A stretch of DNA of 64,000 nt from Allostreptomyces psammosilenae (GTDB lineage Bacteria; Actinomycetota; Actinomycetes; Streptomycetales; Streptomycetaceae): the NCBI RefSeq assembly GCF_013407765.1, contig NZ_JACBZD010000002.1, forward strand, positions 134,001 to 198,000, in the 5' to 3' direction. The position numbers were made by a program, and so were the translations under genes. Below the pieces are notes generated by a model that saw only the letters and a program-made list of their open reading frames with translations, did no database searches and was not told the origin of the DNA. Positions 1 to 64,000 of this stretch are shown here, one piece after another. The first letter of the stretch is position 1. Each line of letters opens with the position of its first letter.

Positions 1-350
1 ACCGGCGCCTGGGGCGGCGCGGCCGGGTCGTCCCACGTGACCGCCACCAGCCGGAAGGGCTCGGTGCGCGTCGCGGGCAGCTCCGGCAGTTCCTCCTCTG
101 CCGGGGCGGACGGACCGCCGGCCTGCGGGGGAAGGAGGTCGAGGGTGTTCAGGACGCCGACCTCGGGGGCGGCGGGGGTGGCCGCGGCGGCGGGCGCGGC
201 CGGGCCGCCGGGCGCCGTCGCCGGGCGTGCCGCCGCCGGCTCCTGGCCGACGACGGCCAGCGCACCGGAGGCGGCCAGCACCACGCTGGCGCAGAACAAC
301 ACCGATATGCGACCGTGCTGTCCCGGTCTGCGGCGTTTCAGAGCTGCCAA
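1..350 (-). CDS. Secreted protein, N-terminal part (likely PGRP/amidase family)
   Basis: The gene runs off the left edge, so only about the first 115 codons are visible. The TTG at 350 is preferred because GGGGAGG lies 8 bases upstream; an in-frame ATG at 377 would place that Shine-Dalgarno sequence inside the gene. The protein opens with a basic stretch (LKRRRPGQHGR), a hydrophobic segment (ISVLFCASVVLAASGALAVV) and an Ala/Pro-rich linker, as in an exported protein. After the linker comes EPFRLVAVTWDDP, a motif I associate with the spacer before the peptidoglycan-recognition/N-acetylmuramoyl-L-alanine amidase domain of large secreted Streptomyces proteins. No catalytic domain lies inside the window, so that family call is inference; a different cell-wall-associated secreted protein is possible. 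Confidence 0.6.
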   Translation of the reverse strand, partial: MAALKRRRPGQHGRISVLFCASVVLAASGALAVVGQEPAAARPATAPGGPAAPAAAATPAAPEVGVLNTLDLLPPQAGGPSAPAEEELPELPATRTEPFRLVAVTWDDPAAPPQAP

Positions 351-377
351 AATCGTTTCCTCCCCAAGGGATCCCAT

Positions 378-731
378 GGCTCGCCGGTAGCGGACCGGCT
401 CGCTCACACGGAATCAGGCAGATACGACAACACCCGCGTCGGTAACCGCGGATGAGGTGTGCGTGAGGGGGACGGCCGAGGAGCCGGGACAGGAGGTACC
501 GCGTCGCCGGTCCGGGGCCGAACCCTCTCGAAGCCGATGCCGGCGCACCCGGCGCGGACGGCACACGCGGCCCGATTCAACCACGCGGATACCGTGATGA
601 CCAGTGAAAACAAGGCCGGGCGGCGCGCGGACCGGTGAGTGCCCGGTCACACGCGGGGGTGCCGGTGGCCGGCCGGGGCGATGGGCGAAAACGACTTGAC
701 GCGCCGGCGGGGCGGCGTGTGAGCTCGCCCG
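378..731. other. Intergenic region, no gene seen
   Basis: About 350 bases separate the divergent secreted-protein gene and the MFS gene. Reading frames here have poor actinomycete codon character. It presumably holds both promoters, but no convincing -35/-10 pair or operator stands out. Confidence 0.5.
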
Positions 732-2177
732 ATGACACCGGCCAGGCGCGTGATGATGGACACTCGGCCGCTGCGGATCCGTCCGTTCCGCCGGCTGTGG
801 ACCTCCTCGATCATCACGGCGGTGGGCAGCACCTTCACCGCCGTCGCGGTGCCGCTGCAGATCTACGACATCACCGGCTCCTCCGCCTACGTCGGCCTGT
901 CCGGCGCGGTGGCGCTCGGCCCGCTGGTGGTCTTCGCGCTCTGGGGCGGAGCACTGGCCGACGCGGTGGACCGCCGCCTGATGCTGCTGGTGACCAACGT
1001 CGGCATCGCGCTCGTCTCACTGCTGCTGTGGGCCCAGGCCGCGGCCGGGCTGGACTCGGTGGCCGTGCTGCTGGCCCTGGTCGGGGCGCAGCAGGCGTTC
1101 TTCGGCGCCAACTCGCCGGCCCGCGGCGCCTCCACCCCACGCCTGGTGCCGGCCGACCAGCTCACGGCGGCGGTGGCCCTGGAGACGACGGTGCGCTGGC
1201 TCGGCGCGATCGTCGGACCGCTGATCGCGGGGATCCTGCTGCCGCTGATCGGCGTCGAGATGCTCTACCTCGTCGACGCGGTCGCGCTGTGCGCGGTGGT
1301 CTGGGCCGTGGCGAAGCTGCCGCCGCTGCCCCCGCTGCCGGCCACCGGCGGCGGTGCCGTCACCGGTGCCGACGCCGACGGCTCAGCGGCCGGGGCTGGC
1401 GGGGTTGTTGGTGTTGGTGGGGCTGGTGAAGCACGTGGGGCGGGCGGGGCGCGCCGGCGGGTGGGGCCGCGGCAGATCGTCGCGGGGTTCGGATACCTGG
1501 CGACGCAGCGCGTCCTGCTGGTGGCCCTCCTCGCCGACCTCATCGCGATGCTGTTCAGCCTGCCGAGGGCGCTCTTCCCGGAGGTGGCCCGGGAGACCTT
1601 CGGCGACCCGCCCGGCGGTGGCCTGGCCCTCGGCCTGCTGCACGCGGCGATCCCCGCGGGCGCGGTGCTGTCCGGGCTGCTGTCCGGGGCGTACACGCGG
1701 GTGCGCCGGCACGGCGTCATGGTGACGCTCGGGGTGTGCGGATGGGGCGTGGCGGTCGTCGGGTTCGGGCTGGCGCGCTCGCTGTGGATCGCCGTGGCCT
1801 TCCTGGTGTTCGGCGGGATCGCCGAGTTCGTCCTCACCACCTTCCGCACGGCGATCCTCCAGGCCTCCTCCACCGACGACATGCGGGGCCGGATGCAGGG
1901 CGCGATGCACGTCGTGGGCGCCGGGGGCCCGTGGCTGGCCGACATCGCCCACGGAACGGCCGGGGCGGCCGTCGGCACCGTCTGGGCCATCAGCGGGGGA
2001 GGGGCCCTGACGGTGCTGGCGATGGCGCTCACCGCCGCCGTCTTCCGCGACTTCTGGCGCTACCGCGCCCCGGCGCCCGACGTGCACGGGGCCACTGGGC
2101 AGGGGGCCGCGGGGCAGGGGACCGCCGGGCACGGCTCCACACCCACTCCGGGGAAACGGAAGGGGGAGCGGAGCTGA
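732..2177 (+). CDS. MFS transporter, EntS-like
   Basis: This 481-residue integral membrane protein has about twelve hydrophobic segments. The opening (RPFRRLWTSSIITAVGSTFTAVAVPLQIYDITGSSAYVGL) and the loop GGALADAVDRR after the second helix are typical of MFS proteins related to the enterobactin exporter EntS and macrolide exporters. It probably exports a small molecule by proton antiport; the substrate cannot be read from sequence. The central cytoplasmic loop (about residues 200-245) carries a Gly/Ala-rich low-complexity insertion, and the C-terminal tail repeats GQG/GHG-like units. Starts at 732, 753 and 756 are in frame; 753 or 756 would remove a short extension and is equally plausible. 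No siderophore or resistance cluster adjoins it. Confidence 0.85.
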   Translation: MTPARRVMMDTRPLRIRPFRRLWTSSIITAVGSTFTAVAVPLQIYDITGSSAYVGLSGAVALGPLVVFALWGGALADAVDRRLMLLVTNVGIALVSLLLWAQAAAGLDSVAVLLALVGAQQAFFGANSPARGASTPRLVPADQLTAAVALETTVRWLGAIVGPLIAGILLPLIGVEMLYLVDAVALCAVVWAVAKLPPLPPLPATGGGAVTGADADGSAAGAGGVVGVGGAGEARGAGGARRRVGPRQIVAGFGYLATQRVLLVALLADLIAMLFSLPRALFPEVARETFGDPPGGGLALGLLHAAIPAGAVLSGLLSGAYTRVRRHGVMVTLGVCGWGVAVVGFGLARSLWIAVAFLVFGGIAEFVLTTFRTAILQASSTDDMRGRMQGAMHVVGAGGPWLADIAHGTAGAAVGTVWAISGGGALTVLAMALTAAVFRDFWRYRAPAPDVHGATGQGAAGQGTAGHGSTPTPGKRKGERS

Positions 2178-2451
2178 CGGGCGCGGCGACCGTGGAGGCG
2201 GCGTCAAGGATGTGTGCACCGTGCGGCAAGGACTTCCGCCGCCCCGTCCGGCAGGCTGGTGCCCGACCGTCGGGTCCGGGGATGCCACCACCGGCGCCGT
2301 GGCGCCCGGCCGGGACACTCCGCCGTCCCGCCGTGCGGCGCCCGGGGCGCCTCGGTCCGCCCCCCACCGCCCGGGCTGTGTGGGGGGCGGGCGAGGTGGA
2401 CCGGCGCGACTCGCACCTGACACACCCGCAACGCCGTCCAGGGGGCCGGGT

Positions 2452-2521
2452 GGGCCCCCCGATTCCAGGATCCCATGCGGGGTGGGGCGGGCGCAGCCCT
2501 CGTTCTCGGGGCTGTGGATAA
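2452..2521 (-). repeat. Dispersed DnaA-box repeat element, copy 1
   Basis: Read on the minus strand, the element starts with TTATCCACA (2513-2521), continues through a conserved block of the form GAGGGCTGCGC, then TGGGATCCTGGAAT, and ends in a G-run followed by a C-run. The same order of blocks occurs at 24000-24072 and 50203-50275. It fills the intergenic space between the MFS gene and the P-loop gene. Confidence 0.6.
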
Positions 2522-2547
2522 CTTCCGCCCGGGGGTCTGACCTGGGG

Positions 2548-5142
2548 TTACTTCTTGTCGGCGGGGTCGTCCCCGGCGTCGTGCCGAGTGGGGCGGCCCC
2601 TCTCGGAGGCCCGGTCGTGCCCCGGGGCGGGGCCGTTCCCCGGGGCCCGGTCGTGGCCCGGGGCCCGGTCGTGCCCGGGGGCCCGGTCGTGGCCCGGGGC
2701 GGTCGCGGGGAAGGGGCTCCGCCGGGGCGGTGGGAGCGGCAGCGGCGCGGGGAGGTCGAGCAGCACGACGCCGGTGGTGGTGCCGACCAGCAGGGTCGCC
2801 GCGTTCACGGCGCCGCCGCGACCGCCTCCGCCCGCCCTGCCACCGCCCTCCCGCCCACCGCCGGCGCCGACAGCGCCACCGGCACCGTCGTGGCCCTCGT
2901 CACCGCCGGCGCCGGCCCGGTCCCCGGTGCCCGGGTCGGCGCCCTCCGCGCCGACGACGGCCAGGTGGCGGATCCGGCCGTCCAGGGTCACCGTCGCCAG
3001 CCGGCGTCCGTCGCCCAGCCGGGTCACGGTCAGCCGGTGCCCGGCGGCGTGGGCGCAGGCGGGGAAGCCGGCGAGGGTCAGCAGCGCGAGCACGTCGGGC
3101 ACGTCGGGGAGTTCCAGCCGGGGCAGCAGGGCCGCGCCGTCGCGCACCCGCCGGGTGGCGACGACCCCGCGCCGGTCGGCCGTGGCGACGACCAGCTCGC
3201 CCCCGACCACGCCGGGACAGCACGCCGCCACCTCCCCGCCGGGAACGGACCACAGCGGCGGCGCCGCGCCGTCGCCTCCGGCGGGCGGGGCGGCGCCCGG
3301 GTACACCGCGAACGACACGCCCGGTGACCACACCACCGCGAACGCCGCCCCGGGACCGTGCAGGGCGAACTCCACCGTCTCGGCGGTGCCCCCGGCCTGC
3401 CCCGCCGGCCCGCCGTACCGGCGGGTGGAGGAGGTGAAGACGCCGGCGGCGTCCAGCGGCGCGCTGGCGTCCTCCGGCAGGTCGGCCGCCGGCCAGTGGG
3501 ACGCCCACCTCGCCGTGACCGGCAGCCCGTCCACCAGCTCCCTGACCTGGGCGCCCAGCGCGGGAAGGCCCGCCTGCATGGCCGCCACGGCGAGTTGGGC
3601 CGCCCGGTCGCCGGCGGTCGGGGGCCCTCCCGACGGGCGCGGCAGCAGCGAGGCGACGACCGGGAGCAGCCGCCCGGCCTGCGGCTCCCGGGAGGTCTCG
3701 ACGGCCGCGTGCAGGCGCACCGGGTCGGCGGCGAGGATCAGGTCGGCGTGGCCGAGCAGCGGGCCGAGGGTGCCGGCGGCCGAGGCGAGGCCGGGCAGGG
3801 CGTCCAGCAGTTCCCGGTCGGCCGCGAACCAGTCGGGGCGGGGCGGCGTGGCGTTCCGTGGCGCGGCGGCCGGGCGCGTGCCGGTCGCCTCCTCGGCGGC
3901 GGAGTCGGGGGCACTGCCGGGAGCCGGGTCCGCCGCCGGCGCGGGGGGCGGCGCGGCGGGGCGCAGGGGTGCCGTGCCGGCGAGGGCGTAGACCATGCGG
4001 GTGCGCATGCCGGCGATGGTCGGTGCCGGCTGGGTCGCGAGCAGGGTGCCGATGAGGGACGGGTAGCGCAGCTGGAGGCGTCCGGCGTCCTCGGGTTCGC
4101 CGGGCAGTGGCGGGCGGCGGCTGGGCACGCGCCGCAGCATGTCGCGCAGCCGGCCGAGCCAGGCGTCGCAGTCGGCGGCGCTCATCCGGGCGTTCAGCGC
4201 GGCGGGGACGACCAGGGTGCGGTGGCGGTGGTGGGCGCCGTCGGGCCCGCAGAGGGCGAGGGCCAGCAGGATGTCGGTGGCGTCGCGGACGTTGCCGGTG
4301 AGCTGGTGCAGGTGGGCGGCGAGCGCATCGGTGAGGGTGCGCGGCAGCGCCCGCGCCGTCTCCTCCCGCCCGGGCGGCGCGGTGCCGGCGAGTGGGACGA
4401 GATGGGTCAGCAGCCGGGCCAACAGGGGGTTGGGGAAGGCGGCGTCGACCACGGCCCGGACGGCGCGGTGGCGGGTGGCGGCGGAGGCGCCGTCCCACTC
4501 GGCGCCGCGTTCGCCGGAGGCCAGGAGGTCCGCGACGTGCTCGGCGAACTCGTGGGGGCTGGTCCAGCCGGGGTCGTCGAGGTCCAGCACGTCGAAGACG
4601 TCCGGCGGCGGGTCGAACAGCGGCAGGAACTCGCGGGGGCCCTCGGTGACGATCCGCACGTGCGGCAGCCGGGCCAGCGGTGCCAGCAGGGAACGCACCA
4701 CGTCCTCGCCGACGTGGGGCGCGGCGGTGGGGCCGGCCTCGTCCAGCTCGCCGATGGCCAGCACCACGGGGCGGCGGTCGGCGGCCAGGGCGCCGAGGAG
4801 GCCCCGGGCGGTGGTCACCTCGTGGCCGAGGTCCTGGCCGATGGCGGCGGCCAGGCCGTCGGGCCCCCGGCCCCGGGCACCGAGGGCGCAGTGGAAGACC
4901 TTTCCGGGCGGGGGCGTGTGCTCGGGGAACTCGGGCGGGGGCGGGACGTCCTCCGGGGTGCCCGGGGGCGGGACGTTGGCCGGCTCCGGCCGGTCGGTGT
5001 GGAGGAAGAGCCAGCTCAGCAGCGTGCTGCGACCGACGCCCGGCGAGCCCGTCAGGTAGACGACGGCCGAGCCCTCCGGGCGCCTGACCAGACGCGACAG
5101 CTCGGCGATCGCCGTCTCACGTGCCACAGGCAGCACGTCCAC
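2548..5142 (-). CDS. P-loop NTPase-like protein with degenerate Walker A
   Basis: The 864-residue protein starts at GTG 5142 behind GGAAGG. Near its N-terminus (residues 32-40) lies GSPGVGRST, in the position and context of a Walker A loop (preceded by AVVYLT), but the invariant lysine is arginine. A hydrophobic strand PVVLAIGELDEAG may correspond to Walker B. The middle is helical and leucine-rich, as in STAND/NACHT-type ATPases; the C-terminal third resembles beta-propeller-like strands (for example FAVVWSPGVSFAVYPG). The protein ends in a low-complexity tail of tandem APGHDR units. Related large proteins occur in Streptomyces as sensory or scaffold proteins, but no specific function is recognised. 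The arginine is clear in the DNA (GGT CGC AGC). Nucleotide binding may be weakened or lost. Confidence 0.7.
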   Translation of the reverse strand: MDVLPVARETAIAELSRLVRRPEGSAVVYLTGSPGVGRSTLLSWLFLHTDRPEPANVPPPGTPEDVPPPPEFPEHTPPPGKVFHCALGARGRGPDGLAAAIGQDLGHEVTTARGLLGALAADRRPVVLAIGELDEAGPTAAPHVGEDVVRSLLAPLARLPHVRIVTEGPREFLPLFDPPPDVFDVLDLDDPGWTSPHEFAEHVADLLASGERGAEWDGASAATRHRAVRAVVDAAFPNPLLARLLTHLVPLAGTAPPGREETARALPRTLTDALAAHLHQLTGNVRDATDILLALALCGPDGAHHRHRTLVVPAALNARMSAADCDAWLGRLRDMLRRVPSRRPPLPGEPEDAGRLQLRYPSLIGTLLATQPAPTIAGMRTRMVYALAGTAPLRPAAPPPAPAADPAPGSAPDSAAEEATGTRPAAAPRNATPPRPDWFAADRELLDALPGLASAAGTLGPLLGHADLILAADPVRLHAAVETSREPQAGRLLPVVASLLPRPSGGPPTAGDRAAQLAVAAMQAGLPALGAQVRELVDGLPVTARWASHWPAADLPEDASAPLDAAGVFTSSTRRYGGPAGQAGGTAETVEFALHGPGAAFAVVWSPGVSFAVYPGAAPPAGGDGAAPPLWSVPGGEVAACCPGVVGGELVVATADRRGVVATRRVRDGAALLPRLELPDVPDVLALLTLAGFPACAHAAGHRLTVTRLGDGRRLATVTLDGRIRHLAVVGAEGADPGTGDRAGAGGDEGHDGAGGAVGAGGGREGGGRAGGGGRGGAVNAATLLVGTTTGVVLLDLPAPLPLPPPRRSPFPATAPGHDRAPGHDRAPGHDRAPGNGPAPGHDRASERGRPTRHDAGDDPADKK
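2601..2703. repeat. Short tandem repeat coding the APGHDR tail
   Basis: Near-identical short units built on GTCGTGGCCCGGGGC follow one another. On the minus strand they code repeated A-P-G-H-D-R near the C-terminus of the P-loop protein. The unit is a multiple of three, so copy-number changes would keep the frame. Confidence 0.6.
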
Positions 5143-5156
5143 TCCCTACCTTCCGC

Positions 5157-5198
5157 ATTGCCCTGTCGTCATTGCCCTGACGCTATTGCCCTGTCGTT
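5157..5198. repeat. 14-bp direct repeat, three contiguous copies
   Basis: Three adjacent copies of ATTGCCCTGTCGTC with few changes occupy 5157-5170, 5171-5184 and 5185-5198. They lie at the 3' end of the small gene ending at 5183 and upstream of the P-loop gene. The stop codon of the small gene falls inside the array. Confidence 0.8.
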
Positions 5199-5569
5199 CG
5201 GGACGGCACCGTGGCCGCCAGGCCGCCGATCGCCTTCTCCGCGGCGGGGCCGTACGGGTTCTTCCGGAGGGGTTTCCGGGTCTCGCGGAACACCGACCGC
5301 ACCTCCCCGACCCGCTTCGGGCGGATATCCGAACCGGAATCGCCGGCCGGGCGCCACGGCGGTCCGGGGGCGTCGCGGTCGGGCATCGGAAACGCGTTCC
5401 GGCGGGTGTGTTCCTCCAGCGTCTGCGGCATTTCTGGTGTCTTCGGTGCCCGGGCGGCCACCCGCACGCCGGCCGCGGACGGGAAGTCAGGCGGCCGGCG
5501 CCGTAACGGCGTCGGTTCCCGCGGTGGGGGCGCGCCGTTCCGCCCCGGTGCTCCGGATCGTCCCGGCAT
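5183..5569 (-). CDS. Small hypothetical protein, candidate immunity partner
   Basis: This 128-residue protein follows the toxin-like gene by 12 bases, with a purine-rich ribosome site (AGGAAGTGAGGA) overlapping that gene's stop. Codon third positions are strongly G/C, which supports real coding. The product has no signal peptide or membrane segment; it is rich in Pro/Arg in its first 50 residues, and its C-terminal half mixes charged and hydrophobic residues (VGEVRSVFRETRKPLRKNPY). I do not recognise the family. By position it is the natural immunity candidate for the upstream toxin-like protein, but immunity proteins are usually acidic and this one is basic, so it could be a second secreted-system component instead. 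Confidence 0.5.
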   Translation of the reverse strand: MPGRSGAPGRNGAPPPREPTPLRRRPPDFPSAAGVRVAARAPKTPEMPQTLEEHTRRNAFPMPDRDAPGPPWRPAGDSGSDIRPKRVGEVRSVFRETRKPLRKNPYGPAAEKAIGGLAATVPSRTTGQ

Positions 5570-5581
5570 GGTTTCCCGTCC

Positions 5582-6430
5582 TCACTTCCTGCGTTTGATG
5601 GGCGGTAGCCCCCGGATCTCCTGGTGGGAGCCCGGAATATTGTTGTCGTACTCGTAGCGGCGTGTTCGGTCGGCGTTCGGGAAGTAGTGCCCGGTCCACG
5701 CGTCGCAGTTGGGGCCGCGTTGGTTACAGTAATCCCGCGCCGAATGGATTTCGGTGACGTCGGTGCCGCGTCCGGTGTCGAGGAGGGGCACGCCGGCCAC
5801 CCGTTCCGAGCGCTTTCCACCACCGTGGTCGACGAGGATGTCGTCCGTGCCGTCGGCGTTCCGCACCCGGAACGCCGGGTGGCCCCCGCCGCCGAAGCGG
5901 CCGACGTCCCGGCGTCGCTCGACCACCGCCCGGCCGAGTCCGGTCTCGTCCCGCCGCACCTGGCGCGGCGGCGCGGTGCGGCGCCCCTCGGGCGGGGGCG
6001 GCGGGCGCCGGCCCTGGTGCGGTGGGGAGTCGGCGCCGCCGGCCCGGCCGGTGGCGCCGGTGGGGCGGGCGCCGGGCCCGCGCCGGTCGCCGGTCGCGGT
6101 GCCGGTGCGGTTGATCGCGGCGGCGGTGGCCCGCTCGGTGCCGCGTCGGCGCGCCGCGTCGCCCCGCAGTCCGGCCCCGGTGCTGCTCAGCACGGTTGGC
6201 AGGCCGCCCGCGGCGCGGTCGTGCGTCTCGGTCAGCCGCTCGTAGGGGCCCCTGACGCCGGCGCCGAGTTCGCCGGTGCCCCACATGCCGGAGTGCGCCC
6301 GGAGCACGCCGAGCAGGTTGGCGCGGGCGGCCGCGGCGCGCTCGGCGACCTCCTCCGTGCGGGCCGCCGCCCAGTCCAGGTCGTCGGGGTCGACGTGGGT
6401 GCCGCGTGCGCCGCCGGGGCCCTCGCGCAT
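5582..6430 (-). CDS. WXG-like N-terminal domain fused to a possible toxin C-terminus
   Basis: Start ATG 6430 is chosen because GGGGAG lies just upstream; a start at 6529 would add a Gly-rich stretch without family character. The 282-residue protein has three parts. Residues about 10-100 are helical with a GMWGTGELG turn, resembling the WXG100/ESX-type fold used to enter type VII secretion. Residues about 100-180 are a Pro/Arg-rich linker. The last 100 residues form a compact domain containing SARDYCNQRGPNCDAWTGHY and DNNIPGSHQE, with two cysteines, conserved-looking Tyr/His/Asp residues and a basic end. This head-linker-tail layout is that of polymorphic toxins. The tail is not one I can name; a nuclease is possible. 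No ESX machinery is in the window. Confidence 0.6.
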   Translation of the reverse strand: MREGPGGARGTHVDPDDLDWAAARTEEVAERAAAARANLLGVLRAHSGMWGTGELGAGVRGPYERLTETHDRAAGGLPTVLSSTGAGLRGDAARRRGTERATAAAINRTGTATGDRRGPGARPTGATGRAGGADSPPHQGRRPPPPPEGRRTAPPRQVRRDETGLGRAVVERRRDVGRFGGGGHPAFRVRNADGTDDILVDHGGGKRSERVAGVPLLDTGRGTDVTEIHSARDYCNQRGPNCDAWTGHYFPNADRTRRYEYDNNIPGSHQEIRGLPPIKRRK

Positions 6431-6815
6431 CAGGCTCCCCCGCGCCGGGAACGGGGGTGCTCCGCCCGGTTCTCCGGCGCCCTCACCGCCCTCACCGCCA
6501 TCGCCGCACCGCCACCGCAGCACCTCCACCGACGCGACCGTCCAGCCGCCACCGTCAAGCCGCCACCGGGCGGCGCTTCATGCTACTGACGGCGCGCCAC
6601 CACGATCGAATCACGGCCGCCCTTCCGACACTTCACAGGGGCGGAAGTAAACAGTGAATATTCGCCACCCGTTCGTGTTGCGGTCGGTCCCGTGCGGTGT
6701 TTCCAATGGAAGGGAGGGCGCTCCCGCACGGCTCAGGCGTCAGGCGGGAACGCGGACCGAGAGTGCGCAGTGCGAAAGTCGCACTGTCACGACTTCATCC
6801 GAGAGGTAGTAGTCA
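6431..6815. other. Divergent intergenic region
   Basis: The region separates the toxin-like gene from the small secreted peptide. The part from about 6580 to 6815 is less GC-rich than its surroundings and should contain the peptide gene's promoter. No operator-like palindrome was recognised. Confidence 0.4.
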
Positions 6816-7001
6816 ATGACCATCACGAAGCGTCTCGCTGTCGTCGCCGCCGGTGCCATCGCCGCCATGGGTATGGCCGCTCCCGCCGCGACGGCCGTGA
6901 GCTTTGGCGACGACGGCCTGTTCTTCGAGCAGGTCGACTTCGCCAGGGCGGGTGACGGTGCTGTCGCCTTCTCCGGGACGACAGTCCGGATCGGCTTCTA
7001 G
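6816..7001 (+). CDS. Small secreted peptide of unknown function
   Basis: A 61-residue protein starts at ATG 6816 with AGAGG upstream. Residues 1-27 are a textbook Sec signal (MTITKRLAVVAAG, Ala-rich core, PAATA before the probable cleavage). The mature part is about 34 residues, acidic-aromatic at first (SFGDDGLFFEQVDFARAG) and ending GTTVRIGF, with no cysteine. It is not a chaplin, rodlin or SapB precursor. The isolated gene ends in a strong hairpin terminator 50 bases downstream, so it is a separate transcript. It could be a surface or signalling peptide; nothing in the sequence decides. Confidence 0.7.
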   Translation: MTITKRLAVVAAGAIAAMGMAAPAATAVSFGDDGLFFEQVDFARAGDGAVAFSGTTVRIGF

Positions 7002-7054
7002 ACCACTTTGCCGCACCAGCGGTAGCGTACCCGGCGGTCCAGGCCGGGGCGCGG

Positions 7055-7087
7055 GGAAGACAGACCGAAAGGTCTGTCTTCCTTTTT
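7055..7087 (+). terminator. Intrinsic terminator after the small peptide gene
   Basis: A perfect 12-bp stem (7055-7066 with 7071-7082) closed by a GAAA tetraloop is followed by TTTTT at 7083-7087. This is a classical rho-independent terminator, unusually U-rich for such a GC-rich genome. It may serve both this gene and the convergent protease gene. Confidence 0.9.
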
Positions 7088-7243
7088 GTTACCGGTTTTG
7101 TTTCCGGTCGCTTTCCGAGTGTTCGACCGCCCGGTAGTTTTTCAGCATTTTAGGAGTGAAACGGCGTCGGCCCCCGCGCCCTGGGGCGGTGCCCGCGGGG
7201 CCGGGCGCGGAGGCCGACGCTGATTCCCCGCCGCGGCGGGGGA

Positions 7244-10200
7244 TCACCGCGTGGTGGTGTACGCCCGGTGGATCGTCTGCTCCAGGGTGTTGCCGTCCGC
7301 GTCGGTGAGCGTCGCCCGCAGCGAGACGGTGCCCGGATCGTCCGGGTGGTCCAGCGTGAAGCGGTCGGCCCGCACGGAGTCGACGGGCCGCCAGGTGGCG
7401 CCGTCGTCGTAGGAGACCTCGAAGGCCAGTTCCCGGACGCCGACCTCGGCGGCTGAGCCCTCCACGGTGAACGGCACCTCCAGGGCGTGTCCGGCCCGCG
7501 CGGTGCTGTCCAGGGCGAGCCGGGGGCCGAAGCGCACGGTGGACAGCGGGAGCGCCTCCGTCTCCCCCTCCGGTACGGGCCCGGAGCGGAAGGTCCAGGT
7601 GGCCTCGATCCGCGAGCTGACCGGTGCGACCTGGGCGTCCCGGGACACCTCGGTGGTCAGCTCGTACCGCCCCTCCGCGGCGGGCACGGCCATCGGCTGG
7701 CCGTGCAGCGGCAGGTCGTCGGCGAAGACCTCCTCGCCGTCGCGGACCAGCCGGGTGCTGCCCTCGGTGTACCGGGAGTCGCCCTGGTGGCCGGCGCCGT
7801 CGCCGAAGAGCCCGACCCAGGCGCTGATCTCGTCGCCGCTGCGCCACGCGCCCGGCGTGCCGTCCAGGCCCTCGTTGAGCGTGGGGCCGAAGACGCCGAC
7901 GTTGAGCAGTTCCTCGCGCCGCTCGCCGGGCTGGTGGGCGCGCGGCGCGGTGGACACGCTGGTCTCCTGCTCCAGCCAGCCCTCCTCGCTCACCGTGCCC
8001 TGGGTGACCTGGTGGAGCCAGCGGGTGCCGTTCGCCAGCACGTGGTCCACGGCCTCCGTCGGCAGCTCGACGTCGTCGCCGATCAGCAGCGAGCCGCTCT
8101 CGTCGACGGTGCCCGCCCACAGGATGCCGGCCTTGCCGGCGGCCGGGGAGCCGGCGGTGATCCGCACCGTGGCGAGTTCGCCGGGGGCGATGTGGTGGGT
8201 GAGGCCGGTGAGCAGGCTGCCGCGCTCCGACCAGGCGGCGCGGTACCGCTGGGCGGGCGCCGCGCCCTCGTTGGGCATGTCCCAGGAGGCGGTGACCGCG
8301 GCGCGCAGCCGGTCCGCGGGCAGGGCGGGGCCGAGGTCGGCCACGCTGAGGGTGTCCAGGCCGTCCATGAACCAGGTGGCCCACAGCCCGCCCTCGTCCG
8401 AGCTGACCTGGTAGTCGTAGGTGGCCAGCGAGGGGGTGGCGGCGCCGTTCGGAACGGTGACGTCGAACGGCTCGGCCCGGCGGGCGTCCATGACGAGCAT
8501 GGCGTCCTCGGTGACTGGGACGGACGGGGAGATCAGCAGGGCGATCCGCGAGGCGCCCTCGCCCTCGCCGGTGACGGTGGCCTCGGCCACGTAGTCGCCC
8601 TCCGGCAGCCGGATGGTGGCCTCGCCGTTCTCGTCCGCCTCGACCCAGCGGTAGCCGGGCCGGTCCAGGGCGACGAAGGAGGTCACGCTGCCCGGCGCCG
8701 GGGCGCCGGCGGCGTCGAGGTGCCGGATGGTCACGTCGTGCGCCGGGCCCTCCCGCCACACGCCGAGCGGGGTGACCGCGCGGACGTCGCCGGCCGCCGC
8801 CGTGGCGGTGACGGTGCCGCCGTACAGGCCGTCCACGTCGCCGGGGCGGGTGTCGGCGGTGACGGTGGCCGTCGCCTCGCCGCCGGCCGGCACGGTGAGC
8901 CGGGCCGGTCGCACGGCGAACATGCCGTCCGGGGCGGGCGCGCCCTCCGGGCCGAACGCGGTCACGGCCAGGTCGAGGGTGACCGGGGCGTCGCCCGCGT
9001 TGCGGTAGGCCAGCCGCTCGGTGACGGGCGCGTCGTCCTCGTGCGGGAACTCCTGGACGCCGAAGCCCAGCGAGGTCGGCGAGGTGGTCACGGCCTGACC
9101 GATCGCCCGGGCGACGTCGACCCGGCCGGAGCCCTGCTGGTAGGCGTCGAGGCCGGCGGCGGGCTCGGCGGAGGCGGTCAGCGTCTCCTTGATCCGTTCG
9201 CCGTCCCAGTCGGGGTGCGCCTGGGCCAGCAGGGCCGCAGCGCCGGCGACGTGCGGGGTGGCCATCGAGGTGCCGCTGGCGACGACGTAGTGCTCCCCGA
9301 CGATCTCGCCCATCTCGGTGCCGGCCGCCCGCGCGGCGACGATCTCCACCCCGGGCGCGGTCAGGTCCGGCTTGAGGGAGCCGTCGGCGGTCGGGCCGCG
9401 GCTGGAGAAGGGGGCGAGGGCGTCCTCCCGGTCCACGGCGCCCACGGTGAGCGCGGCCCGGGCGCTGCCGGGGCTGCCCACCGACTGCTCGGTGGGGCCG
9501 GAGTTGCCGGCCGCGATCACGAAGAGCGCGGCGGAGTCGGCGGAGAGCGCGTCCACCGCCTCCTCCATCGGGTCCAGCGCCGGCAGGTCGGTTCCGCCGA
9601 GGCTCAGGTTGACGACGTCGGCGCCCTGCTCGACGGCCCACTCCATGCCGGCGATGATGTCCGACTCGCTGCCGGAGCCGCCGTCGTCGAGCACCTTGCC
9701 GTTCAGGATCCGGGCGCCCGGCGCGACCCCGCGCAGGGCGGCGCCCTCGGAGGCGGCGCCGGAACCCGCGATGATCGAGGCGACGTGGGTGCCGTGGCCG
9801 AAGTGGTCGGCGGCGTCCTCGGCGGCGGAGAAGTTGCGCTCGGCGGCGACGCGGTCGGCCAGGTCGGGGTGGGTGGCGTCCACGCCGGTGTCCAGCACGG
9901 CCACGGTCACGCCGGTTCCGTCGAAGCCGGCCTCCCAGGCGGCCGGCGCCCCGATCTGCGGGACGCTGCGGTCCAGCGCGGCCTCCACCCGGCCGTCCAG
10001 CCAGATCCGTTCCACGCCGGGCGCGGTGGCCGACGCGGTAGCACCGGCGGGGTCCGCGGCGTCCGGGGCGTCGGTCAGCGCCTGCCACAGCGCGGGCCCG
10101 CCGGCCTTGTCGGCGAGCAGCGCCTGGCCGTCCACGCTGGGCAGCTCCCGGGCGACCTCGGCGCCGGCGGCGCGCAGCGCCCCGGCCGCGTCGGCCCGCG

Positions 10201-10630
10201 CCCCGGAGTAGGTGACGATCAGCGGCAGGTCGTCGCGGGCGGCGTCGTCGTAGCCGGCGGCGATCAGGCCGGAGACGTCGAACAGCCGCTGGTCGAGCAC
10301 GCCCCGGGCGAGCAGCCGCTGGGCGTCGCCCGGGACGACCAGGGTGTCCTCGCCGACCCGCCGGACGGCGAAGGGGACGTCCTCGCGCCCCTCGGCCGGC
10401 AGCACCGAGGCCACCCGCCCCCGGGAGTCGACGACGACCCGGTCACCGGTGACCAGGGTGACCGTGCGTAACGCGCCGCCGCCGGCGGCCGTCGGGGCCG
10501 GTGGCGCCGTCGCGGTGGCCCGGCCGGCGTCCGGCACCGTGGCGAGCGCGCCCGGTGCGGCGCCGGCCAGCAACGCCGCCGCGAGGGTGGCGGCGAGCGC
10601 GGTGGCCGTGGCCCTGTGTGTTCTTCTCAT
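7244..10630 (-). CDS. Large secreted subtilisin-like (S8) serine protease
   Basis: Start ATG 10630 gives a clean signal peptide (MRRTHRATATALAATLAAALLAG); a longer upstream frame is rejected because it lacks one. The 1128-residue protein has a propeptide region (about 40-200) and a peptidase S8 domain with the Asp motif VAVLDTGVDATHPDL, the His motif HGTHVASIIAG, the oxyanion region AAGNSGP and the Ser motif SGTSMATPHVAGAA. Beta-rich C-terminal domains with carboxypeptidase-regulatory-like and Ig-like character follow (VTVPAGGEATATVTA, RLPEGDYVAEATVTG). It acts outside the cell on proteins; the substrate is unknown. It stands alone, transcribed away from the DUF1349 gene. Confidence 0.93.
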   Translation of the reverse strand: MRRTHRATATALAATLAAALLAGAAPGALATVPDAGRATATAPPAPTAAGGGALRTVTLVTGDRVVVDSRGRVASVLPAEGREDVPFAVRRVGEDTLVVPGDAQRLLARGVLDQRLFDVSGLIAAGYDDAARDDLPLIVTYSGARADAAGALRAAGAEVARELPSVDGQALLADKAGGPALWQALTDAPDAADPAGATASATAPGVERIWLDGRVEAALDRSVPQIGAPAAWEAGFDGTGVTVAVLDTGVDATHPDLADRVAAERNFSAAEDAADHFGHGTHVASIIAGSGAASEGAALRGVAPGARILNGKVLDDGGSGSESDIIAGMEWAVEQGADVVNLSLGGTDLPALDPMEEAVDALSADSAALFVIAAGNSGPTEQSVGSPGSARAALTVGAVDREDALAPFSSRGPTADGSLKPDLTAPGVEIVAARAAGTEMGEIVGEHYVVASGTSMATPHVAGAAALLAQAHPDWDGERIKETLTASAEPAAGLDAYQQGSGRVDVARAIGQAVTTSPTSLGFGVQEFPHEDDAPVTERLAYRNAGDAPVTLDLAVTAFGPEGAPAPDGMFAVRPARLTVPAGGEATATVTADTRPGDVDGLYGGTVTATAAAGDVRAVTPLGVWREGPAHDVTIRHLDAAGAPAPGSVTSFVALDRPGYRWVEADENGEATIRLPEGDYVAEATVTGEGEGASRIALLISPSVPVTEDAMLVMDARRAEPFDVTVPNGAATPSLATYDYQVSSDEGGLWATWFMDGLDTLSVADLGPALPADRLRAAVTASWDMPNEGAAPAQRYRAAWSERGSLLTGLTHHIAPGELATVRITAGSPAAGKAGILWAGTVDESGSLLIGDDVELPTEAVDHVLANGTRWLHQVTQGTVSEEGWLEQETSVSTAPRAHQPGERREELLNVGVFGPTLNEGLDGTPGAWRSGDEISAWVGLFGDGAGHQGDSRYTEGSTRLVRDGEEVFADDLPLHGQPMAVPAAEGRYELTTEVSRDAQVAPVSSRIEATWTFRSGPVPEGETEALPLSTVRFGPRLALDSTARAGHALEVPFTVEGSAAEVGVRELAFEVSYDDGATWRPVDSVRADRFTLDHPDDPGTVSLRATLTDADGNTLEQTIHRAYTTTR

Positions 10631-11024
10631 CGGGAGGGATCCCCTTGTGCGTGCGTCATGGGATTCGGGCACGCCGGGGGCGGCGGCGGGTCGGGCGCCG
10701 CGCGTGCCACGGGCACGGGCGGGCTTCCCCCGGCGAACCGGTCGGATACGGGTACGCAAGCAGAGGTTGGAGGGGGATTCCAGAGGGCCAACATATTGAC
10801 TTCGTGTCACAAATGTGGCCACGCCGAGATGCTGACGTGACGTCCGGTCGCTCGACGGTGCGGTTCGGCGGCCCGCCGCGGCCCGCGTGGGGGCCGCCGG
10901 GAGGGCCGGGGGAGGGCCGCAGAGCGGCGGGGCGCCGCCGCGGGGCACAACTCGCGGACGCGGCGGGCGGACGCCTGGCAGGCTGGGGCGCGAACGATTG
11001 TCTGATCAGGAAAGGAACTGGCTC
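10631..11024. other. Divergent promoter region
   Basis: About 390 bases lie between the protease and the DUF1349 gene. A local AT-rich patch near 10790-10815 (ACATATTGACTTCGTG) includes a TTGAC-like sequence and is the likeliest promoter area for the protease. No gene is seen. Confidence 0.4.
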
Positions 11025-11639
11025 ATGGGCGAGGAGAGCACGACCGTCACCGCCTTCGGACTGGACGGCTGGCGCTGGCTGAACGAGCCGGAGCTGTGGG
11101 GCCCCAGGGAGAACGGCACGCTGGCCGTCCTGACCGACCCGGACACCGATTTCTGGCGTACCACCCACTACGGATTCGTCCGCGACACCGGCCACGCGCT
11201 GCTGCGGGAGGTGAGCGGGGCGTTCCGGATGACCGTCACCTTCCGCGGCGACTACCGGGAGCAGTACGACCAGGCGGGGCTGCTGCTGCGGATCGACGAC
11301 CGGAACTGGATCAAGACCGGCATCGAGTACGTCGACGGCGCGCCGCTGCTCAGCGCGGTGGTCACCCGCGAGCTGTCGGACTGGAACGTCGTGCCGCTGG
11401 GCCCGCTCGCCGGCCGTCCCGAGTCGGTCACCCTCGACCTGCACCGCCAGGGCGACACCGTGACGATCCGTTACGGCTGGGACGGGGCGGAGCCGGAGCA
11501 CATGCTGCGACTGGCCTACTTCCCGCCGGGCACCGCCGCGCAGGCCGGACCGATGTGCGCCTCGCCGGACGGCAAGGGCTTCTGGACCGACTTCACCACC
11601 CTCACCCTCACCGAGGAGCCGGCCGCCGCCACCGGCTGA
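11025..11639 (+). CDS. DUF1349 (regulation-of-enolase-1-like) protein
   Basis: This 204-residue cytoplasmic protein starts at ATG 11025 after AAAGGAA. It reads as a concanavalin-like beta sandwich of the DUF1349 family, with the characteristic sequences FWRTTHYGFVRDTGH, FRGDYREQYDQAGLLLRID and WIKTGIEYVDG. Proteins of this family may bind carbohydrate; the name comes from a yeast protein affecting enolase, and the bacterial role is unknown. It converges with a LacI-type regulator 21 bases away, which may control sugar-related genes elsewhere. Confidence 0.85.
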   Translation: MGEESTTVTAFGLDGWRWLNEPELWGPRENGTLAVLTDPDTDFWRTTHYGFVRDTGHALLREVSGAFRMTVTFRGDYREQYDQAGLLLRIDDRNWIKTGIEYVDGAPLLSAVVTRELSDWNVVPLGPLAGRPESVTLDLHRQGDTVTIRYGWDGAEPEHMLRLAYFPPGTAAQAGPMCASPDGKGFWTDFTTLTLTEEPAAATG

Positions 11640-11660
11640 GCGTCCCGCCGAGCGCCGCGC

Positions 11661-12686
11661 TCAGCCGGTCAGGCCCGGTCCGCGGCGCGGCGCCGCGGTG
11701 GTCCCGCGGATCACCAGCCCGGTGGGCAGCTCCACGTGGGTGTCGCCGGAGACCGAGCCGTCCAGCACGCCGGAGGCGAGGCGGCCGGCCTCCGCGCCCA
11801 GCCGGTGGACCGGCTGCGCCACCGTGGTCAGGTCGAACAGGGCGGCGCTCTCCTGGTCGTCGAAGCCCACCACCGACATCACCTCGGGCACCGCGAGCCG
11901 GGACCGGCGCAGCGCGCGGAGCACCCCGAGGGCCAGGTCGTCGGACTCGGTGAGGACCGCGGTGGGGATGTCGTCCCGGGAGAGCAGCTCGGCCGCGGCC
12001 AACGCCCCGCCCTCGACGCCCGGCCGGCCGGTCACCACCACCGGCTCCGCGCCGATCCGCTCCACCGCCCGGCGGTAGCCCTCCAGGCGGAGCCGGGAGT
12101 GCCAGGGGAAGCCGGTGTCGTCCTGCGCCTGCACATAGGCGATGCGGGTGTGGCCGAGGTTGAGCAGGTGCCGGGTGGCGCCCTCGGCGGCGCCCGCCTC
12201 GTCGATGAAGACGCTGGGGAAGCCGGTGACCCGGTGGCTGCAGAAGACGATCGGCAGCCCGATGGCGTCGAGCTGGTCGAGGTCGTCCTGCCCGGGGCGC
12301 AGCGAGACGGCGATGACGGCGTCGACGTTGCGGCGCAGCGGCAGGGTGCGCAGGTAGTCGGTGAGCGCCCGGGTGTCGCCGACCTCGTAGACCACCATGT
12401 CGGTGCCGACGGAGCGCAGGTGGGAGTGGATGCCGGCCATGGCCACCCCGAAGAACCACGGCTGGAGGAACGGCACGATCACCGCGATCCGCCCGGTCAA
12501 CCCGGTGACCAGGCTGGACGCGCCGCGGGAGACCACGTAGCCCATCTCCGCCGCCGCGCGCTCCACCCGCGCCCGGACCTCGGGCGCCACCCCCGACGCC
12601 CCCCGCAGCGCGCGGGAGACCGTCGACAGCGACACGCCGGCCCGCGCCGCCACATCGCTCATCCGGGGGTGTTCCGAAGCCGCCAT
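11661..12686 (-). CDS. LacI-family transcriptional regulator
   Basis: The 341-residue protein has an N-terminal LacI helix-turn-helix (MSDVAARAGVSLSTVSRALRG) with the hinge region, followed by a periplasmic-binding-protein-like effector domain (VIVPFLQPWFFGVAMAGIH through VVGFDDQESAALFDLTTVAQP). It should act as a sugar-responsive dimeric repressor. No transport or catabolic operon adjoins it on either side, so its regulon is not visible. Confidence 0.93.
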   Translation of the reverse strand: MAASEHPRMSDVAARAGVSLSTVSRALRGASGVAPEVRARVERAAAEMGYVVSRGASSLVTGLTGRIAVIVPFLQPWFFGVAMAGIHSHLRSVGTDMVVYEVGDTRALTDYLRTLPLRRNVDAVIAVSLRPGQDDLDQLDAIGLPIVFCSHRVTGFPSVFIDEAGAAEGATRHLLNLGHTRIAYVQAQDDTGFPWHSRLRLEGYRRAVERIGAEPVVVTGRPGVEGGALAAAELLSRDDIPTAVLTESDDLALGVLRALRRSRLAVPEVMSVVGFDDQESAALFDLTTVAQPVHRLGAEAGRLASGVLDGSVSGDTHVELPTGLVIRGTTAAPRRGPGLTG

Positions 12687-12848
12687 GGTGTGATCGTAAG
12701 GGAGCCCGGATTCGCGCGGGACCGGACGGCGGCGCGGCCCCCGCGGGCGTGCGGCGGCACTTCCGCGCAGGTCACCGGGCCCTGGGCGGGCGCCGTGTCC
12801 GGTTGCGCATGATCCGTGCGGGTTCGCCGCTCGGGCCGGCGGGCCGGG

Positions 12849-14003
12849 TCAGCGGGTCGGGACGGGCGTGCCCGGTGACGCCAGGCGGGCGGGCGCCCCC
12901 TCCAGCGCCTCGGCGAGCAGCTCGTAGGAGCGGACCCGGTCGGCCAGGCCGTGCACCAGGCTGACGGCCATCAGCTCGTCGGCCCCGGTGGTCCGCAGCA
13001 GCGCGTCGAGCCCGTGCCGCAGGGTCCGCGGCCCGCCGATCAGGTGGGTGGACAGGTGGCGCTCCATGATGGCGCGCTCCACCGGGGAGTAGACCCGCCG
13101 GGCGGCCTCCTCGGGGGTGGCGTTGGGCCGGTCCCGCACGCCCCGGGTGGCGTCCACCACGATGGCGCCGACCGGCCCGGCCAGCCAGGCGGCGCGGTCG
13201 TCGGTGTCCGCGGCGACCACCGGCGCGGCCACGATGGTGTAGGGGCGGTCGCGGTGCTCCGACGGCCGGAACGCCTCCCGGTAGGCGTCCAGCGCGGGCA
13301 CCACCATCTCGGGCCGCACGTGGTAGGCGAAGGCGAACGGCAGCCCCAGCGCGCCGGCGAACCGGGCGTTCGCCACGCTGGCGCCGAGCAGCCAGATCTG
13401 CGGGCGGTTGCCCTGCGCCGGCACCGCCGTGATCGCCGGCCGGTGGCCGTCCCCGCCGGTGGGGGTGCCGTCGTCGCCGGTGGCGGGGGTGCCGGTGGCG
13501 CCGTCGCCGGTGGTGGGGCTGCCGGTGGCGGGCGTGGCCGGCGCGAAGTACCCGATCAGCTCCTCCACCTGTGCCGCGAACACCGCCGACTCGGGCGGGG
13601 CGCTCACCCGGCGCAGCGCCGCCGCGGTGGCCAGGTCGGTGCCCGGGGAGCGGCCGACGCCCAGGTCCACCCGGCCCGGGTGGAGCGCCTCCAGGGTGCC
13701 GAACTGCTCGGCCACCACCAGCGGCGGATGGTTGGGCAGCATGACGCCGCCGGAACCCACGCGCATCCGGCGGGTGGCGTTCACGATCTGCGCCACCAGC
13801 ACCGGCGGCGCGCAGCTGGCGATGAAGGGCGCGCTGTGGTGCTCCGCCACCCAGTACCGGGTGCAGCCCAGCGGCTCCACCGCGCGGGCCAACGCCACCG
13901 ACTCGCGCAGCGCCTCGGTCGGCGAGGAGTCCCGCCACACCGGAGCGGTGTCGAGCACGGACCAGGCGATACGCCGCCCGCCGACCAGATCCACGTCCGT
14001 CAC
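12849..14003 (-). CDS. Luciferase-like (LLM class) flavin-dependent monooxygenase
   Basis: The 384-residue protein has the LLM signatures YWVAEHHSAPFIASCAPPVLVAQIVNAT and GRVDLGVGRSPGTD, so it is predicted to be an FMN/F420-dependent oxidoreductase. Residues about 185-215 hold a lineage-specific insertion of repeated PATGD/TPTGGD units that is not part of the fold. It is divergent from the lasso-peptide precursor with about 210 bases between them. It could be a tailoring enzyme, but enzymes of this class are abundant in Streptomyces and the link is only positional. Confidence 0.9.
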   Translation of the reverse strand: MTDVDLVGGRRIAWSVLDTAPVWRDSSPTEALRESVALARAVEPLGCTRYWVAEHHSAPFIASCAPPVLVAQIVNATRRMRVGSGGVMLPNHPPLVVAEQFGTLEALHPGRVDLGVGRSPGTDLATAAALRRVSAPPESAVFAAQVEELIGYFAPATPATGSPTTGDGATGTPATGDDGTPTGGDGHRPAITAVPAQGNRPQIWLLGASVANARFAGALGLPFAFAYHVRPEMVVPALDAYREAFRPSEHRDRPYTIVAAPVVAADTDDRAAWLAGPVGAIVVDATRGVRDRPNATPEEAARRVYSPVERAIMERHLSTHLIGGPRTLRHGLDALLRTTGADELMAVSLVHGLADRVRSYELLAEALEGAPARLASPGTPVPTR

Positions 14004-14100
14004 GTTCCGACCCCTCCCTCGTGAGCATGCGCCAGATGCGAGTTGACCAGAAGAACGCGCGCCGTGCCAGTATTTCGGCGGAATTAACGGTGACAGCCGA

Positions 14101-14134
14101 GTGCAAGTGATGTGTAAGTCGCCGTGGGTACGGT
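14101..14134 (+). promoter_or_regulatory. Candidate SARP operator and -10 of the lasso operon
   Basis: GTGCAAG (14101-14107) and GTGTAAG (14112-14118) form a direct repeat with 11-bp period, the geometry known for SARP activators. A TACGGT (14129-14134) fits a -10 hexamer 10 bases further. The predicted SARP is encoded at the end of the same cluster. Confidence 0.5.
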
Positions 14135-14186
14135 TCTGGCTGACCGGCGCGGAATCCCGGTGAAGACCGGAGCGCTTCGCGCAGAT

Positions 14187-14198
14187 ATTCGTTCGAAT
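14187..14198. promoter_or_regulatory. Small inverted repeat before the precursor gene
   Basis: ATTCG-TT-CGAAT is a perfect 12-base palindrome ending 3 bases before the ribosome site of the lasso precursor. It may be an operator or a small leader structure; no factor is assigned. Confidence 0.35.
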
Positions 14199-14215
14199 AA
14201 TGGGAGGTGCCTTCC

Positions 14216-14365
14216 GTGGAAGGTGCGGTGGAGGAGATCACCCTGCCGGGGCAGGAGGCCTACGAGCCCCCGACCCTGGTCGAGGCCGGCGAGTTCGCCC
14301 AGGTCACGATGGGTCGCCCCAGCTGGGGCTTCGAGGCCGACTGGTCCTGCGTCATGTTCTGCTAG
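14216..14365 (+). CDS. Lasso peptide precursor, LP2006-like (class IV)
   Basis: This 49-residue peptide starts at GTG 14216 with GGGAGG eight bases upstream. The leader carries the hallmark recognition pattern YxxPxLxxxGxF...T as YEPPTLVEAGEFAQVT (residues 16-31), ending in Thr at the penultimate leader position. Cleavage after TM gives the core GRPSWGFEADWSCVMFC. Gly1 and Glu8 would close an 8-residue macrolactam ring; Trp11 and Phe16 are bulky enough to be plugs. Cys13 and Cys17 can form a single disulfide within the tail. From memory, the core matches LP2006 of Nocardiopsis (GRPNWGFENDWSCVRVC) at 13 of 17 positions, with the same ring and cysteine spacing, which defines class IV. Confidence 0.93.
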   Translation: MEGAVEEITLPGQEAYEPPTLVEAGEFAQVTMGRPSWGFEADWSCVMFC

Positions 14366-14379
14366 CAGCCGGACCACTC

Positions 14380-14432
14380 GGTGGACCGCTTCGCCGGGCG
14401 TCCCTGGGGGCCGCCTGGGAAAGCGGTCCACC
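14380..14432 (+). terminator. Hairpin between precursor and cyclase genes
   Basis: The arms 14380-14391 and 14421-14432 pair perfectly over 12 bp, and an inner TCCC/GGGA can extend the fold. It begins 14 bases after the precursor stop and lacks a T-run. It probably protects the precursor transcript and attenuates reading into the enzyme genes, giving more precursor than enzyme. Confidence 0.7.
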
Positions 14433-14632
14433 CCGGCCCGTACCGGCGCCGTCGGGTATCCGGCGGCGCCGGCGCCCGGCCGCCGGCGAAACCCTTTTCC
14501 GGCCCGCCCGCGAGTTCACCGGAGTTCCCGGCGGTCCGCCGGCGCCGAAGCTTACGGAATTCCGGCGGTCTGCGGCGCCCCCCGCGGTGCGGGACCGCCT
14601 GTCCGAGAGAAAACAGGGGGATCGGAGCAATC

Positions 14633-16516
14633 GTGGAATTCGTCGTCCTCCCGGACACCCCCGCCGGAGTGGCCCTGGCCGCCCGGCTGCGGGCGCTCGG
14701 CCTCGGCAGGGTCGTCGAGCACGCCTCCGGCCGCCCCTGGATCGTCGGCGACTGGCCGGCCGGCCAGGTGGTGTCGGCCGCCGCCGGGCCGCGGCGGCTC
14801 GCCGTCCTCGGCTGCGCCCTGACCAGTCCCGAGCAGCTCACCCGCGCCCTGGAGCGGGCCCGCACCCCGCGCGACCTGGACGCCCTCGCCGGCACCCTGG
14901 CCGGCAGCTTCCACCTGGCCGCCTCGCTGGACGGCGAGGTGCGCGTCCAGGGCAGCCTGTCCACCGCCCGCCAGGTCTTCCACACCACCCTCGACGGCCA
15001 GACGCTGGCCGCCGACCGGCCCGGCCCGCTGGTCGCGCTCACCGACGCGGCCGTCGACGCCGGCACGCTCGCCGCCCGCCTGCTGGCCCCCTGGCCCCCG
15101 TGGCCGCTCGCCGAGCAGCCCTGCTGGGAGGGCGTCGAGGCGCTGCCGCTCGGCCACTACCTGGAACTGCGCCGCGACGGCACCGGGCGCACCGTGCGCT
15201 GGTGGAGCCCGCCGGCCCCCGAGATCCCGCTGGCCGAGGGCGCCCGGCGGGTCAGGGCGGCGCTCGCCGACGCGGTGGCCGCCCGCGCCCGCCAGGCCGC
15301 GGACGCCCCGCTCAGCGCCGACCTCTCCGGCGGCATGGACTCCACCAGCCTCAGCTTCCTCGCCGCCGGCCACCCCGGCGGCCTGGTCACCACCCGCTGG
15401 GAGGCCACCGACCCGGCCGACGAGGACCAGCTGTGGGCCCGCCGCGCCTGCGCCGCCATCCCGGACGCCGAGCACCTCGTGCTGCCCCGCGACGAGGCCC
15501 CGAGCTGGTTCGCCGACCTGCTGGACCCCGACCCGGACGTCGAGGCGCCGTTCGCCTGGATCCGCACCCGGGCCCGGCTGGCCTACCAGGCCCGGCGGCT
15601 CGCCGAACGCGGCTCCACCGGCCACCTCACCGGCCACGGCGGCGACGAACTCTTCCTCGCCACACCGCTGGCCCTGCACACCATCGCCCGCACCCACCCC
15701 TGGCGGGCCGTCCGCCACCTGCGCGCCCACCGGGCCATGGGGCGCTGGCGGCTCGGGCCGGCGCTGCGCGCCCTGGCCGCCGACCCCAGCTTCGCCCAGT
15801 GGTTCGCCGGCTCCGCCCGGGCGCTCACCGCCCCGCCGCCCGAGGTCTCCCGACGGCCCGACTTCGGCTGGGGCATCAGCCCCCGGATGCCGACCTGGGC
15901 CACCGACCACGCCGTGGAGACCGCCCGGCACCTGCTCCGGGAGACCGCGCGGCGCCGGCCCGGGCCACTCGCCCCGCTGCGCGCCCAGCACGCCAACCTC
16001 CAGGACGTCCGGCTGTGCGGGGACACCCTGCGCCGGGTGGACCGGCTCACCAGCCGGAACGGCGTCGCCTGGCACGCCCCCTACGTCGACGACCGGGTGG
16101 TCGAGGCGGCCCTCGCCATCCGGCTGGAGGACGTCGCCCTGCCCGACCGGTACAAGCCCGCCCTCGCCGAGGCCATGCGCGGCACCGTCCCGGAGGCCAA
16201 CCTCGGCCGCGCCTCGAAGTCCGAGTACAGCGCCGAGGCCTACGCCAGCCTGCGCCGCCACCGCGCCGAACTCCTCGAACTGACCGACGACATGCAGCTG
16301 TCCCGGCTGGGCCTGGTCAACGCCGACGCCCTGCGCACCACCCTGCTCGCCCTGCCCCCCTCCTCGCGCTCCCTGATGCCGCTGATCAGCACCTTCGCCT
16401 GCGAGGTGTGGTTGCGCTCGCTGGCCGCCGCGCCCGCCCCGCCCACACCGGCCGCCGAGCCCGCCTCTGCCCCGGCCGCCCCGTCCGCTTCCGCCCCGTC
16501 CACCTCACCCGCCTGA
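14633..16516 (+). CDS. Lasso cyclase (asparagine-synthetase-like, C protein)
   Basis: The GTG at 14633, with GGAG five bases before, gives a 627-residue protein. The N-terminal half is the glutaminase-like domain of asparagine synthetases without the catalytic N-terminal cysteine (it starts MEFVVLP). The C-terminal synthetase domain has the PP-loop LSGGMDSTS, which binds ATP to adenylate the side chain of core Glu8. STGHLTGHGGDELFLATP and NGVAWHAPYVDDRVVEAAL are typical of lasso C proteins. An Ala/Pro/Ser-rich tail of about 30 residues follows. The 267-base gap from the precursor contains the hairpin. It should act with the RRE and protease encoded next. Confidence 0.94.
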   Translation: MEFVVLPDTPAGVALAARLRALGLGRVVEHASGRPWIVGDWPAGQVVSAAAGPRRLAVLGCALTSPEQLTRALERARTPRDLDALAGTLAGSFHLAASLDGEVRVQGSLSTARQVFHTTLDGQTLAADRPGPLVALTDAAVDAGTLAARLLAPWPPWPLAEQPCWEGVEALPLGHYLELRRDGTGRTVRWWSPPAPEIPLAEGARRVRAALADAVAARARQAADAPLSADLSGGMDSTSLSFLAAGHPGGLVTTRWEATDPADEDQLWARRACAAIPDAEHLVLPRDEAPSWFADLLDPDPDVEAPFAWIRTRARLAYQARRLAERGSTGHLTGHGGDELFLATPLALHTIARTHPWRAVRHLRAHRAMGRWRLGPALRALAADPSFAQWFAGSARALTAPPPEVSRRPDFGWGISPRMPTWATDHAVETARHLLRETARRRPGPLAPLRAQHANLQDVRLCGDTLRRVDRLTSRNGVAWHAPYVDDRVVEAALAIRLEDVALPDRYKPALAEAMRGTVPEANLGRASKSEYSAEAYASLRRHRAELLELTDDMQLSRLGLVNADALRTTLLALPPSSRSLMPLISTFACEVWLRSLAAAPAPPTPAAEPASAPAAPSASAPSTSPA

Positions 16517-16583
16517 CCCGCCCCGTCCGCCCTGCCCGCCCCCGGCGCCGGGGCGGTCCGCCCCCGGCTGGAGGAACACCACG

Positions 16584-16835
16584 ATGTTCGCCCTGCGCCC
16601 GCACGTCTCCGCCACCGACACCGAGCACGGCATGGTGCTGCTCGACGAGAGAACGGGCCGCTACTGGCAGCTCAACGCCACCGGCGCGACCGTCGTGCGG
16701 CTGCTGCTCGGCGGGCACGGCGTGCCGGACGCCGTCACCGCCCTGACCACCGCGCACCCGGAGGCCGCCGAGCGGGTGGCCGACGACGTGGAGGCGCTGC
16801 TGCGGGCGCTGCGCGAGGCGCGGGTGGTCGCGTGA
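16584..16835 (+). CDS. Lasso peptide recognition element (PqqD-like, B1/E protein)
   Basis: This 83-residue protein has the PqqD-type winged-helix fold that binds RiPP leaders, seen as GMVLLDERTGRYWQLNATGATVVRLLLGG. A strong GGAGG precedes ATG 16584. Its stop overlaps the protease start by four bases (GTGA), implying coupled translation and a 1:1 complex. In lasso systems this piece grips the leader (Tyr-Pro-Leu-Gly positions) and presents it to the protease. Confidence 0.93.
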   Translation: MFALRPHVSATDTEHGMVLLDERTGRYWQLNATGATVVRLLLGGHGVPDAVTALTTAHPEAAERVADDVEALLRALREARVVA

Positions 16836-17248
16836 CCATCTCGGTGACCCTGGAGAACACCGGGCGCGTCCCCTGGCGCCGCCGGCTGGCCGCCCGGCTC
16901 GCCGTGGCGCTGGCCCGCCCGCTGGCCGCGCTCCCGCCCCGCCGGCTGCGCCGGGCGCTCGCGCTGGCCAGCCGGGGAGCCAGGCCGGCGACCGTCGAGC
17001 AGGCCGCCGCCGCCCGGCTGGCCGTGGTGTCGGTCAGCGTGCACTGCGCCGGGCAGGGCTGCCTGCGCCGCTCCGTGGCCACCGCGCTGCTGTGCCGGCT
17101 GGGTGGCGGCTGGCCGGACTGGTGCACCGGCGTGCGCACCGAGCCGTTCCGGGCGCACGCCTGGGTGGAGGTCGCCGGGCGGCCGGTCGGCGAGCGCGAC
17201 GAGATCCGGCACTACCGCAAGACCATGGTGGTCCCGGCCCGCCCCTGA
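16832..17248 (+). CDS. Lasso leader peptidase (transglutaminase-like, B2 protein)
   Basis: The 138-residue protein belongs to the transglutaminase/cysteine-protease-like B2 family. The likely nucleophile is the Cys in GQGCLRRSVATALL and the catalytic His lies in EPFRAHAWVEVAG; the third triad member is not certain. It removes the leader after the TM dipeptide before ring closure. The start overlaps the recognition-element gene (GTGA). The basic N-terminal 50 residues are the usual helical segment of this family. Confidence 0.92.
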   Translation: MTISVTLENTGRVPWRRRLAARLAVALARPLAALPPRRLRRALALASRGARPATVEQAAAARLAVVSVSVHCAGQGCLRRSVATALLCRLGGGWPDWCTGVRTEPFRAHAWVEVAGRPVGERDEIRHYRKTMVVPARP

Positions 17249-17367
17249 CGCCCCGCCGCTCAAGGCCCGGCTCCCCGCCCGGCGGGCCGCCGCCCGGCCC
17301 CGGCCCGCCGCGACCTCGCCGTCCGTCGGCGACCGCCCCCTCGGAAGCCCCTCGAAGGGACCAGCCC

Positions 17368-17913
17368 ATGGAGAGCTACCTGCTGCTCGCCGCGCGATGC
17401 CTCCTGGCGGTGGTCTTCGCCGCCGCCTTCTTCGGGAAGGTGCGCGGCGCCTCCCGCTTCCGGCAGTTCACCGCGTCCATCCGCACCCTCGGGGTGCTGC
17501 CGGAAGGGCTGGCGCGCCACGCCGCGGCCGTCATCGTGGTCGGCGAGGGCGCCACCGCCGTGCTGCTCGCCACGCCGTTCGCCCCCCGCCTCGGCTTCGC
17601 CCTGGCCGCCGCCCTGCTGACGGTCTTCGTCGGCGTCGTGGTCCGCGCCATCCGCGCCGGGGTGATCGCCGAGTGCCGCTGCTTCGGCCGGAAGGGATCG
17701 GTGATGTCCACGGCCATGCTGGTGCGCAACCTGCTGCTGATGGCCTGCGCCCTGCCCGGCGCGCTGCTCGCCCCGCCGGCGCCGGCGGCCTCCCCCGGGC
17801 TCGCGGCGCTCGCCCTGCTCGCCGGACTGGCCGGCGCGATCGGATTCGTCCGTTACTACGACGTCGTCGTGCGGGCGATCATGACGCGGAACTCCCCGGC
17901 CGCACCCGTCTGA
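17368..17913 (+). CDS. MauE/DoxX-like membrane protein of the lasso cluster
   Basis: The 181-residue protein has four hydrophobic segments and the MauE-type motif AGVIAECRCFGRKG, with a CxC pair facing one side of the membrane. MauE-like proteins are associated with redox chemistry and disulfide formation in exported proteins. It follows the protease gene by 119 bases on the same strand. Because the predicted peptide has one tail disulfide, a role in forming that bond is reasonable but unproven; it could also aid export or immunity. Confidence 0.8.
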   Translation: MESYLLLAARCLLAVVFAAAFFGKVRGASRFRQFTASIRTLGVLPEGLARHAAAVIVVGEGATAVLLATPFAPRLGFALAAALLTVFVGVVVRAIRAGVIAECRCFGRKGSVMSTAMLVRNLLLMACALPGALLAPPAPAASPGLAALALLAGLAGAIGFVRYYDVVVRAIMTRNSPAAPV

Positions 17914-18046
17914 TCACACGAGGCCGATGGAACGCTTATCCGACGGTACGCGGGTTCGAGCGTTTCTTTCCGTAAAGGAGGGAATGCGTAATCGGCGAGA
18001 GGTGTCCGAACGGTCACTGAGAACGTGTTCTTCATGGGGGATGTGC

Positions 18047-18889
18047 ATGACGCGGGGGTACTTCCGGGTGCTGGGACCACTGGAGGTGGACGTCGACGGA
18101 AGGAGGATCGCCCTGCCGACGGGCAATCAACGGACCCTGCTCGCCACCCTCCTGCTCAACGCCAACGAGGTGGTCCCGGTGGAGAGCCTGGTCGAGCAGG
18201 TGTGGGGCGACGACCTGCCGCGGCAGCCCCGCGGCGCGTTGCAGACCTGCCTGACCCGGCTGCGCCACAGCCTGGACCGGCACGGCCGCGACCTCTCCCG
18301 CGCCATCTCCACCTCCGCCGCCGGATACGTCATCGAGGTCGGCTCCGACCGCCTCGACCTGCTGCGGTTCCGCGAACTGGTGCAGCGCGCCCGCCGGGCC
18401 GAGGAACGGGGCGACCTCGCGGCCGAGTCCGACTGCCTCACCGAGGCGCTGGCGCTGTGGCGCGGGCCCGTGCTGCCCGAGGTGCGCTCCGACTGGCTGC
18501 ACCGCGGCGTCGTCTCGCGGCTGACCGAGAAGCAGCTGTGGGTGCTGGAGCGGCGCAACGAGATCGACCTTTCGCTGGGCCGGCACAAGGAACTCGTCGG
18601 GGAGCTGCGCGCCGCGATCTGCGCGCACCCGTTCCGGGAACGGCTGTGGCAGCAGCTGATGCTCGCCCTGTACCGCTCCGGCCGGCAGGCCGAGGCCCTC
18701 CACGCCTACCAGCAGCTGAGCGCACGGCTGCGGGAGGAACTCGGCATCGACCCGGGCGTGGAGCTGCGCCGGCTGCACACCGCCATCCTGCGCAGCGACC
18801 CGGCCCTGGGCGCGCGCGGGCGCTGCGCCGCCTGCCGCATGCCGCGGTGGTCCGGCGGGGGTCGCGAGAATCCGGCGTCGTCCGCCTAG
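18047..18889 (+). CDS. SARP-family activator with BTAD domain
   Basis: The ATG at 18047 has GGGGG six bases upstream and puts the family start FRVLGPLEV near the N-terminus; upstream in-frame starts lack good spacing. The 280-residue protein contains an OmpR-like winged helix (residues 1-95, ending SAAGYVIEVGSDRLDLLRF) and a bacterial transcriptional activation domain (SDWLHRGVVSRLTEKQLWVLERRNEIDLSLGRHKELV to LGIDPGVELRRLHTAIL). SARPs activate biosynthetic clusters from direct repeats, and such a repeat stands before the precursor. This is the natural pathway-specific activator. Confidence 0.92.
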   Translation: MTRGYFRVLGPLEVDVDGRRIALPTGNQRTLLATLLLNANEVVPVESLVEQVWGDDLPRQPRGALQTCLTRLRHSLDRHGRDLSRAISTSAAGYVIEVGSDRLDLLRFRELVQRARRAEERGDLAAESDCLTEALALWRGPVLPEVRSDWLHRGVVSRLTEKQLWVLERRNEIDLSLGRHKELVGELRAAICAHPFRERLWQQLMLALYRSGRQAEALHAYQQLSARLREELGIDPGVELRRLHTAILRSDPALGARGRCAACRMPRWSGGGRENPASSA

Positions 18890-19105
18890 AGGTGATCCAA
18901 TTCGATCAAATTACGTCGAAAATCGGCCGCGCGGAAAACGATTGCGAAAGTCCCACCCGGGATCCCGCGTCCCACCCGCATCACTCCTTTCCGCAGGGGT
19001 GCGGGAGGAGAAGTGCCCCTTCTAGACTGTTCGTGTCACGCACTGTTGCGAAAGATGCCACAGTGCCAGCGATCTTTTGGCAACAGCAGTGAAGGTGGGG
19101 ATGAG

Positions 19106-20647
19106 GTGGGGGAACTCCAGCCGGTCACGGACGGAGTGTCCGAACAGGGCCGAAGGCTCGCCGAGGCGCTTCGAGAACTGTTCGCCGGGTTGGGGGTCTC
19201 GGTGCGCCGCTACGGCGCGCGCCGGCACCGCGACCCCGGAACGGTCTCCGGCTACCTCAGCGGCCGGCAGATCCCGCCGTGGGAGTTCGTCACCGACCTC
19301 GTCCACGACGTGGCCGCACACCGCGGCGTCGCCGGAACGCCGACGACGCTCAACCTGCTGCGCGAACTGCACCGCGAGGCCCTGCGCTGCAGCGGCTCCC
19401 CGCTGCACGCCGTGCAGGTCCTCCAGGACCAGCTCGCCGACGCCGACCGCGACGCCCGTCTGGCCGCCCAGCGGGAACAGGTGCTGACCGAGGCCCTGCT
19501 GATCCGCCAGCACCGCATCGCCGACCTGGAGGTCCGGCTGCGGGACACTGAGGCGGCCTGGGAACGCGAACGCGCCGAGGCCCGCCGGGAGGTGATGCGC
19601 CGCGAGACCAGCTACGCCGAGATGGAGGCCGAACGCGCCTACCTCAAGGCCGAGGTGCGGCGCCTGACGGCCGACCTGACCGCGGCGCGCGAGTCCCACC
19701 TGCTCGCCGAGGAACGCTGCGCCCACCTGGAGCGGCAGCTCGCCGCCGTGGAGGGGCCGGCGGCCGAGCGCCAGGCGACGGAGAACCCGCCCGGCCAGCC
19801 GTCGACGGCCCCGGCACGGGAACGGCCCGCGACACCGGCCGGGGCGGAGGCCGCGGCGGAGTCGCCCACGGAGCCCTCCGCCCACCCGTCCGCTCACCCC
19901 TCCACGGAGCCCTCCACGGAATCCGCCGCCGAACCCACCGCCGAACCCGCGGGGCCGCCGTCGGCCGACTCCTCCGGGGAGCCGCCCGCGGAACCCTCCG
20001 TGCCGTCGGTGCCGGCCCGTCGGCGCGGCTCCGGCCGGACACCGGCGGCCGCCCGCGGCGGGGCGGAGGGCGGGGCGGGGCTGCTCGCCGGGCCGGCCGC
20101 CGGCGGCGGCGTGGCCGGGGGCCCTGTCGACCGGTCCGTCGACCAGCCCGTCGACCAGCTCGGCGGCGGTGCGGCCGGCGCCCCGACCACCGCGGAGCCG
20201 GAGGAGGAGGCCGCCCCGGCGAAGGTGCTGCTGGTCGACGACCGGCCGGAGAACCTGCTGGCGCTGGAGGCGATCCTGGAGGACGTGGGCGTGCAGCTGG
20301 TGTCCGTCTCCTCCGGTGAGGAGGCGCTGAAGGCGCTGCTGACCGAGGACTTCGCGCTGATCCTGCTCGACGTGCAGATGCCCCTGATGGACGGCTTCGA
20401 GACGGCGGCGTACATCCAGCAGCGCGAACGCACCCGGGGCATCCCGCTGATCTTCCTGACGGCCAGCAGCCACGAGCCGGAGCAGGCCGTCCGCGGCTAC
20501 GAGAGCGGCGCGGCCGACTACATCCTCAAGCCCTTCGACCCGTATGTGCTGCGCGCCAAGGTCCGCGCGTTCGTCGGCTCCTACCAGCGCCACCACGCGG
20601 TCGGGCGGGCCGGCGGCGGCCACCGGGTCCGGGAACGGCTGGGCTGA
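19106..20647 (+). CDS. HTH / coiled-coil / receiver-domain fusion protein
   Basis: The GTG at 19106 (GTGGGGATGAG before it) starts a 513-residue protein. Residues 1-80 look like a helix-turn-helix domain of Streptomyces type (LAEALRELFAGLGVSVRRYGARRHRDPGTVSGYLSGRQIPPWEFVTDLV). Residues about 95-225 are a charged coiled coil. A Pro/Ser/Glu linker of repeated AEPS-like units spans about 225-390. The C-terminus is a complete receiver domain with the acidic pair VDDRPEN, phospho-acceptor Asp in LILLDVQMPLMDGF, the T in IFLTASS and Lys in YILKPFD. A TAGACT hexamer at 19024 could be its -10. Signal input and outputs are unknown. Confidence 0.82.
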   Translation: MGELQPVTDGVSEQGRRLAEALRELFAGLGVSVRRYGARRHRDPGTVSGYLSGRQIPPWEFVTDLVHDVAAHRGVAGTPTTLNLLRELHREALRCSGSPLHAVQVLQDQLADADRDARLAAQREQVLTEALLIRQHRIADLEVRLRDTEAAWERERAEARREVMRRETSYAEMEAERAYLKAEVRRLTADLTAARESHLLAEERCAHLERQLAAVEGPAAERQATENPPGQPSTAPARERPATPAGAEAAAESPTEPSAHPSAHPSTEPSTESAAEPTAEPAGPPSADSSGEPPAEPSVPSVPARRRGSGRTPAAARGGAEGGAGLLAGPAAGGGVAGGPVDRSVDQPVDQLGGGAAGAPTTAEPEEEAAPAKVLLVDDRPENLLALEAILEDVGVQLVSVSSGEEALKALLTEDFALILLDVQMPLMDGFETAAYIQQRERTRGIPLIFLTASSHEPEQAVRGYESGAADYILKPFDPYVLRAKVRAFVGSYQRHHAVGRAGGGHRVRERLG

Positions 20648-20881
20648 CCACGGGCTGACCCCGGGCTGACCACCCCTCCGCAAAGCCCTCATCCGGCTTT
20701 CATGCCCTGCTCATGCTGCTTCCCGAGGCTGGATACCGACGGTGAGGCGTCCGTGGCGTCCCGGGGCTGAGGTTGCGGGCCCTGCTGCGATCCGATAGGC
20801 CGGAATAGTGAGTTTTGTCCGGAAAAGGACCGTGCACGTGCGACGGCTGCCGTTTCCGGCAACGGCTGGCTGGGAGGCACA

Positions 20882-21805
20882 GTGAGTACCCAGATACAAC
20901 CGGAACAGGTACTCGGCCACAAGGTGGTCGATCCGGCGGGACACAGGATCGGATCGGTGGGACAGGTGTATCTCGACGACCGGTCCGGCGAGGCCGAGTG
21001 GGTGACCGTACAGACCGGGCGGCTGGGGGGCCGCGAGTGCTTCGTCCCGTTGAAGGACGCGCGCCTGGTCGGCGACGACCTACAGGTCCCCTACGAGAAG
21101 GAGCAGATCAGGGGCGCCCCCGAGTACGAGGTGGGGCAGCGCCTGTCGGTCGAGCAGGAGGAGGACCTCTACCACTACTACGCCACCGCGGCGCCGACGC
21201 GCGTCACCGCGGGCCGGGGCGGCGGGCCGGAGGCCGGTCAGCGGCCGGCCGGCACCGGGGAGGCCCAGGCCGGATACGGCACGCCGGGCCGCGCCACCGT
21301 GCCGGAGCGGTGGGACGTCGAACGCCGGCGCGAGGCCATGGAGCCCGAGGCGCGCGGTCGCGCCGCCCGCGGGCCCGGCGTCGAGGCGGACAGCGCCATC
21401 ACCCGTTCGGAGGAGGAGCTTCGGATCCGCACCGAGCGGGTCCGGATCGGCCACGCCCGGCTGCGCAAGTACGTGGTCACCGAGCAGGTCAGGCAGACCG
21501 TGCCGGTGGTGCACGAGGAGGTGCGGATCGAGCGCGAGCCGATCACCGAGCGGAACATCGGCCCCGCCGTGCGCGGGCCGGACCTCGGCGAGGCGGAGTA
21601 CGAGGTGGTGCTGCACGGCGAGCGGCTGATCGTCACCAAGGAGACCGTGCCGAAGGAACGGATCCGGCTGAGGGTCGAGGAGGTCCACGACCAGGAGACC
21701 GTCTCCGAGGAGCTGCGCAAGGAGCGCCTGGTGATGGAGGACGACATCTCCGGTGAACGGCGGACCCGCGCCGTCGGCGAGGACGAGCCCGAGAGGCGTC
21801 GCTGA
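20882..21805 (+). CDS. PRC-barrel and DUF2382 (YsnF/AvaK-like) protein
   Basis: GTG 20882 follows GGGAGG. Residues 1-75 form a PRC-barrel domain (VLGHKVVDPAGHRIGSVGQVYLDD). Residues about 175-290 are DUF2382, recognised by repeated EELRIRTERVRIGHARLRKYVVTEQV and RLIVTKETVPKERIRL blocks. A Gly/Ala linker joins them. In actinomycetes such proteins are general-stress-linked and often SigB-dependent; the biochemical role is not known. It converges with the multicopper oxidase across a perfect hairpin. Confidence 0.9.
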   Translation: MSTQIQPEQVLGHKVVDPAGHRIGSVGQVYLDDRSGEAEWVTVQTGRLGGRECFVPLKDARLVGDDLQVPYEKEQIRGAPEYEVGQRLSVEQEEDLYHYYATAAPTRVTAGRGGGPEAGQRPAGTGEAQAGYGTPGRATVPERWDVERRREAMEPEARGRAARGPGVEADSAITRSEEELRIRTERVRIGHARLRKYVVTEQVRQTVPVVHEEVRIEREPITERNIGPAVRGPDLGEAEYEVVLHGERLIVTKETVPKERIRLRVEEVHDQETVSEELRKERLVMEDDISGERRTRAVGEDEPERRR

Positions 21806-21920
21806 CCCCCGGTCACGGCGGCCCACACCGTGCACCAGAACGGCCCGACCACGCCGGCCGCCGCGCGCTCCGGGCCGCCACCTGACTCCCCGGTCACCGC
21901 GTGCCCCCGGCCGGCAGGCC

Positions 21921-21958
21921 CCCGTGCCCGCCCACCAGCGTCGGTGGGCGGGCACGGG
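21921..21958. terminator. Bidirectional hairpin between convergent genes
   Basis: A perfect 16-bp stem (21921-21936 with 21943-21958) and 6-base loop separate the PRC-barrel gene and the multicopper oxidase. There is no T-run, as is usual for Streptomyces terminators. Confidence 0.8.
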
Positions 21959-21970
21959 TACGCGCGGGGG

Positions 21971-23479
21971 TCAGCGCCCGATGTCCATCACCGCCATCAT
22001 GCCCATGGAGGAGTGGTCCAGCAGGTGGCAGTGGTAGACGTAGCGGCCCTCGAAGGTGTCGAAGGTCGCCCGGAGCCGCACCGTCTCACCCGGCCCGATC
22101 CGCACGGTGTCCTTCAGACCGGCCTCGCCGGGGTCGGGCGGCCGGCCGTCACGGTCCACCACCCGGAACTCCACCAGGTGCAGGTGCAGGTTGTGCGCCA
22201 TGGGGTCGTCGTTGGTGACCCGCCACTCCTCGGTGTCACCCCAGCGCACCGCGGTGTCCACCCGGGTGTGGTCGTAGGTGCGGCCGTTGATGGTGAACGC
22301 GGTGCCCTCCGTCCGCAGGGAGAAGTCCCGGGTCACGTCCGGCTCGCGCACCGGCGGCAGCGTCGCCAGGTGGTCCGGCACGACGCTGGGGTCGTGCGTC
22401 GCCGGCACCACCATGAAGCGCAGGATCGGCACCGGCTCGGCGTCGACCGTCGCCAGCCGGCACAGGTCCACGTGCCCGCCGACCCGGTAGCGGGAGAAGT
22501 CCACCACCACGTCCGCGCGCTCCCCGGGCGAGAGGTACAGCTGCCGGGTGCGGTAGGGCGCGGCGAGCAGGCCGCGGTCCGAACCGATCTGCACGAACTC
22601 CCCGTCGGACAGCTGCAGCCGGAAGAACCCCATGTTGGCGGCGTTCAGCAGGCGGAACCGGTACTTGCGGGCGTCCACCGTGAAGTACGGATCCGGCACG
22701 CCGTTGACCAGCACGGTGGTGCGCCCCGGCTGGTTGTTCGCGACGTAGACCAGCTCGCCGTGCTGGCCCAGCTGGGCGTCGCGGATCATGATCGGCACGT
22801 CGAACTTGCCGCCCGGGAGACCGAGTCTTCGCTCCGGGCCGTCGTGCAGCAGGTAGAAGCCGGCGAGGCCGCGGTAGACGTGCTCCGACTCGGCGTGGTG
22901 GGCGTGGTCGTGGAACCACAGCGGGGCGGCGGCCTGCTCGTTGGGATAGGAGTACGTGCGTGCGCCGCCGGGCGGGATGGGGTCCATCGGGTTGCCGTCG
23001 TCCCGGGCGGCCACCACGCCGCCGTGCAGGTGGACGGCGGTGGGGCGGTCGAGGAGGTTGAGCTGCTCGACGATGACCCGGCGGCCGGCGTGGGCGCGGA
23101 TCGTGGGGCCCGGGAAGTACCCCTCGTACGTGAACACGGGGGTGGACATGCCGGGGAGGATCTCGGCCTCCGTCTCGGCCATGGTGATGCGGTAGTAGTC
23201 GGCCTCCGCGTCGCGGCGGACCGGTCGCAGGGTGGGGGAGAGCGGCATCGGGCGTGAGAACGGCGCGAGGGTGGAGTGCGGGGGTGACGACGAGCCGTCG
23301 TCCGGCGGGTCCTCGTGCGTCTCGTGCGACTCGTCGTGCGACCCACCGCCTGAGATGCCGTTCGCCCCGGCGGGCACCCCGGTCGGGGCACCCGGGGAGC
23401 CGGAGCGCGTCAGCTGACTGGCCAGCAGCAGTCCGCCCGCCACCGCACCGGCCTTGAGGACGTTTCTGCGCGTCGGCAT
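21971..23479 (-). CDS. Tat-exported multicopper oxidase
   Basis: ATG 23479 with GGGAG upstream gives 502 residues beginning with a twin-arginine signal (PTRRNVLKAGAVAGGLLLA). The copper sites are complete: HLHGG, WFHDHAHH, HNLHLHLVEF and HCHLLDHSSMGMM, the last with the type-1 Cys-His-Met set. It is closest in pattern to CotA/phenoxazinone-synthase-type three-domain oxidases. It should oxidise phenolics or metal ions outside the membrane with reduction of oxygen to water. A 45-residue Ser/Gly/Glu/His stretch between the signal and the first domain (HDESHETHED) is poorly conserved and could bind metal. Confidence 0.93.
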   Translation of the reverse strand: MPTRRNVLKAGAVAGGLLLASQLTRSGSPGAPTGVPAGANGISGGGSHDESHETHEDPPDDGSSSPPHSTLAPFSRPMPLSPTLRPVRRDAEADYYRITMAETEAEILPGMSTPVFTYEGYFPGPTIRAHAGRRVIVEQLNLLDRPTAVHLHGGVVAARDDGNPMDPIPPGGARTYSYPNEQAAAPLWFHDHAHHAESEHVYRGLAGFYLLHDGPERRLGLPGGKFDVPIMIRDAQLGQHGELVYVANNQPGRTTVLVNGVPDPYFTVDARKYRFRLLNAANMGFFRLQLSDGEFVQIGSDRGLLAAPYRTRQLYLSPGERADVVVDFSRYRVGGHVDLCRLATVDAEPVPILRFMVVPATHDPSVVPDHLATLPPVREPDVTRDFSLRTEGTAFTINGRTYDHTRVDTAVRWGDTEEWRVTNDDPMAHNLHLHLVEFRVVDRDGRPPDPGEAGLKDTVRIGPGETVRLRATFDTFEGRYVYHCHLLDHSSMGMMAVMDIGR

Positions 23480-23999
23480 GTTGCTCCCTGGTGTCCGTAG
23501 GGTCCCGTGTCCCTTGTGCCGCACCCGTCGATCCGCCGACGACAGCGATCGGCGGACCGCGTCCCCTCACCCGGACCGACGCGCCCCGGGTTACCGGTAC
23601 GCCCAAGACGATCCAGTGATGCCGCACTCTCCTCCGTCGGCGTCCGCCAGCACCGACGGGTGTCCCCGTATCCGCGACCCGCCGCGACGCAGCGCCCGGG
23701 CTCGGCGGGTACGGCCCCCGATCGAGGTCTGCCCAGCGGGCAACTCGACCATTCACCTGCGGTTTCGATCCCTACCCGGACAGTGACCGATTTCGTCGGC
23801 CCTGCGCCGCGCACCACACGCCTGGCCCTGCGGCGTCGCCCACGAGCACCACGCCCGCTGGCGCGCCGGGCGCCTTGGTGCGCGGGGCGGGGTGTGGGAG
23901 TGGGGCGGGTGCGCGCACGCCCGGCGGGCGCGCGCCCGCCCTCGCGGGCGGTGCGCACGCGCCGGCGGGTACCAGTCCTCCACATGCCGGTCGGGCGAG

Positions 24000-24072
24000 T
24001 TATCCACAGGCTGAAAGAGGGGGGCTGCGCCGCGTGATCATCTCGTGGGATCCTGAAACAGGGGGTCCCCCC
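24000..24072 (+). repeat. Dispersed DnaA-box repeat element, copy 2
   Basis: TTATCCACA (24000-24008) is followed by AGGCTGAAAGAGG, GGGGCTGCGCCGCG, GTGGGATCCTGAAACA and GGGGGTCCCCCC. The same ordered blocks occur at 50203-50275 on this strand and inverted at 2452-2521. Confidence 0.65.
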
Positions 24073-24116
24073 AGGCGAGGGGCGGTATGCGTGGACATGA
24101 CTGGCATGCCCCTGGC

Positions 24117-24352
24117 GGAATGGCCGGCTGGGCTCCTGGGCTGAAGAGCTGGCTTGGGGCTGCCTGAATGGCCGGTTGGGGCCTGGGCTGAAGGGCCGGC
24201 TGGGCTCTTGGGCTGAATGTTCGGCTGGGCTCCTGGCCTAAAAGGCTGGCTCGGGGCTGCCTGAACGGCCGGCTGGAGCCTTGGCCGGAATGGCAGGCTG
24301 GGAGGACCCTGACCGGAACGGCTGGCTTGGAGCTGGCTGAACGGCCGGTTGA
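24117..24352. repeat. Degenerate tandem repeat of about 24 bp, some nine to ten units
   Basis: Units of 23-28 bases follow the pattern AANGGCCGGCTGGG ... CTGGGCTGA. Sequence identity between neighbours is imperfect and unit length varies, so reading frame is not kept. It is non-coding and ends about 107 bases before the 3' end of the PIN gene. Confidence 0.75.
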
Positions 24353-24458
24353 GCGCTGCCGCCCAGATGCCGCTGGCCGGATCCCTCCTGGTTGAAGCCT
24401 TCCGCTCGAATCCTTACTCCCTGAGCGGGTTCCGGCTGCTCGCGTTGTCGAGGGCCGG

Positions 24459-24902
24459 TCAGGGGGAGGGGCGGCCGGGGGCGTCCGTGGTGAGGGTGGC
24501 CGGGGCCGGGTCGATGCGGCGGATCTCGCAGCGGGGGCCGCTGGCCCGCGCCAGGCGCAGGTCGGCCGTCACCAGCGGCGCGTTCAACAGCTCCGCGACG
24601 GCCACATAGGCGGCGTCGTCCGGCGTGAGGTTGTCCTTCAGCTCCCAGATGCGGCTCAGCAGGCGCTCGACGCCGATCTTCTGCACCGGCAGCGTCTCCA
24701 GGCGCGTCGTCACGTCGGCCGCCTCGGTCAGCGTCACCTGGCCGGCTAGGAACAGCCCGCGCACCGACTGGAGCACCTCGACGGTGACGTGTTCCGGGGC
24801 CGCCCAGTCCGGGTCCCTGGCCAGTTCCTCGCGGGCCCGGTCGCCCCGCGGGCCGCGGTCGGTCAGCGCGAGCACGAGGGCGGAGGCGTCGACGACGATC
24901 AA
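24459..24902 (-). CDS. PIN-domain ribonuclease toxin, VapC-like
   Basis: A TTG start at 24902 is used, with GGAGG in front. The 147-residue protein has the PIN acidic cluster: Asp in IVVDASALVLAL, Glu in APEHVTVEVLQ, Asp in LTPDDAAYVAVAELLNAPLVTADLRLA. VapC toxins cleave RNA and are usually preceded by a small VapB antitoxin. The short frame upstream (24899-25090) does not look like any VapB family, so the gene appears unpaired. It may be a solitary remnant, or be controlled by an unrecognised partner. Confidence 0.85.
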   Translation of the reverse strand: MIVVDASALVLALTDRGPRGDRAREELARDPDWAAPEHVTVEVLQSVRGLFLAGQVTLTEAADVTTRLETLPVQKIGVERLLSRIWELKDNLTPDDAAYVAVAELLNAPLVTADLRLARASGPRCEIRRIDPAPATLTTDAPGRPSP

Positions 24903-25095
24903 CGGAGCCTCCCCGGCCGGAACGGCGGCATGCCTGAATGACTGGGATTCTGACGCAGTCCGGCCCGCCCCGCCAGCGTCCCGGGCACCACGGGCCTCAC
25001 CGGCCGCACCGACAGCCAGGCTTCACGGGCAGCGCGGGCAGCATGGACAGCCCGGGCAGCACGGGCGTCAGGGCCAGTCGCGCCGGTCACGAGCG

Positions 25096-25132
25096 GCGCC
25101 GTCCCGCGCCCGGAGCGGGCACGGGACGGCGC
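25096..25132 (-). terminator. Terminator after terD
   Basis: Arms 25096-25112 and 25116-25132 pair over 17 positions with one mismatch and a three-base loop. It lies 36 bases past the terD stop, between terD and the PIN gene, so the two are probably separate transcripts. Confidence 0.75.
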
Positions 25133-25167
25133 GGCGACGTGCTACGGCGACCGTCGGCGAGCGAGGG

Positions 25168-25743
25168 TCAGACGTTCACGCCGAAGTCGGAGGCGATGCC
25201 GGCGAGGCCGGAGGCGTAGCCCTGGCCGACGGCGCGGAACTTCCACTCGGCGCCGTTGCGGTAGAGCTCGCCGAAGATCATGGCGGTCTCGGTGGCGGCG
25301 TCCTCGGAGAGGTCGTAGCGGGCCAGCTCGACGCCGTCGGCCTGGTTGATCACGCGGATGAACGCGTTGCGCACCTGGCCGAAGTTCTGGCCGCGGTTCT
25401 CGGCGTCGTAGACCGACACCGGGAAGACGATCTTGTCGGCGTCGGCGGGCAGGGCGGCCAGGTTGACCTGGATCTGCTCGTCGTCGCCCTGGCCCTGGCC
25501 GGTGAGGTTGTCGCCGCTGTGCTGGACGGTGCCGTCCGGGGTGGACTTGTTGTTGAAGAACACGAAGTGCTGGTCGGAGAGCACCCGGCCCGCGGCGCTG
25601 ACCACGATCGCGCTGGCGTCCAGGTCGAAGTCGGTGCCGGTGGTGGTGCGGACGTCCCAGCCCAGACCCACGGTGACCGCGGTGAGACCCGGCGCCTCCT
25701 TCGTCAGCGAGACGTTTCCGCCCTTGGAGAGGCTCACTGCCAT
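25168..25743 (-). CDS. terD: TerD-family calcium-binding stress protein
   Basis: This 191-residue protein is a full-length Ter[52 protein letters not shown] and [14 protein letters not shown]. The Asp-rich loops bind calcium. TerD proteins are widespread in Streptomyces, where they affect differentiation and calcium response as well as tellurite tolerance. The gene is monocistronic, with a terminator behind it. Confidence 0.95.
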
Positions 25744-25846
25744 CTGCGATCAGATCCCTTCGATACCGCTTGAGGTGTGGTCACGCTATCGGCACGAGGT
25801 AGAACGCACGAGGGGCGGGGCCTGGTTCCTCCCGGACAATGAGCGC

Positions 25847-26383
25847 ATGGACGCAAGGGACGGCACGGACGGCCGGAAGGGTACGCGCGGCGGGGACGGC
25901 GCGCACGGCGGGGACATTGCGCAGGGCGGGGACGGGGCGCGGCAGGCCGGGCGCGGCGGCGGCGTCCGGGTGCGCGGAACGGTCGTGGTGCCGGAGAGCG
26001 AGTTGCAGTGGCGGTTCTCGCGTTCCTCCGGCCCCGGCGGGCAGCACGTGAACACCACCGACTCCCAGGTGGAGCTGCGCTTCGACCTGGCGGCCTCCAC
26101 CGCGCTGCCGCCGGCGATGAAGGAGCGCGCGCAGCGACGGCTGGCCGATCGCCTGGTGGGCGGCGCGGTGCTGGTGGTGCGGGCCTCCAGCCACCGCTCG
26201 CAGTGGCGCAACCGGCAGGACGCGCTGGCCCGGCTGGCCGATCTGCTGAACGAGGCGACGGCCCCTCCGCCGCGTGCCCGCCGGTCCACCCGCCCCAGCA
26301 AGGCGTCGGTGGAGCGCCGGCTGGCCGCCAAGAAGCTGCGGGGGCGCACCAAGGAGGGCCGCGGCCGCTGGTCGGACGGCTGA
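25847..26383 (+). CDS. arfB: ArfB/YaeJ-like peptidyl-tRNA hydrolase for ribosome rescue
   Basis: The 178-residue protein has a Gly/Asp-rich N-terminal 40 residues, then the RF-1 catalytic domain with RSSGPGGQHVNTTDSQVELRFDL, including the GGQ that triggers peptidyl-tRNA hydrolysis. It ends in a long basic tail (RPSKASVERRLAAKKLRGRTKEGRGRW) of the kind that enters the empty mRNA channel of stalled ribosomes. It lacks codon-recognition domains, so it is a rescue factor and not RF1/RF2. The Gly-rich start region may be mis-called; later in-frame starts are possible. Confidence 0.9.
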   Translation: MDARDGTDGRKGTRGGDGAHGGDIAQGGDGARQAGRGGGVRVRGTVVVPESELQWRFSRSSGPGGQHVNTTDSQVELRFDLAASTALPPAMKERAQRRLADRLVGGAVLVVRASSHRSQWRNRQDALARLADLLNEATAPPPRARRSTRPSKASVERRLAAKKLRGRTKEGRGRWSDG

Positions 26384-26405
26384 CCGCCGCCTCCGTGACG
26401 GCAAA

Positions 26406-26465
26406 CGGCGCGGCCCGGCCGGTCGGGCCCCGTCGGCGGCCCGGCCGGTCGGGCCCCGTCGGCAG
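26406..26465. repeat. 26-bp direct repeat, two copies
   Basis: Two neighbouring copies of a GC-rich unit built on CGGCCGGTCGGGCCCCGTCG lie between the convergent arfB and flavin-reductase genes. They may form structured RNA. The unit is short and of low complexity. Confidence 0.5.
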
Positions 26466-26509
26466 CCCGGCAGCCCGGCAGGCCGGCGGCCCGGCAACCC
26501 GGGCGGCCG

Positions 26510-27022
26510 TCAGGAGCCCAGGCGCCGGTAGCGGCCCCGGAAGTAGGTGAGCGGGGCGCCCTCGGGGCTGTGGGTGCGCACGGAGAGCACCCGCCCGATC
26601 ACCAGGACGTGGTCCCCGGCCGGGACGCGCTGCTCGGTGCGGCACTCCACGGCGGCCAGCGAGCCGCTCACCACCGGCGCCCCGGAGTGCGCGCCCCGGT
26701 AGTAGGAGATGTCCTCGAAGAGCAGCCGATCGCTGATCCGCCCCCGCATGGCGAAGCGCCCCGCGATGTGGCGCTGGCTCTCGGACAGGATCGAGGCCGC
26801 CCAGCACGGCTGCCGCGACAGCACCTCCTCCATCCGGGACTCCGCGCGCAGGCTGACCAGCACCAGCAGCGGGTCCAGTGACACGGACATGAACGCGGTG
26901 GCGGTCATCCCGACGTCCTCGCCGGCCGGGCCGTCCTCGGGGTCGTGGGCGGTGATCAGGGTGACCCCCGCCGCCAGTCGCGACATCGCCGCCTTGAAGT
27001 CGTCCGCCGTGGCCTCGGGCAC
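26510..27022 (-). CDS. Flavin reductase-like FMN-binding protein
   Basis: Start GTG 27022 gives 170 residues beginning VPEATADDFKAAMSRLAAGVTLITAHD, the usual opening for the family; a GTG at 27046 is the alternative but its ribosome site is too close. The split-barrel FMN-binding domain shows GMTATAFMSVSLDPLLVLVSLR and GRFAMRGRISDRLLFEDISYY. It likely reduces FMN/FAD with NAD(P)H, supplying reduced flavin to a monooxygenase. It is divergent from cdgB. Confidence 0.88.
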   Translation of the reverse strand: MPEATADDFKAAMSRLAAGVTLITAHDPEDGPAGEDVGMTATAFMSVSLDPLLVLVSLRAESRMEEVLSRQPCWAASILSESQRHIAGRFAMRGRISDRLLFEDISYYRGAHSGAPVVSGSLAAVECRTEQRVPAGDHVLVIGRVLSVRTHSPEGAPLTYFRGRYRRLGS

Positions 27023-27497
27023 CGTTTCCAAACCTCGTTCCGTCACCCCTCCAGGATGGTGGACCGCCTGGCGTGACGGGAACACCGGGGCGGGCGGCGC
27101 ACACCCCGGCGCTCCGTCGCACCCGCGTCGGACGAGGGGTTGCCGAGCTGTTACCCGGCGCATCCCGACCATGTCGGGCGGACCGGGCGCATCAGTCGCA
27201 TTGGGTGGTGCATCCTGTACGCACCGGTGTCACTCGGAAGAGTGGCAACCGGTGCCCAGGACGGCAGACGTCCATAACGAGTGAGACCGAACCGGGGACC
27301 GCGACCGCCACGACGGACCAGGATCGGACCAGCACCACCAGCTCCACCAGAACGAGGCGGAAGAAACACGACACGACCGGAAGCGACGACGGAAGCGACG
27401 ACGCATGGACGCGCCGGAGCACGGCGGGACGGGAGTACTGCGGACCACCAGATGCCCAGGACCTGGTAAGACCCCTGCTAGGCACTCGGGGAGTCGG
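27023..27497. other. Divergent promoter region of flavin reductase and cdgB
   Basis: The 475 bases include a run of GAAGCGACGACG repeats near 27380-27405. No clear gene is seen. A BldD site would be expected if regulation follows the S. coelicolor pattern, but I could not find a convincing match. Confidence 0.4.
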
Positions 27498-29288
27498 ATG
27501 GAAGCCGATTCGGAGACCTTTGTTCGGCTGGAGACGATGCGGCGGCTGCACCGCGTGGTGGCCGAGCTGAACGCTGCCCGGAGCCTTCCGGACACCCTGC
27601 ACGCGGTGGCTGACGGCGTGGTCGCCAGCCTGTCCTTCGGCGTCGCGGTGGTGAACCTGGTCCGGGCCGACGGAGACCTCACGGTCTGCGCCGTCTCCGG
27701 CGACGAGCAGGCGCGCCGCGCGCTGCTCGGCCGCGTGGGACGGCGGGACCAGTGGGAGCGGCTGCTCACCCGCGGCCAGGAGTGGGGCACGCTGCGCTTC
27801 GTGCCGCACGACGAGGCCGTGCTGTCCGCCGGGGCGCTGCCCGGCTGGGCCGACGCGGCCGGATGCCCCACCGGGCCGGTGGAGCCCGCCGTGGGGCTCC
27901 CGCGGCCGGTGGCGCCCGCCGGCCGCGCCGCCGCGCCCGCGGAGCCGGTCGGGCCCGTCGACCCCGGTGGGGCGGCGGGGCGGTGGGCCGAGCCGGGCGC
28001 GGCCACGGAGTGGATACCCGGGCCGGAGCCCGGGGAGGAGGCGGTCGGCGCGCCGGCCGGTTGGTGTCCCGGGGACGTCCTGCTCGCCCCGATGCACACC
28101 TCCGGCGGCGAGTTGCAGGGCGTGCTCTCCGTGGACCTGCCGGCGGGGGCGGAACGGCCCGCGCTGTGGCAGCGGGAAGGGCTGGAGATGTTCGCCGCGC
28201 AGGCGTCCATCGCCATCAGCAACGCGCGGCTGCGCGCCGACATGCAGCGGGCCATGACCCGCCTGGAACGCGAGCAGCAGGCGCTGCGGGCGAGCGAGGA
28301 GAGCTTCCGCGCCGCCTTCGAGTACGCGCCCAGCGGCATGGCCATGGCCGAGCTGCACTCCCGGCACGAGGGCAAGCTGCTGCGGGTGAACGCCGCGCTG
28401 TGCCGGATGCTCGGGCTGACCCCGACCGGGCTGCGGGAGATCTCCCTGCACCACCTGGTGCACCCGGACGACATGGCGGTGCTGGAGGCCGACACCGTCG
28501 TCGGCCGGGAGATGGAGGTCCGGCTGGCCTGCCGGGACGGCGACTGGCGGTGGGTGTGCCTGCGCACCTCGGTGGTCAAGGACGCCACCGACACGCCGCG
28601 CTACCTGCTCACGCACGTGGAGGACATCGAGGAGCGCAAGCGCCACGAGCTGATGCTGGCGCACCGGGCCAGCCACGACGCGCTGACCGGGCTGCCCAAC
28701 AGCGCCGAGCTGCGCGCCCGGCTGGCCCGCAGGCTGTGCAGCCTGGACTACGGCATGGCCGTGCAGGCCGGGTACGCCCGGGAGCGCCGGGACGACGGGG
28801 CCGGCGGCGCGGAGGAGGGGGAGCCCGGGCAGCACCAGCACGTCTGCGAACCCGGGCCGGCCGACCGCCGCGGGGCGGACGGCGAGCCGTCGCGCGGGCT
28901 CGCGGTGCTCTTCTGCGACCTCGACGGCTTCAAGTCGATCAACGACCGGTTCGGTCACCACACCGGGGACGCGGTGCTGGTGGAGGTGGCCCGCCGGCTG
29001 ACCGGCGCGGTCCGCGAGGGGGACACGGTGGCCCGGCTGGGCGGTGACGAGTTCGTGGTGCTGGCCGACGGCATCGGCCGGGAGGAGGTGCGTGACCTCG
29101 CGGCCCGGCTGCGCACCGTGCTGGCGCACCCGATCCGGGTGGACGGGCGCGCGGTGCGGGTCGGGGCCAGCTTCGGCGTGGGCTGGGCGGGCTGCGGGAT
29201 GACCGCGGACGACGTGCTGCGCGCCGCCGACCAGCGGATGTACAGCGACAAGCGCACCCGGTCGCGGTCGCAGCGCCGGGCCGTCTGA
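27498..29288 (+). CDS. cdgB: Diguanylate cyclase CdgB (GAF-PAS-GGDEF)
   Basis: ATG 27498 (GGGGAG before it) starts a 596-residue protein with residues MEADSETFVRLETMRRLHRVVAELN. A GAF domain occupies about 15-250, interrupted by a 60-residue Pro/Gly/Ala insertion. A PAS/PAC module follows (SFRAAFEYAPSGMAMAELH to LLTHVEDIEERKRHE), then a GGDEF domain. The active site RLGGDEFVVL is intact, and REGD five residues before it is a full RxxD product-inhibition site. It should make cyclic di-GMP, which acts through BldD to hold back development. A charged 45-residue insertion sits before the first GGDEF strand (AVLFCDLDGFKSIN). Confidence 0.93.
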   Translation: MEADSETFVRLETMRRLHRVVAELNAARSLPDTLHAVADGVVASLSFGVAVVNLVRADGDLTVCAVSGDEQARRALLGRVGRRDQWERLLTRGQEWGTLRFVPHDEAVLSAGALPGWADAAGCPTGPVEPAVGLPRPVAPAGRAAAPAEPVGPVDPGGAAGRWAEPGAATEWIPGPEPGEEAVGAPAGWCPGDVLLAPMHTSGGELQGVLSVDLPAGAERPALWQREGLEMFAAQASIAISNARLRADMQRAMTRLEREQQALRASEESFRAAFEYAPSGMAMAELHSRHEGKLLRVNAALCRMLGLTPTGLREISLHHLVHPDDMAVLEADTVVGREMEVRLACRDGDWRWVCLRTSVVKDATDTPRYLLTHVEDIEERKRHELMLAHRASHDALTGLPNSAELRARLARRLCSLDYGMAVQAGYARERRDDGAGGAEEGEPGQHQHVCEPGPADRRGADGEPSRGLAVLFCDLDGFKSINDRFGHHTGDAVLVEVARRLTGAVREGDTVARLGGDEFVVLADGIGREEVRDLAARLRTVLAHPIRVDGRAVRVGASFGVGWAGCGMTADDVLRAADQRMYSDKRTRSRSQRRAV

Positions 29289-29773
29289 GCCGTCGGGGCG
29301 GCCGGGAGTCGTGGGCAGGGCGGTGGCGCCGCGGGGACGCCGCCGGGAGCGGAACGCCCCATGCCCGGTGGACGCCGCGCGGAGCGCGGTGGGCGCTGGA
29401 GACCCGGAGACGGGGAGAACGGGGAGGGGAAGAGGAAGGAAAGAGGAGGGGAACGGGGGAGGGGGATCGGCCGGGCGCGCAGTGGTGGGACGGCGGGTCG
29501 GCGGGGCCGGTGGACCGGCGGCCGTGACCCGGCCCGCACCGTCAGGACGCCGGGAGCCGACCCGGCGGTTGCGTCCGGCGGGGACCGCGGCGGCGGGAAC
29601 GGAACGCGGCACGGGGCGGGGTAGGCTGCGCTCTCGGCGACCGTGTCGTCGGGCGCTCGAACACCAACCGCGCACGTGCCCTCACCAGCGAGGCTGGCCA
29701 TCGGGTGGGCGCATGGGTGACCATCGGCGCGGCACGGACGCGAGAATCTCACGAGTGGGGAGTTGACGACCGG
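29289..29773. other. Intergenic region, no recognised feature
   Basis: The 485 bases between cdgB and the next gene are purine-rich around 29400-29470 (repeated GGGGA/GGAAG tracts). A structured leader could exist near 29620-29760, but no known riboswitch core was recognised. No gene is supported. Confidence 0.4.
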
Positions 29774-30754
29774 ATGACGGCCGGTAGCAACGGCACGCCT
29801 GAGGGCGACGACCCGTTCGCCTACCTCTACCGCCCGGAGGGCGGTGCGGAAGGGCCGAACGCCGGCGCCCAGCACGGTGGTGGTCAGCAGGGGGCCGGCG
29901 GCGCGGCGCAGGGCAACGTGCCGCGTACCTCGTACCACCAGGCGACCAGGGTCGGCGCGAACGACCACCGCCGGCAGGCGGCCGCGCAGCGCACGGCCGG
30001 GGGCTACCCGCAGCAGCCGGAGGCCGGCCACCGCGCGCCGGCGCAGCCGCAGCAGCCCGCTCCGGCCGGTGGGCGCCGCGCGGCCCGTCAGGAGCCCCCG
30101 CGGCGCAGCCAGGGGCCGCTGATCGCGGCCATCGCCGTGGTGGCGGCGGTGGCGATCGGCATCACCGCCGCCCTGGTGGCCAACAACGCCGACGACGGCG
30201 GCGACGATCCGCAGACGCAGGGCAGCACCAGCCCGAGCGCCCAGCCCGGGAACGACGGGACGGGCACGGATCCGTCCGAGAGCGCCTCCCCGTCCGCCTC
30301 GCCGTCCTCCTCCGAGGAGGCCGGGGAGCTGCCGTCCGCCGACTCCTCCGACTTCCAGCTGATCGGCGGCGCCGCCCTGACCACCCAGCTGCCGGGCGCC
30401 GAGAGCGCCAACGGGGCGTACGTGGCGGGCCTGGACCAGCCGAACGCGGCGGTGCTGTGGACGGTGGAGGTGCCCGAGGCCGGCACCTACCGGCTGTACG
30501 TCCAGTACTCCAACTCCACGGAGGAGAAGTCGGAGGAGGACCAGGCGTCGGCCACCTACGTGGTCAACGGTGAGGAATCGTCCCACCACATGAACATGCG
30601 CAACTTCAACGCCGCGGTCGGCGACTGGTCGGCCTCCGAGAGCACCTACGCGATAGTCGAACTGGAGGAGGGCGAGAACACCATCCAGCTCGGCTGCGGG
30701 GCGGCGGACAAGTGCCACTACGTCCTCGACCGGATGTGGCTGGCGCGGGAGTAA
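29774..30754 (+). CDS. Membrane-anchored protein with carbohydrate-binding-like domain
   Basis: The 326-residue protein has a Gln/Gly/Pro-rich cytoplasmic N-terminus (1-115), one transmembrane helix (PLIAAIAVVAAVAIGITAALV), a Ser/Pro-rich linker, and a C-terminal beta-sandwich like CBM6/35 (AVLWTVEVPEAGTYRLYVQYSN ... ENTIQLGCGAADKCHYVLDRMWL). The external domain should bind sugar or cell-wall polymer. Downstream, the convergent nagKA operon handles GlcNAc-6-P, and a shared terminator lies between them. Start 29774 is the first good ATG; an in-frame GTG slightly upstream is possible. Confidence 0.8.
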   Translation: MTAGSNGTPEGDDPFAYLYRPEGGAEGPNAGAQHGGGQQGAGGAAQGNVPRTSYHQATRVGANDHRRQAAAQRTAGGYPQQPEAGHRAPAQPQQPAPAGGRRAARQEPPRRSQGPLIAAIAVVAAVAIGITAALVANNADDGGDDPQTQGSTSPSAQPGNDGTGTDPSESASPSASPSSSEEAGELPSADSSDFQLIGGAALTTQLPGAESANGAYVAGLDQPNAAVLWTVEVPEAGTYRLYVQYSNSTEEKSEEDQASATYVVNGEESSHHMNMRNFNAAVGDWSASESTYAIVELEEGENTIQLGCGAADKCHYVLDRMWLARE

Positions 30755-30766
30755 CGCTGGAGAAGG

Positions 30767-30816
30767 AAAGGCCCACGGCGGGCGCGGAGGGTTCTCCGCG
30801 CCCGCCGTGGGCCTTT
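30767..30816. terminator. Strong bidirectional terminator
   Basis: A perfect 23-bp stem (30767-30789 with 30794-30816) with a four-base loop begins with AAAG and ends with CTTT, serving the upstream gene and the convergent nagA. Confidence 0.9.
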
Positions 30817-30876
30817 GCGGTGCTTCCCGGTTCCTTTGCGCCGGTACCGCGCCGGTTCCGCGGCGGCTGCTCCGGC

Positions 30877-32094
30877 TCAGGTGCCCGGCAGGCGGTCGGC
30901 GCCGTGCACCCAGGCGCCGCGGCGCATCACGGCGACGACGCGCAGTTCGGCGTCGAGCACCACCAGGTCGGCGTCCTTTCCGGCTTCCAGGGAGCCGACG
31001 CGCTCGCCGAGGCCCATCAGGCGGGCGGGGTTGCCGCTGAGCGCGCGCACGGCCTGCTCGATGGGGATCCGGTCGACCAGCACGGCCCGGCGCAGCGCCT
31101 CGTCGAGGGTGAGGGTGCTGCCGGCGATGGCGCCGCCCTCGACCAGGCGGGCCACTCCCTCGGTGACGTCGACCTCCAGCGGGCCGAGGTGGTAGCGGCC
31201 GTCGCCCATGCCGGCGGCGCCCATGGCGTCGGTGACGAGGGCGACGCGCGCGGCGCCGGCGGCGCGGAAGGCGAGCTCCATGACCGCCGGGTGGAGGTGG
31301 ACGCCGTCGTTGATCAGCTCGACGGTGACCCGTTCGTCCTCCAGCAGGGCGGCGACCGGGCCGGGGGCGCGGTGGCCGAGGCCGGGCATGGCGTTGAACA
31401 GGTGGGTGGCGACGGTGGCGCCGGCGTCCACGGCCCGGCGCGTGGTGGCGTAGTCGGCGTCGGTGTGGCCGACGGCGGCGATGACGCCGTGTTCGGCGAG
31501 GAGGCGGACGGAGTCCAGGCCGCCGTCGAGTTCGGGGGCGAGGGTCACCATCAGGGTGGTGCCGCGGGCGGCGTCGAGGAGCTTGCGGACCTCGGCCGGG
31601 TCGGGGGCGCGCAGCAGGGTGGGGTCGTGGGCGCCGCAGCGGCCGGGGTTGATGAACGGCCCTTCGAAGTGCAGGCCGGCGATCTCGCCGTCGTGGACGA
31701 GTTCGGCCAAGGCGGCGGCGGAGCGGGCGAGGTCGTCGAGGTCGCCGGTGACCAGGCTGGCCATGGTGGTGGTGGTGCCGTGGGCGAGGTGGGTGCGCGC
31801 GGCGCGCAGCGCCTCTTCCGGGTCGCCGGAGGTGTAGGAGGCGCCGCCGCCGCCGTGGACGTGCATGTCGACGAAGCCGGGGACGATCCAGTGGCCGGTC
31901 AGGTCGAGCTCGGCCGTTCCGGGGGCGGGGGCCGGGGCCGTGGTCGCGGTCGCGGCCGTTCCGTCGGTCCTGTCGGCCGGGGCAGCGGGGGCTTCGGCGA
32001 TCCGGCCGTCCCGGACGAGCAGCCGGCCGCCGCGGGCCACGCCGCCGGGCAGGACGACGTCCGCCCCGGTGAGCGCTTGGGTTCGGGTGGTCAC
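30877..32094 (-). CDS. nagA: N-acetylglucosamine-6-phosphate deacetylase
   Basis: GTG 32094 is chosen: GGAGG is seven bases upstream, and the start overlaps the nagK stop (GTGA). The 405-residue amidohydrolase has HWIVPGFVDMHVHGGGG (metal-binding HxH), LHFEGPFINPGRCGAH with the active-site Glu, HLFNAMPGLGHR, and the catalytic Asp in ALVTDAMGAAG. It converts GlcNAc-6-P to GlcN-6-P and acetate, feeding glycolysis and wall synthesis. In Streptomyces the GlcN-6-P product inactivates DasR. Confidence 0.95.
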   Translation of the reverse strand: MTTRTQALTGADVVLPGGVARGGRLLVRDGRIAEAPAAPADRTDGTAATATTAPAPAPGTAELDLTGHWIVPGFVDMHVHGGGGASYTSGDPEEALRAARTHLAHGTTTTMASLVTGDLDDLARSAAALAELVHDGEIAGLHFEGPFINPGRCGAHDPTLLRAPDPAEVRKLLDAARGTTLMVTLAPELDGGLDSVRLLAEHGVIAAVGHTDADYATTRRAVDAGATVATHLFNAMPGLGHRAPGPVAALLEDERVTVELINDGVHLHPAVMELAFRAAGAARVALVTDAMGAAGMGDGRYHLGPLEVDVTEGVARLVEGGAIAGSTLTLDEALRRAVLVDRIPIEQAVRALSGNPARLMGLGERVGSLEAGKDADLVVLDAELRVVAVMRRGAWVHGADRLPGT

Positions 32095-33056
32095 GCGGTT
32101 ACCTCCTGCGAGATCAGGTCCCAGGCGAGCAGGCCCGCGCCCAGGCAAGCGGCTGTGTCCCCGAGCGTCGCCGGGACCAGCCGCGGCGGCACCTGGAAGG
32201 TGAGGCGGTCCCGCACGGCGCGCCGCAGCGGGTCGAACAGGGTGTCGCCGGCCTCGGCGAGGCCGCCGCCGACGATCACCGTGCCGGGGTCGAGCAGGCT
32301 CAGGCAGACCAGCAGGCCGTCGGCCAGCGCGTCGACGGCCTCCTGCCAGACGGCGCCGGCGACCGGGTCGCCGGCGGCCACGGCGCGGGCGCAGTCGGCG
32401 GCGCCGGCGGTGGTCCGTCCGCCGGCGTCGGCTCCGCCGCGGGCCTCGGCCCAGGCGCGGCCGACGGCGGCGGCGGAGGCGTAGGTCTCCAGGCAGCCGC
32501 GGGCGCCGCAGCCGCAGGGCCGTCCGCCGGGGCGGACCACGACGTGGCCGATCTCGCCGCCGTAGCCGTGCGCGCCGGCCTCGATCCGACCGTCCAGGCC
32601 GATGGCCCCGGCGATGCCGGTGCCCAGGGCGACGAAGACGAAACGGCCGGCGCCGCGGCCGGCGCCCAGGCGTCCCTCGGCCAGTCCGCCGGAGCGCACG
32701 TCGTGGCCGAGCGCGACGGGGACGGGGTGCTGGCCGTCGGCGGCGAGCCGGCGGGTGAGCAGCTCGCGCAGCGGCACGTCGCGCCAGCCGATGTTGGCGG
32801 CGAAGACGACGGTGCCGGTGGCCTCGTCGATGGTGCCGGGGACGGCCAGGCCGACCGCCCGGGGGCCCTCGCCGAGCCGGCGGACGCCCTCGTCGCGCAG
32901 GGCGAGCACGAACTCGCAGATCGCCTCGGTCACGGCCTCGGGGCCGCGCTCGCGGTGGGTGGGGCGGCGTTCCTCGTAGTGGACGCGGCCGTCCGGCCCG
33001 ACCAGGGCAGCCTTCATCCCGGTGCCCCCCACATCGAGGGCGATCACGTGGTTCAC
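32091..33056 (-). CDS. nagK: ROK-family N-acetylglucosamine kinase
   Basis: GTG 33056 gives 321 residues starting VNHVIALDVGGTGMKAAL, with the ATP-binding DxGGTxxK loop right at the N-terminus; the longer upstream frame is Arg/Pro-rich and spurious. The ROK signature follows, with HGYGGEIGHVVVRPGGRPCGCGARGCLETYAS, where His and the three Cys hold the structural zinc. It should phosphorylate intracellular GlcNAc for NagA, with which it overlaps. A DasR-like site lies about 29-44 bases upstream of the start. No strong Shine-Dalgarno is visible, so the message may be leaderless or weakly initiated. Confidence 0.92.
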   Translation of the reverse strand: MNHVIALDVGGTGMKAALVGPDGRVHYEERRPTHRERGPEAVTEAICEFVLALRDEGVRRLGEGPRAVGLAVPGTIDEATGTVVFAANIGWRDVPLRELLTRRLAADGQHPVPVALGHDVRSGGLAEGRLGAGRGAGRFVFVALGTGIAGAIGLDGRIEAGAHGYGGEIGHVVVRPGGRPCGCGARGCLETYASAAAVGRAWAEARGGADAGGRTTAGAADCARAVAAGDPVAGAVWQEAVDALADGLLVCLSLLDPGTVIVGGGLAEAGDTLFDPLRRAVRDRLTFQVPPRLVPATLGDTAACLGAGLLAWDLISQEVTA

Positions 33057-33084
33057 GGGGGACAGTCTGTCCCGAAGCACCGGG

Positions 33085-33100
33085 AAAGGTCTAGTCCAAT
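33085..33100 (-). promoter_or_regulatory. DasR-responsive element (dre) before nagKA
   Basis: On the minus strand, ATTGGACTAGACCTTT matches the palindromic dre consensus ACTGGTCTAGACCACT closely (12 of 16 counted on the plus strand), with the central CTAG core intact. Its position just upstream of nagK fits repression by DasR, relieved by GlcN-6-P. Confidence 0.8.
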
Positions 33101-33346
33101 GCCGTCCGCGCCGGGGCGGCGCCCGCGCGCCGGTGGTGTCCGCCGCCGGTGGCGCCCGGCCCGCCCGCGCCCCGTCCCCCGTGCCCGGTCGGCCCGCGCC
33201 CCCGCGCGCCCGGGGCGGACCGCGGCCGTGCACGACCCCCGTGGCACCGCGCCCCCGCCGCCGCCCTCCCGGCACCACCGCCGCGCCCGCACCCGCGGGG
33301 CCGACTGTCCGAGGGGGCGGCGACAATGGAGGCGAGGAGGAAGCGC

Positions 33347-33751
33347 ATGGGCGAGGACGTGGCGGTGCCCGGTGGTGCCGCGCCCGGCGGCTCGGTGCCC
33401 GGGGATCCGGTGTCCGGTGGCTCGCTGCCCGCTGGGGCCGCGCCGGAGGAGGCCGAGCCGACCAAGCCGGAGGACGCCTACTCCTGGCCGGGCGACGGGC
33501 CCGGAGCGGGCCGGCCGGGCGGTGACGGCCTCGGCGCCGTGGAGCGCGCCGTGCTGGAGTTCGAGCGGGGCTGGTGGCGCCGGCCCGGCGCCAAGGACCA
33601 GGCGATCCGGGAGCGGCTGGAGCTCTCCCCCACCCGCTACTACCAACTGCTCAACGGCCTGCTGGACCGCCCCGAGGCGCTGCGCGAGTACCCGGTGGTG
33701 GTCGGCCGGCTGCGCCGGCTGCGCGAGGAACGGCGCCGCCGCCGGGGGTGA
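33347..33751 (+). CDS. DUF3263 protein
   Basis: ATG 33347 sits six bases after GAGGAGG. The 134-residue protein has a low-complexity Gly/Pro/Glu start and a conserved helical C-terminus: ERAVLEFERGWWRRPGAKDQAIRERLELSPTRYYQLLNGLLDRPEALREYP. That is the DUF3263 family, a small actinobacterial HTH-like domain, plausibly DNA-binding but uncharacterised. It is divergent from nagKA and not co-transcribed with the following lipoprotein gene. Confidence 0.88.
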   Translation: MGEDVAVPGGAAPGGSVPGDPVSGGSLPAGAAPEEAEPTKPEDAYSWPGDGPGAGRPGGDGLGAVERAVLEFERGWWRRPGAKDQAIRERLELSPTRYYQLLNGLLDRPEALREYPVVVGRLRRLREERRRRRG

Positions 33752-33964
33752 GCGCGGCCCGCGCCGACCACCCGTTCGTCGATCAGCGGTCGAATGAATG
33801 TGTTTCAGGTTCGCGGGGGGTGTGTCGCATACCCGCAATCGTGTGTAAACATTCGGAGCGCCCCTTTCCTTCACCCGGGAGCGCGATGGAAAAGCCCTCC
33901 GGCGTGCGCGTCCCGGAACGGCGGCCTCACGCTGCGTGCCTCGTACCTAAGGTGGACTTCGGAA

Positions 33965-35251
33965 GTGAACCGGCGTTGGATCAGGGCCGCGGCCTTCGCG
34001 GCGGCCTCCACGTTCACCCTGACGGCCTGCGGTAACGGCGTCCTCGGCATCGGCGGCTCGGACGACGGCAGGACGGTCGTCAAGATCGTGGCCGCCGACT
34101 ACGGGACGGACGCCAACGTCAGCTCCGCCAGTTTCTGGTCCGAGGCGGAGAGCGCCTTCGAGGCCGAACACCCGGACATCGACATCGTGCCGCTGGTGCT
34201 GCCGTGGACCGAGATCGACGCCGAGGTCGAGGAGATGATCCAGGAGGGCGACACCCCGGACCTGGTCCAGTCCGGCTCCTACGCCGGGTACGCCGCCGAG
34301 GGGCTGCTCTACCCCGCCTCCGAGTACATGTCCGTCCGCCTGGAGGCCGACCTCATCCCGTCCTACTCCGAGGCCGGGCGGGTGGACGGCACCCTGTACG
34401 GACTGCCGTTCGTCGCCTCCACCCGGATGCTGTTCTACAACGAGGACATGTTCCGCGAGGCGGACATCGCGCTGCCGCCCACCACCTGGGACCGGCTCGC
34501 CGAGGTGGCCAAGGCGCTCAAGGACGAGGGCGTCGAGGTGCCCTACGGCCTGCCGCTCGGCCCGGAGGAGCCCCAGGCCGAGACCATGGTGTGGATGATG
34601 GGCAACACCGGCGGCTACACCGACGCCGCCGGGAACTGGACCATCAACTCCGAGCAGAACGTCGACGCGCTCAACTGGGTGCGCGCCAACCTGGTCGAGC
34701 CGGGCCTGACCCAGCCGAACCCGGAGCAGACCAACCGGCAGGACGTCTTCCAGATGTTCGCCGGCGGCGGTGTCGGCATGGTGGTCGGCCACCCCGCGCT
34801 GCTGCTGCTCGCCGAGCACGCCGGGCTGGAGTTCGGCGTGGCCCCGCTGCCCGGCCGCCTGGGCGCGCAGTCCGGCACGCTGGGCGCCGCGGACTGGATG
34901 ATGGCGTTCCGGGAGAACGGCCACGCCGCCGAGATCCGGGAGTTCCTCGACTACCTCTACCAGCCGGAGAAGCACTACTCGCTGGTCGACGAGTACGGCC
35001 TGCTGCCGGTGACCGATTCGGCCACCCAGCTGATGCAGGAGCGCAAGGCCGACGACGAAAACCTGCAGAAGATGATCGACCTGCTGCCGTACGCCGACCC
35101 CTACCCGGCCGGTGAGCCCGCCTGGTCGGAGGTCACCGCCCGCCTGAAGGAGACCATCGGCACGGCGATGACCACCAGCGACCCGGAGAGCGTGCTGGAC
35201 GACCTCCAGGCCGTCGCCGAGCAGGCCGACGCCTCGGCCGCGGCGGAGTAG
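33965..35251 (+). CDS. ABC-type sugar-binding lipoprotein (orphan)
   Basis: GTG 33965 follows AAGGTGG and starts a lipoprotein signal (VNRRWIRAAAFAAASTFTLTAC-G) with a lipobox cysteine at about residue 23. The 428-residue protein is a family-1 solute-binding protein: AEHPDIDIVPLVLPWTEID, DTPDLVQSGSYAGYAAEGLLYP, LYGLPFVASTRMLFYNEDMFREA. It should deliver a sugar or oligosaccharide to an ABC transporter, but no permease or ATPase genes follow. It may share membrane components encoded elsewhere. The neighbouring trehalose phosphatase hints at trehalose or a related glucoside as ligand; that is inference. Confidence 0.88.
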   Translation: MNRRWIRAAAFAAASTFTLTACGNGVLGIGGSDDGRTVVKIVAADYGTDANVSSASFWSEAESAFEAEHPDIDIVPLVLPWTEIDAEVEEMIQEGDTPDLVQSGSYAGYAAEGLLYPASEYMSVRLEADLIPSYSEAGRVDGTLYGLPFVASTRMLFYNEDMFREADIALPPTTWDRLAEVAKALKDEGVEVPYGLPLGPEEPQAETMVWMMGNTGGYTDAAGNWTINSEQNVDALNWVRANLVEPGLTQPNPEQTNRQDVFQMFAGGGVGMVVGHPALLLLAEHAGLEFGVAPLPGRLGAQSGTLGAADWMMAFRENGHAAEIREFLDYLYQPEKHYSLVDEYGLLPVTDSATQLMQERKADDENLQKMIDLLPYADPYPAGEPAWSEVTARLKETIGTAMTTSDPESVLDDLQAVAEQADASAAAE

Positions 35252-35487
35252 CGCGGCGCAGTAGCGCGGCCGAGCCGGCACGGTGGCACGGCGCCGGCCT
35301 CGGCGCCGGCCGCCGCCCAGGCCACGCCCCGTTCCCAGCCCGCCCACCGGTCCGCGATCCTGGGGACCGAGGCGGCGGCCCGCCGCCGACGCGGCCGTCC
35401 GGGAGGTGCCCGCGCCGGACGACCGGATCGTTTCCCGCGACTCCCGCCGGGCGTGTGTCCCAGGCGGGGAAGGGTAGGAAGCCGCAC

Positions 35488-36348
35488 ATGGGAACCCCTG
35501 AGCCGACCACCGAGGCCGGACGCCGCGGCTGGGCCGCGATCCAGTCCGATCCGACCCGTGCGGTGGTCGCACTCGACTTCGACGGCACCCTGGCCCCCAT
35601 CGTGCCCGACCCGGACCAGGCCCGGGCCCACCCGGCGGCGGTACCGGTGCTGGCCCGGCTGGCCCCACTGGTGGACTCCGTGGTGGTGGTCACCGGCCGC
35701 CCGGCCGCCTCGGCGGTGCGACACGGCGGCTTCACCGACGTCCCCGGCCTGGACGGCCTGGTCGTGCTCGGCCACTACGGGGCCGAACGCTGGGACGCGG
35801 CCACCGGCCGGCTCACCGCTCCCGAGCCGCCGCCCGGGGTGGAGACCGTCCGCCGCGAGCTGCCCGCGCTGCTGCGCTCCCTCGACGACGGCACCGCCTT
35901 CAGCACCACGGCGGGGGTCACCGTGGAGGACAAGGAGCGCTCGCTCGCCGTGCACACCCGCCGATCACCCGACCCGGCGGGCGCCCAGGCCGCCCTCGCC
36001 CGCCCCCTGGAGGACCTCGCCGAGCGCTGCGGCCTCGTCGTGGAACCCGGCCGGTTCGTGCTGGAACTGCGCCCGCCGGGCGTCGACAAGGGGGCCGCGC
36101 TCCGCGGCTACCTGGCCGAGCGCGGCGCCGCCGCCGTGCTCTACGCCGGGGACGACCTCGGGGACCTGGCCGCCTACGCGGCCGTGGAGGAACTGCGCGG
36201 ATCCGTCGGCGGGCCGGCCGGGGTGCTGGTGTGCAGCGCGGCCGGTGAGGGCGCCGTCGCCGAACTCGCCGCCCGGGCCGACATCGAGGTCGACGGCCCG
36301 GCCGGGGTGGTGGCGCTCCTCGACGACCTCGCCAAGATCCTCGGTTAG
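35488..36348 (+). CDS. otsB: Trehalose-6-phosphate phosphatase
   Basis: ATG 35488 is used, with AGGAAG upstream. The 286-residue HAD phosphatase has motif I VVALDFDGTLAPIV, VVVTGRPAASA, the LGHYGAER sequence typical of OtsB, and DDLGDLAAYAAVEEL as motif IV. It dephosphorylates trehalose-6-P made by OtsA, which is encoded convergently about 155 bases away. The stop codon sits in a 7-bp tandem repeat. Confidence 0.92.
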   Translation: MGTPEPTTEAGRRGWAAIQSDPTRAVVALDFDGTLAPIVPDPDQARAHPAAVPVLARLAPLVDSVVVVTGRPAASAVRHGGFTDVPGLDGLVVLGHYGAERWDAATGRLTAPEPPPGVETVRRELPALLRSLDDGTAFSTTAGVTVEDKERSLAVHTRRSPDPAGAQAALARPLEDLAERCGLVVEPGRFVLELRPPGVDKGAALRGYLAERGAAAVLYAGDDLGDLAAYAAVEELRGSVGGPAGVLVCSAAGEGAVAELAARADIEVDGPAGVVALLDDLAKILG

Positions 36349-36371
36349 CAGTTAGCAGTTAGCAGTTGGCG
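36344..36371. repeat. 7-bp tandem repeat over the otsB stop
   Basis: TTAGCAG repeats about three to four times directly from the otsB stop codon. The first copy contains the TAG stop, so changes in copy number do not extend the protein. Confidence 0.7.
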
Positions 36372-36503
36372 GCTGGCGGCTCCGGCGGCGCGGCGGGAGA
36401 GCGCTCCGAGGCCGCGAGCCGGCTCCTGGACCACTGGTGGCGGCGTGGTGCCGCGCCCGGCCCGCCGCCGCCCGTGCGGTGGCGGGCCGGGCCGCGCCGC
36501 CGC

Positions 36504-38012
<1,509 letters not shown>

Positions 38013-38314
38013 GCGTTTCCCTCGCTGCGATCGCTGCGATGGTCCATGCGAGAGGCACTGCCCCCACCCGGGTGATCGCAAACGCGTTCGTGGCCGTGCG
38101 GGGCGCCCTCCGTGCACCCTGCGCCGCCGTGCGACCACGGGGAGGTGACGAAGATCTCAGCGCGGCGCGCCGGAAGGGGAACGGCCGGGTCCGGTGCGGC
38201 GGGTCCGCGCGATCGGCGTCGGCGGTGGCCCGCCCGCCGGTGCGGGCCCGGGCGGGCCACCGCCCCGGCGGCGCCCGCGCCGGAGGGCGCCCCGCGCGGC
38301 CGGCCCGGCGCCGG

Positions 38315-39379
38315 CTACCCCGCCAGCCCGGCCGGCAGCACCTCCTCCAGGGAACGGCGGTGCGCCAGGTACTCCGGCACCCGCACCATCGGCGGACGCT
38401 CGTCCGCCGCCACCGCGTGCACCTTGGGGCGGAAGCCCTGCCCCGGCACCCGGTCGAACTGCACCAGGGTGTCGCCGAGGTCGGCGGTCAGGCCGCCGTC
38501 CGGGCCGGTGCCGATCCGCCGCGGCTGCGGCGTGAGCCGGGCCTGCCGCTCCACCGCCGTGCGGTGGATCGTCGCCGCCATCCGCCCCAGCGCCTGCCCG
38601 TCCTGGTGCCGGTGCCGCCGCACCCCGACGTCCACCTGCGCCATCGCGTCCAGCCCGACCGCGTGCAGGGTGTCCACCAGTAGCCCCAGCTCCACCCCGT
38701 AACCGCAGGGGAACGGGAGCTGCTCCAGCAGCGAGCGGCGCGCCGCGTACTCGCCGCCGAGCGGCTGCACGAAGCCGGCCAGCCGGGGCCAGTACAGGTT
38801 GATCAGCGGACGCGCGACCAGCTCGGTGACCCGCCCGCCACCGGCCGGCTCCACCGAACCGCCCTGCTCCAGCGGCCGGTCGTACATGGCCTTGACGAAG
38901 TGCACCGGCCCGCCGTCGGCCGCGCTGGTCTCGGTGAGCAGCGGGCCGATGATCCCGGTGACGAAGTCCGAGGAGAAGTCCCTCAGGTCGGAGTCGACGA
39001 AGCAGATGATCTCGCCGCGCGCCGCCAGCAGCGAGCGCCACAGCACCTCGCCCTTGCCGGGCACCACCGGCCAGTGCGGCAGCAGCTCCTCGCGGGTGAC
39101 CACGCGCGCGCCGGCGGCCCGGGCCACCTCGCGGGTGCCGTCGGTGGAACCGGAGTCCACCACCAGCACCTCGTCGACCAGCGGTACCTCGTGCATCAGG
39201 TCGGCGCGGATGGTGCGCACGATGTCGCCGACCGTGGCCTCCTCGTTCAGGGCAGGCAGGACGACGCTGACGGTTCCGGCCCGTCCGGCGGCCCGCTTCG
39301 CCGTCAGCAGCCGCCGGACGGGCCGGTCGGCCACGCTCCAGGAGCGCCGGAGCAGCCAGCGGTTCACCTCGTCGTGCAT
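38315..39379 (-). CDS. gpgS: Glucosyl-3-phosphoglycerate synthase
   Basis: ATG 39379 with GGAAGG upstream gives 354 residues, the normal length for GT81 enzymes. Motifs: SVVLPALNEEATVGDIVRTI, VDEVLVVDSGSTDGTREVA, PGKGEVLWRSLLAA, and the metal-binding FVDSDLRDF. The acceptor-side sequence PFPCGYGVELGLLVDTLHAVG and VDVGVRRHRHQ are family-specific. It makes glucosyl-3-phosphoglycerate from NDP-glucose and 3-phosphoglycerate, the first step to glucosylglycerate or methylglucose lipopolysaccharide. It lies behind otsA on the same strand, a compatible-solute group. Confidence 0.92.
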   Translation of the reverse strand: MHDEVNRWLLRRSWSVADRPVRRLLTAKRAAGRAGTVSVVLPALNEEATVGDIVRTIRADLMHEVPLVDEVLVVDSGSTDGTREVARAAGARVVTREELLPHWPVVPGKGEVLWRSLLAARGEIICFVDSDLRDFSSDFVTGIIGPLLTETSAADGGPVHFVKAMYDRPLEQGGSVEPAGGGRVTELVARPLINLYWPRLAGFVQPLGGEYAARRSLLEQLPFPCGYGVELGLLVDTLHAVGLDAMAQVDVGVRRHRHQDGQALGRMAATIHRTAVERQARLTPQPRRIGTGPDGGLTADLGDTLVQFDRVPGQGFRPKVHAVAADERPPMVRVPEYLAHRRSLEEVLPAGLAG

Positions 39380-39859
39380 GGGGGCACCTTCCGTTGGTCT
39401 TCGGGGCCGCCGCCGCGGCGGCGGACCGGTCGTCGTTCCGCGGGACCCCCGGGGGCGGCCTGGCCGCCAGCGCCTGGCGAGCGCGCCGGCCGGGGCGGGG
39501 AGCGGGGAGCGGTACGGGACCGGGGAACAAAGGGGGATGGTACGGAGAGGGGTCGAACGCGCGGTGTCCATCGCGCGGAGGGCGGTGCGGGCGGCGTCGT
39601 CGGCACCCGCACGGCCCGGTGCCGGCGGCTGCGCCGGTCACCCTGAGGTGTGTTGTTTCCGCCTCCGACCGGCAGAAACATTTATTGACAAACAGGGGCA
39701 AATCAGGCTGTGCCGTCTCGGTTACTGGTCACCGTCGGCCCACGCACCGCTCCCGGGTTAGAGTTTGCTTCCGGGAGTGGACCTTTCGGTGTCCGTCCCG
39801 AGACAAACGTGTTGCCGCCGCTGATCTCCCCGTGCAGGTCCGGCGGCCGGCGACTCCAC
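39380..39859. other. Divergent intergenic region
   Basis: It separates gpgS from the riboswitch leader of the threonine-synthase-like gene. A lower-GC patch at about 39650-39700 (TTTATTGACAAACAGG) contains a TTGACA-like -35 and is probably the promoter of the riboswitch transcript or of gpgS. No gene is supported. Confidence 0.45.
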
Positions 39860-40025
39860 AGAGCTCATCCAGAGGGGCAGAGGGAACGGCCCGTTGAAGC
39901 CCCGGCAACCCTCCAGCCGGTCCACTCGTAGCCGGTCCGCGTGACGCGGGCCCGCGGCGAGGCCGCCGGCGGGGAAGGTGCCAAGTCCGTCCCGCGGCGT
40001 ACCCGCCGTGGGGAAGATGAGGAGA
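39860..40025 (+). ncRNA. SAM riboswitch (S-box type)
   Basis: The outer helix CTCATC (39864-39869) pairs with GATGAG (40016-40021). Inside are the conserved S-box blocks CCAGAGGGGCAGAGGGA, ACGGCCC...GAAGCCCCGGCAACC, and AAGGTGCCAA. The order and spacing match the SAM-I/SAM-IV clan, with a long variable arm between. It ends about 15-20 bases before the TTG start, so it could block ribosome access or cause termination when S-adenosylmethionine binds. Confidence 0.88.
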
Positions 40026-40039
40026 GAGAGGGCCTCGCC

Positions 40040-41347
40040 TTGGCTTTGTCAGCCGCCACCCCCGCATCGCCGACCACGTCCACCACCACGGCCCCGGACG
40101 CCACCAGCCCGGCCTCGTTCGGCAATGCCGTCGCGCTGTCGTGCCGGGAGTGCGGGGAGCGCTTCCCGCTCGGTCCGATCTTCGCGTGTACCAGCTGTTT
40201 CGGCCCCCTCGAAGTCGCCTACGACTACCCGGCCGGTGCGATCACCCGGGAGTCCATCGCGGCCGGGCCGAACTCGATCTGGCGCTACGCCGCGCTGCTG
40301 CCGGTGCCCGCCGGCGTCGCCGAGCGGCCGAACCTCAACCCCGGCTTCACCAGGCTGGTCCACGCCCGCAACCTGGCCCGCGAGCTCGGCATGCGGGCGT
40401 TGCACGTCAAGGACGACTCCGGCAACCCCACCCACTCCTTCAAGGACCGGGTGGTGGCCATCGCGCTGGAGGCCGCCCGCACCTTCGGCATGAACACGCT
40501 GTCCTGCTCCTCCACCGGCAACCTGGCCGGCGCCGTCGGCGCCGCGGCGGCCCGGGCCGGCCTGCGCTCCTGCGTGTTCATCCCCTCCGACCTGGAGGCC
40601 GGCAAGCAGGTGATGGCCGCCGTCTACGGGGGCGACCTGGTCGGCATCGACGGCACCTACGACGACGTGAACCGTTTCTGCTCCGAGCTGATCGGCGACC
40701 CGATCGGCCAGGACTGGGGCTTCGTCAACGTCAACCTGCGGCCGTACTACGGCGAGGGCTCCAAGACCCTGGCCTACGAGATCTGCGAGCAGCTCGGCTG
40801 GCGCATCCCCGAGCAGATCGTCATCCCGATCGCGTCCGGCTCCCAGCTCACCAAGATCGACAAGGGGCTCGCCGAGCTGGTCAAGCTCGGCCTGGTGGAG
40901 GACCGCCCGTACCGCATCTTCGGCGCGCAGGCCACCGGCTGCTCCCCGGTCTCGGCCGCCTTCAAGGCCGGCCACGACGTGGTCCGCCCGGTGCGCCCCG
41001 ACACCATCGCCAAGTCCCTGGCGATCGGCAACCCGGCCGACGGCCCGTACGTGCTGGACATCTGCCGCCGCACCGGTGGCGCGGTGGAGGACGTCTCGGA
41101 CGCCGAGGTGGTCGACTCCATCAAGCTGCTGGCCCGCACCGAGGGCATCTTCGCCGAGACGGCCGGCGGCGTCACCGTCGGCGTGCTGCGCAAGCTGCTG
41201 GCCTCCGGCGCGCTCGACCCCGAGGCCGAGACCGTGGTGCTGAACACCGGCGACGGGCTGAAGACGCTGGACGCGGTCGCCGGGACCGGGCCGTCCGCCG
41301 TCATCAAGCCGACCCTGGACGCCTTCCGCGCCGCCGGCCTGGCGTAG
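40040..41347 (+). CDS. Threonine-synthase-family PLP enzyme, SAM-controlled; possible homocysteine synthase
   Basis: A TTG start at 40040 is preferred because it follows AGAGAGG and the riboswitch; upstream frames read through the riboswitch. The 435-residue protein is a fold-type II PLP enzyme: an N-terminal Cys pair (LSCRECGERFPLG, FACTSCFGPLE), the PLP lysine in DSGNPTHSFKDRVVAIALEAA, and SCSSTGNLAGAVGAAAARAG for phosphate binding. It would normally be annotated threonine synthase. Streptomyces usually keep a separate thrC in a hom-thrC-thrB operon. A SAM riboswitch in front and a sulfur-carrier gene 75 bases behind instead suggest O-phosphohomoserine-dependent homocysteine formation. That reassignment is inference. 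Confidence 0.9.
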   Translation: MALSAATPASPTTSTTTAPDATSPASFGNAVALSCRECGERFPLGPIFACTSCFGPLEVAYDYPAGAITRESIAAGPNSIWRYAALLPVPAGVAERPNLNPGFTRLVHARNLARELGMRALHVKDDSGNPTHSFKDRVVAIALEAARTFGMNTLSCSSTGNLAGAVGAAAARAGLRSCVFIPSDLEAGKQVMAAVYGGDLVGIDGTYDDVNRFCSELIGDPIGQDWGFVNVNLRPYYGEGSKTLAYEICEQLGWRIPEQIVIPIASGSQLTKIDKGLAELVKLGLVEDRPYRIFGAQATGCSPVSAAFKAGHDVVRPVRPDTIAKSLAIGNPADGPYVLDICRRTGGAVEDVSDAEVVDSIKLLARTEGIFAETAGGVTVGVLRKLLASGALDPEAETVVLNTGDGLKTLDAVAGTGPSAVIKPTLDAFRAAGLA

Positions 41348-41422
41348 CCGCGCCACCGCGCCCGCGCGGCGCCGTCCCCCTGACTCCCCACCTCCCTCCC
41401 GCTGTCCCGAAGGGCCGAAGCC

Positions 41423-41701
41423 ATGAGCGTCTCCGTTCGCATCCCGACCATCCTGCGCACCTACACCAAGGACCAGGCCGAGGTCTCCGTGGAGGGCGGA
41501 ACCCTCCAGGAGGTCATCGACGCGCTGGAGGCCGACTACCCGGGCATCCGCGCCCGCATCCTGGACGACGCGGGCAAGCTGCGCCGCTTCGTGAACGTCT
41601 ACGTCAACGACGACGACGTGCGCTTCGCCGACGGGCTCGCCACCGCGACGCCGGACGGCGCCGGCGTGTCGATCATCCCGGCGGTCGCCGGAGGCTGCTG
41701 A
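41423..41701 (+). CDS. MoaD/ThiS-type sulfur carrier protein with C-terminal GGC
   Basis: The 92-residue protein has the beta-grasp fold pattern (SVRIPTILRTYTKDQAEVSVEGGTLQEVIDALEADYPGIRARI ... NVYVNDDDVRF) and ends SIIPAVAGGC. The carriers CysO, ThiS and MoaD end in GG, which becomes a thiocarboxylate. Here one cysteine follows, so a protease, or a Mec+-type JAMM enzyme, may need to expose GG. It closely resembles CysO. It follows the SAM-controlled PLP gene on the same strand and probably shares its transcript, so it is a candidate sulfur donor for that enzyme. Confidence 0.9.
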   Translation: MSVSVRIPTILRTYTKDQAEVSVEGGTLQEVIDALEADYPGIRARILDDAGKLRRFVNVYVNDDDVRFADGLATATPDGAGVSIIPAVAGGC

Positions 41702-41767
41702 CCACACCGGCGCGGTCGGCCGCCGACCGTACGGCAGGGGGCCGCGGACGGCGGCCACCGAGGGCAG

Positions 41768-41820
41768 GCGTGAGGCCGGCCGGTTCCCCCTGGGCAGGGG
41801 TGAACCGGCCGGCCTCACGC
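41768..41820 (+). terminator. Terminator after the sulfur-carrier gene
   Basis: A perfect 18-bp stem (41768-41785 with 41803-41820) encloses a 17-base loop, 66 bases after the carrier's stop codon. No T-run follows. Confidence 0.85.
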
Positions 41821-42669
41821 GTGCCCGGACCGGGCCGGGCGTTCGGGGCGTGCGGCGCGTTCGAGGGGTGCGGGCGGTCGGTGCGCGCGCGGGTGGGTGG
41901 GGGCGTGGGGGCCGGCGAAGCGCGCGCCGGGGGGCGTGCGGGCCGGGGTGCGGAGGGAGTGCGGGCGGCCGGCGCGCGACGGGTGTACGCGGGGCGCGCG
42001 GGTGTGCGGCGCCGGGGCGGGATCGCGGCCGAGTAACCGGTAGGGTGGTGCCGCCGCACCGACGTCGTGCCGTGGCGTGGTGGCCGTGCCATGCCCGCTG
42101 TCGGGCCGGCCGCCCGTGGCGCCGTGCCGCGGGCCATCCCCCGGCGGGTCGCCCACGACCGCCGCCGCGAACCGCGGGGCCGCCGCCCTCCTCGCGGCCC
42201 GGCCGTACCGGAACGCGTCGATCCGGTGTTCGACTCCGGCGCCCGGCGCGCCACCCGGCTACACCGCACAACGCGCACCACCGGTACCACGCGAATCACT
42301 CGCACCACGAGCAACAGCCGCGCCCGACGGCGCTCCGAATCGACCGTCGCCATCTGCCTGATCGATTCGTCGGAGAAGCGCCATTTGTCCACCACTCATT
42401 GCGGTATTCGTCGGACATGGCATGAAATGTCTCTCGGTAAAGACGTGGCACTTTTCCTCCTCGTGACCTGTTGCGGAGGGCGCTCGGGCAGATACATTCG
42501 GCCGCGGTCGAGGTTCGTCCGACGGCCTGGGGACACCCGGGGCGAGCGGCGTTCCCATCGCTGACCCTCTGCCCTGTGGGGACTTTCCTTCAGGGGGCCG
42601 GAAGAAAGCGAGCGACCCGGGTCCGCGAAGTGCAGATCCGTGCAAGGGCCAGCAATAGGGGAGTTAGGA
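41821..42669. other. Long leader and intergenic region before the cold-shock gene
   Basis: About 850 bases carry no supported gene; an open minus-strand frame over 41673-42395 has Arg/Pro-rich, shadow-like composition. The stretch 42290-42480 is less GC-rich. The last 150-200 bases are probably the long structured 5' leader usual for cold-shock genes. Confidence 0.5.
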
Positions 42670-42873
42670 ATGGCTCAGGGCACCGTCAAGTGGTTCAACG
42701 CGGAGAAGGGTTACGGCTTCATCGCGGTCGACGGTGGTGCGGACGTGTTCGTCCACTACAGCGCGATCCAGATGGACGGCTACCGCACCCTTGAAGAGGG
42801 TCAGCGGGTCGAGTTCGAGATCTCCCAGGGCCAGAAGGGCCCGCAGGCGGACCTGGTCCGCCTGGCCGGCTGA
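42670..42873 (+). CDS. Cold-shock protein, CspA family
   Basis: The 67-residue protein starts at ATG 42670 behind GGGGAG. It is one S1-like OB fold with RNP1 KGYGFIAV and RNP2 DVFVHYSAI, starting [18 protein letters not shown]. It binds single-stranded RNA/DNA and melts mRNA structure at low temperature or during growth transitions. In S. coelicolor a similar gene (scoF-type) directly precedes groEL2, as here. A strong hairpin ends the transcript. Confidence 0.96.
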
Positions 42874-42921
42874 CACAGCGGCTGACGCCGGCTCCGCCAC
42901 CGCGGCGGCCGTCGGGGAGTG

Positions 42922-42962
42922 CGTGTGGGCCCCCGTCCCGACCTGGGACGGGGGCCCACACG
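42922..42962 (+). terminator. Terminator after the cold-shock gene
   Basis: Arms 42922-42939 and 42945-42962 pair perfectly over 18 bp with a five-base loop. Confidence 0.88.
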
Positions 42963-43010
42963 TGTGTCCGCCCCGCCCAGGGCCGCCGCCGTGCCCGCCC
43001 CGGTCCGCGC

Positions 43011-43073
43011 CTGTCCGCGCCCTGCTCGCGCCTGTCCGCGCCCTGCTCGCGCCGGTCCGCGCCCTGCTCCGCC
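43011..43073. repeat. 21-bp direct repeat, three copies
   Basis: Two identical copies of CTGTCCGCGCCCTGCTCGCGC (43011-43031, 43032-43052) and one divergent copy (43053-43073) are contiguous upstream of the groEL2 promoter. They are GC-only and probably arose by slippage. Confidence 0.75.
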
Positions 43074-43118
43074 GTGCCGCCGCCGCGCCGTCGTGACGCC
43101 GCCACGCACGCCCGTGCG

Positions 43119-43148
43119 CTTGCACTCGCAGGGGGCGAGTGCTAATCA
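43119..43148 (+). promoter_or_regulatory. CIRCE operator overlapping the groEL2 promoter
   Basis: CTTGCACTC-N9-GAGTGCTAA (43119-43145) is a near-consensus CIRCE, the site of the heat-shock repressor HrcA. A TTGCAC (43120-43125) and TAATCA (43143-43148) are 17 bases apart, a good sigma-70-type promoter lying on the operator, so HrcA binding would block it. Confidence 0.9.
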
Positions 43149-43153
43149 TTGCT

Positions 43154-44926
<1,773 letters not shown>

Positions 44927-44972
44927 TCCCACCCCGGCCACCGGCCGGACAGGGATCGGCACCGTCCATCCG

Positions 44973-45026
44973 CCGAGGGGCGGCACCCGGGAGCTGGAGC
45001 TCCCGGGTGCCGCCCCTCGGTCTTTT
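44973..45026 (+). terminator. Terminator after groEL2
   Basis: A perfect 23-bp stem (44973-44995 with 44998-45020) with a very small loop is followed by TCTTTT. It is one of the strongest hairpins in the window. Confidence 0.92.
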
Positions 45027-45096
45027 CCCGGGCTCGGCGTTTATGGCATGCCTATGCCATTTGGTGCTGTGTTGCTGGTGGTGTGCCCGTTCCGGC

Positions 45097-45178
45097 GCTG
45101 TTGCTGTTGTCCTTGCTGTTGTTGTTGCTGTTGCTGTTGCCGTTGCGTTCGCTGCTGTCGTTGTTGTTGCTGTTGTCC
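45097..45178. repeat. TTG/CTG microsatellite
   Basis: An impure run of CTGTTG, GTTGTT and TTGCTG triplets extends for about 80 bases. It reads as Asn/Ser- or Thr/Ala-rich peptide on the minus strand but shows no gene signals. Its T content is unlike the rest of the window. Confidence 0.85.
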
Positions 45179-45268
45179 CGAGGCCCTTCCACTTGGGGAC
45201 GCCTGCCGCTGCCTGGCCCTTTCCCCCGGGCGGGCTGCTCGGGAGGGGCCCGCCCCGGGGCCTGGGGG

Positions 45269-45610
45269 TTATCCACAGTTGGGTTTTGCCCCCTTGCGGG
45301 GTATCCCCGCTCTCGGTTACCCCTGGAGACATGGGGGCGCCGGAGTTGTCCACAGGTGGCGATTGCCCTCTTGTGCTGCGCGTCTGACCTGGGTTACCCC
45401 TGAGACAAGGGGGCGGCTGAGTTTTCCACAGGTAGGTTTTGCTCCCTTGTGCTGGCGGCCTGGTCTGGGTTAGCCCTGGAGACAAGGGGGCGCCGGAGTT
45501 GTCCACAGGCGGCGATTGCCCTCTTGTGCTGCGCGTCTGACCTGGGTTACCCCTGAGACAAGGGGGCGGCTGAGATTTCCACAGGTGGAATTTGCCCCCT
45601 TGCGCGATCG
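45269..45610 (+). repeat. Tandem array of 76-77 bp units, each bearing a DnaA-box-like sequence
   Basis: Five DnaA-box-like nonamers are spaced 77, 76, 77 and 76 bp apart: TTATCCACA 45269, TTGTCCACA 45346, TTTTCCACA 45422, TTGTCCACA 45499, ATTTCCACA 45575. Between them each unit holds an inverted repeat (GCCCTCTTGT ... ACAAGGGGGC) around a loop with GGGTTACCC. Units 2 and 4 are nearly identical, and units 1 and 3 share other features, so a 153-bp dimer is the higher-order unit. The array fills the gap between groEL2 and the PTS gene. Confidence 0.88.
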
Positions 45611-45689
45611 GCCCGCCCCGCCGGCCCCGCGCCCCTCCCGCCCCCACCTCGGTCCGCCCCGCGCCTCATCCGCCCCCGCCCCCGCCCAT

Positions 45690-47342
45690 TCAGGTCCCCG
45701 CGCTGCCCGAGGTGCCGGCGGGCGCGGCCGGGGGCGGCGGCGGAGAGGAGGCGGTGGGGGAGGTGGCGTCGGCGGAGGGCCGGGGCGTGGCGGACGGGTC
45801 GCGGTCGAACTCCTCCAGCATCTGCCTGCTGAAGCCGAAGAAGTAGGTGACCACGAAGCCGGCGACGTAGCCGGCGACCAGCCCGAGGCCGTAGACGGCC
45901 ACGGTGGCGCCGAGCCCCGAGTCACCGGTCACCAGGGGGAAGAGCGCCCAACCGGAGGGGCCGATGGCCGTGGAGCCGACGTCCGTGCCCAACTGGTTGA
46001 ACAGCCCGACCACCCCGCCGCCGAAGGCGCCCCCCACGCACGCCGTGATGAACGGCCGCCCGAGTGGCAGCGAGACCCCGTAGATCAGCGGCTCCCCGAT
46101 GCCCAGCAGCCCGGCCGGCAGCGCGCTGCGGATGGTGGCGCGGATGCCGGGGTTGCGGGGCAGGCGCAGGTACACGGCGGCGGCGGCGCCGACCTGGCCC
46201 GCGCCGGCCATGGCGAGGATCGGCAGCAGCACCGTGTAGCCGTCCTGCTCGATCAGCGTCGTGTGGATCGGGATCAGCGCCTGGTGCAGCCCCAGCATCA
46301 CCAGCGGGAGGAAGAACCCGGCCAGCACGAAGCCGGCCACCGCGCCGCCGGTGCCCATCAGCCAGTCCGCCACCCAGCCGATCGCCTCGGCCACCTCTCC
46401 GGCGACGAACATCAGCAGATAGAGGGTCACCAGCCCGGCGCCGAGGACGGCCAGTGTCGGCGTCAGCAGCACGCTGACCGCCTCCGGAACCCAGCGCTGG
46501 CACCAGCGTTCCAGGTAGGCGGCGAGCACGGCCGCGCCCAGGGCGCCCAGCACGCCGCCCTGACCCGGCGCCAGGCTGCGGTCGGCACCGAGGAAGCCGA
46601 CCGACACCTCGGCCACCCCCGGATAGACCACGACTGCCGCCACCGCGCCGCCGACCACCGGCGTGCCGCCGAACTCGCGCGCCGCGTTGATGCCGACGAA
46701 CACCGCCAGCACCGAGAAGAAGGCCCCGCTGACGGCGGTGAGGGCCGGCTGCACTCCGACGAGCCAGCCGGCGTTGCGCAGCAGCCCGTTGACGCCCGCG
46801 ACGATGCCGCAGGCGATCAGCGCCGGGATCAGCGGCACGAAGACGGCGGCGATCCGGCGCAGCAGCAGCCGGCCGGGCGTCGCGTTGCGCCGGCGCAGGC
46901 GCTCACGGATCTCCGCGCCGCGCTCGGCGGCGGTGAGGTCCGTGCCGGCGTCGGGGCCGGGGTCCGGGCGGGAGGCGGAGTCGGGGGCAGGGCCGGGGGC
47001 CGAGAGGGAGGCCGGGGCGGACTGGGCGGCCTCGACCAGGCGCCGCACCTCGGCGGTGACCGCCGCGACCGGGCCGGGGCCGAGCACCACCTGGTAGGTG
47101 TCGTCCTCGACGACGCCGAGCACGCCGGGCAGCGCGCGCAGTTCGGCGTCCCGCACGGCCGCCCGGTCCCGCAGGCCCAGGCGCAGCCGGGTCATGCAGT
47201 GTTCGACGGAGGTGATGTTGCCGGCGCCGCCCACGAGCGGGAGCAGGGCGCGGGCCGTCCGTTGGTGCCGGTCCCCGCCGGCTGTGCCTTCGCCTCTGTC
47301 GCCGTCGCCGCCCTCGCCAGCGGCGTCGATGGTGCTGGTCAT
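45690..47342 (-). CDS. murP: PTS EIIBC permease, probably for N-acetylmuramic acid
   Basis: ATG 47342 with AGGAGG eight bases upstream gives 550 residues. The N-terminal EIIB domain has the phospho-cysteine in ITSVEHCMTRLRLGLRD. A Pro/Asp-rich linker leads to a ten-helix EIIC of the glucose/sucrose family (LGLHQALIPIHTTLIEQDG, GIGEPLIYGVSLPLGRPF). There is no EIIA domain, so the general EIIA-Crr must serve. It sits downstream of murQ on the same strand, so MurNAc uptake as MurNAc-6-P is the best assignment; sucrose or trehalose specificity cannot be excluded. A Ser/Pro-rich tail follows the last helix. Confidence 0.88.
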   Translation of the reverse strand: MTSTIDAAGEGGDGDRGEGTAGGDRHQRTARALLPLVGGAGNITSVEHCMTRLRLGLRDRAAVRDAELRALPGVLGVVEDDTYQVVLGPGPVAAVTAEVRRLVEAAQSAPASLSAPGPAPDSASRPDPGPDAGTDLTAAERGAEIRERLRRRNATPGRLLLRRIAAVFVPLIPALIACGIVAGVNGLLRNAGWLVGVQPALTAVSGAFFSVLAVFVGINAAREFGGTPVVGGAVAAVVVYPGVAEVSVGFLGADRSLAPGQGGVLGALGAAVLAAYLERWCQRWVPEAVSVLLTPTLAVLGAGLVTLYLLMFVAGEVAEAIGWVADWLMGTGGAVAGFVLAGFFLPLVMLGLHQALIPIHTTLIEQDGYTVLLPILAMAGAGQVGAAAAVYLRLPRNPGIRATIRSALPAGLLGIGEPLIYGVSLPLGRPFITACVGGAFGGGVVGLFNQLGTDVGSTAIGPSGWALFPLVTGDSGLGATVAVYGLGLVAGYVAGFVVTYFFGFSRQMLEEFDRDPSATPRPSADATSPTASSPPPPPAAPAGTSGSAGT

Positions 47343-47571
47343 GTCGGTGGCCTCCTGGGAGAGGAAGACAGGGAGTAGGAGAGCAGGATGCTCCACGAGC
47401 GGGAGCGCGGAGAACGGGACGGGAGGAGGTAGGAAGGGGCGGAGCGGGAGGCTCCGCGGCGGACCGGGCCAGTGACGGACCGGGCCAGGGGTGGGGCGGG
47501 CCAGGGGGGGAGGGCGAGACGGCGCCGGGGCTGGGGAGGGTGGCGGGGGAGGGCGGAGAGCCGAGCGGGGG

Positions 47572-48543
47572 TCAGGCGACGCCCGTGGTGCGCAGCGCCG
47601 CGCGCAGATGGCCGTCGTGCTCGGCGAGCACCTTGGCCGCCGACGGGCCGTCGATGCCGGCGAGCACGACGAGGATGGCGTCCTTGACCTCGCCGCCGGT
47701 CGCCGACAGCGCCGTCTCGATCTCCTCGTCGCCGGCGCCGGTCGCCAGCCGGACGATGCGCCGGGCGCGGGCCCGGAGCTTGTCGTTGGTGGCCCGGACG
47801 TCCACCATCAGGTTTCCGTAGGTCTTGCCGAGCCGGATCATGGTCAGCGTGGAGACCATGTTGAGCACGAGCTTCTGGGCCGTGCCGCCCTTCAGGCGGG
47901 TGGAGCCGGCCAGCAGTTCGGGGCCGACCACGACCTCGATGGGGTGCTCGGCCGCGGCGCCCAGTTCGGAGCCGCTGTTGCAGGCCAGGCCCAGGGTGAG
48001 CGCGCCCTTGGCGCGGGCGTGGCGGACCGCGGCGACGGCGTAGGGGGTCCGTCCGGAGGCCGAGATGCCGACGACGGTGTCGTCGGCCGTCAGGCCCAGC
48101 TCGTCCAGGTCGGCCACGGCCTGCTCCGCGTCGTCCTCGGCGCCCTCGACGGCGGTGAGGATCGCCGGCGGCCCGCCGGCGATCAGGCCGACGACCCGGG
48201 AGGGCGGGGTGCCGAAGGTGGGTGGGCACTCGCTGGCGTCGAGCACGCCGAGCCGTCCGGCGGTGCCCGCGCCGGCGTAGATCAGCCGGCCGCCGCCGCG
48301 CATCCGCTCGGCGATGGCGTCGATGGCGACGGCCAGCCGCGGCAGCACCTCCGCCACGGCGCCGGCGACCCGCGCGTCCTCCCCGTTCATCAGCCGGGTG
48401 AGTTCCAGGGTGGAGAGTTGGTCGAGGTCGGCTAACTCGGGGCGGACCGCCTCCGTGGTCATGGTGTCGAGTTGGGCGCGCAGCCGGCGGTCGGCGGCGT
48501 GCGGGTCGCGTGCGTCCGGCTCGGCCGGGGAGGTGCGGCTCAT
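47572..48543 (-). CDS. murQ: N-acetylmuramic acid-6-phosphate etherase
   Basis: The 323-residue SIS-domain protein has IYAGAGTAGRLGVLDASECPPTFGTP with the catalytic Glu, VVGISASGRTPYAVAA and KGGTAQKLVLNMVSTLTMIRLGKTYGNLMVDV. It removes lactate from MurNAc-6-P, giving GlcNAc-6-P, which NagA (encoded 15 kb away) then deacetylates. It is between the RpiR regulator and the PTS permease on one strand, forming a peptidoglycan-recycling operon. Confidence 0.95.
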   Translation of the reverse strand: MSRTSPAEPDARDPHAADRRLRAQLDTMTTEAVRPELADLDQLSTLELTRLMNGEDARVAGAVAEVLPRLAVAIDAIAERMRGGGRLIYAGAGTAGRLGVLDASECPPTFGTPPSRVVGLIAGGPPAILTAVEGAEDDAEQAVADLDELGLTADDTVVGISASGRTPYAVAAVRHARAKGALTLGLACNSGSELGAAAEHPIEVVVGPELLAGSTRLKGGTAQKLVLNMVSTLTMIRLGKTYGNLMVDVRATNDKLRARARRIVRLATGAGDEEIETALSATGGEVKDAILVVLAGIDGPSAAKVLAEHDGHLRAALRTTGVA

Positions 48544-48631
48544 CGGGTCGGGCCTCCGTGCGGTCGGTGCCAGGCCGTACCGACGGCGGGGCCGCGGCCG
48601 GGGTGACGACCGCGGCCCCGCCCGGCACGCC

Positions 48632-49570
48632 CTAGGAGCGGGTGTGGCGGTGGGCCAGGGCCGCGCGGGAGGCGGCCAGTGCGTTGCGGGTGCTGTCGTA
48701 GGTGCGTTGCGCCACGCCGATGAACAGGCAGTCCACGACGAGGAGCTGGCTGGTCCGACTGCCGAGCGCGCCGGGACGCAGTTCCGTCTCGCGGCCGGCG
48801 GTGGTGGTGAGCACGTGGTCGGCGTAGCGGACCACGGGGGCCTTGGGGCGGCCGGTGACGGCGATGGTCGTGGCGCCGCGTTCGAAGGCGGCGCGCAGCG
48901 GCTCGATGACGTCGACCGTGCCGCCGGAGTCGGTTATGGCCACCGCGACGTCACCGGGGCGCAGCACCACGGCGCTGGTCACCGCCGAGTGCATCTCGCA
49001 GTGGGCGTGCGCGACCATGCCGATGCGCAGCAGCTTCTGGACGAGGTCCTGGGCGACCAGGCCGGAGGCGCCGATGCCGTAGACGTCGATCCGGCGGGCG
49101 GCGACCAGGCTGTCGACGGCCGCGGAGAGCGTCGCGGGGTCGAGCTGCGCGGCGGTGTCGGCGAGGGTCTGCTGCTCCTCGCGGGCGAGCTTGGCCACCA
49201 CCTCGGACATCGGGTCGTCCAGGGTGATGTCGGCGACCACGCCGGGGGGTTCGGCGACCCGCTCGCGCACGGCCGTGCCGGCGAGGGCGATGCGCAGGTC
49301 GCGGTAGCCGGGGTAGCCGAGCAGGCGGGCGGTGCGGACCACGGTGGCCTCGCTGGTGCCGGTGCGCACGGCCATCTCGGTGACGGTCAGTACGGCGCAG
49401 CCGGCCGGGTCGGCGACCACGGCCTCGGCGACGCGCTGCATGGAGCGCGTCATGGACGGCAGCAGGGTGCGGATGCGGCTGCGCAGGGGGTCGGCGGTGA
49501 CGGTCGCGGCGCCGTCCACGGGCACCGCGTCCTCCGCGGTGCTGAAGTTTTCCTTCACATCGGACGACAT
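48632..49570 (-). CDS. RpiR/MurR-family regulator of the murQP operon
   Basis: The 312-residue protein has the RpiR N-terminal HTH (LRSRIRTLLPSMTRSMQRVAEAVVADPAGCAVLTVTEMAVRTGTSEATVVRTARLLGYPGYRDLRIAL) and a C-terminal SIS domain (DVYGIGASGLVAQDLVQKLLRIG) for a sugar phosphate. MurNAc-6-P is the likely effector from context. It leads the murQ-murP operon, 89 bases before murQ. Two TGAA-N7-TTCA palindromes flank its start codon, suggesting autoregulation. Confidence 0.92.
   Translation of the reverse strand: MSSDVKENFSTAEDAVPVDGAATVTADPLRSRIRTLLPSMTRSMQRVAEAVVADPAGCAVLTVTEMAVRTGTSEATVVRTARLLGYPGYRDLRIALAGTAVRERVAEPPGVVADITLDDPMSEVVAKLAREEQQTLADTAAQLDPATLSAAVDSLVAARRIDVYGIGASGLVAQDLVQKLLRIGMVAHAHCEMHSAVTSAVVLRPGDVAVAITDSGGTVDVIEPLRAAFERGATTIAVTGRPKAPVVRYADHVLTTTAGRETELRPGALGSRTSQLLVVDCLFIGVAQRTYDSTRNALAASRAALAHRHTRS
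49543..49557. promoter_or_regulatory. TGAA-N7-TTCA palindrome inside the regulator's first codons
   Basis: TGAAGTTTTCCTTCA is a perfect TGAAG-N5-CTTCA palindrome lying in codons about 5-10 of the RpiR gene. This motif type is bound by several RpiR-family proteins. Confidence 0.55.
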
Positions 49571-49574
49571 GTGC

Positions 49575-49589
49575 TGAAGGTAATTTTCA
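49575..49589. promoter_or_regulatory. TGAA-N7-TTCA palindrome before the regulator's start
   Basis: TGAAGGTAATTTTCA lies just upstream of ATG 49570. Its centre is 32 bp from the first palindrome, about three helical turns, so two dimers could bind on one face. Confidence 0.6.
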
Positions 49590-49699
49590 GGGCCGTCCCG
49601 GTCAACGGTTCGGCGCGCGTTGATCGATCAGTGTGGCCGGAAAACCATACGAAAGGGTGTGTCGGGGCGGGTGGGGCGGCTGTGGTTTCGCGGTCGGGA

Positions 49700-49790
49700 C
49701 GCCGGGCGGGCGCCACGCGGTGCGGCGCCACGCGGGCCGGTCGCCACGCGGGCCGGGCGCCACGCGGTGCGGCGCGAGGCGGTGCGGTGC
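49700..49790. repeat. Short GC-rich direct repeats
   Basis: Units of about 15-16 bases built on GCCACGCGGTGCGGC and GCCACGCGGGCCGG alternate five to six times in the gap between the RpiR gene and the next gene. No gene is supported here. Confidence 0.6.
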
Positions 49791-49820
49791 CTTGGCGGGG
49801 GCGGGTGCCGCGGACGGGGG

Positions 49821-50177
49821 TCAGCGCAGCTCGCCGACGGCGGCGACCACCTCCGCCTGGGCCGGGCAGACCCAGTGCGCGTCCTCCCCGAGTTCGGGCT
49901 CGACGACCAGCGCGTGCGGGTCGGCGCTGTCGCGGTGCAGCGGGCACAGCGGCCAGCGGCCGTGCGAGGTGAGCAGGGCGTCCTGCATGTCCTGGGCGAC
50001 GAGCCCGGGCAGGAAGCCGGCTCCCTGCGGCCACTGCTCCACCCACCACCGCCGGTGGGTGATCGCGTCCTCCAGCAGGGAGACGACCTCGGCGTCGTCC
50101 GCCCCGCCCGCCGACAGGTCGTGCAGCACGAGGGCGCGGGCGTGGTGCAGGGCCTTCTCCAACTCCATGCCGGCCAT
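49821..50177 (-). CDS. Small conserved-type protein with Cys/His motif
   Basis: Starts at 50177 or 50168 (in frame) give 118 or 115 residues; neither has a strong ribosome site. The protein begins MELEKALHHARALVLHDLSAGG with helices and contains two cysteines in LCPLHRDSADPHALVVEPELG and AHWVCPAQAEVVAAVG. The CxxH and CP motifs could bind a metal, but pairing is uncertain. I do not recognise a named family. It is divergent from the SpoIIE phosphatase gene, with a DnaA-box repeat element between. Confidence 0.7.
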   Translation of the reverse strand: MAGMELEKALHHARALVLHDLSAGGADDAEVVSLLEDAITHRRWWVEQWPQGAGFLPGLVAQDMQDALLTSHGRWPLCPLHRDSADPHALVVEPELGEDAHWVCPAQAEVVAAVGELR

Positions 50178-50202
50178 TGTGCCGCCGCGCCGGGGTTCGG
50201 AG

Positions 50203-50275
50203 TTGTCCACAGGCCGGAGGAGGGGGCTGCGGCGCGCCGAGCCGGCGTGGAATCCTGGGAACAGGGGGTCCCCCG
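50203..50275 (+). repeat. Dispersed DnaA-box repeat element, copy 3
   Basis: TTGTCCACA (50203-50211) is followed by AGGCCGGAGGAGG, GGGCTGCGGCGCG, GTGGAATCCTGGGAACA and GGGGGTCCCCC, in the same order as at 24000-24072. It lies between divergent genes, upstream of the SpoIIE phosphatase. Confidence 0.65.
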
Positions 50276-50401
50276 AGGGCTCCCCAGCGGGCGTTGCGCT
50301 GCCGCCCCCTCACCCGGCCGGCGGACGGCGGAACCGCGCTGACCAGTGCGGACGCCCGGGGCGTAGCTGCGGGACGGGCCGTGCGGGCGCACACTGGGGA
50401 C

Positions 50402-53041
50402 ATGGGCGACTTCGATCCGTCGGAGGTGTCACCGCGGCGGTTTCCCCGGGAGCCGGCGAGCGTGGCGTCGGCCAGGCGGTTCGCGCGGGCGGCCCTGGGC
50501 GGTGTCTCCTCGGATCTGGCGGACACCGCCGAGCTGCTGGTCAGCGAGCTGGTGACCAACGCGGTGCTGCACGCGCACACCGAGGTCGAGGTGTCGGTCT
50601 GGGCGCGCGGCGGCAGGGTCGGCGCCCGGGTGAGCGACCACCGGCCGTGCCGCGGGCCGGCCCTGCGCGCCTACTCCCCGTACGCCGGCACCGGGCAGGG
50701 GCTGGCCCTGGTGGAGCGGCTGGCGTCCCGGCACGGGGTGGAGACCGGCGCCGGCAGCAAGACGGTGTGGTTCGAGCTGTGGCCCGAGGGCGCGACCCCG
50801 CCGCCGTCCGGGTGGGGCGACGCCGGCCCGCCCCCCGGCTGCGGGCGGACCGTGACGCTGGTCGACGTGCCGGCCGGGCTCTACTCGGCGTCCCAGCAGC
50901 ACCGGCACCTGCTGCTGCGCGAACTCGTCCTCGCCGCGTCCGCCGGTGAGCGGTTCGGTGTGCCGCCGGACGATCTCGTCGTCGCCCACGACACCAACAA
51001 CGTGATCAGCGCCTGCGTGACGGCCGCGCTGGCGGACCGGCCCAGTGAGGGGGAGGCCCGCTCCGTGCCCATGTCGGTGCCGGCGGACGTCGTGCCGGCG
51101 GTGCGCACTCTGCGCCGGGTGCTCGACCTGGCCGAGGAGGCGGCCCGGGACGAGCGCCTGCTCACCCTGCCGGCCTTCCCGCGCTCCCGCGTCTTCCAGC
51201 AGTGGCTGTTCGACCAGATCATCGGCCAGCTCGCCGGCGAACGCCCCACCGCGTGGACGGTGACGCGCCGCGAGCCGGGCGCCAGCCCGTCGGAGCTGGT
51301 GCCGTGGGAGGCGAGCCACCTGGAGGGCAGCCGGGTGCCGACGATCGCCGCGAACGAGGACAACCGGATCATCGCGGCGAACCGTCCGGCCGCCGACCTG
51401 CTCGGCTGGAACGCGGACGACCTCGTCGGACGGCGGCTCACCGCGGTCATCCCCGAGCACCTGCGCCGGCGCCACGTCGCCGCCTTCACCTCGCTGCTGC
51501 TCACCGGCACCCCGCGCATCGTGGGCCGTTCGGTGCCGCTGCCGGCGCTGCACCACGACGGCCGCCTGGTCCCCGTGCGCCTGTTCATCCAGATCCAGGA
51601 GACGGCCGACGGCCGCACCGTGTTCGTCGCCCAGCTCACCCCGAGGGCGACCGCGTCCATCGCGGCGGGCGTCTCCGGCCGGAGCCGGCACGCCGCGCTG
51701 CAGGAGCCGAGCGGACGGTACCCGACGACCACCGCCCCGGCGCTCGGCCGTCCGCCGAGCGCCGCGACCGGGGCGGGCATGTCGGCGCTGGAGCGGCTCA
51801 CCCTGCAGGCGGAGATCGGCGACGCGCTGAGCAACACCCAGGATCTCGACGAGGCGCTGCAGCGGGTGGGCCGGAGCCTGACGCGCCGGCTGGCCGACTG
51901 GTGCGCCGTGGACCTGTTCGGCGAGCACGCCCGGGTGGAGCGGGTCTGTGTCGTCCACCGCGATCCCCGGGTGCTCCGTCCCGAGGCGTACGAGGGCCCG
52001 CTGCCGCCGGTGTCCGAGGCGGCGCGGGGGCCGCTGGCCCGGGTGCTGCGCGGCGCGGGACCGCTGCTGCTCGGCGAGGTGCCCCCGCCGAGCCAGGCCA
52101 GCAGTCCGCTGGACGCCGAGTACCGGGAGTTGTTCCGGCGACTGGGCGGGGGCAGCGCCATCGTGGCCCCGCTGCGGGCCCGCCGGGAGATCTTCGGCGC
52201 CCTGACGGTGGCCCGCACCAGCGGGGACCGGCCGTTCACCGAGGGCGATCTGGCCCTGGTGGACGAGCTGGTCCGCAGCCTCGCGCTGGGGGTGGACAAC
52301 GTCCGCCTGTACCAGGAGACCCGCAACATCGCCGAACGCCTCCAGCACTCCCTGCTGCCCGTGCTGCCGGACCTCGGCCACCTGCGGGTGGCCGCGCGCT
52401 ACGCCTCCTCCTCCACCACCGCGCAGGTCGGCGGCGACTGGTACGACTGCTTCGTCCTGCCCAGCGGGGGCGCGGCGCTGGTGATCGGCGACGTCACCGG
52501 GCACAACCTGGACGCGACCATCGCCATGAGCCAGCTGCGCAGCATGCTGCGCGGCATCGCCGTCGACCGCCAGGAGCCGGCCGGAACGGTCCTGCGACGC
52601 CTGGACATGGCGAACCACAGCCTGTTCCGGGAGGCCATCGCCACCTGCCTCTACGGCATCGTCAAGGGCCCCGCGGAGGGCCCCTGGGAGCTGGAGCACT
52701 CCTCCGCCGGGCACCTTCCGCCGCTGCTGACCACCGAGGAGGGCGGGACCCGCTTCCTGGAGGGGGGTTCGAGCCTGCTGCTGGGCATGGATCCCGACCT
52801 GCCCCGCCCCGTGGCCGTGAATCCGCTCCCGGCCCGTTCGACCGTGCTGCTGTACACCGACGGCCTGATCGAACGACGGGACGAGCCCCTCGACCACGCC
52901 ATGGAGCGGCTCCGCCGGCACACCGCCGACCTGGCGCGCGAACCGCTCGACGTGTTCTGCGACGAACTCCTCATCGGGCTGGGTGCCGACAGCGAGGACG
53001 ACATCGCCATCCTGGCCGTCCGCCCCGTCCCGGCGTCCTGA
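50402..53041 (+). CDS. Four-domain SpoIIE phosphatase: HATPase, PAS, GAF, PP2C
   Basis: ATG 50402 starts an 879-residue protein. Residues about 15-125 are an RsbW-type anti-sigma ATPase (ELLVSELVTNAVLHAHTEVEVSVWARGG ... TGQGLALVERLASRHG). An unassigned helical segment follows, then PAS (VPTIAANEDNRIIAANRPAADLLGWNADDLVG) and GAF (LQAEIGDALSNTQDLDEALQRVGRSLTRRLADWC). The C-terminal PP2C/SpoIIE phosphatase has VGGDWYDCFVLPSGG, VIGDVTGHNLDATIAMSQLR and DDIAILAV with metal-binding aspartates. Kinase and phosphatase partner-switching modules for an anti-anti-sigma factor thus sit in one protein. No sigma or STAS gene adjoins it. Confidence 0.92.
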   Translation: MGDFDPSEVSPRRFPREPASVASARRFARAALGGVSSDLADTAELLVSELVTNAVLHAHTEVEVSVWARGGRVGARVSDHRPCRGPALRAYSPYAGTGQGLALVERLASRHGVETGAGSKTVWFELWPEGATPPPSGWGDAGPPPGCGRTVTLVDVPAGLYSASQQHRHLLLRELVLAASAGERFGVPPDDLVVAHDTNNVISACVTAALADRPSEGEARSVPMSVPADVVPAVRTLRRVLDLAEEAARDERLLTLPAFPRSRVFQQWLFDQIIGQLAGERPTAWTVTRREPGASPSELVPWEASHLEGSRVPTIAANEDNRIIAANRPAADLLGWNADDLVGRRLTAVIPEHLRRRHVAAFTSLLLTGTPRIVGRSVPLPALHHDGRLVPVRLFIQIQETADGRTVFVAQLTPRATASIAAGVSGRSRHAALQEPSGRYPTTTAPALGRPPSAATGAGMSALERLTLQAEIGDALSNTQDLDEALQRVGRSLTRRLADWCAVDLFGEHARVERVCVVHRDPRVLRPEAYEGPLPPVSEAARGPLARVLRGAGPLLLGEVPPPSQASSPLDAEYRELFRRLGGGSAIVAPLRARREIFGALTVARTSGDRPFTEGDLALVDELVRSLALGVDNVRLYQETRNIAERLQHSLLPVLPDLGHLRVAARYASSSTTAQVGGDWYDCFVLPSGGAALVIGDVTGHNLDATIAMSQLRSMLRGIAVDRQEPAGTVLRRLDMANHSLFREAIATCLYGIVKGPAEGPWELEHSSAGHLPPLLTTEEGGTRFLEGGSSLLLGMDPDLPRPVAVNPLPARSTVLLYTDGLIERRDEPLDHAMERLRRHTADLAREPLDVFCDELLIGLGADSEDDIAILAVRPVPAS

Positions 53042-53140
53042 CCCCCGGCGGTGCGCGGTCCGTGCCCGGGCACCGGTTCGGGGGTGTCCGCATCGCGGGG
53101 AACGGTCGCGCGGGGCGTCCCCGGTGTGGCACGCTTGGGC

Positions 53141-53156
53141 ACATGTCTAGACCAAT
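53141..53156 (+). promoter_or_regulatory. dre-like site overlapping the cutC start codon
   Basis: ACATGTCTAGACCAAT matches the DasR consensus ACTGGTCTAGACCACT at 13 of 16 positions, with the right half GTCTAGACCA intact. The ATG of the downstream gene is inside the site (53143-53145), so binding there could block transcription or initiation. Confidence 0.55.
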
Positions 53157-53877
53157 CCTTTTCGAGGTGATCGCCACCTCCGTGGACGACGCGGTGGCGG
53201 CCGTGGCCGGTGGGGCGGACCGCCTCGAAGTGGTCACCGACATGGCCGCCGACGGCCTGAGCGTCGCCCCCGAGGAGTTCGCCCGGATCCGCGCCGCGGT
53301 GCCCGTGCCGCTGCGGGTGATGGTCCGCCAGCGGGACGGCTTCGCCGCCGGCGACCTCGACGCGCTGCGCCACCGTGCCGAGCGGCTGCGCGCCGAGGGC
53401 GCCGACGAGTTCGTGCTGGGCTTCCTGGACGCCGCCGGCGCCGCGGACCTCCCCGCCCTGCGGGCCGTGCTGGAGGTGCTGGGCGGCTGCCGCTGGACCT
53501 TCCACCGCGCCCTGGACGGCTGCGCGGACCGTTCCGCCCTGCGACGGGCGGTTGCCGGACTGCCCGGCCTCGACACCTTCCTGACCGCCGGATCGCCGGC
53601 CGGCGTGGACTCCGGCCGGCGGGTGCTGGCCGAGGAGGCGGCCCGCCACGCGGCCGGCGAGCCCGGCCACGCCCCGCGCGTGCTGGTCGGCGGCGGCCTG
53701 CGCCGCGAGCACCTGCCGGAACTGGTCGCCGCCGGCCTGGACGCCTTCCACGTGGGCGGCGCGGTGCGCCACGCGGGCTGGGACTCCCCGGTGGATCCGG
53801 CCGCGGTGCGCTCCTGGCGGGAGGAACTGGACGGCCTCCGCACGGCGGCCATGGCCGGGGCGCCCGACCGCGGGTGA
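53143..53877 (+). CDS. cutC: CutC-family TIM-barrel protein
   Basis: The 244-residue protein begins MSRPILFEVIATSVDDAVAAVAGGADRLEVVTDM and continues with RVMVRQRDGF, WTFHRALDGCADR, LDTFLTAGSPA and VGGGLRREHLPEL, all CutC features. The family was named for copper homeostasis, but that role is disputed and a sugar- or metal-linked function is possible. A DasR-like site overlaps its start, which would place it with amino-sugar metabolism. It follows the SpoIIE gene by about 100 bases but need not be co-transcribed. Confidence 0.9.
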   Translation: MSRPILFEVIATSVDDAVAAVAGGADRLEVVTDMAADGLSVAPEEFARIRAAVPVPLRVMVRQRDGFAAGDLDALRHRAERLRAEGADEFVLGFLDAAGAADLPALRAVLEVLGGCRWTFHRALDGCADRSALRRAVAGLPGLDTFLTAGSPAGVDSGRRVLAEEAARHAAGEPGHAPRVLVGGGLRREHLPELVAAGLDAFHVGGAVRHAGWDSPVDPAAVRSWREELDGLRTAAMAGAPDRG

Positions 53878-53978
53878 GCGAGGAGGCTGACCGCGTCCGA
53901 CCGCGGGAGGGTGCGCGGGCTGCCGGGAGGGGGCGGGGACGCGCGGGCTGGCGGGACGGGGCGGGGATGAGGGACACG

Positions 53979-53999
53979 GCGGGGCGGTAACCGCCCCGC
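53979..53999 (+). terminator. Hairpin after cutC
   Basis: Arms GCGGGGCGG and CCGCCCCGC pair over 9 bp around TAA, about 100 bases past the cutC stop and 30 bases before the insertion sequence. Confidence 0.65.
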
Positions 54000-54028
54000 T
54001 CGTGCCCCGTCCCCCCGCCCGTTCCCCG

Positions 54029-55011
54029 CTAGATGATTGAGTCCGATGTTCTCAGTGGTCGTAGGCGATCAGTGAGCGTTTGACTGGGGCGTTGGTGTTC
54101 CAGTTGTGCCAGATCGCGGCGGCGAGGGCGAGGAGTCGTTGGGCGGTGCGGGCGAACACCCCTTGGGGTGTTCGCCCGCCGTGTTGCTCGAGGCTGAGCT
54201 GGCCTTTGAGGGTGTCGAAGACGGCCTCGATCCACTGGCGGGAGCGGGCGAGCCTGCCGTGGCGGGCTGGTTCGTCCTTGCGGTCCGGGCGAACGAGGTG
54301 GATGCCGAGCCGGTCGGTGAGGAACGCCTCGAACTCCCGCCCGGCGAAGCCCTTGTCCGCGAGGATGACCTGGCCGGCTCGCACGAGGTGGTGGTCGCGT
54401 TCGAGCAGTGCGGTCATCACTTCCCGCTCACCGATCCCGGGGGTGGCCAGGCACCAGGTGACGGGCATGCCTTCGGCGGTGGTGACGAGGTAGAGGCGTA
54501 GGCCCCAGAAGTAGCGGGAGTGGGAGCGGCAGTAGCCGTAGCCGGCCCATCCGGCCAGTTGGGAGCGTCTGACGGTCTCGCGTGAGGCGGCGCATGGGAG
54601 GGGTGTGGAGTCGATCAGCCGTAGGTTGTCCTCCCATGTGGGCACGGTGCGGGCCAGTGCCTCGATCACCTGGGAGATCAAAGGTCCGGCCGTGTTGAGG
54701 CGCTTGGTGTAGCCGGACTGCTGGGGCAGGTAGCGGAACAGGTGCCGCAGGCGGGCGTGGGCGAAGCGGAGCCAGTGGCGGGTCGAGGGGAAGCCGAGCA
54801 GGGCCTGTGCGACGGCCAGGCACAGCAGTTCCGCGTCCGAGAGTTTCGGGGGTCGCCCGATCCGGCGACGCGGGGCTGTTGGGGCCACGTGGTCGTCGAT
54901 GAACACGTACAGTGCTGCCAGAAGGGCGTCTAGGTTTGTCGTCACACACGAACCAACGGACGCCCTTCGTCATGGTCGCGGCCAGCCCAAACATCGGACT
55001 CAATCATCTAG
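54029..55011 (-). mobile_element. IS982-type insertion sequence, complete
   Basis: The element is 983 bp with perfect 22-bp terminal inverted repeats (54029-54050 and 54990-55011; CTAGATGATTGAGTCCGATG at the left end) around one intact transposase gene. No direct target duplication is visible in the flanks (TTCCCCGC left, GGGCGCGG right). The right end lies against the HelD-like gene and supplies its stop codon. Confidence 0.93.
54052..54945 (-). CDS. IS982-family transposase
   Basis: The 297-residue DDE transposase has the family opening MTTNLDALLAALYVFIDDHVAP and GRPPKLSDAELLCLAVAQALLGF. Likely catalytic acids are in LIDSTPLPCAAS, VILADKGFAGREFEAF and SRQWIEAVFDTLKGQLSLEQHGGRT. No frameshift or stop interrupts it, so the copy may be active. 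Its codon use is less GC-rich at third positions than the neighbours (for example many CGT, GTG and TTG-like codons). Confidence 0.94.
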   Translation of the reverse strand: MTTNLDALLAALYVFIDDHVAPTAPRRRIGRPPKLSDAELLCLAVAQALLGFPSTRHWLRFAHARLRHLFRYLPQQSGYTKRLNTAGPLISQVIEALARTVPTWEDNLRLIDSTPLPCAASRETVRRSQLAGWAGYGYCRSHSRYFWGLRLYLVTTAEGMPVTWCLATPGIGEREVMTALLERDHHLVRAGQVILADKGFAGREFEAFLTDRLGIHLVRPDRKDEPARHGRLARSRQWIEAVFDTLKGQLSLEQHGGRTPQGVFARTAQRLLALAAAIWHNWNTNAPVKRSLIAYDH

Positions 55012-57206
55012 GGGCGCGGCCGCTCGGCCAGTTCCTCCGGCAGGTCCTCGCCGTGCACCACCAGCAGCCCGGACACCGGCCGGGTCAGCACCACGTACAG
55101 CCGGCGCAGCCCGGTGCGGCGGTCCGGTTCGCCGGCCACCACCGCCGCCGGCTCGTGCACGACCACCCAGTCGTACTCCAGGCCCTTCGCCAGCGAGGCC
55201 GGGACCAGCGTCAGCCGGCACTCGGCGGAGGTCTCCCGCCCCGGCTCCAAGTGGTCCAGGCCCGCCTCGGCGAGCGCCGCCGCCAGCTCCGGCAGGCGCG
55301 CGTCCGCCGCGATCAGGCCGATCGAGCCCTCGTTCTCCAGCGCCGTCCGGCAGGCCCGCACCGTGGCGGCGGTGGTCTCCTCCAGCGGGGCCCGCACCAC
55401 CCGCAACGCGCCGGGGGAGCGTCGCACCGACGTCGCCGGCGCCAGCCCGGGAGCGATGGCCGGCAGCAGCCGGGAGGCGAACGCGATGACCTCCTCCGGC
55501 ACCCGGAAGCCCTGGGTGAGTTCCTCGACCACCCCGTCCTCCTGCCCGAGGTGGCGCAGCGCCTCCTCCCACGTCGAGGTGGCCCACGGGGTGGTGCCCT
55601 GCGCCAGGTCGCCCAGGACGGTCGCCGAGCCGGTGCTGCACCGGCGCCCCACCGCCCGGTACTGCATGGGGGAGAGGTCCTGCGCCTCGTCCAGCACGAC
55701 GTGGCCCAGCGCCCCGATCCGCTCCACCAGGTCGGTGGCCTCGTCCACCAGCACCGCGTCCGCCGCCGTCCACGGCGCCGACCGCACCCCGCGCGCCGGC
55801 TTCGGCCAGCGGATCGCCGCCTGCTCCTCCTCGCTGAGCAGGTCCCGCGCGCACTCGGCCAGGAACTCCGGCTCGCCCAGCAGGCGCATCACCACCTTGG
55901 CCGGCTCGACCACCGGCCACAGCCGCTTGACCAGGTCCTTGACCTCCCGGCTGCGGGCCACCGCGTCCTGCACCCGGTCGTCCGGCGCCTCCCCGGCCGC
56001 CTCCATCCGCAGCAGCACGGTGTGCGCGATCCGCTGCGCCAGGGCCTGCCGGGCCGCGCCGTAGCGCACCCCGCGGGAACGCAGCTCAGCCACCACCTCC
56101 ACCAGCTCGTGGGCCGGGACCCGCCACCGGCGGGAGCCGCGCACCACCACCAGCGACTCCGTCGGCTCCACCACCCCCGACCAGACGGCGCGGCGCAGCA
56201 CCTCCGCCATCCGGGCGTCGCCCTTGACCAGCGCCGCCGCGGGGGTGTCCACGGCGCGCACCGGCACGTGCGCGACCAGCTCGTCCACCGTCGCCTGCCC
56301 GACCCGCACCTCGCCGAGGGCCGGCAGCACCTGCTCGATGTAGCGCAGGAAGGAGCGGTTGGGGCCGACGACCAGCGTGCCGGTGCGGCGCAGCCGCTCG
56401 CGGTGGGTGTAGAGCAGGTAGGCCACGCGGTGCAGGCCGACGGCGGTCTTGCCGGTGCCGGGCCCGCCCTGGACGCAGACCGTGCCGCTGAGCGGGCGGC
56501 GCACCAGGACGTCCTGGTCGGGCTGGATGGTGGCGACGATGTCGCGCATGGGGCCGACGCGCGGGCGCTCGATCTCGGCGGTCAGCAGGGCGCTGGTGGT
56601 GGCCATCTCGTGGGGGTCGGTGAGGTGCTCGTCCTCGTAGGCGGTCAGTTCGCCGCGGGTCCAGCCGAAGCGGCGGCGCAGCGCCACGTCCATCGGCCGC
56701 TCGCGGGTGGCCTGGTAGAAGGACTGCGAGACGGGGGCGCGCCAGTCCAGCACCAGGGGGTCGCCCTCGGCGTCGTGCACGTGCCGGCGGCCGATGTAGA
56801 AGCGTTCGTGCTGGGGGCGGTCGTCGGTGGCGTCGTCGTGCGCGAGGTCGATGCGGCCGAAGAACAGCGGGGTGTCGGCGAGGTCGGCGAGGGCCGCGAT
56901 GCGCAGCTGGACCTGGGCCCGCAGCGCCTCGGCGGAGACCCAGGTGGCGGCGGTGTCGGTGAGGTCGAGCGACTCGGCGTCCTCCCGCATGGCGCGCAGC
57001 GCCGCCCGGGAGGCCCGCAGGTGGGCGCGTTCCCGGTCCAGCGGGCCGTCGGCGGAGGCGTCGCCGGGGGCCTGGGCGGAGGGGACGCCGGGGGCGTGGG
57101 TGCTGGTGACGCCGGTGCTGGCGGCGTCGGCGGGCCCGGCCGGGGTGGGGTGGGGAACGGCGGGCTGGTGAGGCTGGGTGGGCACGGGAATCCGGAACCT
57201 TCTCAT
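55008..57206 (-). CDS. HelD/HelR-like RNA-polymerase-associated motor ATPase
   Basis: The 732-residue protein starts at ATG 57206, or GTG 57185; ribosome sites are weak for both. It is a UvrD-like superfamily 1 ATPase of HelD type. It has an N-terminal coiled coil (LDRERAHLRASRAALRAMREDAESL), FYIGRRHVHDAEGDPLVLDWRAPVSQSFYQAT, Walker A VQGGPGTGKTAVGLHRVAYLLYTH, and Walker B VVLDEAQDLSPMQYRAVGRRC. HelD proteins recycle stalled RNA polymerase; actinobacterial HelR can also dislodge rifamycin. The IS982 end follows the last codon and provides the TAG, so the original C-terminus may be altered. Confidence 0.9.
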   Translation of the reverse strand: MRRFRIPVPTQPHQPAVPHPTPAGPADAASTGVTSTHAPGVPSAQAPGDASADGPLDRERAHLRASRAALRAMREDAESLDLTDTAATWVSAEALRAQVQLRIAALADLADTPLFFGRIDLAHDDATDDRPQHERFYIGRRHVHDAEGDPLVLDWRAPVSQSFYQATRERPMDVALRRRFGWTRGELTAYEDEHLTDPHEMATTSALLTAEIERPRVGPMRDIVATIQPDQDVLVRRPLSGTVCVQGGPGTGKTAVGLHRVAYLLYTHRERLRRTGTLVVGPNRSFLRYIEQVLPALGEVRVGQATVDELVAHVPVRAVDTPAAALVKGDARMAEVLRRAVWSGVVEPTESLVVVRGSRRWRVPAHELVEVVAELRSRGVRYGAARQALAQRIAHTVLLRMEAAGEAPDDRVQDAVARSREVKDLVKRLWPVVEPAKVVMRLLGEPEFLAECARDLLSEEEQAAIRWPKPARGVRSAPWTAADAVLVDEATDLVERIGALGHVVLDEAQDLSPMQYRAVGRRCSTGSATVLGDLAQGTTPWATSTWEEALRHLGQEDGVVEELTQGFRVPEEVIAFASRLLPAIAPGLAPATSVRRSPGALRVVRAPLEETTAATVRACRTALENEGSIGLIAADARLPELAAALAEAGLDHLEPGRETSAECRLTLVPASLAKGLEYDWVVVHEPAAVVAGEPDRRTGLRRLYVVLTRPVSGLLVVHGEDLPEELAERPRP

Positions 57207-57878
57207 CGGGCCCCGCGCGCGACGCACCGGTGGGTCGGCCGAACGGAGCATGCCGTCGGACCGGCCCGGGCGTACCGGCCGTGGCCGGGACGGCCGGCCG
57301 TCGCACGACCCGGCCGGGTACGGCCTGCCGGACGGGACGGCCGTGGCCGGCGGTGACCGGGGCCGGGCGTGACCGGGCGCGCGTCGCGGGGACGTGACGC
57401 GAACGGGGACACCGACCGGTGCCGACCGGTCGGTACCTCCCCCGGCTGCCCGGGGCGGCGAGGCGGCCCGTGCTCGGCGCCACGGCGTCCGACGAGGTGA
57501 CGAGACGACACGTCGTCGGCGCCCGGAGGCCGGTGCGCGACAGGCGACCCCGCGGCCCGCGCGGTACCACGGTTCGGGAGGCGGCAAGAGCGACCGAGCA
57601 TAGTGACGGCCGCCGGCGCCGTCCAGCACCCTGTCCCCATCCGGCCTCGGTGCCCCATCCGGCCTCGGTGCCCCATCCGGCCTCGGTGCCCCATCCGGCC
57701 CCGGCGCCCCATCCGGCCCCGGCGGCCCATCCGCCCCACCCCCGCCGCCCCCGGCGACCCGTCCGGCCCAGCCGGACGCCGCCGGCGGCGTGGCGTCCGT
57801 GCCGTTCCGGGGTCCGGCGATGCCCGGCGCGGACCCGCCATAGATACTGATAACGGGACGAACAGGACGGAAGCGACT
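57207..57878. other. Divergent region between helD and phosphatase gene
   Basis: This 672-base gap contains the 18-bp tandem repeat. A TAGATACTGATAAC near 57841 holds TAGATACT, a possible -10 for the phosphatase gene. Long frames here are low-complexity shadows. Confidence 0.45.
57635..57733. repeat. 18-bp tandem repeat, five full copies
   Basis: Five contiguous units of CCCCATCCGGCCTCGGTG (first three identical, last two with CCCCGGCG) span 57635-57724, with a partial sixth. They lie in the divergent region between helD and the phosphatase gene. The unit is a multiple of three, so spurious frames run through it. Confidence 0.88.
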
Positions 57879-59042
57879 ATGTGGCGCCAAAAGCTGTCCG
57901 AACGGGAAGCGCAGCTGTACGGCATCCCGATGCCGCGCTGGCTGCCCTGGCTCGACCTCGTGCCCTGGGCCAGCGTGGTGCTCATCTTCCTGGCCGACAT
58001 GCTGACCGGGGAGAGCGTCGAGCTCGACGCGGCCCTGGTCGCCCCGCCCGCCCTGGCCGCGGTGTTCGGCCGCAACGCCTGGCTGCCGCTGCCGGTCGGC
58101 GTGGTCTCCGTCCTCGCCTACGTCTCACTCGGCCTGGTGCACCACCATGGCGAGGCCCAGTGGATCGGCGACCTGCGGACCAACGCGGGCCTCAGCGCGA
58201 TCGTCGTGGTCACCCTGATCAGCTGGGTCCTCGGCGCCGCCCGCCTGCGGCTGCAGAAGCGCGTCGCCGACGTCAGCCTCGTGGCCGAGGTGACCCAGCG
58301 GGTGCTGCTGCGCCCGCTGCCGCCGAAGATCGGCCCCGTGCGGGTCTCAGTGCGCTACGTCGCCGCGATGGAGCACGCCCGGATCGGCGGTGACCTGTAC
58401 GAGGTCGTGCTGACCCGCCACGGGGTCCGCGCGATCATCGGCGACGTGCGCGGCAAGGGGCTGCTCACGGTGGAGACGGCGGCCTCCGTCCTCGGGTCGT
58501 TCCGGGACGCCGCCCACGAGGAGGAGACGCTGCGGGCCCTGGCCGGACGGCTGTCCCGCAGCGTGGAGCGGGTGCTCGGCCCGGAGGACTTCGTCACGGC
58601 CGCCCTGGTGGCCGTGCGCGACGGGGAACTGGACACGCTGGTGCTCGGCCACCCCCCGCCGCTGCTGCTCACCCGCCCGCCCGGGGAGCGGGACGAGTGG
58701 CGGGTGGAGGCGCTGGAACCGGCCGACCCCGCCCCGCCGCTCGGCGTGGTGATCGACGAGGAGGCCCAGCTCAGCGTGGTGACCCGGCGCTGGGAGCCGG
58801 GGAACCGGCTGCTGCTGTACACCGACGGCACCACCGAGGCCCGGGACCGCCGCGGCGAGTTCTACCCGCTGGTCGAGCGGATCGGGCGCAGCGCCCGGCT
58901 CCCCTGCGAGCGGGTGCTCGACGACCTCCTCGGCGACGTCCAGCGGCACCTCGGGCACAAGGGGCACGACGACGACGCCGCCCTGCTGCTCCTGGAGTAC
59001 GACCCCACCGGCGGCGGCTCCTCCCCCCGCCCCGCGCACTGA
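57879..59042 (+). CDS. Membrane-anchored SpoIIE-type PP2C phosphatase
   Basis: ATG 57879 starts a 387-residue protein. The first 125 residues contain three to four transmembrane helices (LPWLDLVPWASVVLIFLADM, LPLPVGVVSVLAYVSLGLVH, NAGLSAIVVVTLISWVLGAARL). A short coil follows, then a SpoIIE phosphatase domain with MEHARIGGDLYEVVLTRHG, AIIGDVRGKGLLTVETAASVLGSF, LLLYTDGTTEARD and GHDDDAALLLLEY. It should dephosphorylate an anti-anti-sigma factor, controlled from the membrane. It converges with the XPB helicase gene. Confidence 0.9.
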   Translation: MWRQKLSEREAQLYGIPMPRWLPWLDLVPWASVVLIFLADMLTGESVELDAALVAPPALAAVFGRNAWLPLPVGVVSVLAYVSLGLVHHHGEAQWIGDLRTNAGLSAIVVVTLISWVLGAARLRLQKRVADVSLVAEVTQRVLLRPLPPKIGPVRVSVRYVAAMEHARIGGDLYEVVLTRHGVRAIIGDVRGKGLLTVETAASVLGSFRDAAHEEETLRALAGRLSRSVERVLGPEDFVTAALVAVRDGELDTLVLGHPPPLLLTRPPGERDEWRVEALEPADPAPPLGVVIDEEAQLSVVTRRWEPGNRLLLYTDGTTEARDRRGEFYPLVERIGRSARLPCERVLDDLLGDVQRHLGHKGHDDDAALLLLEYDPTGGGSSPRPAH

Positions 59043-59066
59043 CCGGCCGGGGGCGCCCGGAGCCGC

Positions 59067-60731
59067 TCAGACCCCGTCCGGGACCCCGCCGCCGGACAGG
59101 ATGTCGTCGGCGTCCACGATCCGGTAGGCGTAGCCCTGCTCCGCCAGGAACCGCTGCCGGTGCGCGGCGAACTCCTGGTCGACGCTGTCCCGCGCGACCA
59201 CCGAGTAGAACCGCGCCGCCCGCCCGTCCGCCTTCGGCCGCAGCACCCGGCCGAGCCGCTGCGCCTCCTCCTGGCGGGAGCCGAAGGTGCCGGAGACCTG
59301 GATCGCGACGGCCGCCTCCGGCAGGTCGATGGAGAAGTTGGCCACCTTGCTCACCACCAGCACCGACAGCTCCCCGGTACGGAAGGCGTCGAAGAGCTTC
59401 TCCCGCTGGGCGTTGCTGGTGTCGCCCTTGATCACCGGCGCGCCGAGCCGGGCGCCGAGCTCGTCGAGCTGGTCGATGTACTGCCCGATCACCAGGGTCT
59501 GCTCGCCCTGGTGCAGCCGCACCAACTGCTCGGTGACGCGCTGCTTGCTCTCCGTGGTGGCGCAGAAACGGTACCTCTCCTCGGACTCGGCGGTGGCGTA
59601 GGCCAGCCGCTCGGAGTCCGTCATGGTCACCCGCACCTCCACGCAGTCGGCCGGGGCGATCCAGCCCTGCGCCTCGATCTCCTTCCACGGCGCGTCGTAC
59701 CGCTTCGGGCCGATCAGCGAGAAGACGTCGCCCTCCCGGCCGTCCTCCCGCACCAGCGTGGCGGTCAGCCCCAGCCGCCGGCGCGCCTGGAGGTCCGCCG
59801 TGAAGCGGAAGATCGGGGCCGGCAGCAGGTGCACCTCGTCGTAGACCACCAGGCCCCAGTCCCGGGAGTCGAACAGCTCCAGGTGCGGGTAGACGCCCTT
59901 CCGGCGCACCGTGACCACCTGGTAGGTGGCGATGGTGACCGGCCGGATCTCCTTCTTGCTGCCGGAGTACTCGCCGATCTCGTCCTCGGTGAGCGAGGTG
60001 CGGCGCAGCAGCTCGGTCTTCCACTGGTGCGCGGAGACCGTGTTGGTCACCAGGATCAGCGTGGTGGCCCGGGCCCGGGCCATGGCCGCCGCGCCGACCA
60101 GCGTCTTGCCGGCGCCGCACGGCAGCACGACCACGCCGGAGCCGCCGTGCCAGAAGCCCTCCACCGCCTGCGCCTGGTACGGGCGCAGCGACCAGCCGTC
60201 CTCCCGCAGGTCGATCGGGTGCGCCTCGCCGTCCACGTAGCCGGCCAGGTCCTCCACCGGCCAGCCCAGCTTCAGCAGCGTCTGCTTGATCTGCCCGCGC
60301 TCCGAGGGGTGCACCACGACGGTGTCCGCGTCGATCCGGGCGCCCACCAGCGGCTTGATCTTCTTGCTGCGCAGCACCTCCTCCAGCACCGGGCGGTCGG
60401 TGGTGACCATCACCAGCCCGTGCGCGGGGTGCCGCAGCAGCTGGAGCCGGCCGTAGCGGGCCATGGTCTCGGCCACGTCCACCAGCAGCCCGTGCGGCAC
60501 CGGGTAGCGGGAGTGCGCCACCAGCGCGTCCACCACCTGCTCGGCGTCGTGCCCGGCGGCACGCGCGTTCCACAGGCCGAGCGGGGTGATCCGGTAGGTG
60601 TGCATGTGCTCCGGCGCCCGCTCCAGCTCGGCGAACGGAGCGATGTCGCGCCGGCACTCGGCGGCCCTGGGGTGGTCCACCTCCAGCAGCAGCGTCTTGT
60701 CGCTCTGCACGATGAGCGGTCCGTCGGTCAC
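59067..60731 (-). CDS. XPB-like DNA repair helicase
   Basis: GTG 60731 is preferred over the long upstream frame; GGATGG lies upstream and the protein then begins VTDGPLIVQSDKTLLLEVDH, the family start. The 554-residue superfamily 2 helicase has an N-terminal damage-recognition-like region, Walker A VVLPCGAGKTLVGAAAM, the box LVVYDEVHLLPA, LGLTATLVREDG, and motif VI QEEAQRLGRVLRPK. Bacterial XPB proteins unwind DNA 3' to 5' and may help repair or transcription. Confidence 0.94.
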   Translation of the reverse strand: MTDGPLIVQSDKTLLLEVDHPRAAECRRDIAPFAELERAPEHMHTYRITPLGLWNARAAGHDAEQVVDALVAHSRYPVPHGLLVDVAETMARYGRLQLLRHPAHGLVMVTTDRPVLEEVLRSKKIKPLVGARIDADTVVVHPSERGQIKQTLLKLGWPVEDLAGYVDGEAHPIDLREDGWSLRPYQAQAVEGFWHGGSGVVVLPCGAGKTLVGAAAMARARATTLILVTNTVSAHQWKTELLRRTSLTEDEIGEYSGSKKEIRPVTIATYQVVTVRRKGVYPHLELFDSRDWGLVVYDEVHLLPAPIFRFTADLQARRRLGLTATLVREDGREGDVFSLIGPKRYDAPWKEIEAQGWIAPADCVEVRVTMTDSERLAYATAESEERYRFCATTESKQRVTEQLVRLHQGEQTLVIGQYIDQLDELGARLGAPVIKGDTSNAQREKLFDAFRTGELSVLVVSKVANFSIDLPEAAVAIQVSGTFGSRQEEAQRLGRVLRPKADGRAARFYSVVARDSVDQEFAAHRQRFLAEQGYAYRIVDADDILSGGGVPDGV

Positions 60732-60958
60732 GTCGCCATCCTCTCCGCTGTCCGGGAACGGCCCACCGTGGGAACGCGAGCCCGTGGCGCGCGTGACTCG
60801 TGAGGCGGGCGGTCTGGCTGTGGCCCGTGCGGGGGCCAAACACCCAGTGTCGCGCATCGGCGAAGGTTGGGTGGCCCGAACGGGTGACGGCGGTGGTTCA
60901 CGGCCGGACACCACTGCCACACTGGCGTCGACGGCTTCGACGGAGGCAGGTGAGCGGT

Positions 60959-61537
60959 GTGAGTGCGGTCGAGGACCACGCGGGTGCCTGGACGATAGAG
61001 GACGTCCTGGCGCTGGAGGACGACGGCAAGCACCGGTTCGAACTGTGGGGGGACGCGCTCGTGATGTCACCGGCGGCGGGCTTCAAGCATCAGCGGGCGT
61101 CGCGTCGCCTGGCCAATCTCCTGGAGGCCGCCGCCGAGGCCGCCGGCGCGCCGGTGGAGGTGCTGGAGGCGGTGAACGTGGTGCTGCCGAGCGGGATGTG
61201 CGTGCCGGACATCGCGGTCGTCGAGAACGCGGCCGCCGCCACGGACCCGGTGACCGTGGACGCCGAGGCGGTGTGGCTGGTCGTCGAGATCGTCTCGCCT
61301 TCGCCGGCGGGCCGGCGGATCGACCGTATGGTCAAGCCGCTGCTCTACGCGGAGGGCGTCATCCCCGGCTACTGGCGGCTGGAACTCCAACCCGTGCCCG
61401 AGCTGGTGGTGGCCGAGTGGCAGGACGGCCGGTACGTCGAGCGTCTGGTCGCCGAGCCGAACCGGACCACGCTGATCGAGAAGCCGTTCCCGGTCTCGGT
61501 GGATCCGATGGACCTGGTGCGCCCGGCGCGGGGCTGA
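60959..61537 (+). CDS. Uma2-family (PD-(D/E)XK-like) protein
   Basis: GTG 60959 gives 192 residues; GTG 60950 is in frame but lies too close to GGAGG. The protein has the Uma2/DUF820 pattern: GKHRFELWGDALVMSPAAGFKHQRASRRLANLLE, CVPDIAVVENA with the active-site Asp, and WLVVEIVSPSPAGRRIDRMVKPLLYAEGVIPGYWRLEL with the E-x-x-S and Lys region. This fold is a restriction-endonuclease-like domain of unknown biological role, amplified in actinomycetes and cyanobacteria. Confidence 0.9.
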   Translation: MSAVEDHAGAWTIEDVLALEDDGKHRFELWGDALVMSPAAGFKHQRASRRLANLLEAAAEAAGAPVEVLEAVNVVLPSGMCVPDIAVVENAAAATDPVTVDAEAVWLVVEIVSPSPAGRRIDRMVKPLLYAEGVIPGYWRLELQPVPELVVAEWQDGRYVERLVAEPNRTTLIEKPFPVSVDPMDLVRPARG

Positions 61538-61639
61538 GCGACGCCCGTGCCCTCGCGGGGCCGAGGTATCGCGGACCGGAGTTGACCTAAAGGCGGCCTA
61601 GCGTTCCTCGTGTCGGACCAACCGAGGAAGGGGCATCCC

Positions 61640-62197
61640 ATGGCCACCACCAGCGCTGCCGCGAACACCACCCCCGAGAGCACCCCCGTCGTCCTGGCGG
61701 ACGAGCGCACCCAGCTCCTGGGCATCCTGGCCGAGCAGCGCGACACGCTGCTGATCACCGTGCGCGGCCTCGACGACGAGCGGGCGGCGCGGCGCACCAC
61801 CGTGAGCGAACTGACCCTCGGTGGTCTGATCAAGCACGTCGCCCGCACCGAGGCGTTCTGGGTGCGGCTGATGCGCGAGCGCGACGGCCTGCTGCTGCCG
61901 GGCGACCTCGACGAGGAGCGGATGCGCCTGTCGGACGGGGAGACGCTGGACGGCATGCTGGCGGAGTACGCGGCCGTCGCCGAGGCCACCGAGGCGGCCG
62001 TCGCGGCGCTGCCCGACCTCGACGTGGCCGTCCCGCTGCCGGACTTCCCGTGGGCCCCCAGCGACGAGCCGGTGTACTGGTCGGCGCGCCGGGTGCTGCT
62101 GCACCTGCTGCGGGAGACCGCGCACCACTGCGGCCACGCCGACATCATCCGGGAGTCGCTGGACGGCGCCAACACCACCATGCAGATGGCCGGCTGA
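61640..62197 (+). CDS. DinB-family (DUF664) protein
   Basis: ATG 61640 with AGGAAGGGG upstream gives 185 residues. The four-helix DinB bundle shows LLGILAEQRDTLLITVRGLDDERAARRT, LTLGGLIKHVARTEAFWV (metal His) and LLHLLRETAHHCGHADIIRESLDGA (the HxxxH metal pair). Members may be thiol-dependent transferases (mycothiol/bacillithiol), but this protein's substrate is unknown. Confidence 0.9.
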   Translation: MATTSAAANTTPESTPVVLADERTQLLGILAEQRDTLLITVRGLDDERAARRTTVSELTLGGLIKHVARTEAFWVRLMRERDGLLLPGDLDEERMRLSDGETLDGMLAEYAAVAEATEAAVAALPDLDVAVPLPDFPWAPSDEPVYWSARRVLLHLLRETAHHCGHADIIRESLDGANTTMQMAG

Positions 62198-62247
62198 GCA
62201 CACGGCCGGCTGATCCGTGCGGCGCCCGCCCGGCCTCGGCCCCGGCC

Positions 62248-62943
62248 TCAGCCGAGGATGCCGCGCTGGTAGGCGGCGGCGACGGCCGCGGCCCGGTCGT
62301 TCACGCCCAGCTTGGCGTACAGGTGGGTGAGGTGGGTCTTCACGGTGGCCTCGCTGACGAACAGGGCCGCGGCGATCTCCCGGTTGGTGGTGCCCCTGGC
62401 CACCAGGGCGAGGACCTCGAACTCGCGCGAGCTGAGCGGCCGGCCCTCCGCCGGGCCGGCCGCGCCGGGCGCGCGGACCCGGGAGACCAGCCGGGAGGCC
62501 ACGGCCGGGGAGAGCACGGTGCGGCCGGCCGCGGTGGCCCGGACCGCCGTGAACAGCTCGTCGCGCGGGGCGTCCTTGAGGAGGTAGCCGGTGGCGCCGG
62601 CCTCGATCGCCGGGAGGGTGTCGGAGTCGGTGTCGTAGGTGGTCAGCACCAGCACCCGGCAGCGCAGGCCGCGCCGGACCAGTTCGGTGATGGCGGCCAC
62701 CCCGCCGCCGCCGGGCATGCGCAGGTCCATCAGCACCACGTCCGGGTCGAGGCGTTCGGCGAGCGCCACCGCCTCGGGGCCGCTGGACGCCTCGCCGAGC
62801 ACCGAGAACCCCGGGGAGGCCGCGAACATGCCGCGCAGCCCGTCGCGCACCACCGGATGGTCGTCGACGAGGAGCAGCGTGATCGGGGTGGCGTCCCGCG
62901 CGGGAGCGGCGTCGGGAGCGGCGGCGTCGGCGTCATGCGTCAT
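62248..62943 (-). CDS. NarL/LuxR-type response regulator
   Basis: The 231-residue regulator has a receiver domain (LLLVDDHPVVRDGLRGMF, phospho-Asp in DVVLMDLRMPGGGG, Lys in YLLKDAPRDELF) and a LuxR HTH (LSSREFEVLALVARGTTNREIAAALFVSEATVKTHLTHLYAKLGV). Its start overlaps the histidine kinase gene by 11 bases, giving a translationally coupled pair. Targets are unknown. Confidence 0.95.
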   Translation of the reverse strand: MTHDADAAAPDAAPARDATPITLLLVDDHPVVRDGLRGMFAASPGFSVLGEASSGPEAVALAERLDPDVVLMDLRMPGGGGVAAITELVRRGLRCRVLVLTTYDTDSDTLPAIEAGATGYLLKDAPRDELFTAVRATAAGRTVLSPAVASRLVSRVRAPGAAGPAEGRPLSSREFEVLALVARGTTNREIAAALFVSEATVKTHLTHLYAKLGVNDRAAAVAAAYQRGILG

Positions 62944-64000
62944 GGCGCACCAACGGTACGTGGGCGGAGACGGCCGTGCCGGCCCCGGGTTCCGACTCGA
63001 TCAGCAGGCGGCCGGCCACCCGCTCGGCGCGGGCCCGCATGCCGCCCAGTCCGAAGCCGCCCGCGGTGGAGCGCGGCGGCCGGCCGTCCGGGTCGAAGCC
63101 GCGGCCGTCGTCGCGGACGTCCAGGGTCACCTGGTCGTCCAGGTAGCTCAGGGTCACGCCGACCCGTGCGGCGTCCGCGTGCTTGGCCACGTTGGTCAGC
63201 GCCTCCTCGGCGATGCGCAGCAGCGCCGCCTCGATCTCCTCGTGGAGCGGCTCCGCGGTGCCGGTGACGGTGAGCTCCGGGCGCGCCGCGGAGGTCGTCG
63301 ACCACCGCGCCACCGCCCTGCGCAGCGCCTCCGGCAGCGTGTGGTGCTCCAGCGGCCCCGGCGCGAGGTTGTGCACCGAGCGGCGGGCCTCGCCCAGGCT
63401 GTGCCGGGCCAGCGCGGCGGCCCGCTCCACGTGGGCGCGCGCGGTGGACGGGTCACCGCTGTCGGCGGCGGCCTGCAACTGGGCGATGATGCCGGTCAGG
63501 CCCTGGGCCAGGGTGTCGTGGATCTCCGCGGCGAGACGGCGGCGCTCGTCGGCGATCCCGGCCTCCCGGGCCTGCACCAGCAACTGGGCCTGGAGCGCCT
63601 CGTTCTCCGCCAGCGCCTGCTCCAGGCGGGCGTTGGCGAGCTCCAGCGCCTCGATGGTGACCCGCTGCTCCCGTGCCTTCTCGGCCTCCTGGTCGCCGAA
63701 CCGGTCGAGGACGATCGCCAGGCAGGACTGCAGGGCGAAGAGCGCCCCGAACAGCGCCCACTGAAGGAAGGCGCCCGTGGGCGGGCCCAGCACCCCGGAC
63801 TGGGCGCCGGACATGGTGACGGCGACCGACAGCAGCCCGTACCGGCGCAGCGGGGCCGGGAGCTGGCGGCCGGCATCGAAGTAGCCCATCAGCGCGTAGA
63901 CGCAGAAGAACGGGTTCGCCCAGCTCAGCGCCAGGGCGAGCACCGCGCGCCCGACGAAGTAGCAGGTGCGGGGGCGGGACGCCTGCGGGAGCGTGCGCAG
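62933..64000 (-). CDS. Sensor histidine kinase, NarL-system type, truncated by the window edge
   Basis: The reading frame stays open to 64000, so the N-terminus is outside the window; GTG 63943 is not taken as the start. The visible part has about three membrane segments (LALALSWANPFFCVYALMGYF, LLSVAVTMSGAQSGVLG, WALFGALFALQSCLAIVL), a coiled coil, and the HisKA_3 phospho-acceptor in ERRRLAAEIHDTLAQGLTGIIAQLQ. The ATPase domain has EALTNVAKHADAARVGVTL, DVRDDGRGFDPDG and GFGLGGMRARAE. It signals to the overlapping response regulator. Confidence 0.93.
   Translation of the reverse strand: MRTLPQASRPRTCYFVGRAVLALALSWANPFFCVYALMGYFDAGRQLPAPLRRYGLLSVAVTMSGAQSGVLGPPTGAFLQWALFGALFALQSCLAIVLDRFGDQEAEKAREQRVTIEALELANARLEQALAENEALQAQLLVQAREAGIADERRRLAAEIHDTLAQGLTGIIAQLQAAADSGDPSTARAHVERAAALARHSLGEARRSVHNLAPGPLEHHTLPEALRRAVARWSTTSAARPELTVTGTAEPLHEEIEAALLRIAEEALTNVAKHADAARVGVTLSYLDDQVTLDVRDDGRGFDPDGRPPRSTAGGFGLGGMRARAERVAGRLLIESEPGAGTAVSAHVPLVRHDA

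Follow-up and report, generated by a model that had tools for sequence, protein, structure and literature searches.

A SAM riboswitch, a threonine synthase paralogue and a sulfur carrier form a conserved locus of Allostreptomyces psammosilenae assigned to the MetM/MetO route of methionine synthesis

In Allostreptomyces psammosilenae, a SAM-I riboswitch leads into a gene that would be labelled thrC, and the following gene encodes a small sulfur carrier. This arrangement raises the question of whether the enzyme serves threonine or methionine synthesis. A preliminary description of the DNA had proposed that it converts O-phosphohomoserine to homocysteine, and had pointed to threonine-synthase-like homocysteine synthases reported from Streptomyces. 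This proposal is very probably right and corresponds to MetM/MetO of Hasebe et al. 2024 (doi 10.1128/aem.01247-24): according to the available part of PMC12172450, MetM in Streptomyces is a novel homocysteine synthase that converts O-phosphohomoserine, the S. albulus gene has an upstream SAM riboswitch, metO is named as well, and methionine auxotrophy is prevented by MetM. The accession given there for the S. albulus sequences is BHXC01000007. The MetM/MetO route is already known and published for S. albulus, and the locus is not new. We assign the A. psammosilenae locus to this route with a probability of roughly 93%, and its chemistry in this organism is predicted. PMC12172450, as far as its available part goes, was the only paper describing MetM/MetO in the literature searched on the pathway, and the accessible portion of PMC12452182 contains no mention of the A. 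psammosilenae locus.

Table 1. Features of the riboswitch-metM-metO locus; positions are those of the window, the whole 64-kb stretch of DNA that was analysed.
Feature	Position	Strand	Basis
SAM-I (S-box) riboswitch aptamer	39862-40023	+	Rfam RF00162, 65.9 bits
P1 of the riboswitch, CTCATC with GATGAG	39864-39869 with 40016-40021	+	Minimum-energy fold of 39862-40048, z -2.9
Putative expression platform, with start codon and purine-rich ribosome-binding region	40020-40042	+	Sequence; aptamer-to-start spacing
AGGAG (overlaps P1); AGGG; TTG start	40020-40024; 40029-40032; 40040-40042	+	Sequence
MetM, threonine-synthase-like PLP enzyme, predicted O-phosphohomoserine-using homocysteine synthase	40040-41347	+	Profile and alignment
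MetO, sulfur carrier of the ThiS/MoaD/CysO type, ending in -AVAGGC as encoded	41423-41701	+	Profile and alignment

The order at the locus was found to be riboswitch, metM and metO, with a gap of 75 bases between the two genes (Table 1). The riboswitch match covered the full length of the model (positions 1-108; gathering score 44.4, E 4e-13), and no other Rfam match in the window reached its gathering score. MetM (435 amino acids) starts 16 bases past the aptamer end; it scored 262.5 bits against the NCBIfam TIGR00260 thrC profile, above the cut-off of 167.1, and also exceeded the cut-off for Pfam PALP. MetO (92 amino acids) scored 59.2 bits against Pfam ThiS (cut-off 22.5), and its best solved relatives were 3dwg_C, which is CysO of M. 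tuberculosis, and 4n6e_B. The riboswitch, the thrC-like label and the CysO/ThiS-like carrier of the preliminary description were all borne out. GroEL is encoded downstream (43298-44926). The upstream neighbours on the minus strand are a glucosyl-3-phosphoglycerate synthase (38315-39571), which passed its NCBIfam cut-off, and a trehalose-phosphate-synthase-like protein (36504-38138), which fell short of its cut-offs.

Conservation was followed in a relatives set of 31 genomes (A. psammosilenae and 30 relatives) and in a named set from a public genome collection (the best 80 of at least 578 confirmed relatives); the two sets overlap, and their counts must not be summed. The riboswitch was present in all 31 genomes of the relatives set, 32 copies altogether, and 31 of the 32 lead into metM, the exception being a second copy in G018. 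In G030, which is 77% complete, approximately 125 bases are missing at the junction, including the aptamer end and the first metM codons. A MetO-level match was found in 31/31 of these genomes and was near metM in 30; in G022 metM is broken up over contigs, and the match lies next to its C-terminal portion. Among the best 80 named loci, the riboswitch stood ahead of metM in all 80, and MetO followed metM in 79 of the 79 that were readable, L137 ending too early. The pairing of riboswitch and metM in 31/32 and 80/80 cases, respectively, indicates that it is not due to chance. In a class sample of 148 genomes from the host's class, 108 matched MetM at E 1e-60; G037 and G052, with weak matches only, and weak second matches were dropped. 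MetM at E 1e-130 or better was present in 106/148 genomes, a lower bound because in G105 a riboswitch near the end of a contig is followed by a fragment of metM. The riboswitch preceded the matched part by 11-282 bases in 104 of these 106 genomes; in the remaining two, the match starts only at model position 155 or 165. These findings confirm that the locus of riboswitch, MetM and carrier is real and conserved.

The rest of the genome (6.65 Mb, two contigs, 98.9% complete) was searched for threonine, methionine and cysteine genes. It contains a second ThrC homologue, which is 34% identical to MetM, keeps the ordinary ThrC motifs and is encoded behind homoserine dehydrogenase (hom-thrC at C1:4083250). 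The riboswitch-led gene is thus not the only thrC of its genome; a lone thrC would, according to the preliminary description, have refuted the proposal. The thrB gene is at C1:4086463, 2.2 kb past thrC. Streptomyces usually has hom, thrC and thrB consecutively; here an SPFH/Band 7 protein (Pfam PF01145, C1:4084442-4085470) is encoded between thrC and thrB. No MetX was found in the genome, the best TIGR01392 match reaching 23.8 bits compared to 418-448 bits in relatives with full-length MetX, and a search for HTS/MetA found neither. The PF01053 family (MetB/MetC/MetY-type) gave nine rows, two of them strong, one cystathionine gamma-synthase-like and one cystathionine gamma-lyase-like. The genome checks suggested earlier, for a second thrC and for metX, metB and metY, favored the homocysteine proposal. 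A mec-cysO-cysM operon was found on C2.

The cystathionine gamma-synthase-like protein (C1:2166654) reached 655 bits against PRK07811, above the cut-off of 513, and plant cystathionine gamma-synthase uses O-phosphohomoserine. Homocysteine could accordingly be formed by transsulfuration from O-phosphohomoserine through this protein, with MetM as an auxiliary enzyme or a user of free sulfide. This explanation is improbable: no acyl-homoserine maker was found in the genome among those searched (MetX, HTS/MetA), the second PF01053 enzyme is cystathionine gamma-lyase-like and fits reverse transsulfuration, and the one SAM riboswitch detected in this genome stands ahead of metM. The separate thrC, the failure to find MetX or MetA and the published MetM all support the predicted conversion of O-phosphohomoserine to homocysteine by MetM.

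The distribution of the two routes was compared in the class sample, where MetX was called by E-value, the curated cut-off of 500 bits being reached by 0 of the 148 genomes and 0 of the 14 controls. MetX at E 1e-60 or better was present in 77/148 genomes. MetM alone was found in 64 genomes, both enzymes in 42, MetX alone in 35 and neither in seven, an anti-association with a Fisher p of 1.3e-6 that ignores kinship among the 148 genomes. The 42 genomes that keep both indicate that MetM is not a simple replacement for MetX everywhere.

MetM could also be a second threonine synthase, with an incidental SAM response and an unrelated neighbor in the carrier gene. It is above the TIGR00260 thrC cut-off, a profile that does not separate MetM from ThrC, and the best match in a model comparison was the Arabidopsis threonine synthase (Z 32.6, rmsd 2.9 over 349 residues). 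The AlphaFold model had a middling mean pLDDT of 70.4 and was therefore used for fold only, and it is on the fold only that profile search and model comparison agree. Against this reading stand the canonical thrC behind hom in the same genome, the riboswitch in 104 of the 106 class genomes with MetM, and the active site. In all 136 MetM rows, V138, L162, A163, R234, Y237, A265, S266, G267 and K272 were found, whereas the same columns hold G, T, S, N, R, G, N, A and A, respectively, in all five ThrC rows, the active-site columns having been picked after the alignment to solved ThrC was viewed. The ThrC residue set T162, N234, R237 and G265-N266-A267 (MetM numbering) occurred in 0/136 MetM rows and 5/5 ThrC rows. 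Four solved bacterial ThrC side with the ThrC rows at V138, L162, R234 and Y237, as read by eye from the alignment. In Thermus ThrC, the residue opposite Y237 is a phosphate-binding arginine; in MetM, R234 sits three places before Y237. Common to all rows are K135, the PLP lysine by alignment, and N161, and T403-G404-x-G-L-K is present in all but two gapped ones. In a quick tree, the 136 MetM rows were split from the five ThrC rows by a fully supported branch that carries a long-branch warning. We consider a second threonine synthase very unlikely, and a threonine synthase paralogue with a chance riboswitch was rejected, given the thrC elsewhere in the genome, the differing residues and the conserved arrangement.

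All 136 MetM rows also carry C35, C38, C50 and C53 (CxxC...CxxC, residues 35-53), possibly a zinc ribbon or a carrier docking site. The ThrC of A. psammosilenae is without room for this segment; the room is too small in four of the five ThrC, and the fifth runs off its locus, the ThrC rows of the residue comparison having been cut at the match start. As a mark that tells MetM from ThrC, the four-cysteine segment is weakened by the NF006050 threonine synthase model, which matches MetM from residue 31 on, so that other named threonine synthases may carry the segment as well.

The 3' strand of P1, GATGAG, is followed by GAGAGAGAGGG and then by the start codon region. In the best 80 of at least 578 confirmed relatives, the first in-frame start past the aptamer was an ATG at 12-19 bases in 80/80 loci, the spacer contains a second purine run, and ATGGCTGT lines up by eye with TTGGCTTT of A. 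psammosilenae. Spacing was more varied in the class sample, where P1 ends were located with a simple motif that clearly misplaced them in several rows. In five readable class rows the ATG comes just 6-8 bases after the end of P1, so the likely ribosome-binding site there is GAGGAG or GAGGGG overlapping P1. In a single-sequence fold P1 forms, and the pairing partners of the AGGG run extend into the start codon. The abutment or overlap of P1 with the ribosome-binding region suggests translational control of metM. Terminator-type control was rejected on grounds of space: only 16 bases separate the aptamer end from the start codon, too few for a separate terminator in front of metM. The second SAM-I riboswitch of G018 (C30:26603-26739, plus strand) was without metM in the stretch read, and the next large plus-strand frame encodes an MFS transporter. 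Ten SAM-I matches in the class sample were not directly upstream of a counted MetM (G103:C241, G105:C351, G054, G060, G145:C24, G094, G084:C13, G032, G062:C10 and G113); three of them (G032, G062 and G113) scored under the cut-off, and two (G103:C241 and G105:C351) are followed by metM fragments at the ends of contigs.

The C-terminus of MetO was found to be variable, and that of A. psammosilenae is encoded as -GGC, with one Cys past the Gly-Gly. In the 79 readable named loci (best 80 of at least 578), 43 ended in -GG, 33 in -GGC and three otherwise, so that a single Cys was the tail in 33 of the 36 tailed MetO of these relatives. The relatives set (n=31) gave 15 -GG, 15 -GGC and one other, and 34 class loci, two rows of which were read by eye, gave 27 -GG, five -GGC, one -GGA and one -GGCA. 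A selected C-terminal Cys, suggested by the single Cys of most tailed MetO against the varied tails of CysO, was considered and set aside: the change from GGCTGA to GGCTGCTGA is a single 3-base duplication, the tree calls for at least 25 changes of tail state, and mutational bias therefore explains the Cys tail equally well. In the available part of PMC3227635, the CysO thiocarboxylate is formed on the last glycine of the GG motif and Mec hydrolyses the CysO-cysteine adduct. If MetO works like CysO, its -GGC forms probably need trimming, and Mec is the natural candidate, because a -GGC end equals the CysO-cysteine adduct. Tails also vary in CysO: 23/31 CysO were tailed after the Gly-Gly, including that of A. 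psammosilenae, which ends in -GGAR, so CysO too may need trimming.

Whether metM always has its own carrier was read from 55 class metM loci (L239-L293), a non-random choice spread over families. MetO was present in 34, two were at a contig edge, and 19 were without it over at least 840 bases downstream; thus metO was absent beside metM in 19 of 53 readable loci, and a dedicated carrier is not universal. Presence of MetO changes at least six times on the tree. A MetO search was then compared in 43 class genomes, 14 metO-bearing, 19 metO-less and ten chosen by family whose metM loci were unread. In 14/14 metO-bearing genomes, metO was at its place by metM with 63-79% identity, and the second match had 53-64%. 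The best carrier match in 17 of the 19 metO-less genomes had 48-60% identity, the level of CysO; of the remaining two, both 82-84% complete, G148 gave a weak match and G103 none. Several metO-less genomes had further, more distant carrier-like matches, and the ten genomes chosen by family had best matches of 49-61%. The carrier locus was read in 16 of these genomes (11 metO-less, five chosen by family), and each time the carrier was closer to CysO and stood beside mec and cysM; MetX was also unmatched in 13 of the 19 metO-less genomes. CysO or free sulfide may thus feed MetM, and where metO is absent CysO may serve both pathways.

The 19 of 53 loci without metO and the 16 of 16 CysO-like carriers beside mec and cysM are also what would be seen if MetM works with CysO besides or instead of MetO, MetO being a dispensable CysO duplicate. 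This is possible but the less likely course, as MetO follows metM in 79/79 readable named loci (best 80 of at least 578) and is found in 31/31 genomes of the relatives set, which suggests a dedicated role in the host's family. As a tentative and still doubtful extension, MetO would be optional and derived from CysO, CysO alone would feed CysM and MetM in many Actinomycetes, and Mec would both mature -GGC MetO and recycle CysO. The MetO tails, the overlap of P1 with the ribosome-binding region and the metO-less genomes may perhaps already be covered in Hasebe 2024.

Under the MetM/MetO reading, Hom and ThrB would produce O-phosphohomoserine. The JAMM protease Mec, encoded in one operon with cysO and cysM, would remove the extra encoded Cys of MetO, and an E1-like enzyme, putatively of the MoeZ type, would then thiocarboxylate the C-terminal glycine. 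MetM, we infer, would eliminate phosphate in a PLP-driven reaction and add sulfur at the gamma carbon, giving homocysteine that would be methylated to methionine. High SAM would close P1 beside the ribosome-binding region and thereby lower metM-metO translation.

Four known systems come closest to this scheme. In the HcyS route, a MetY-type enzyme acts on O-acetylhomoserine, and the carrier HcyS loses a C-terminal alanine to a protease. In S. albulus, the 2024 work of Hasebe and colleagues is said to place metO downstream of metM, with the carrier thiocarboxylated. As judged from the available part of PMC12172450, the A. psammosilenae locus resembles that of S. albulus in its threonine-synthase-like, here predicted, homocysteine synthase with an upstream SAM riboswitch; it differs in the TTG start and the encoded -GGC tail of MetO. 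A protein thiocarboxylate as sulfur source for methionine, likewise proposed here, is described for HcyS in the accessible part of PMC6225789. The CysM/CysO/Mec system of M. tuberculosis, according to the part of PMC3227635 available, also pairs a PLP enzyme, whose substrate is an O-phospho amino acid, with a ThiS-type carrier that MoeZR activates. Among solved structures CysO is the closest to MetO; unlike MetM/MetO, the M. tuberculosis system makes cysteine from phosphoserine, and A. psammosilenae has its own mec-cysO-cysM. ThrC (TIGR00260) shares the fold and PLP lysine of MetM and also uses O-phosphohomoserine, but MetM differs from the A. psammosilenae ThrC in its fixed active-site changes and N-terminal four-cysteine segment.

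The threonine synthase label, which follows from passing TIGR00260, hides a methionine route whose enzyme is present in 106 of 148 genomes of the class, and the residue set together with the upstream SAM-I riboswitch would let annotators tell MetM from ThrC. If CysO serves MetM in metO-less genomes, one carrier would link cysteine and methionine synthesis, and a double role of Mec, if true, would tie methionine output to the cysteine machinery.
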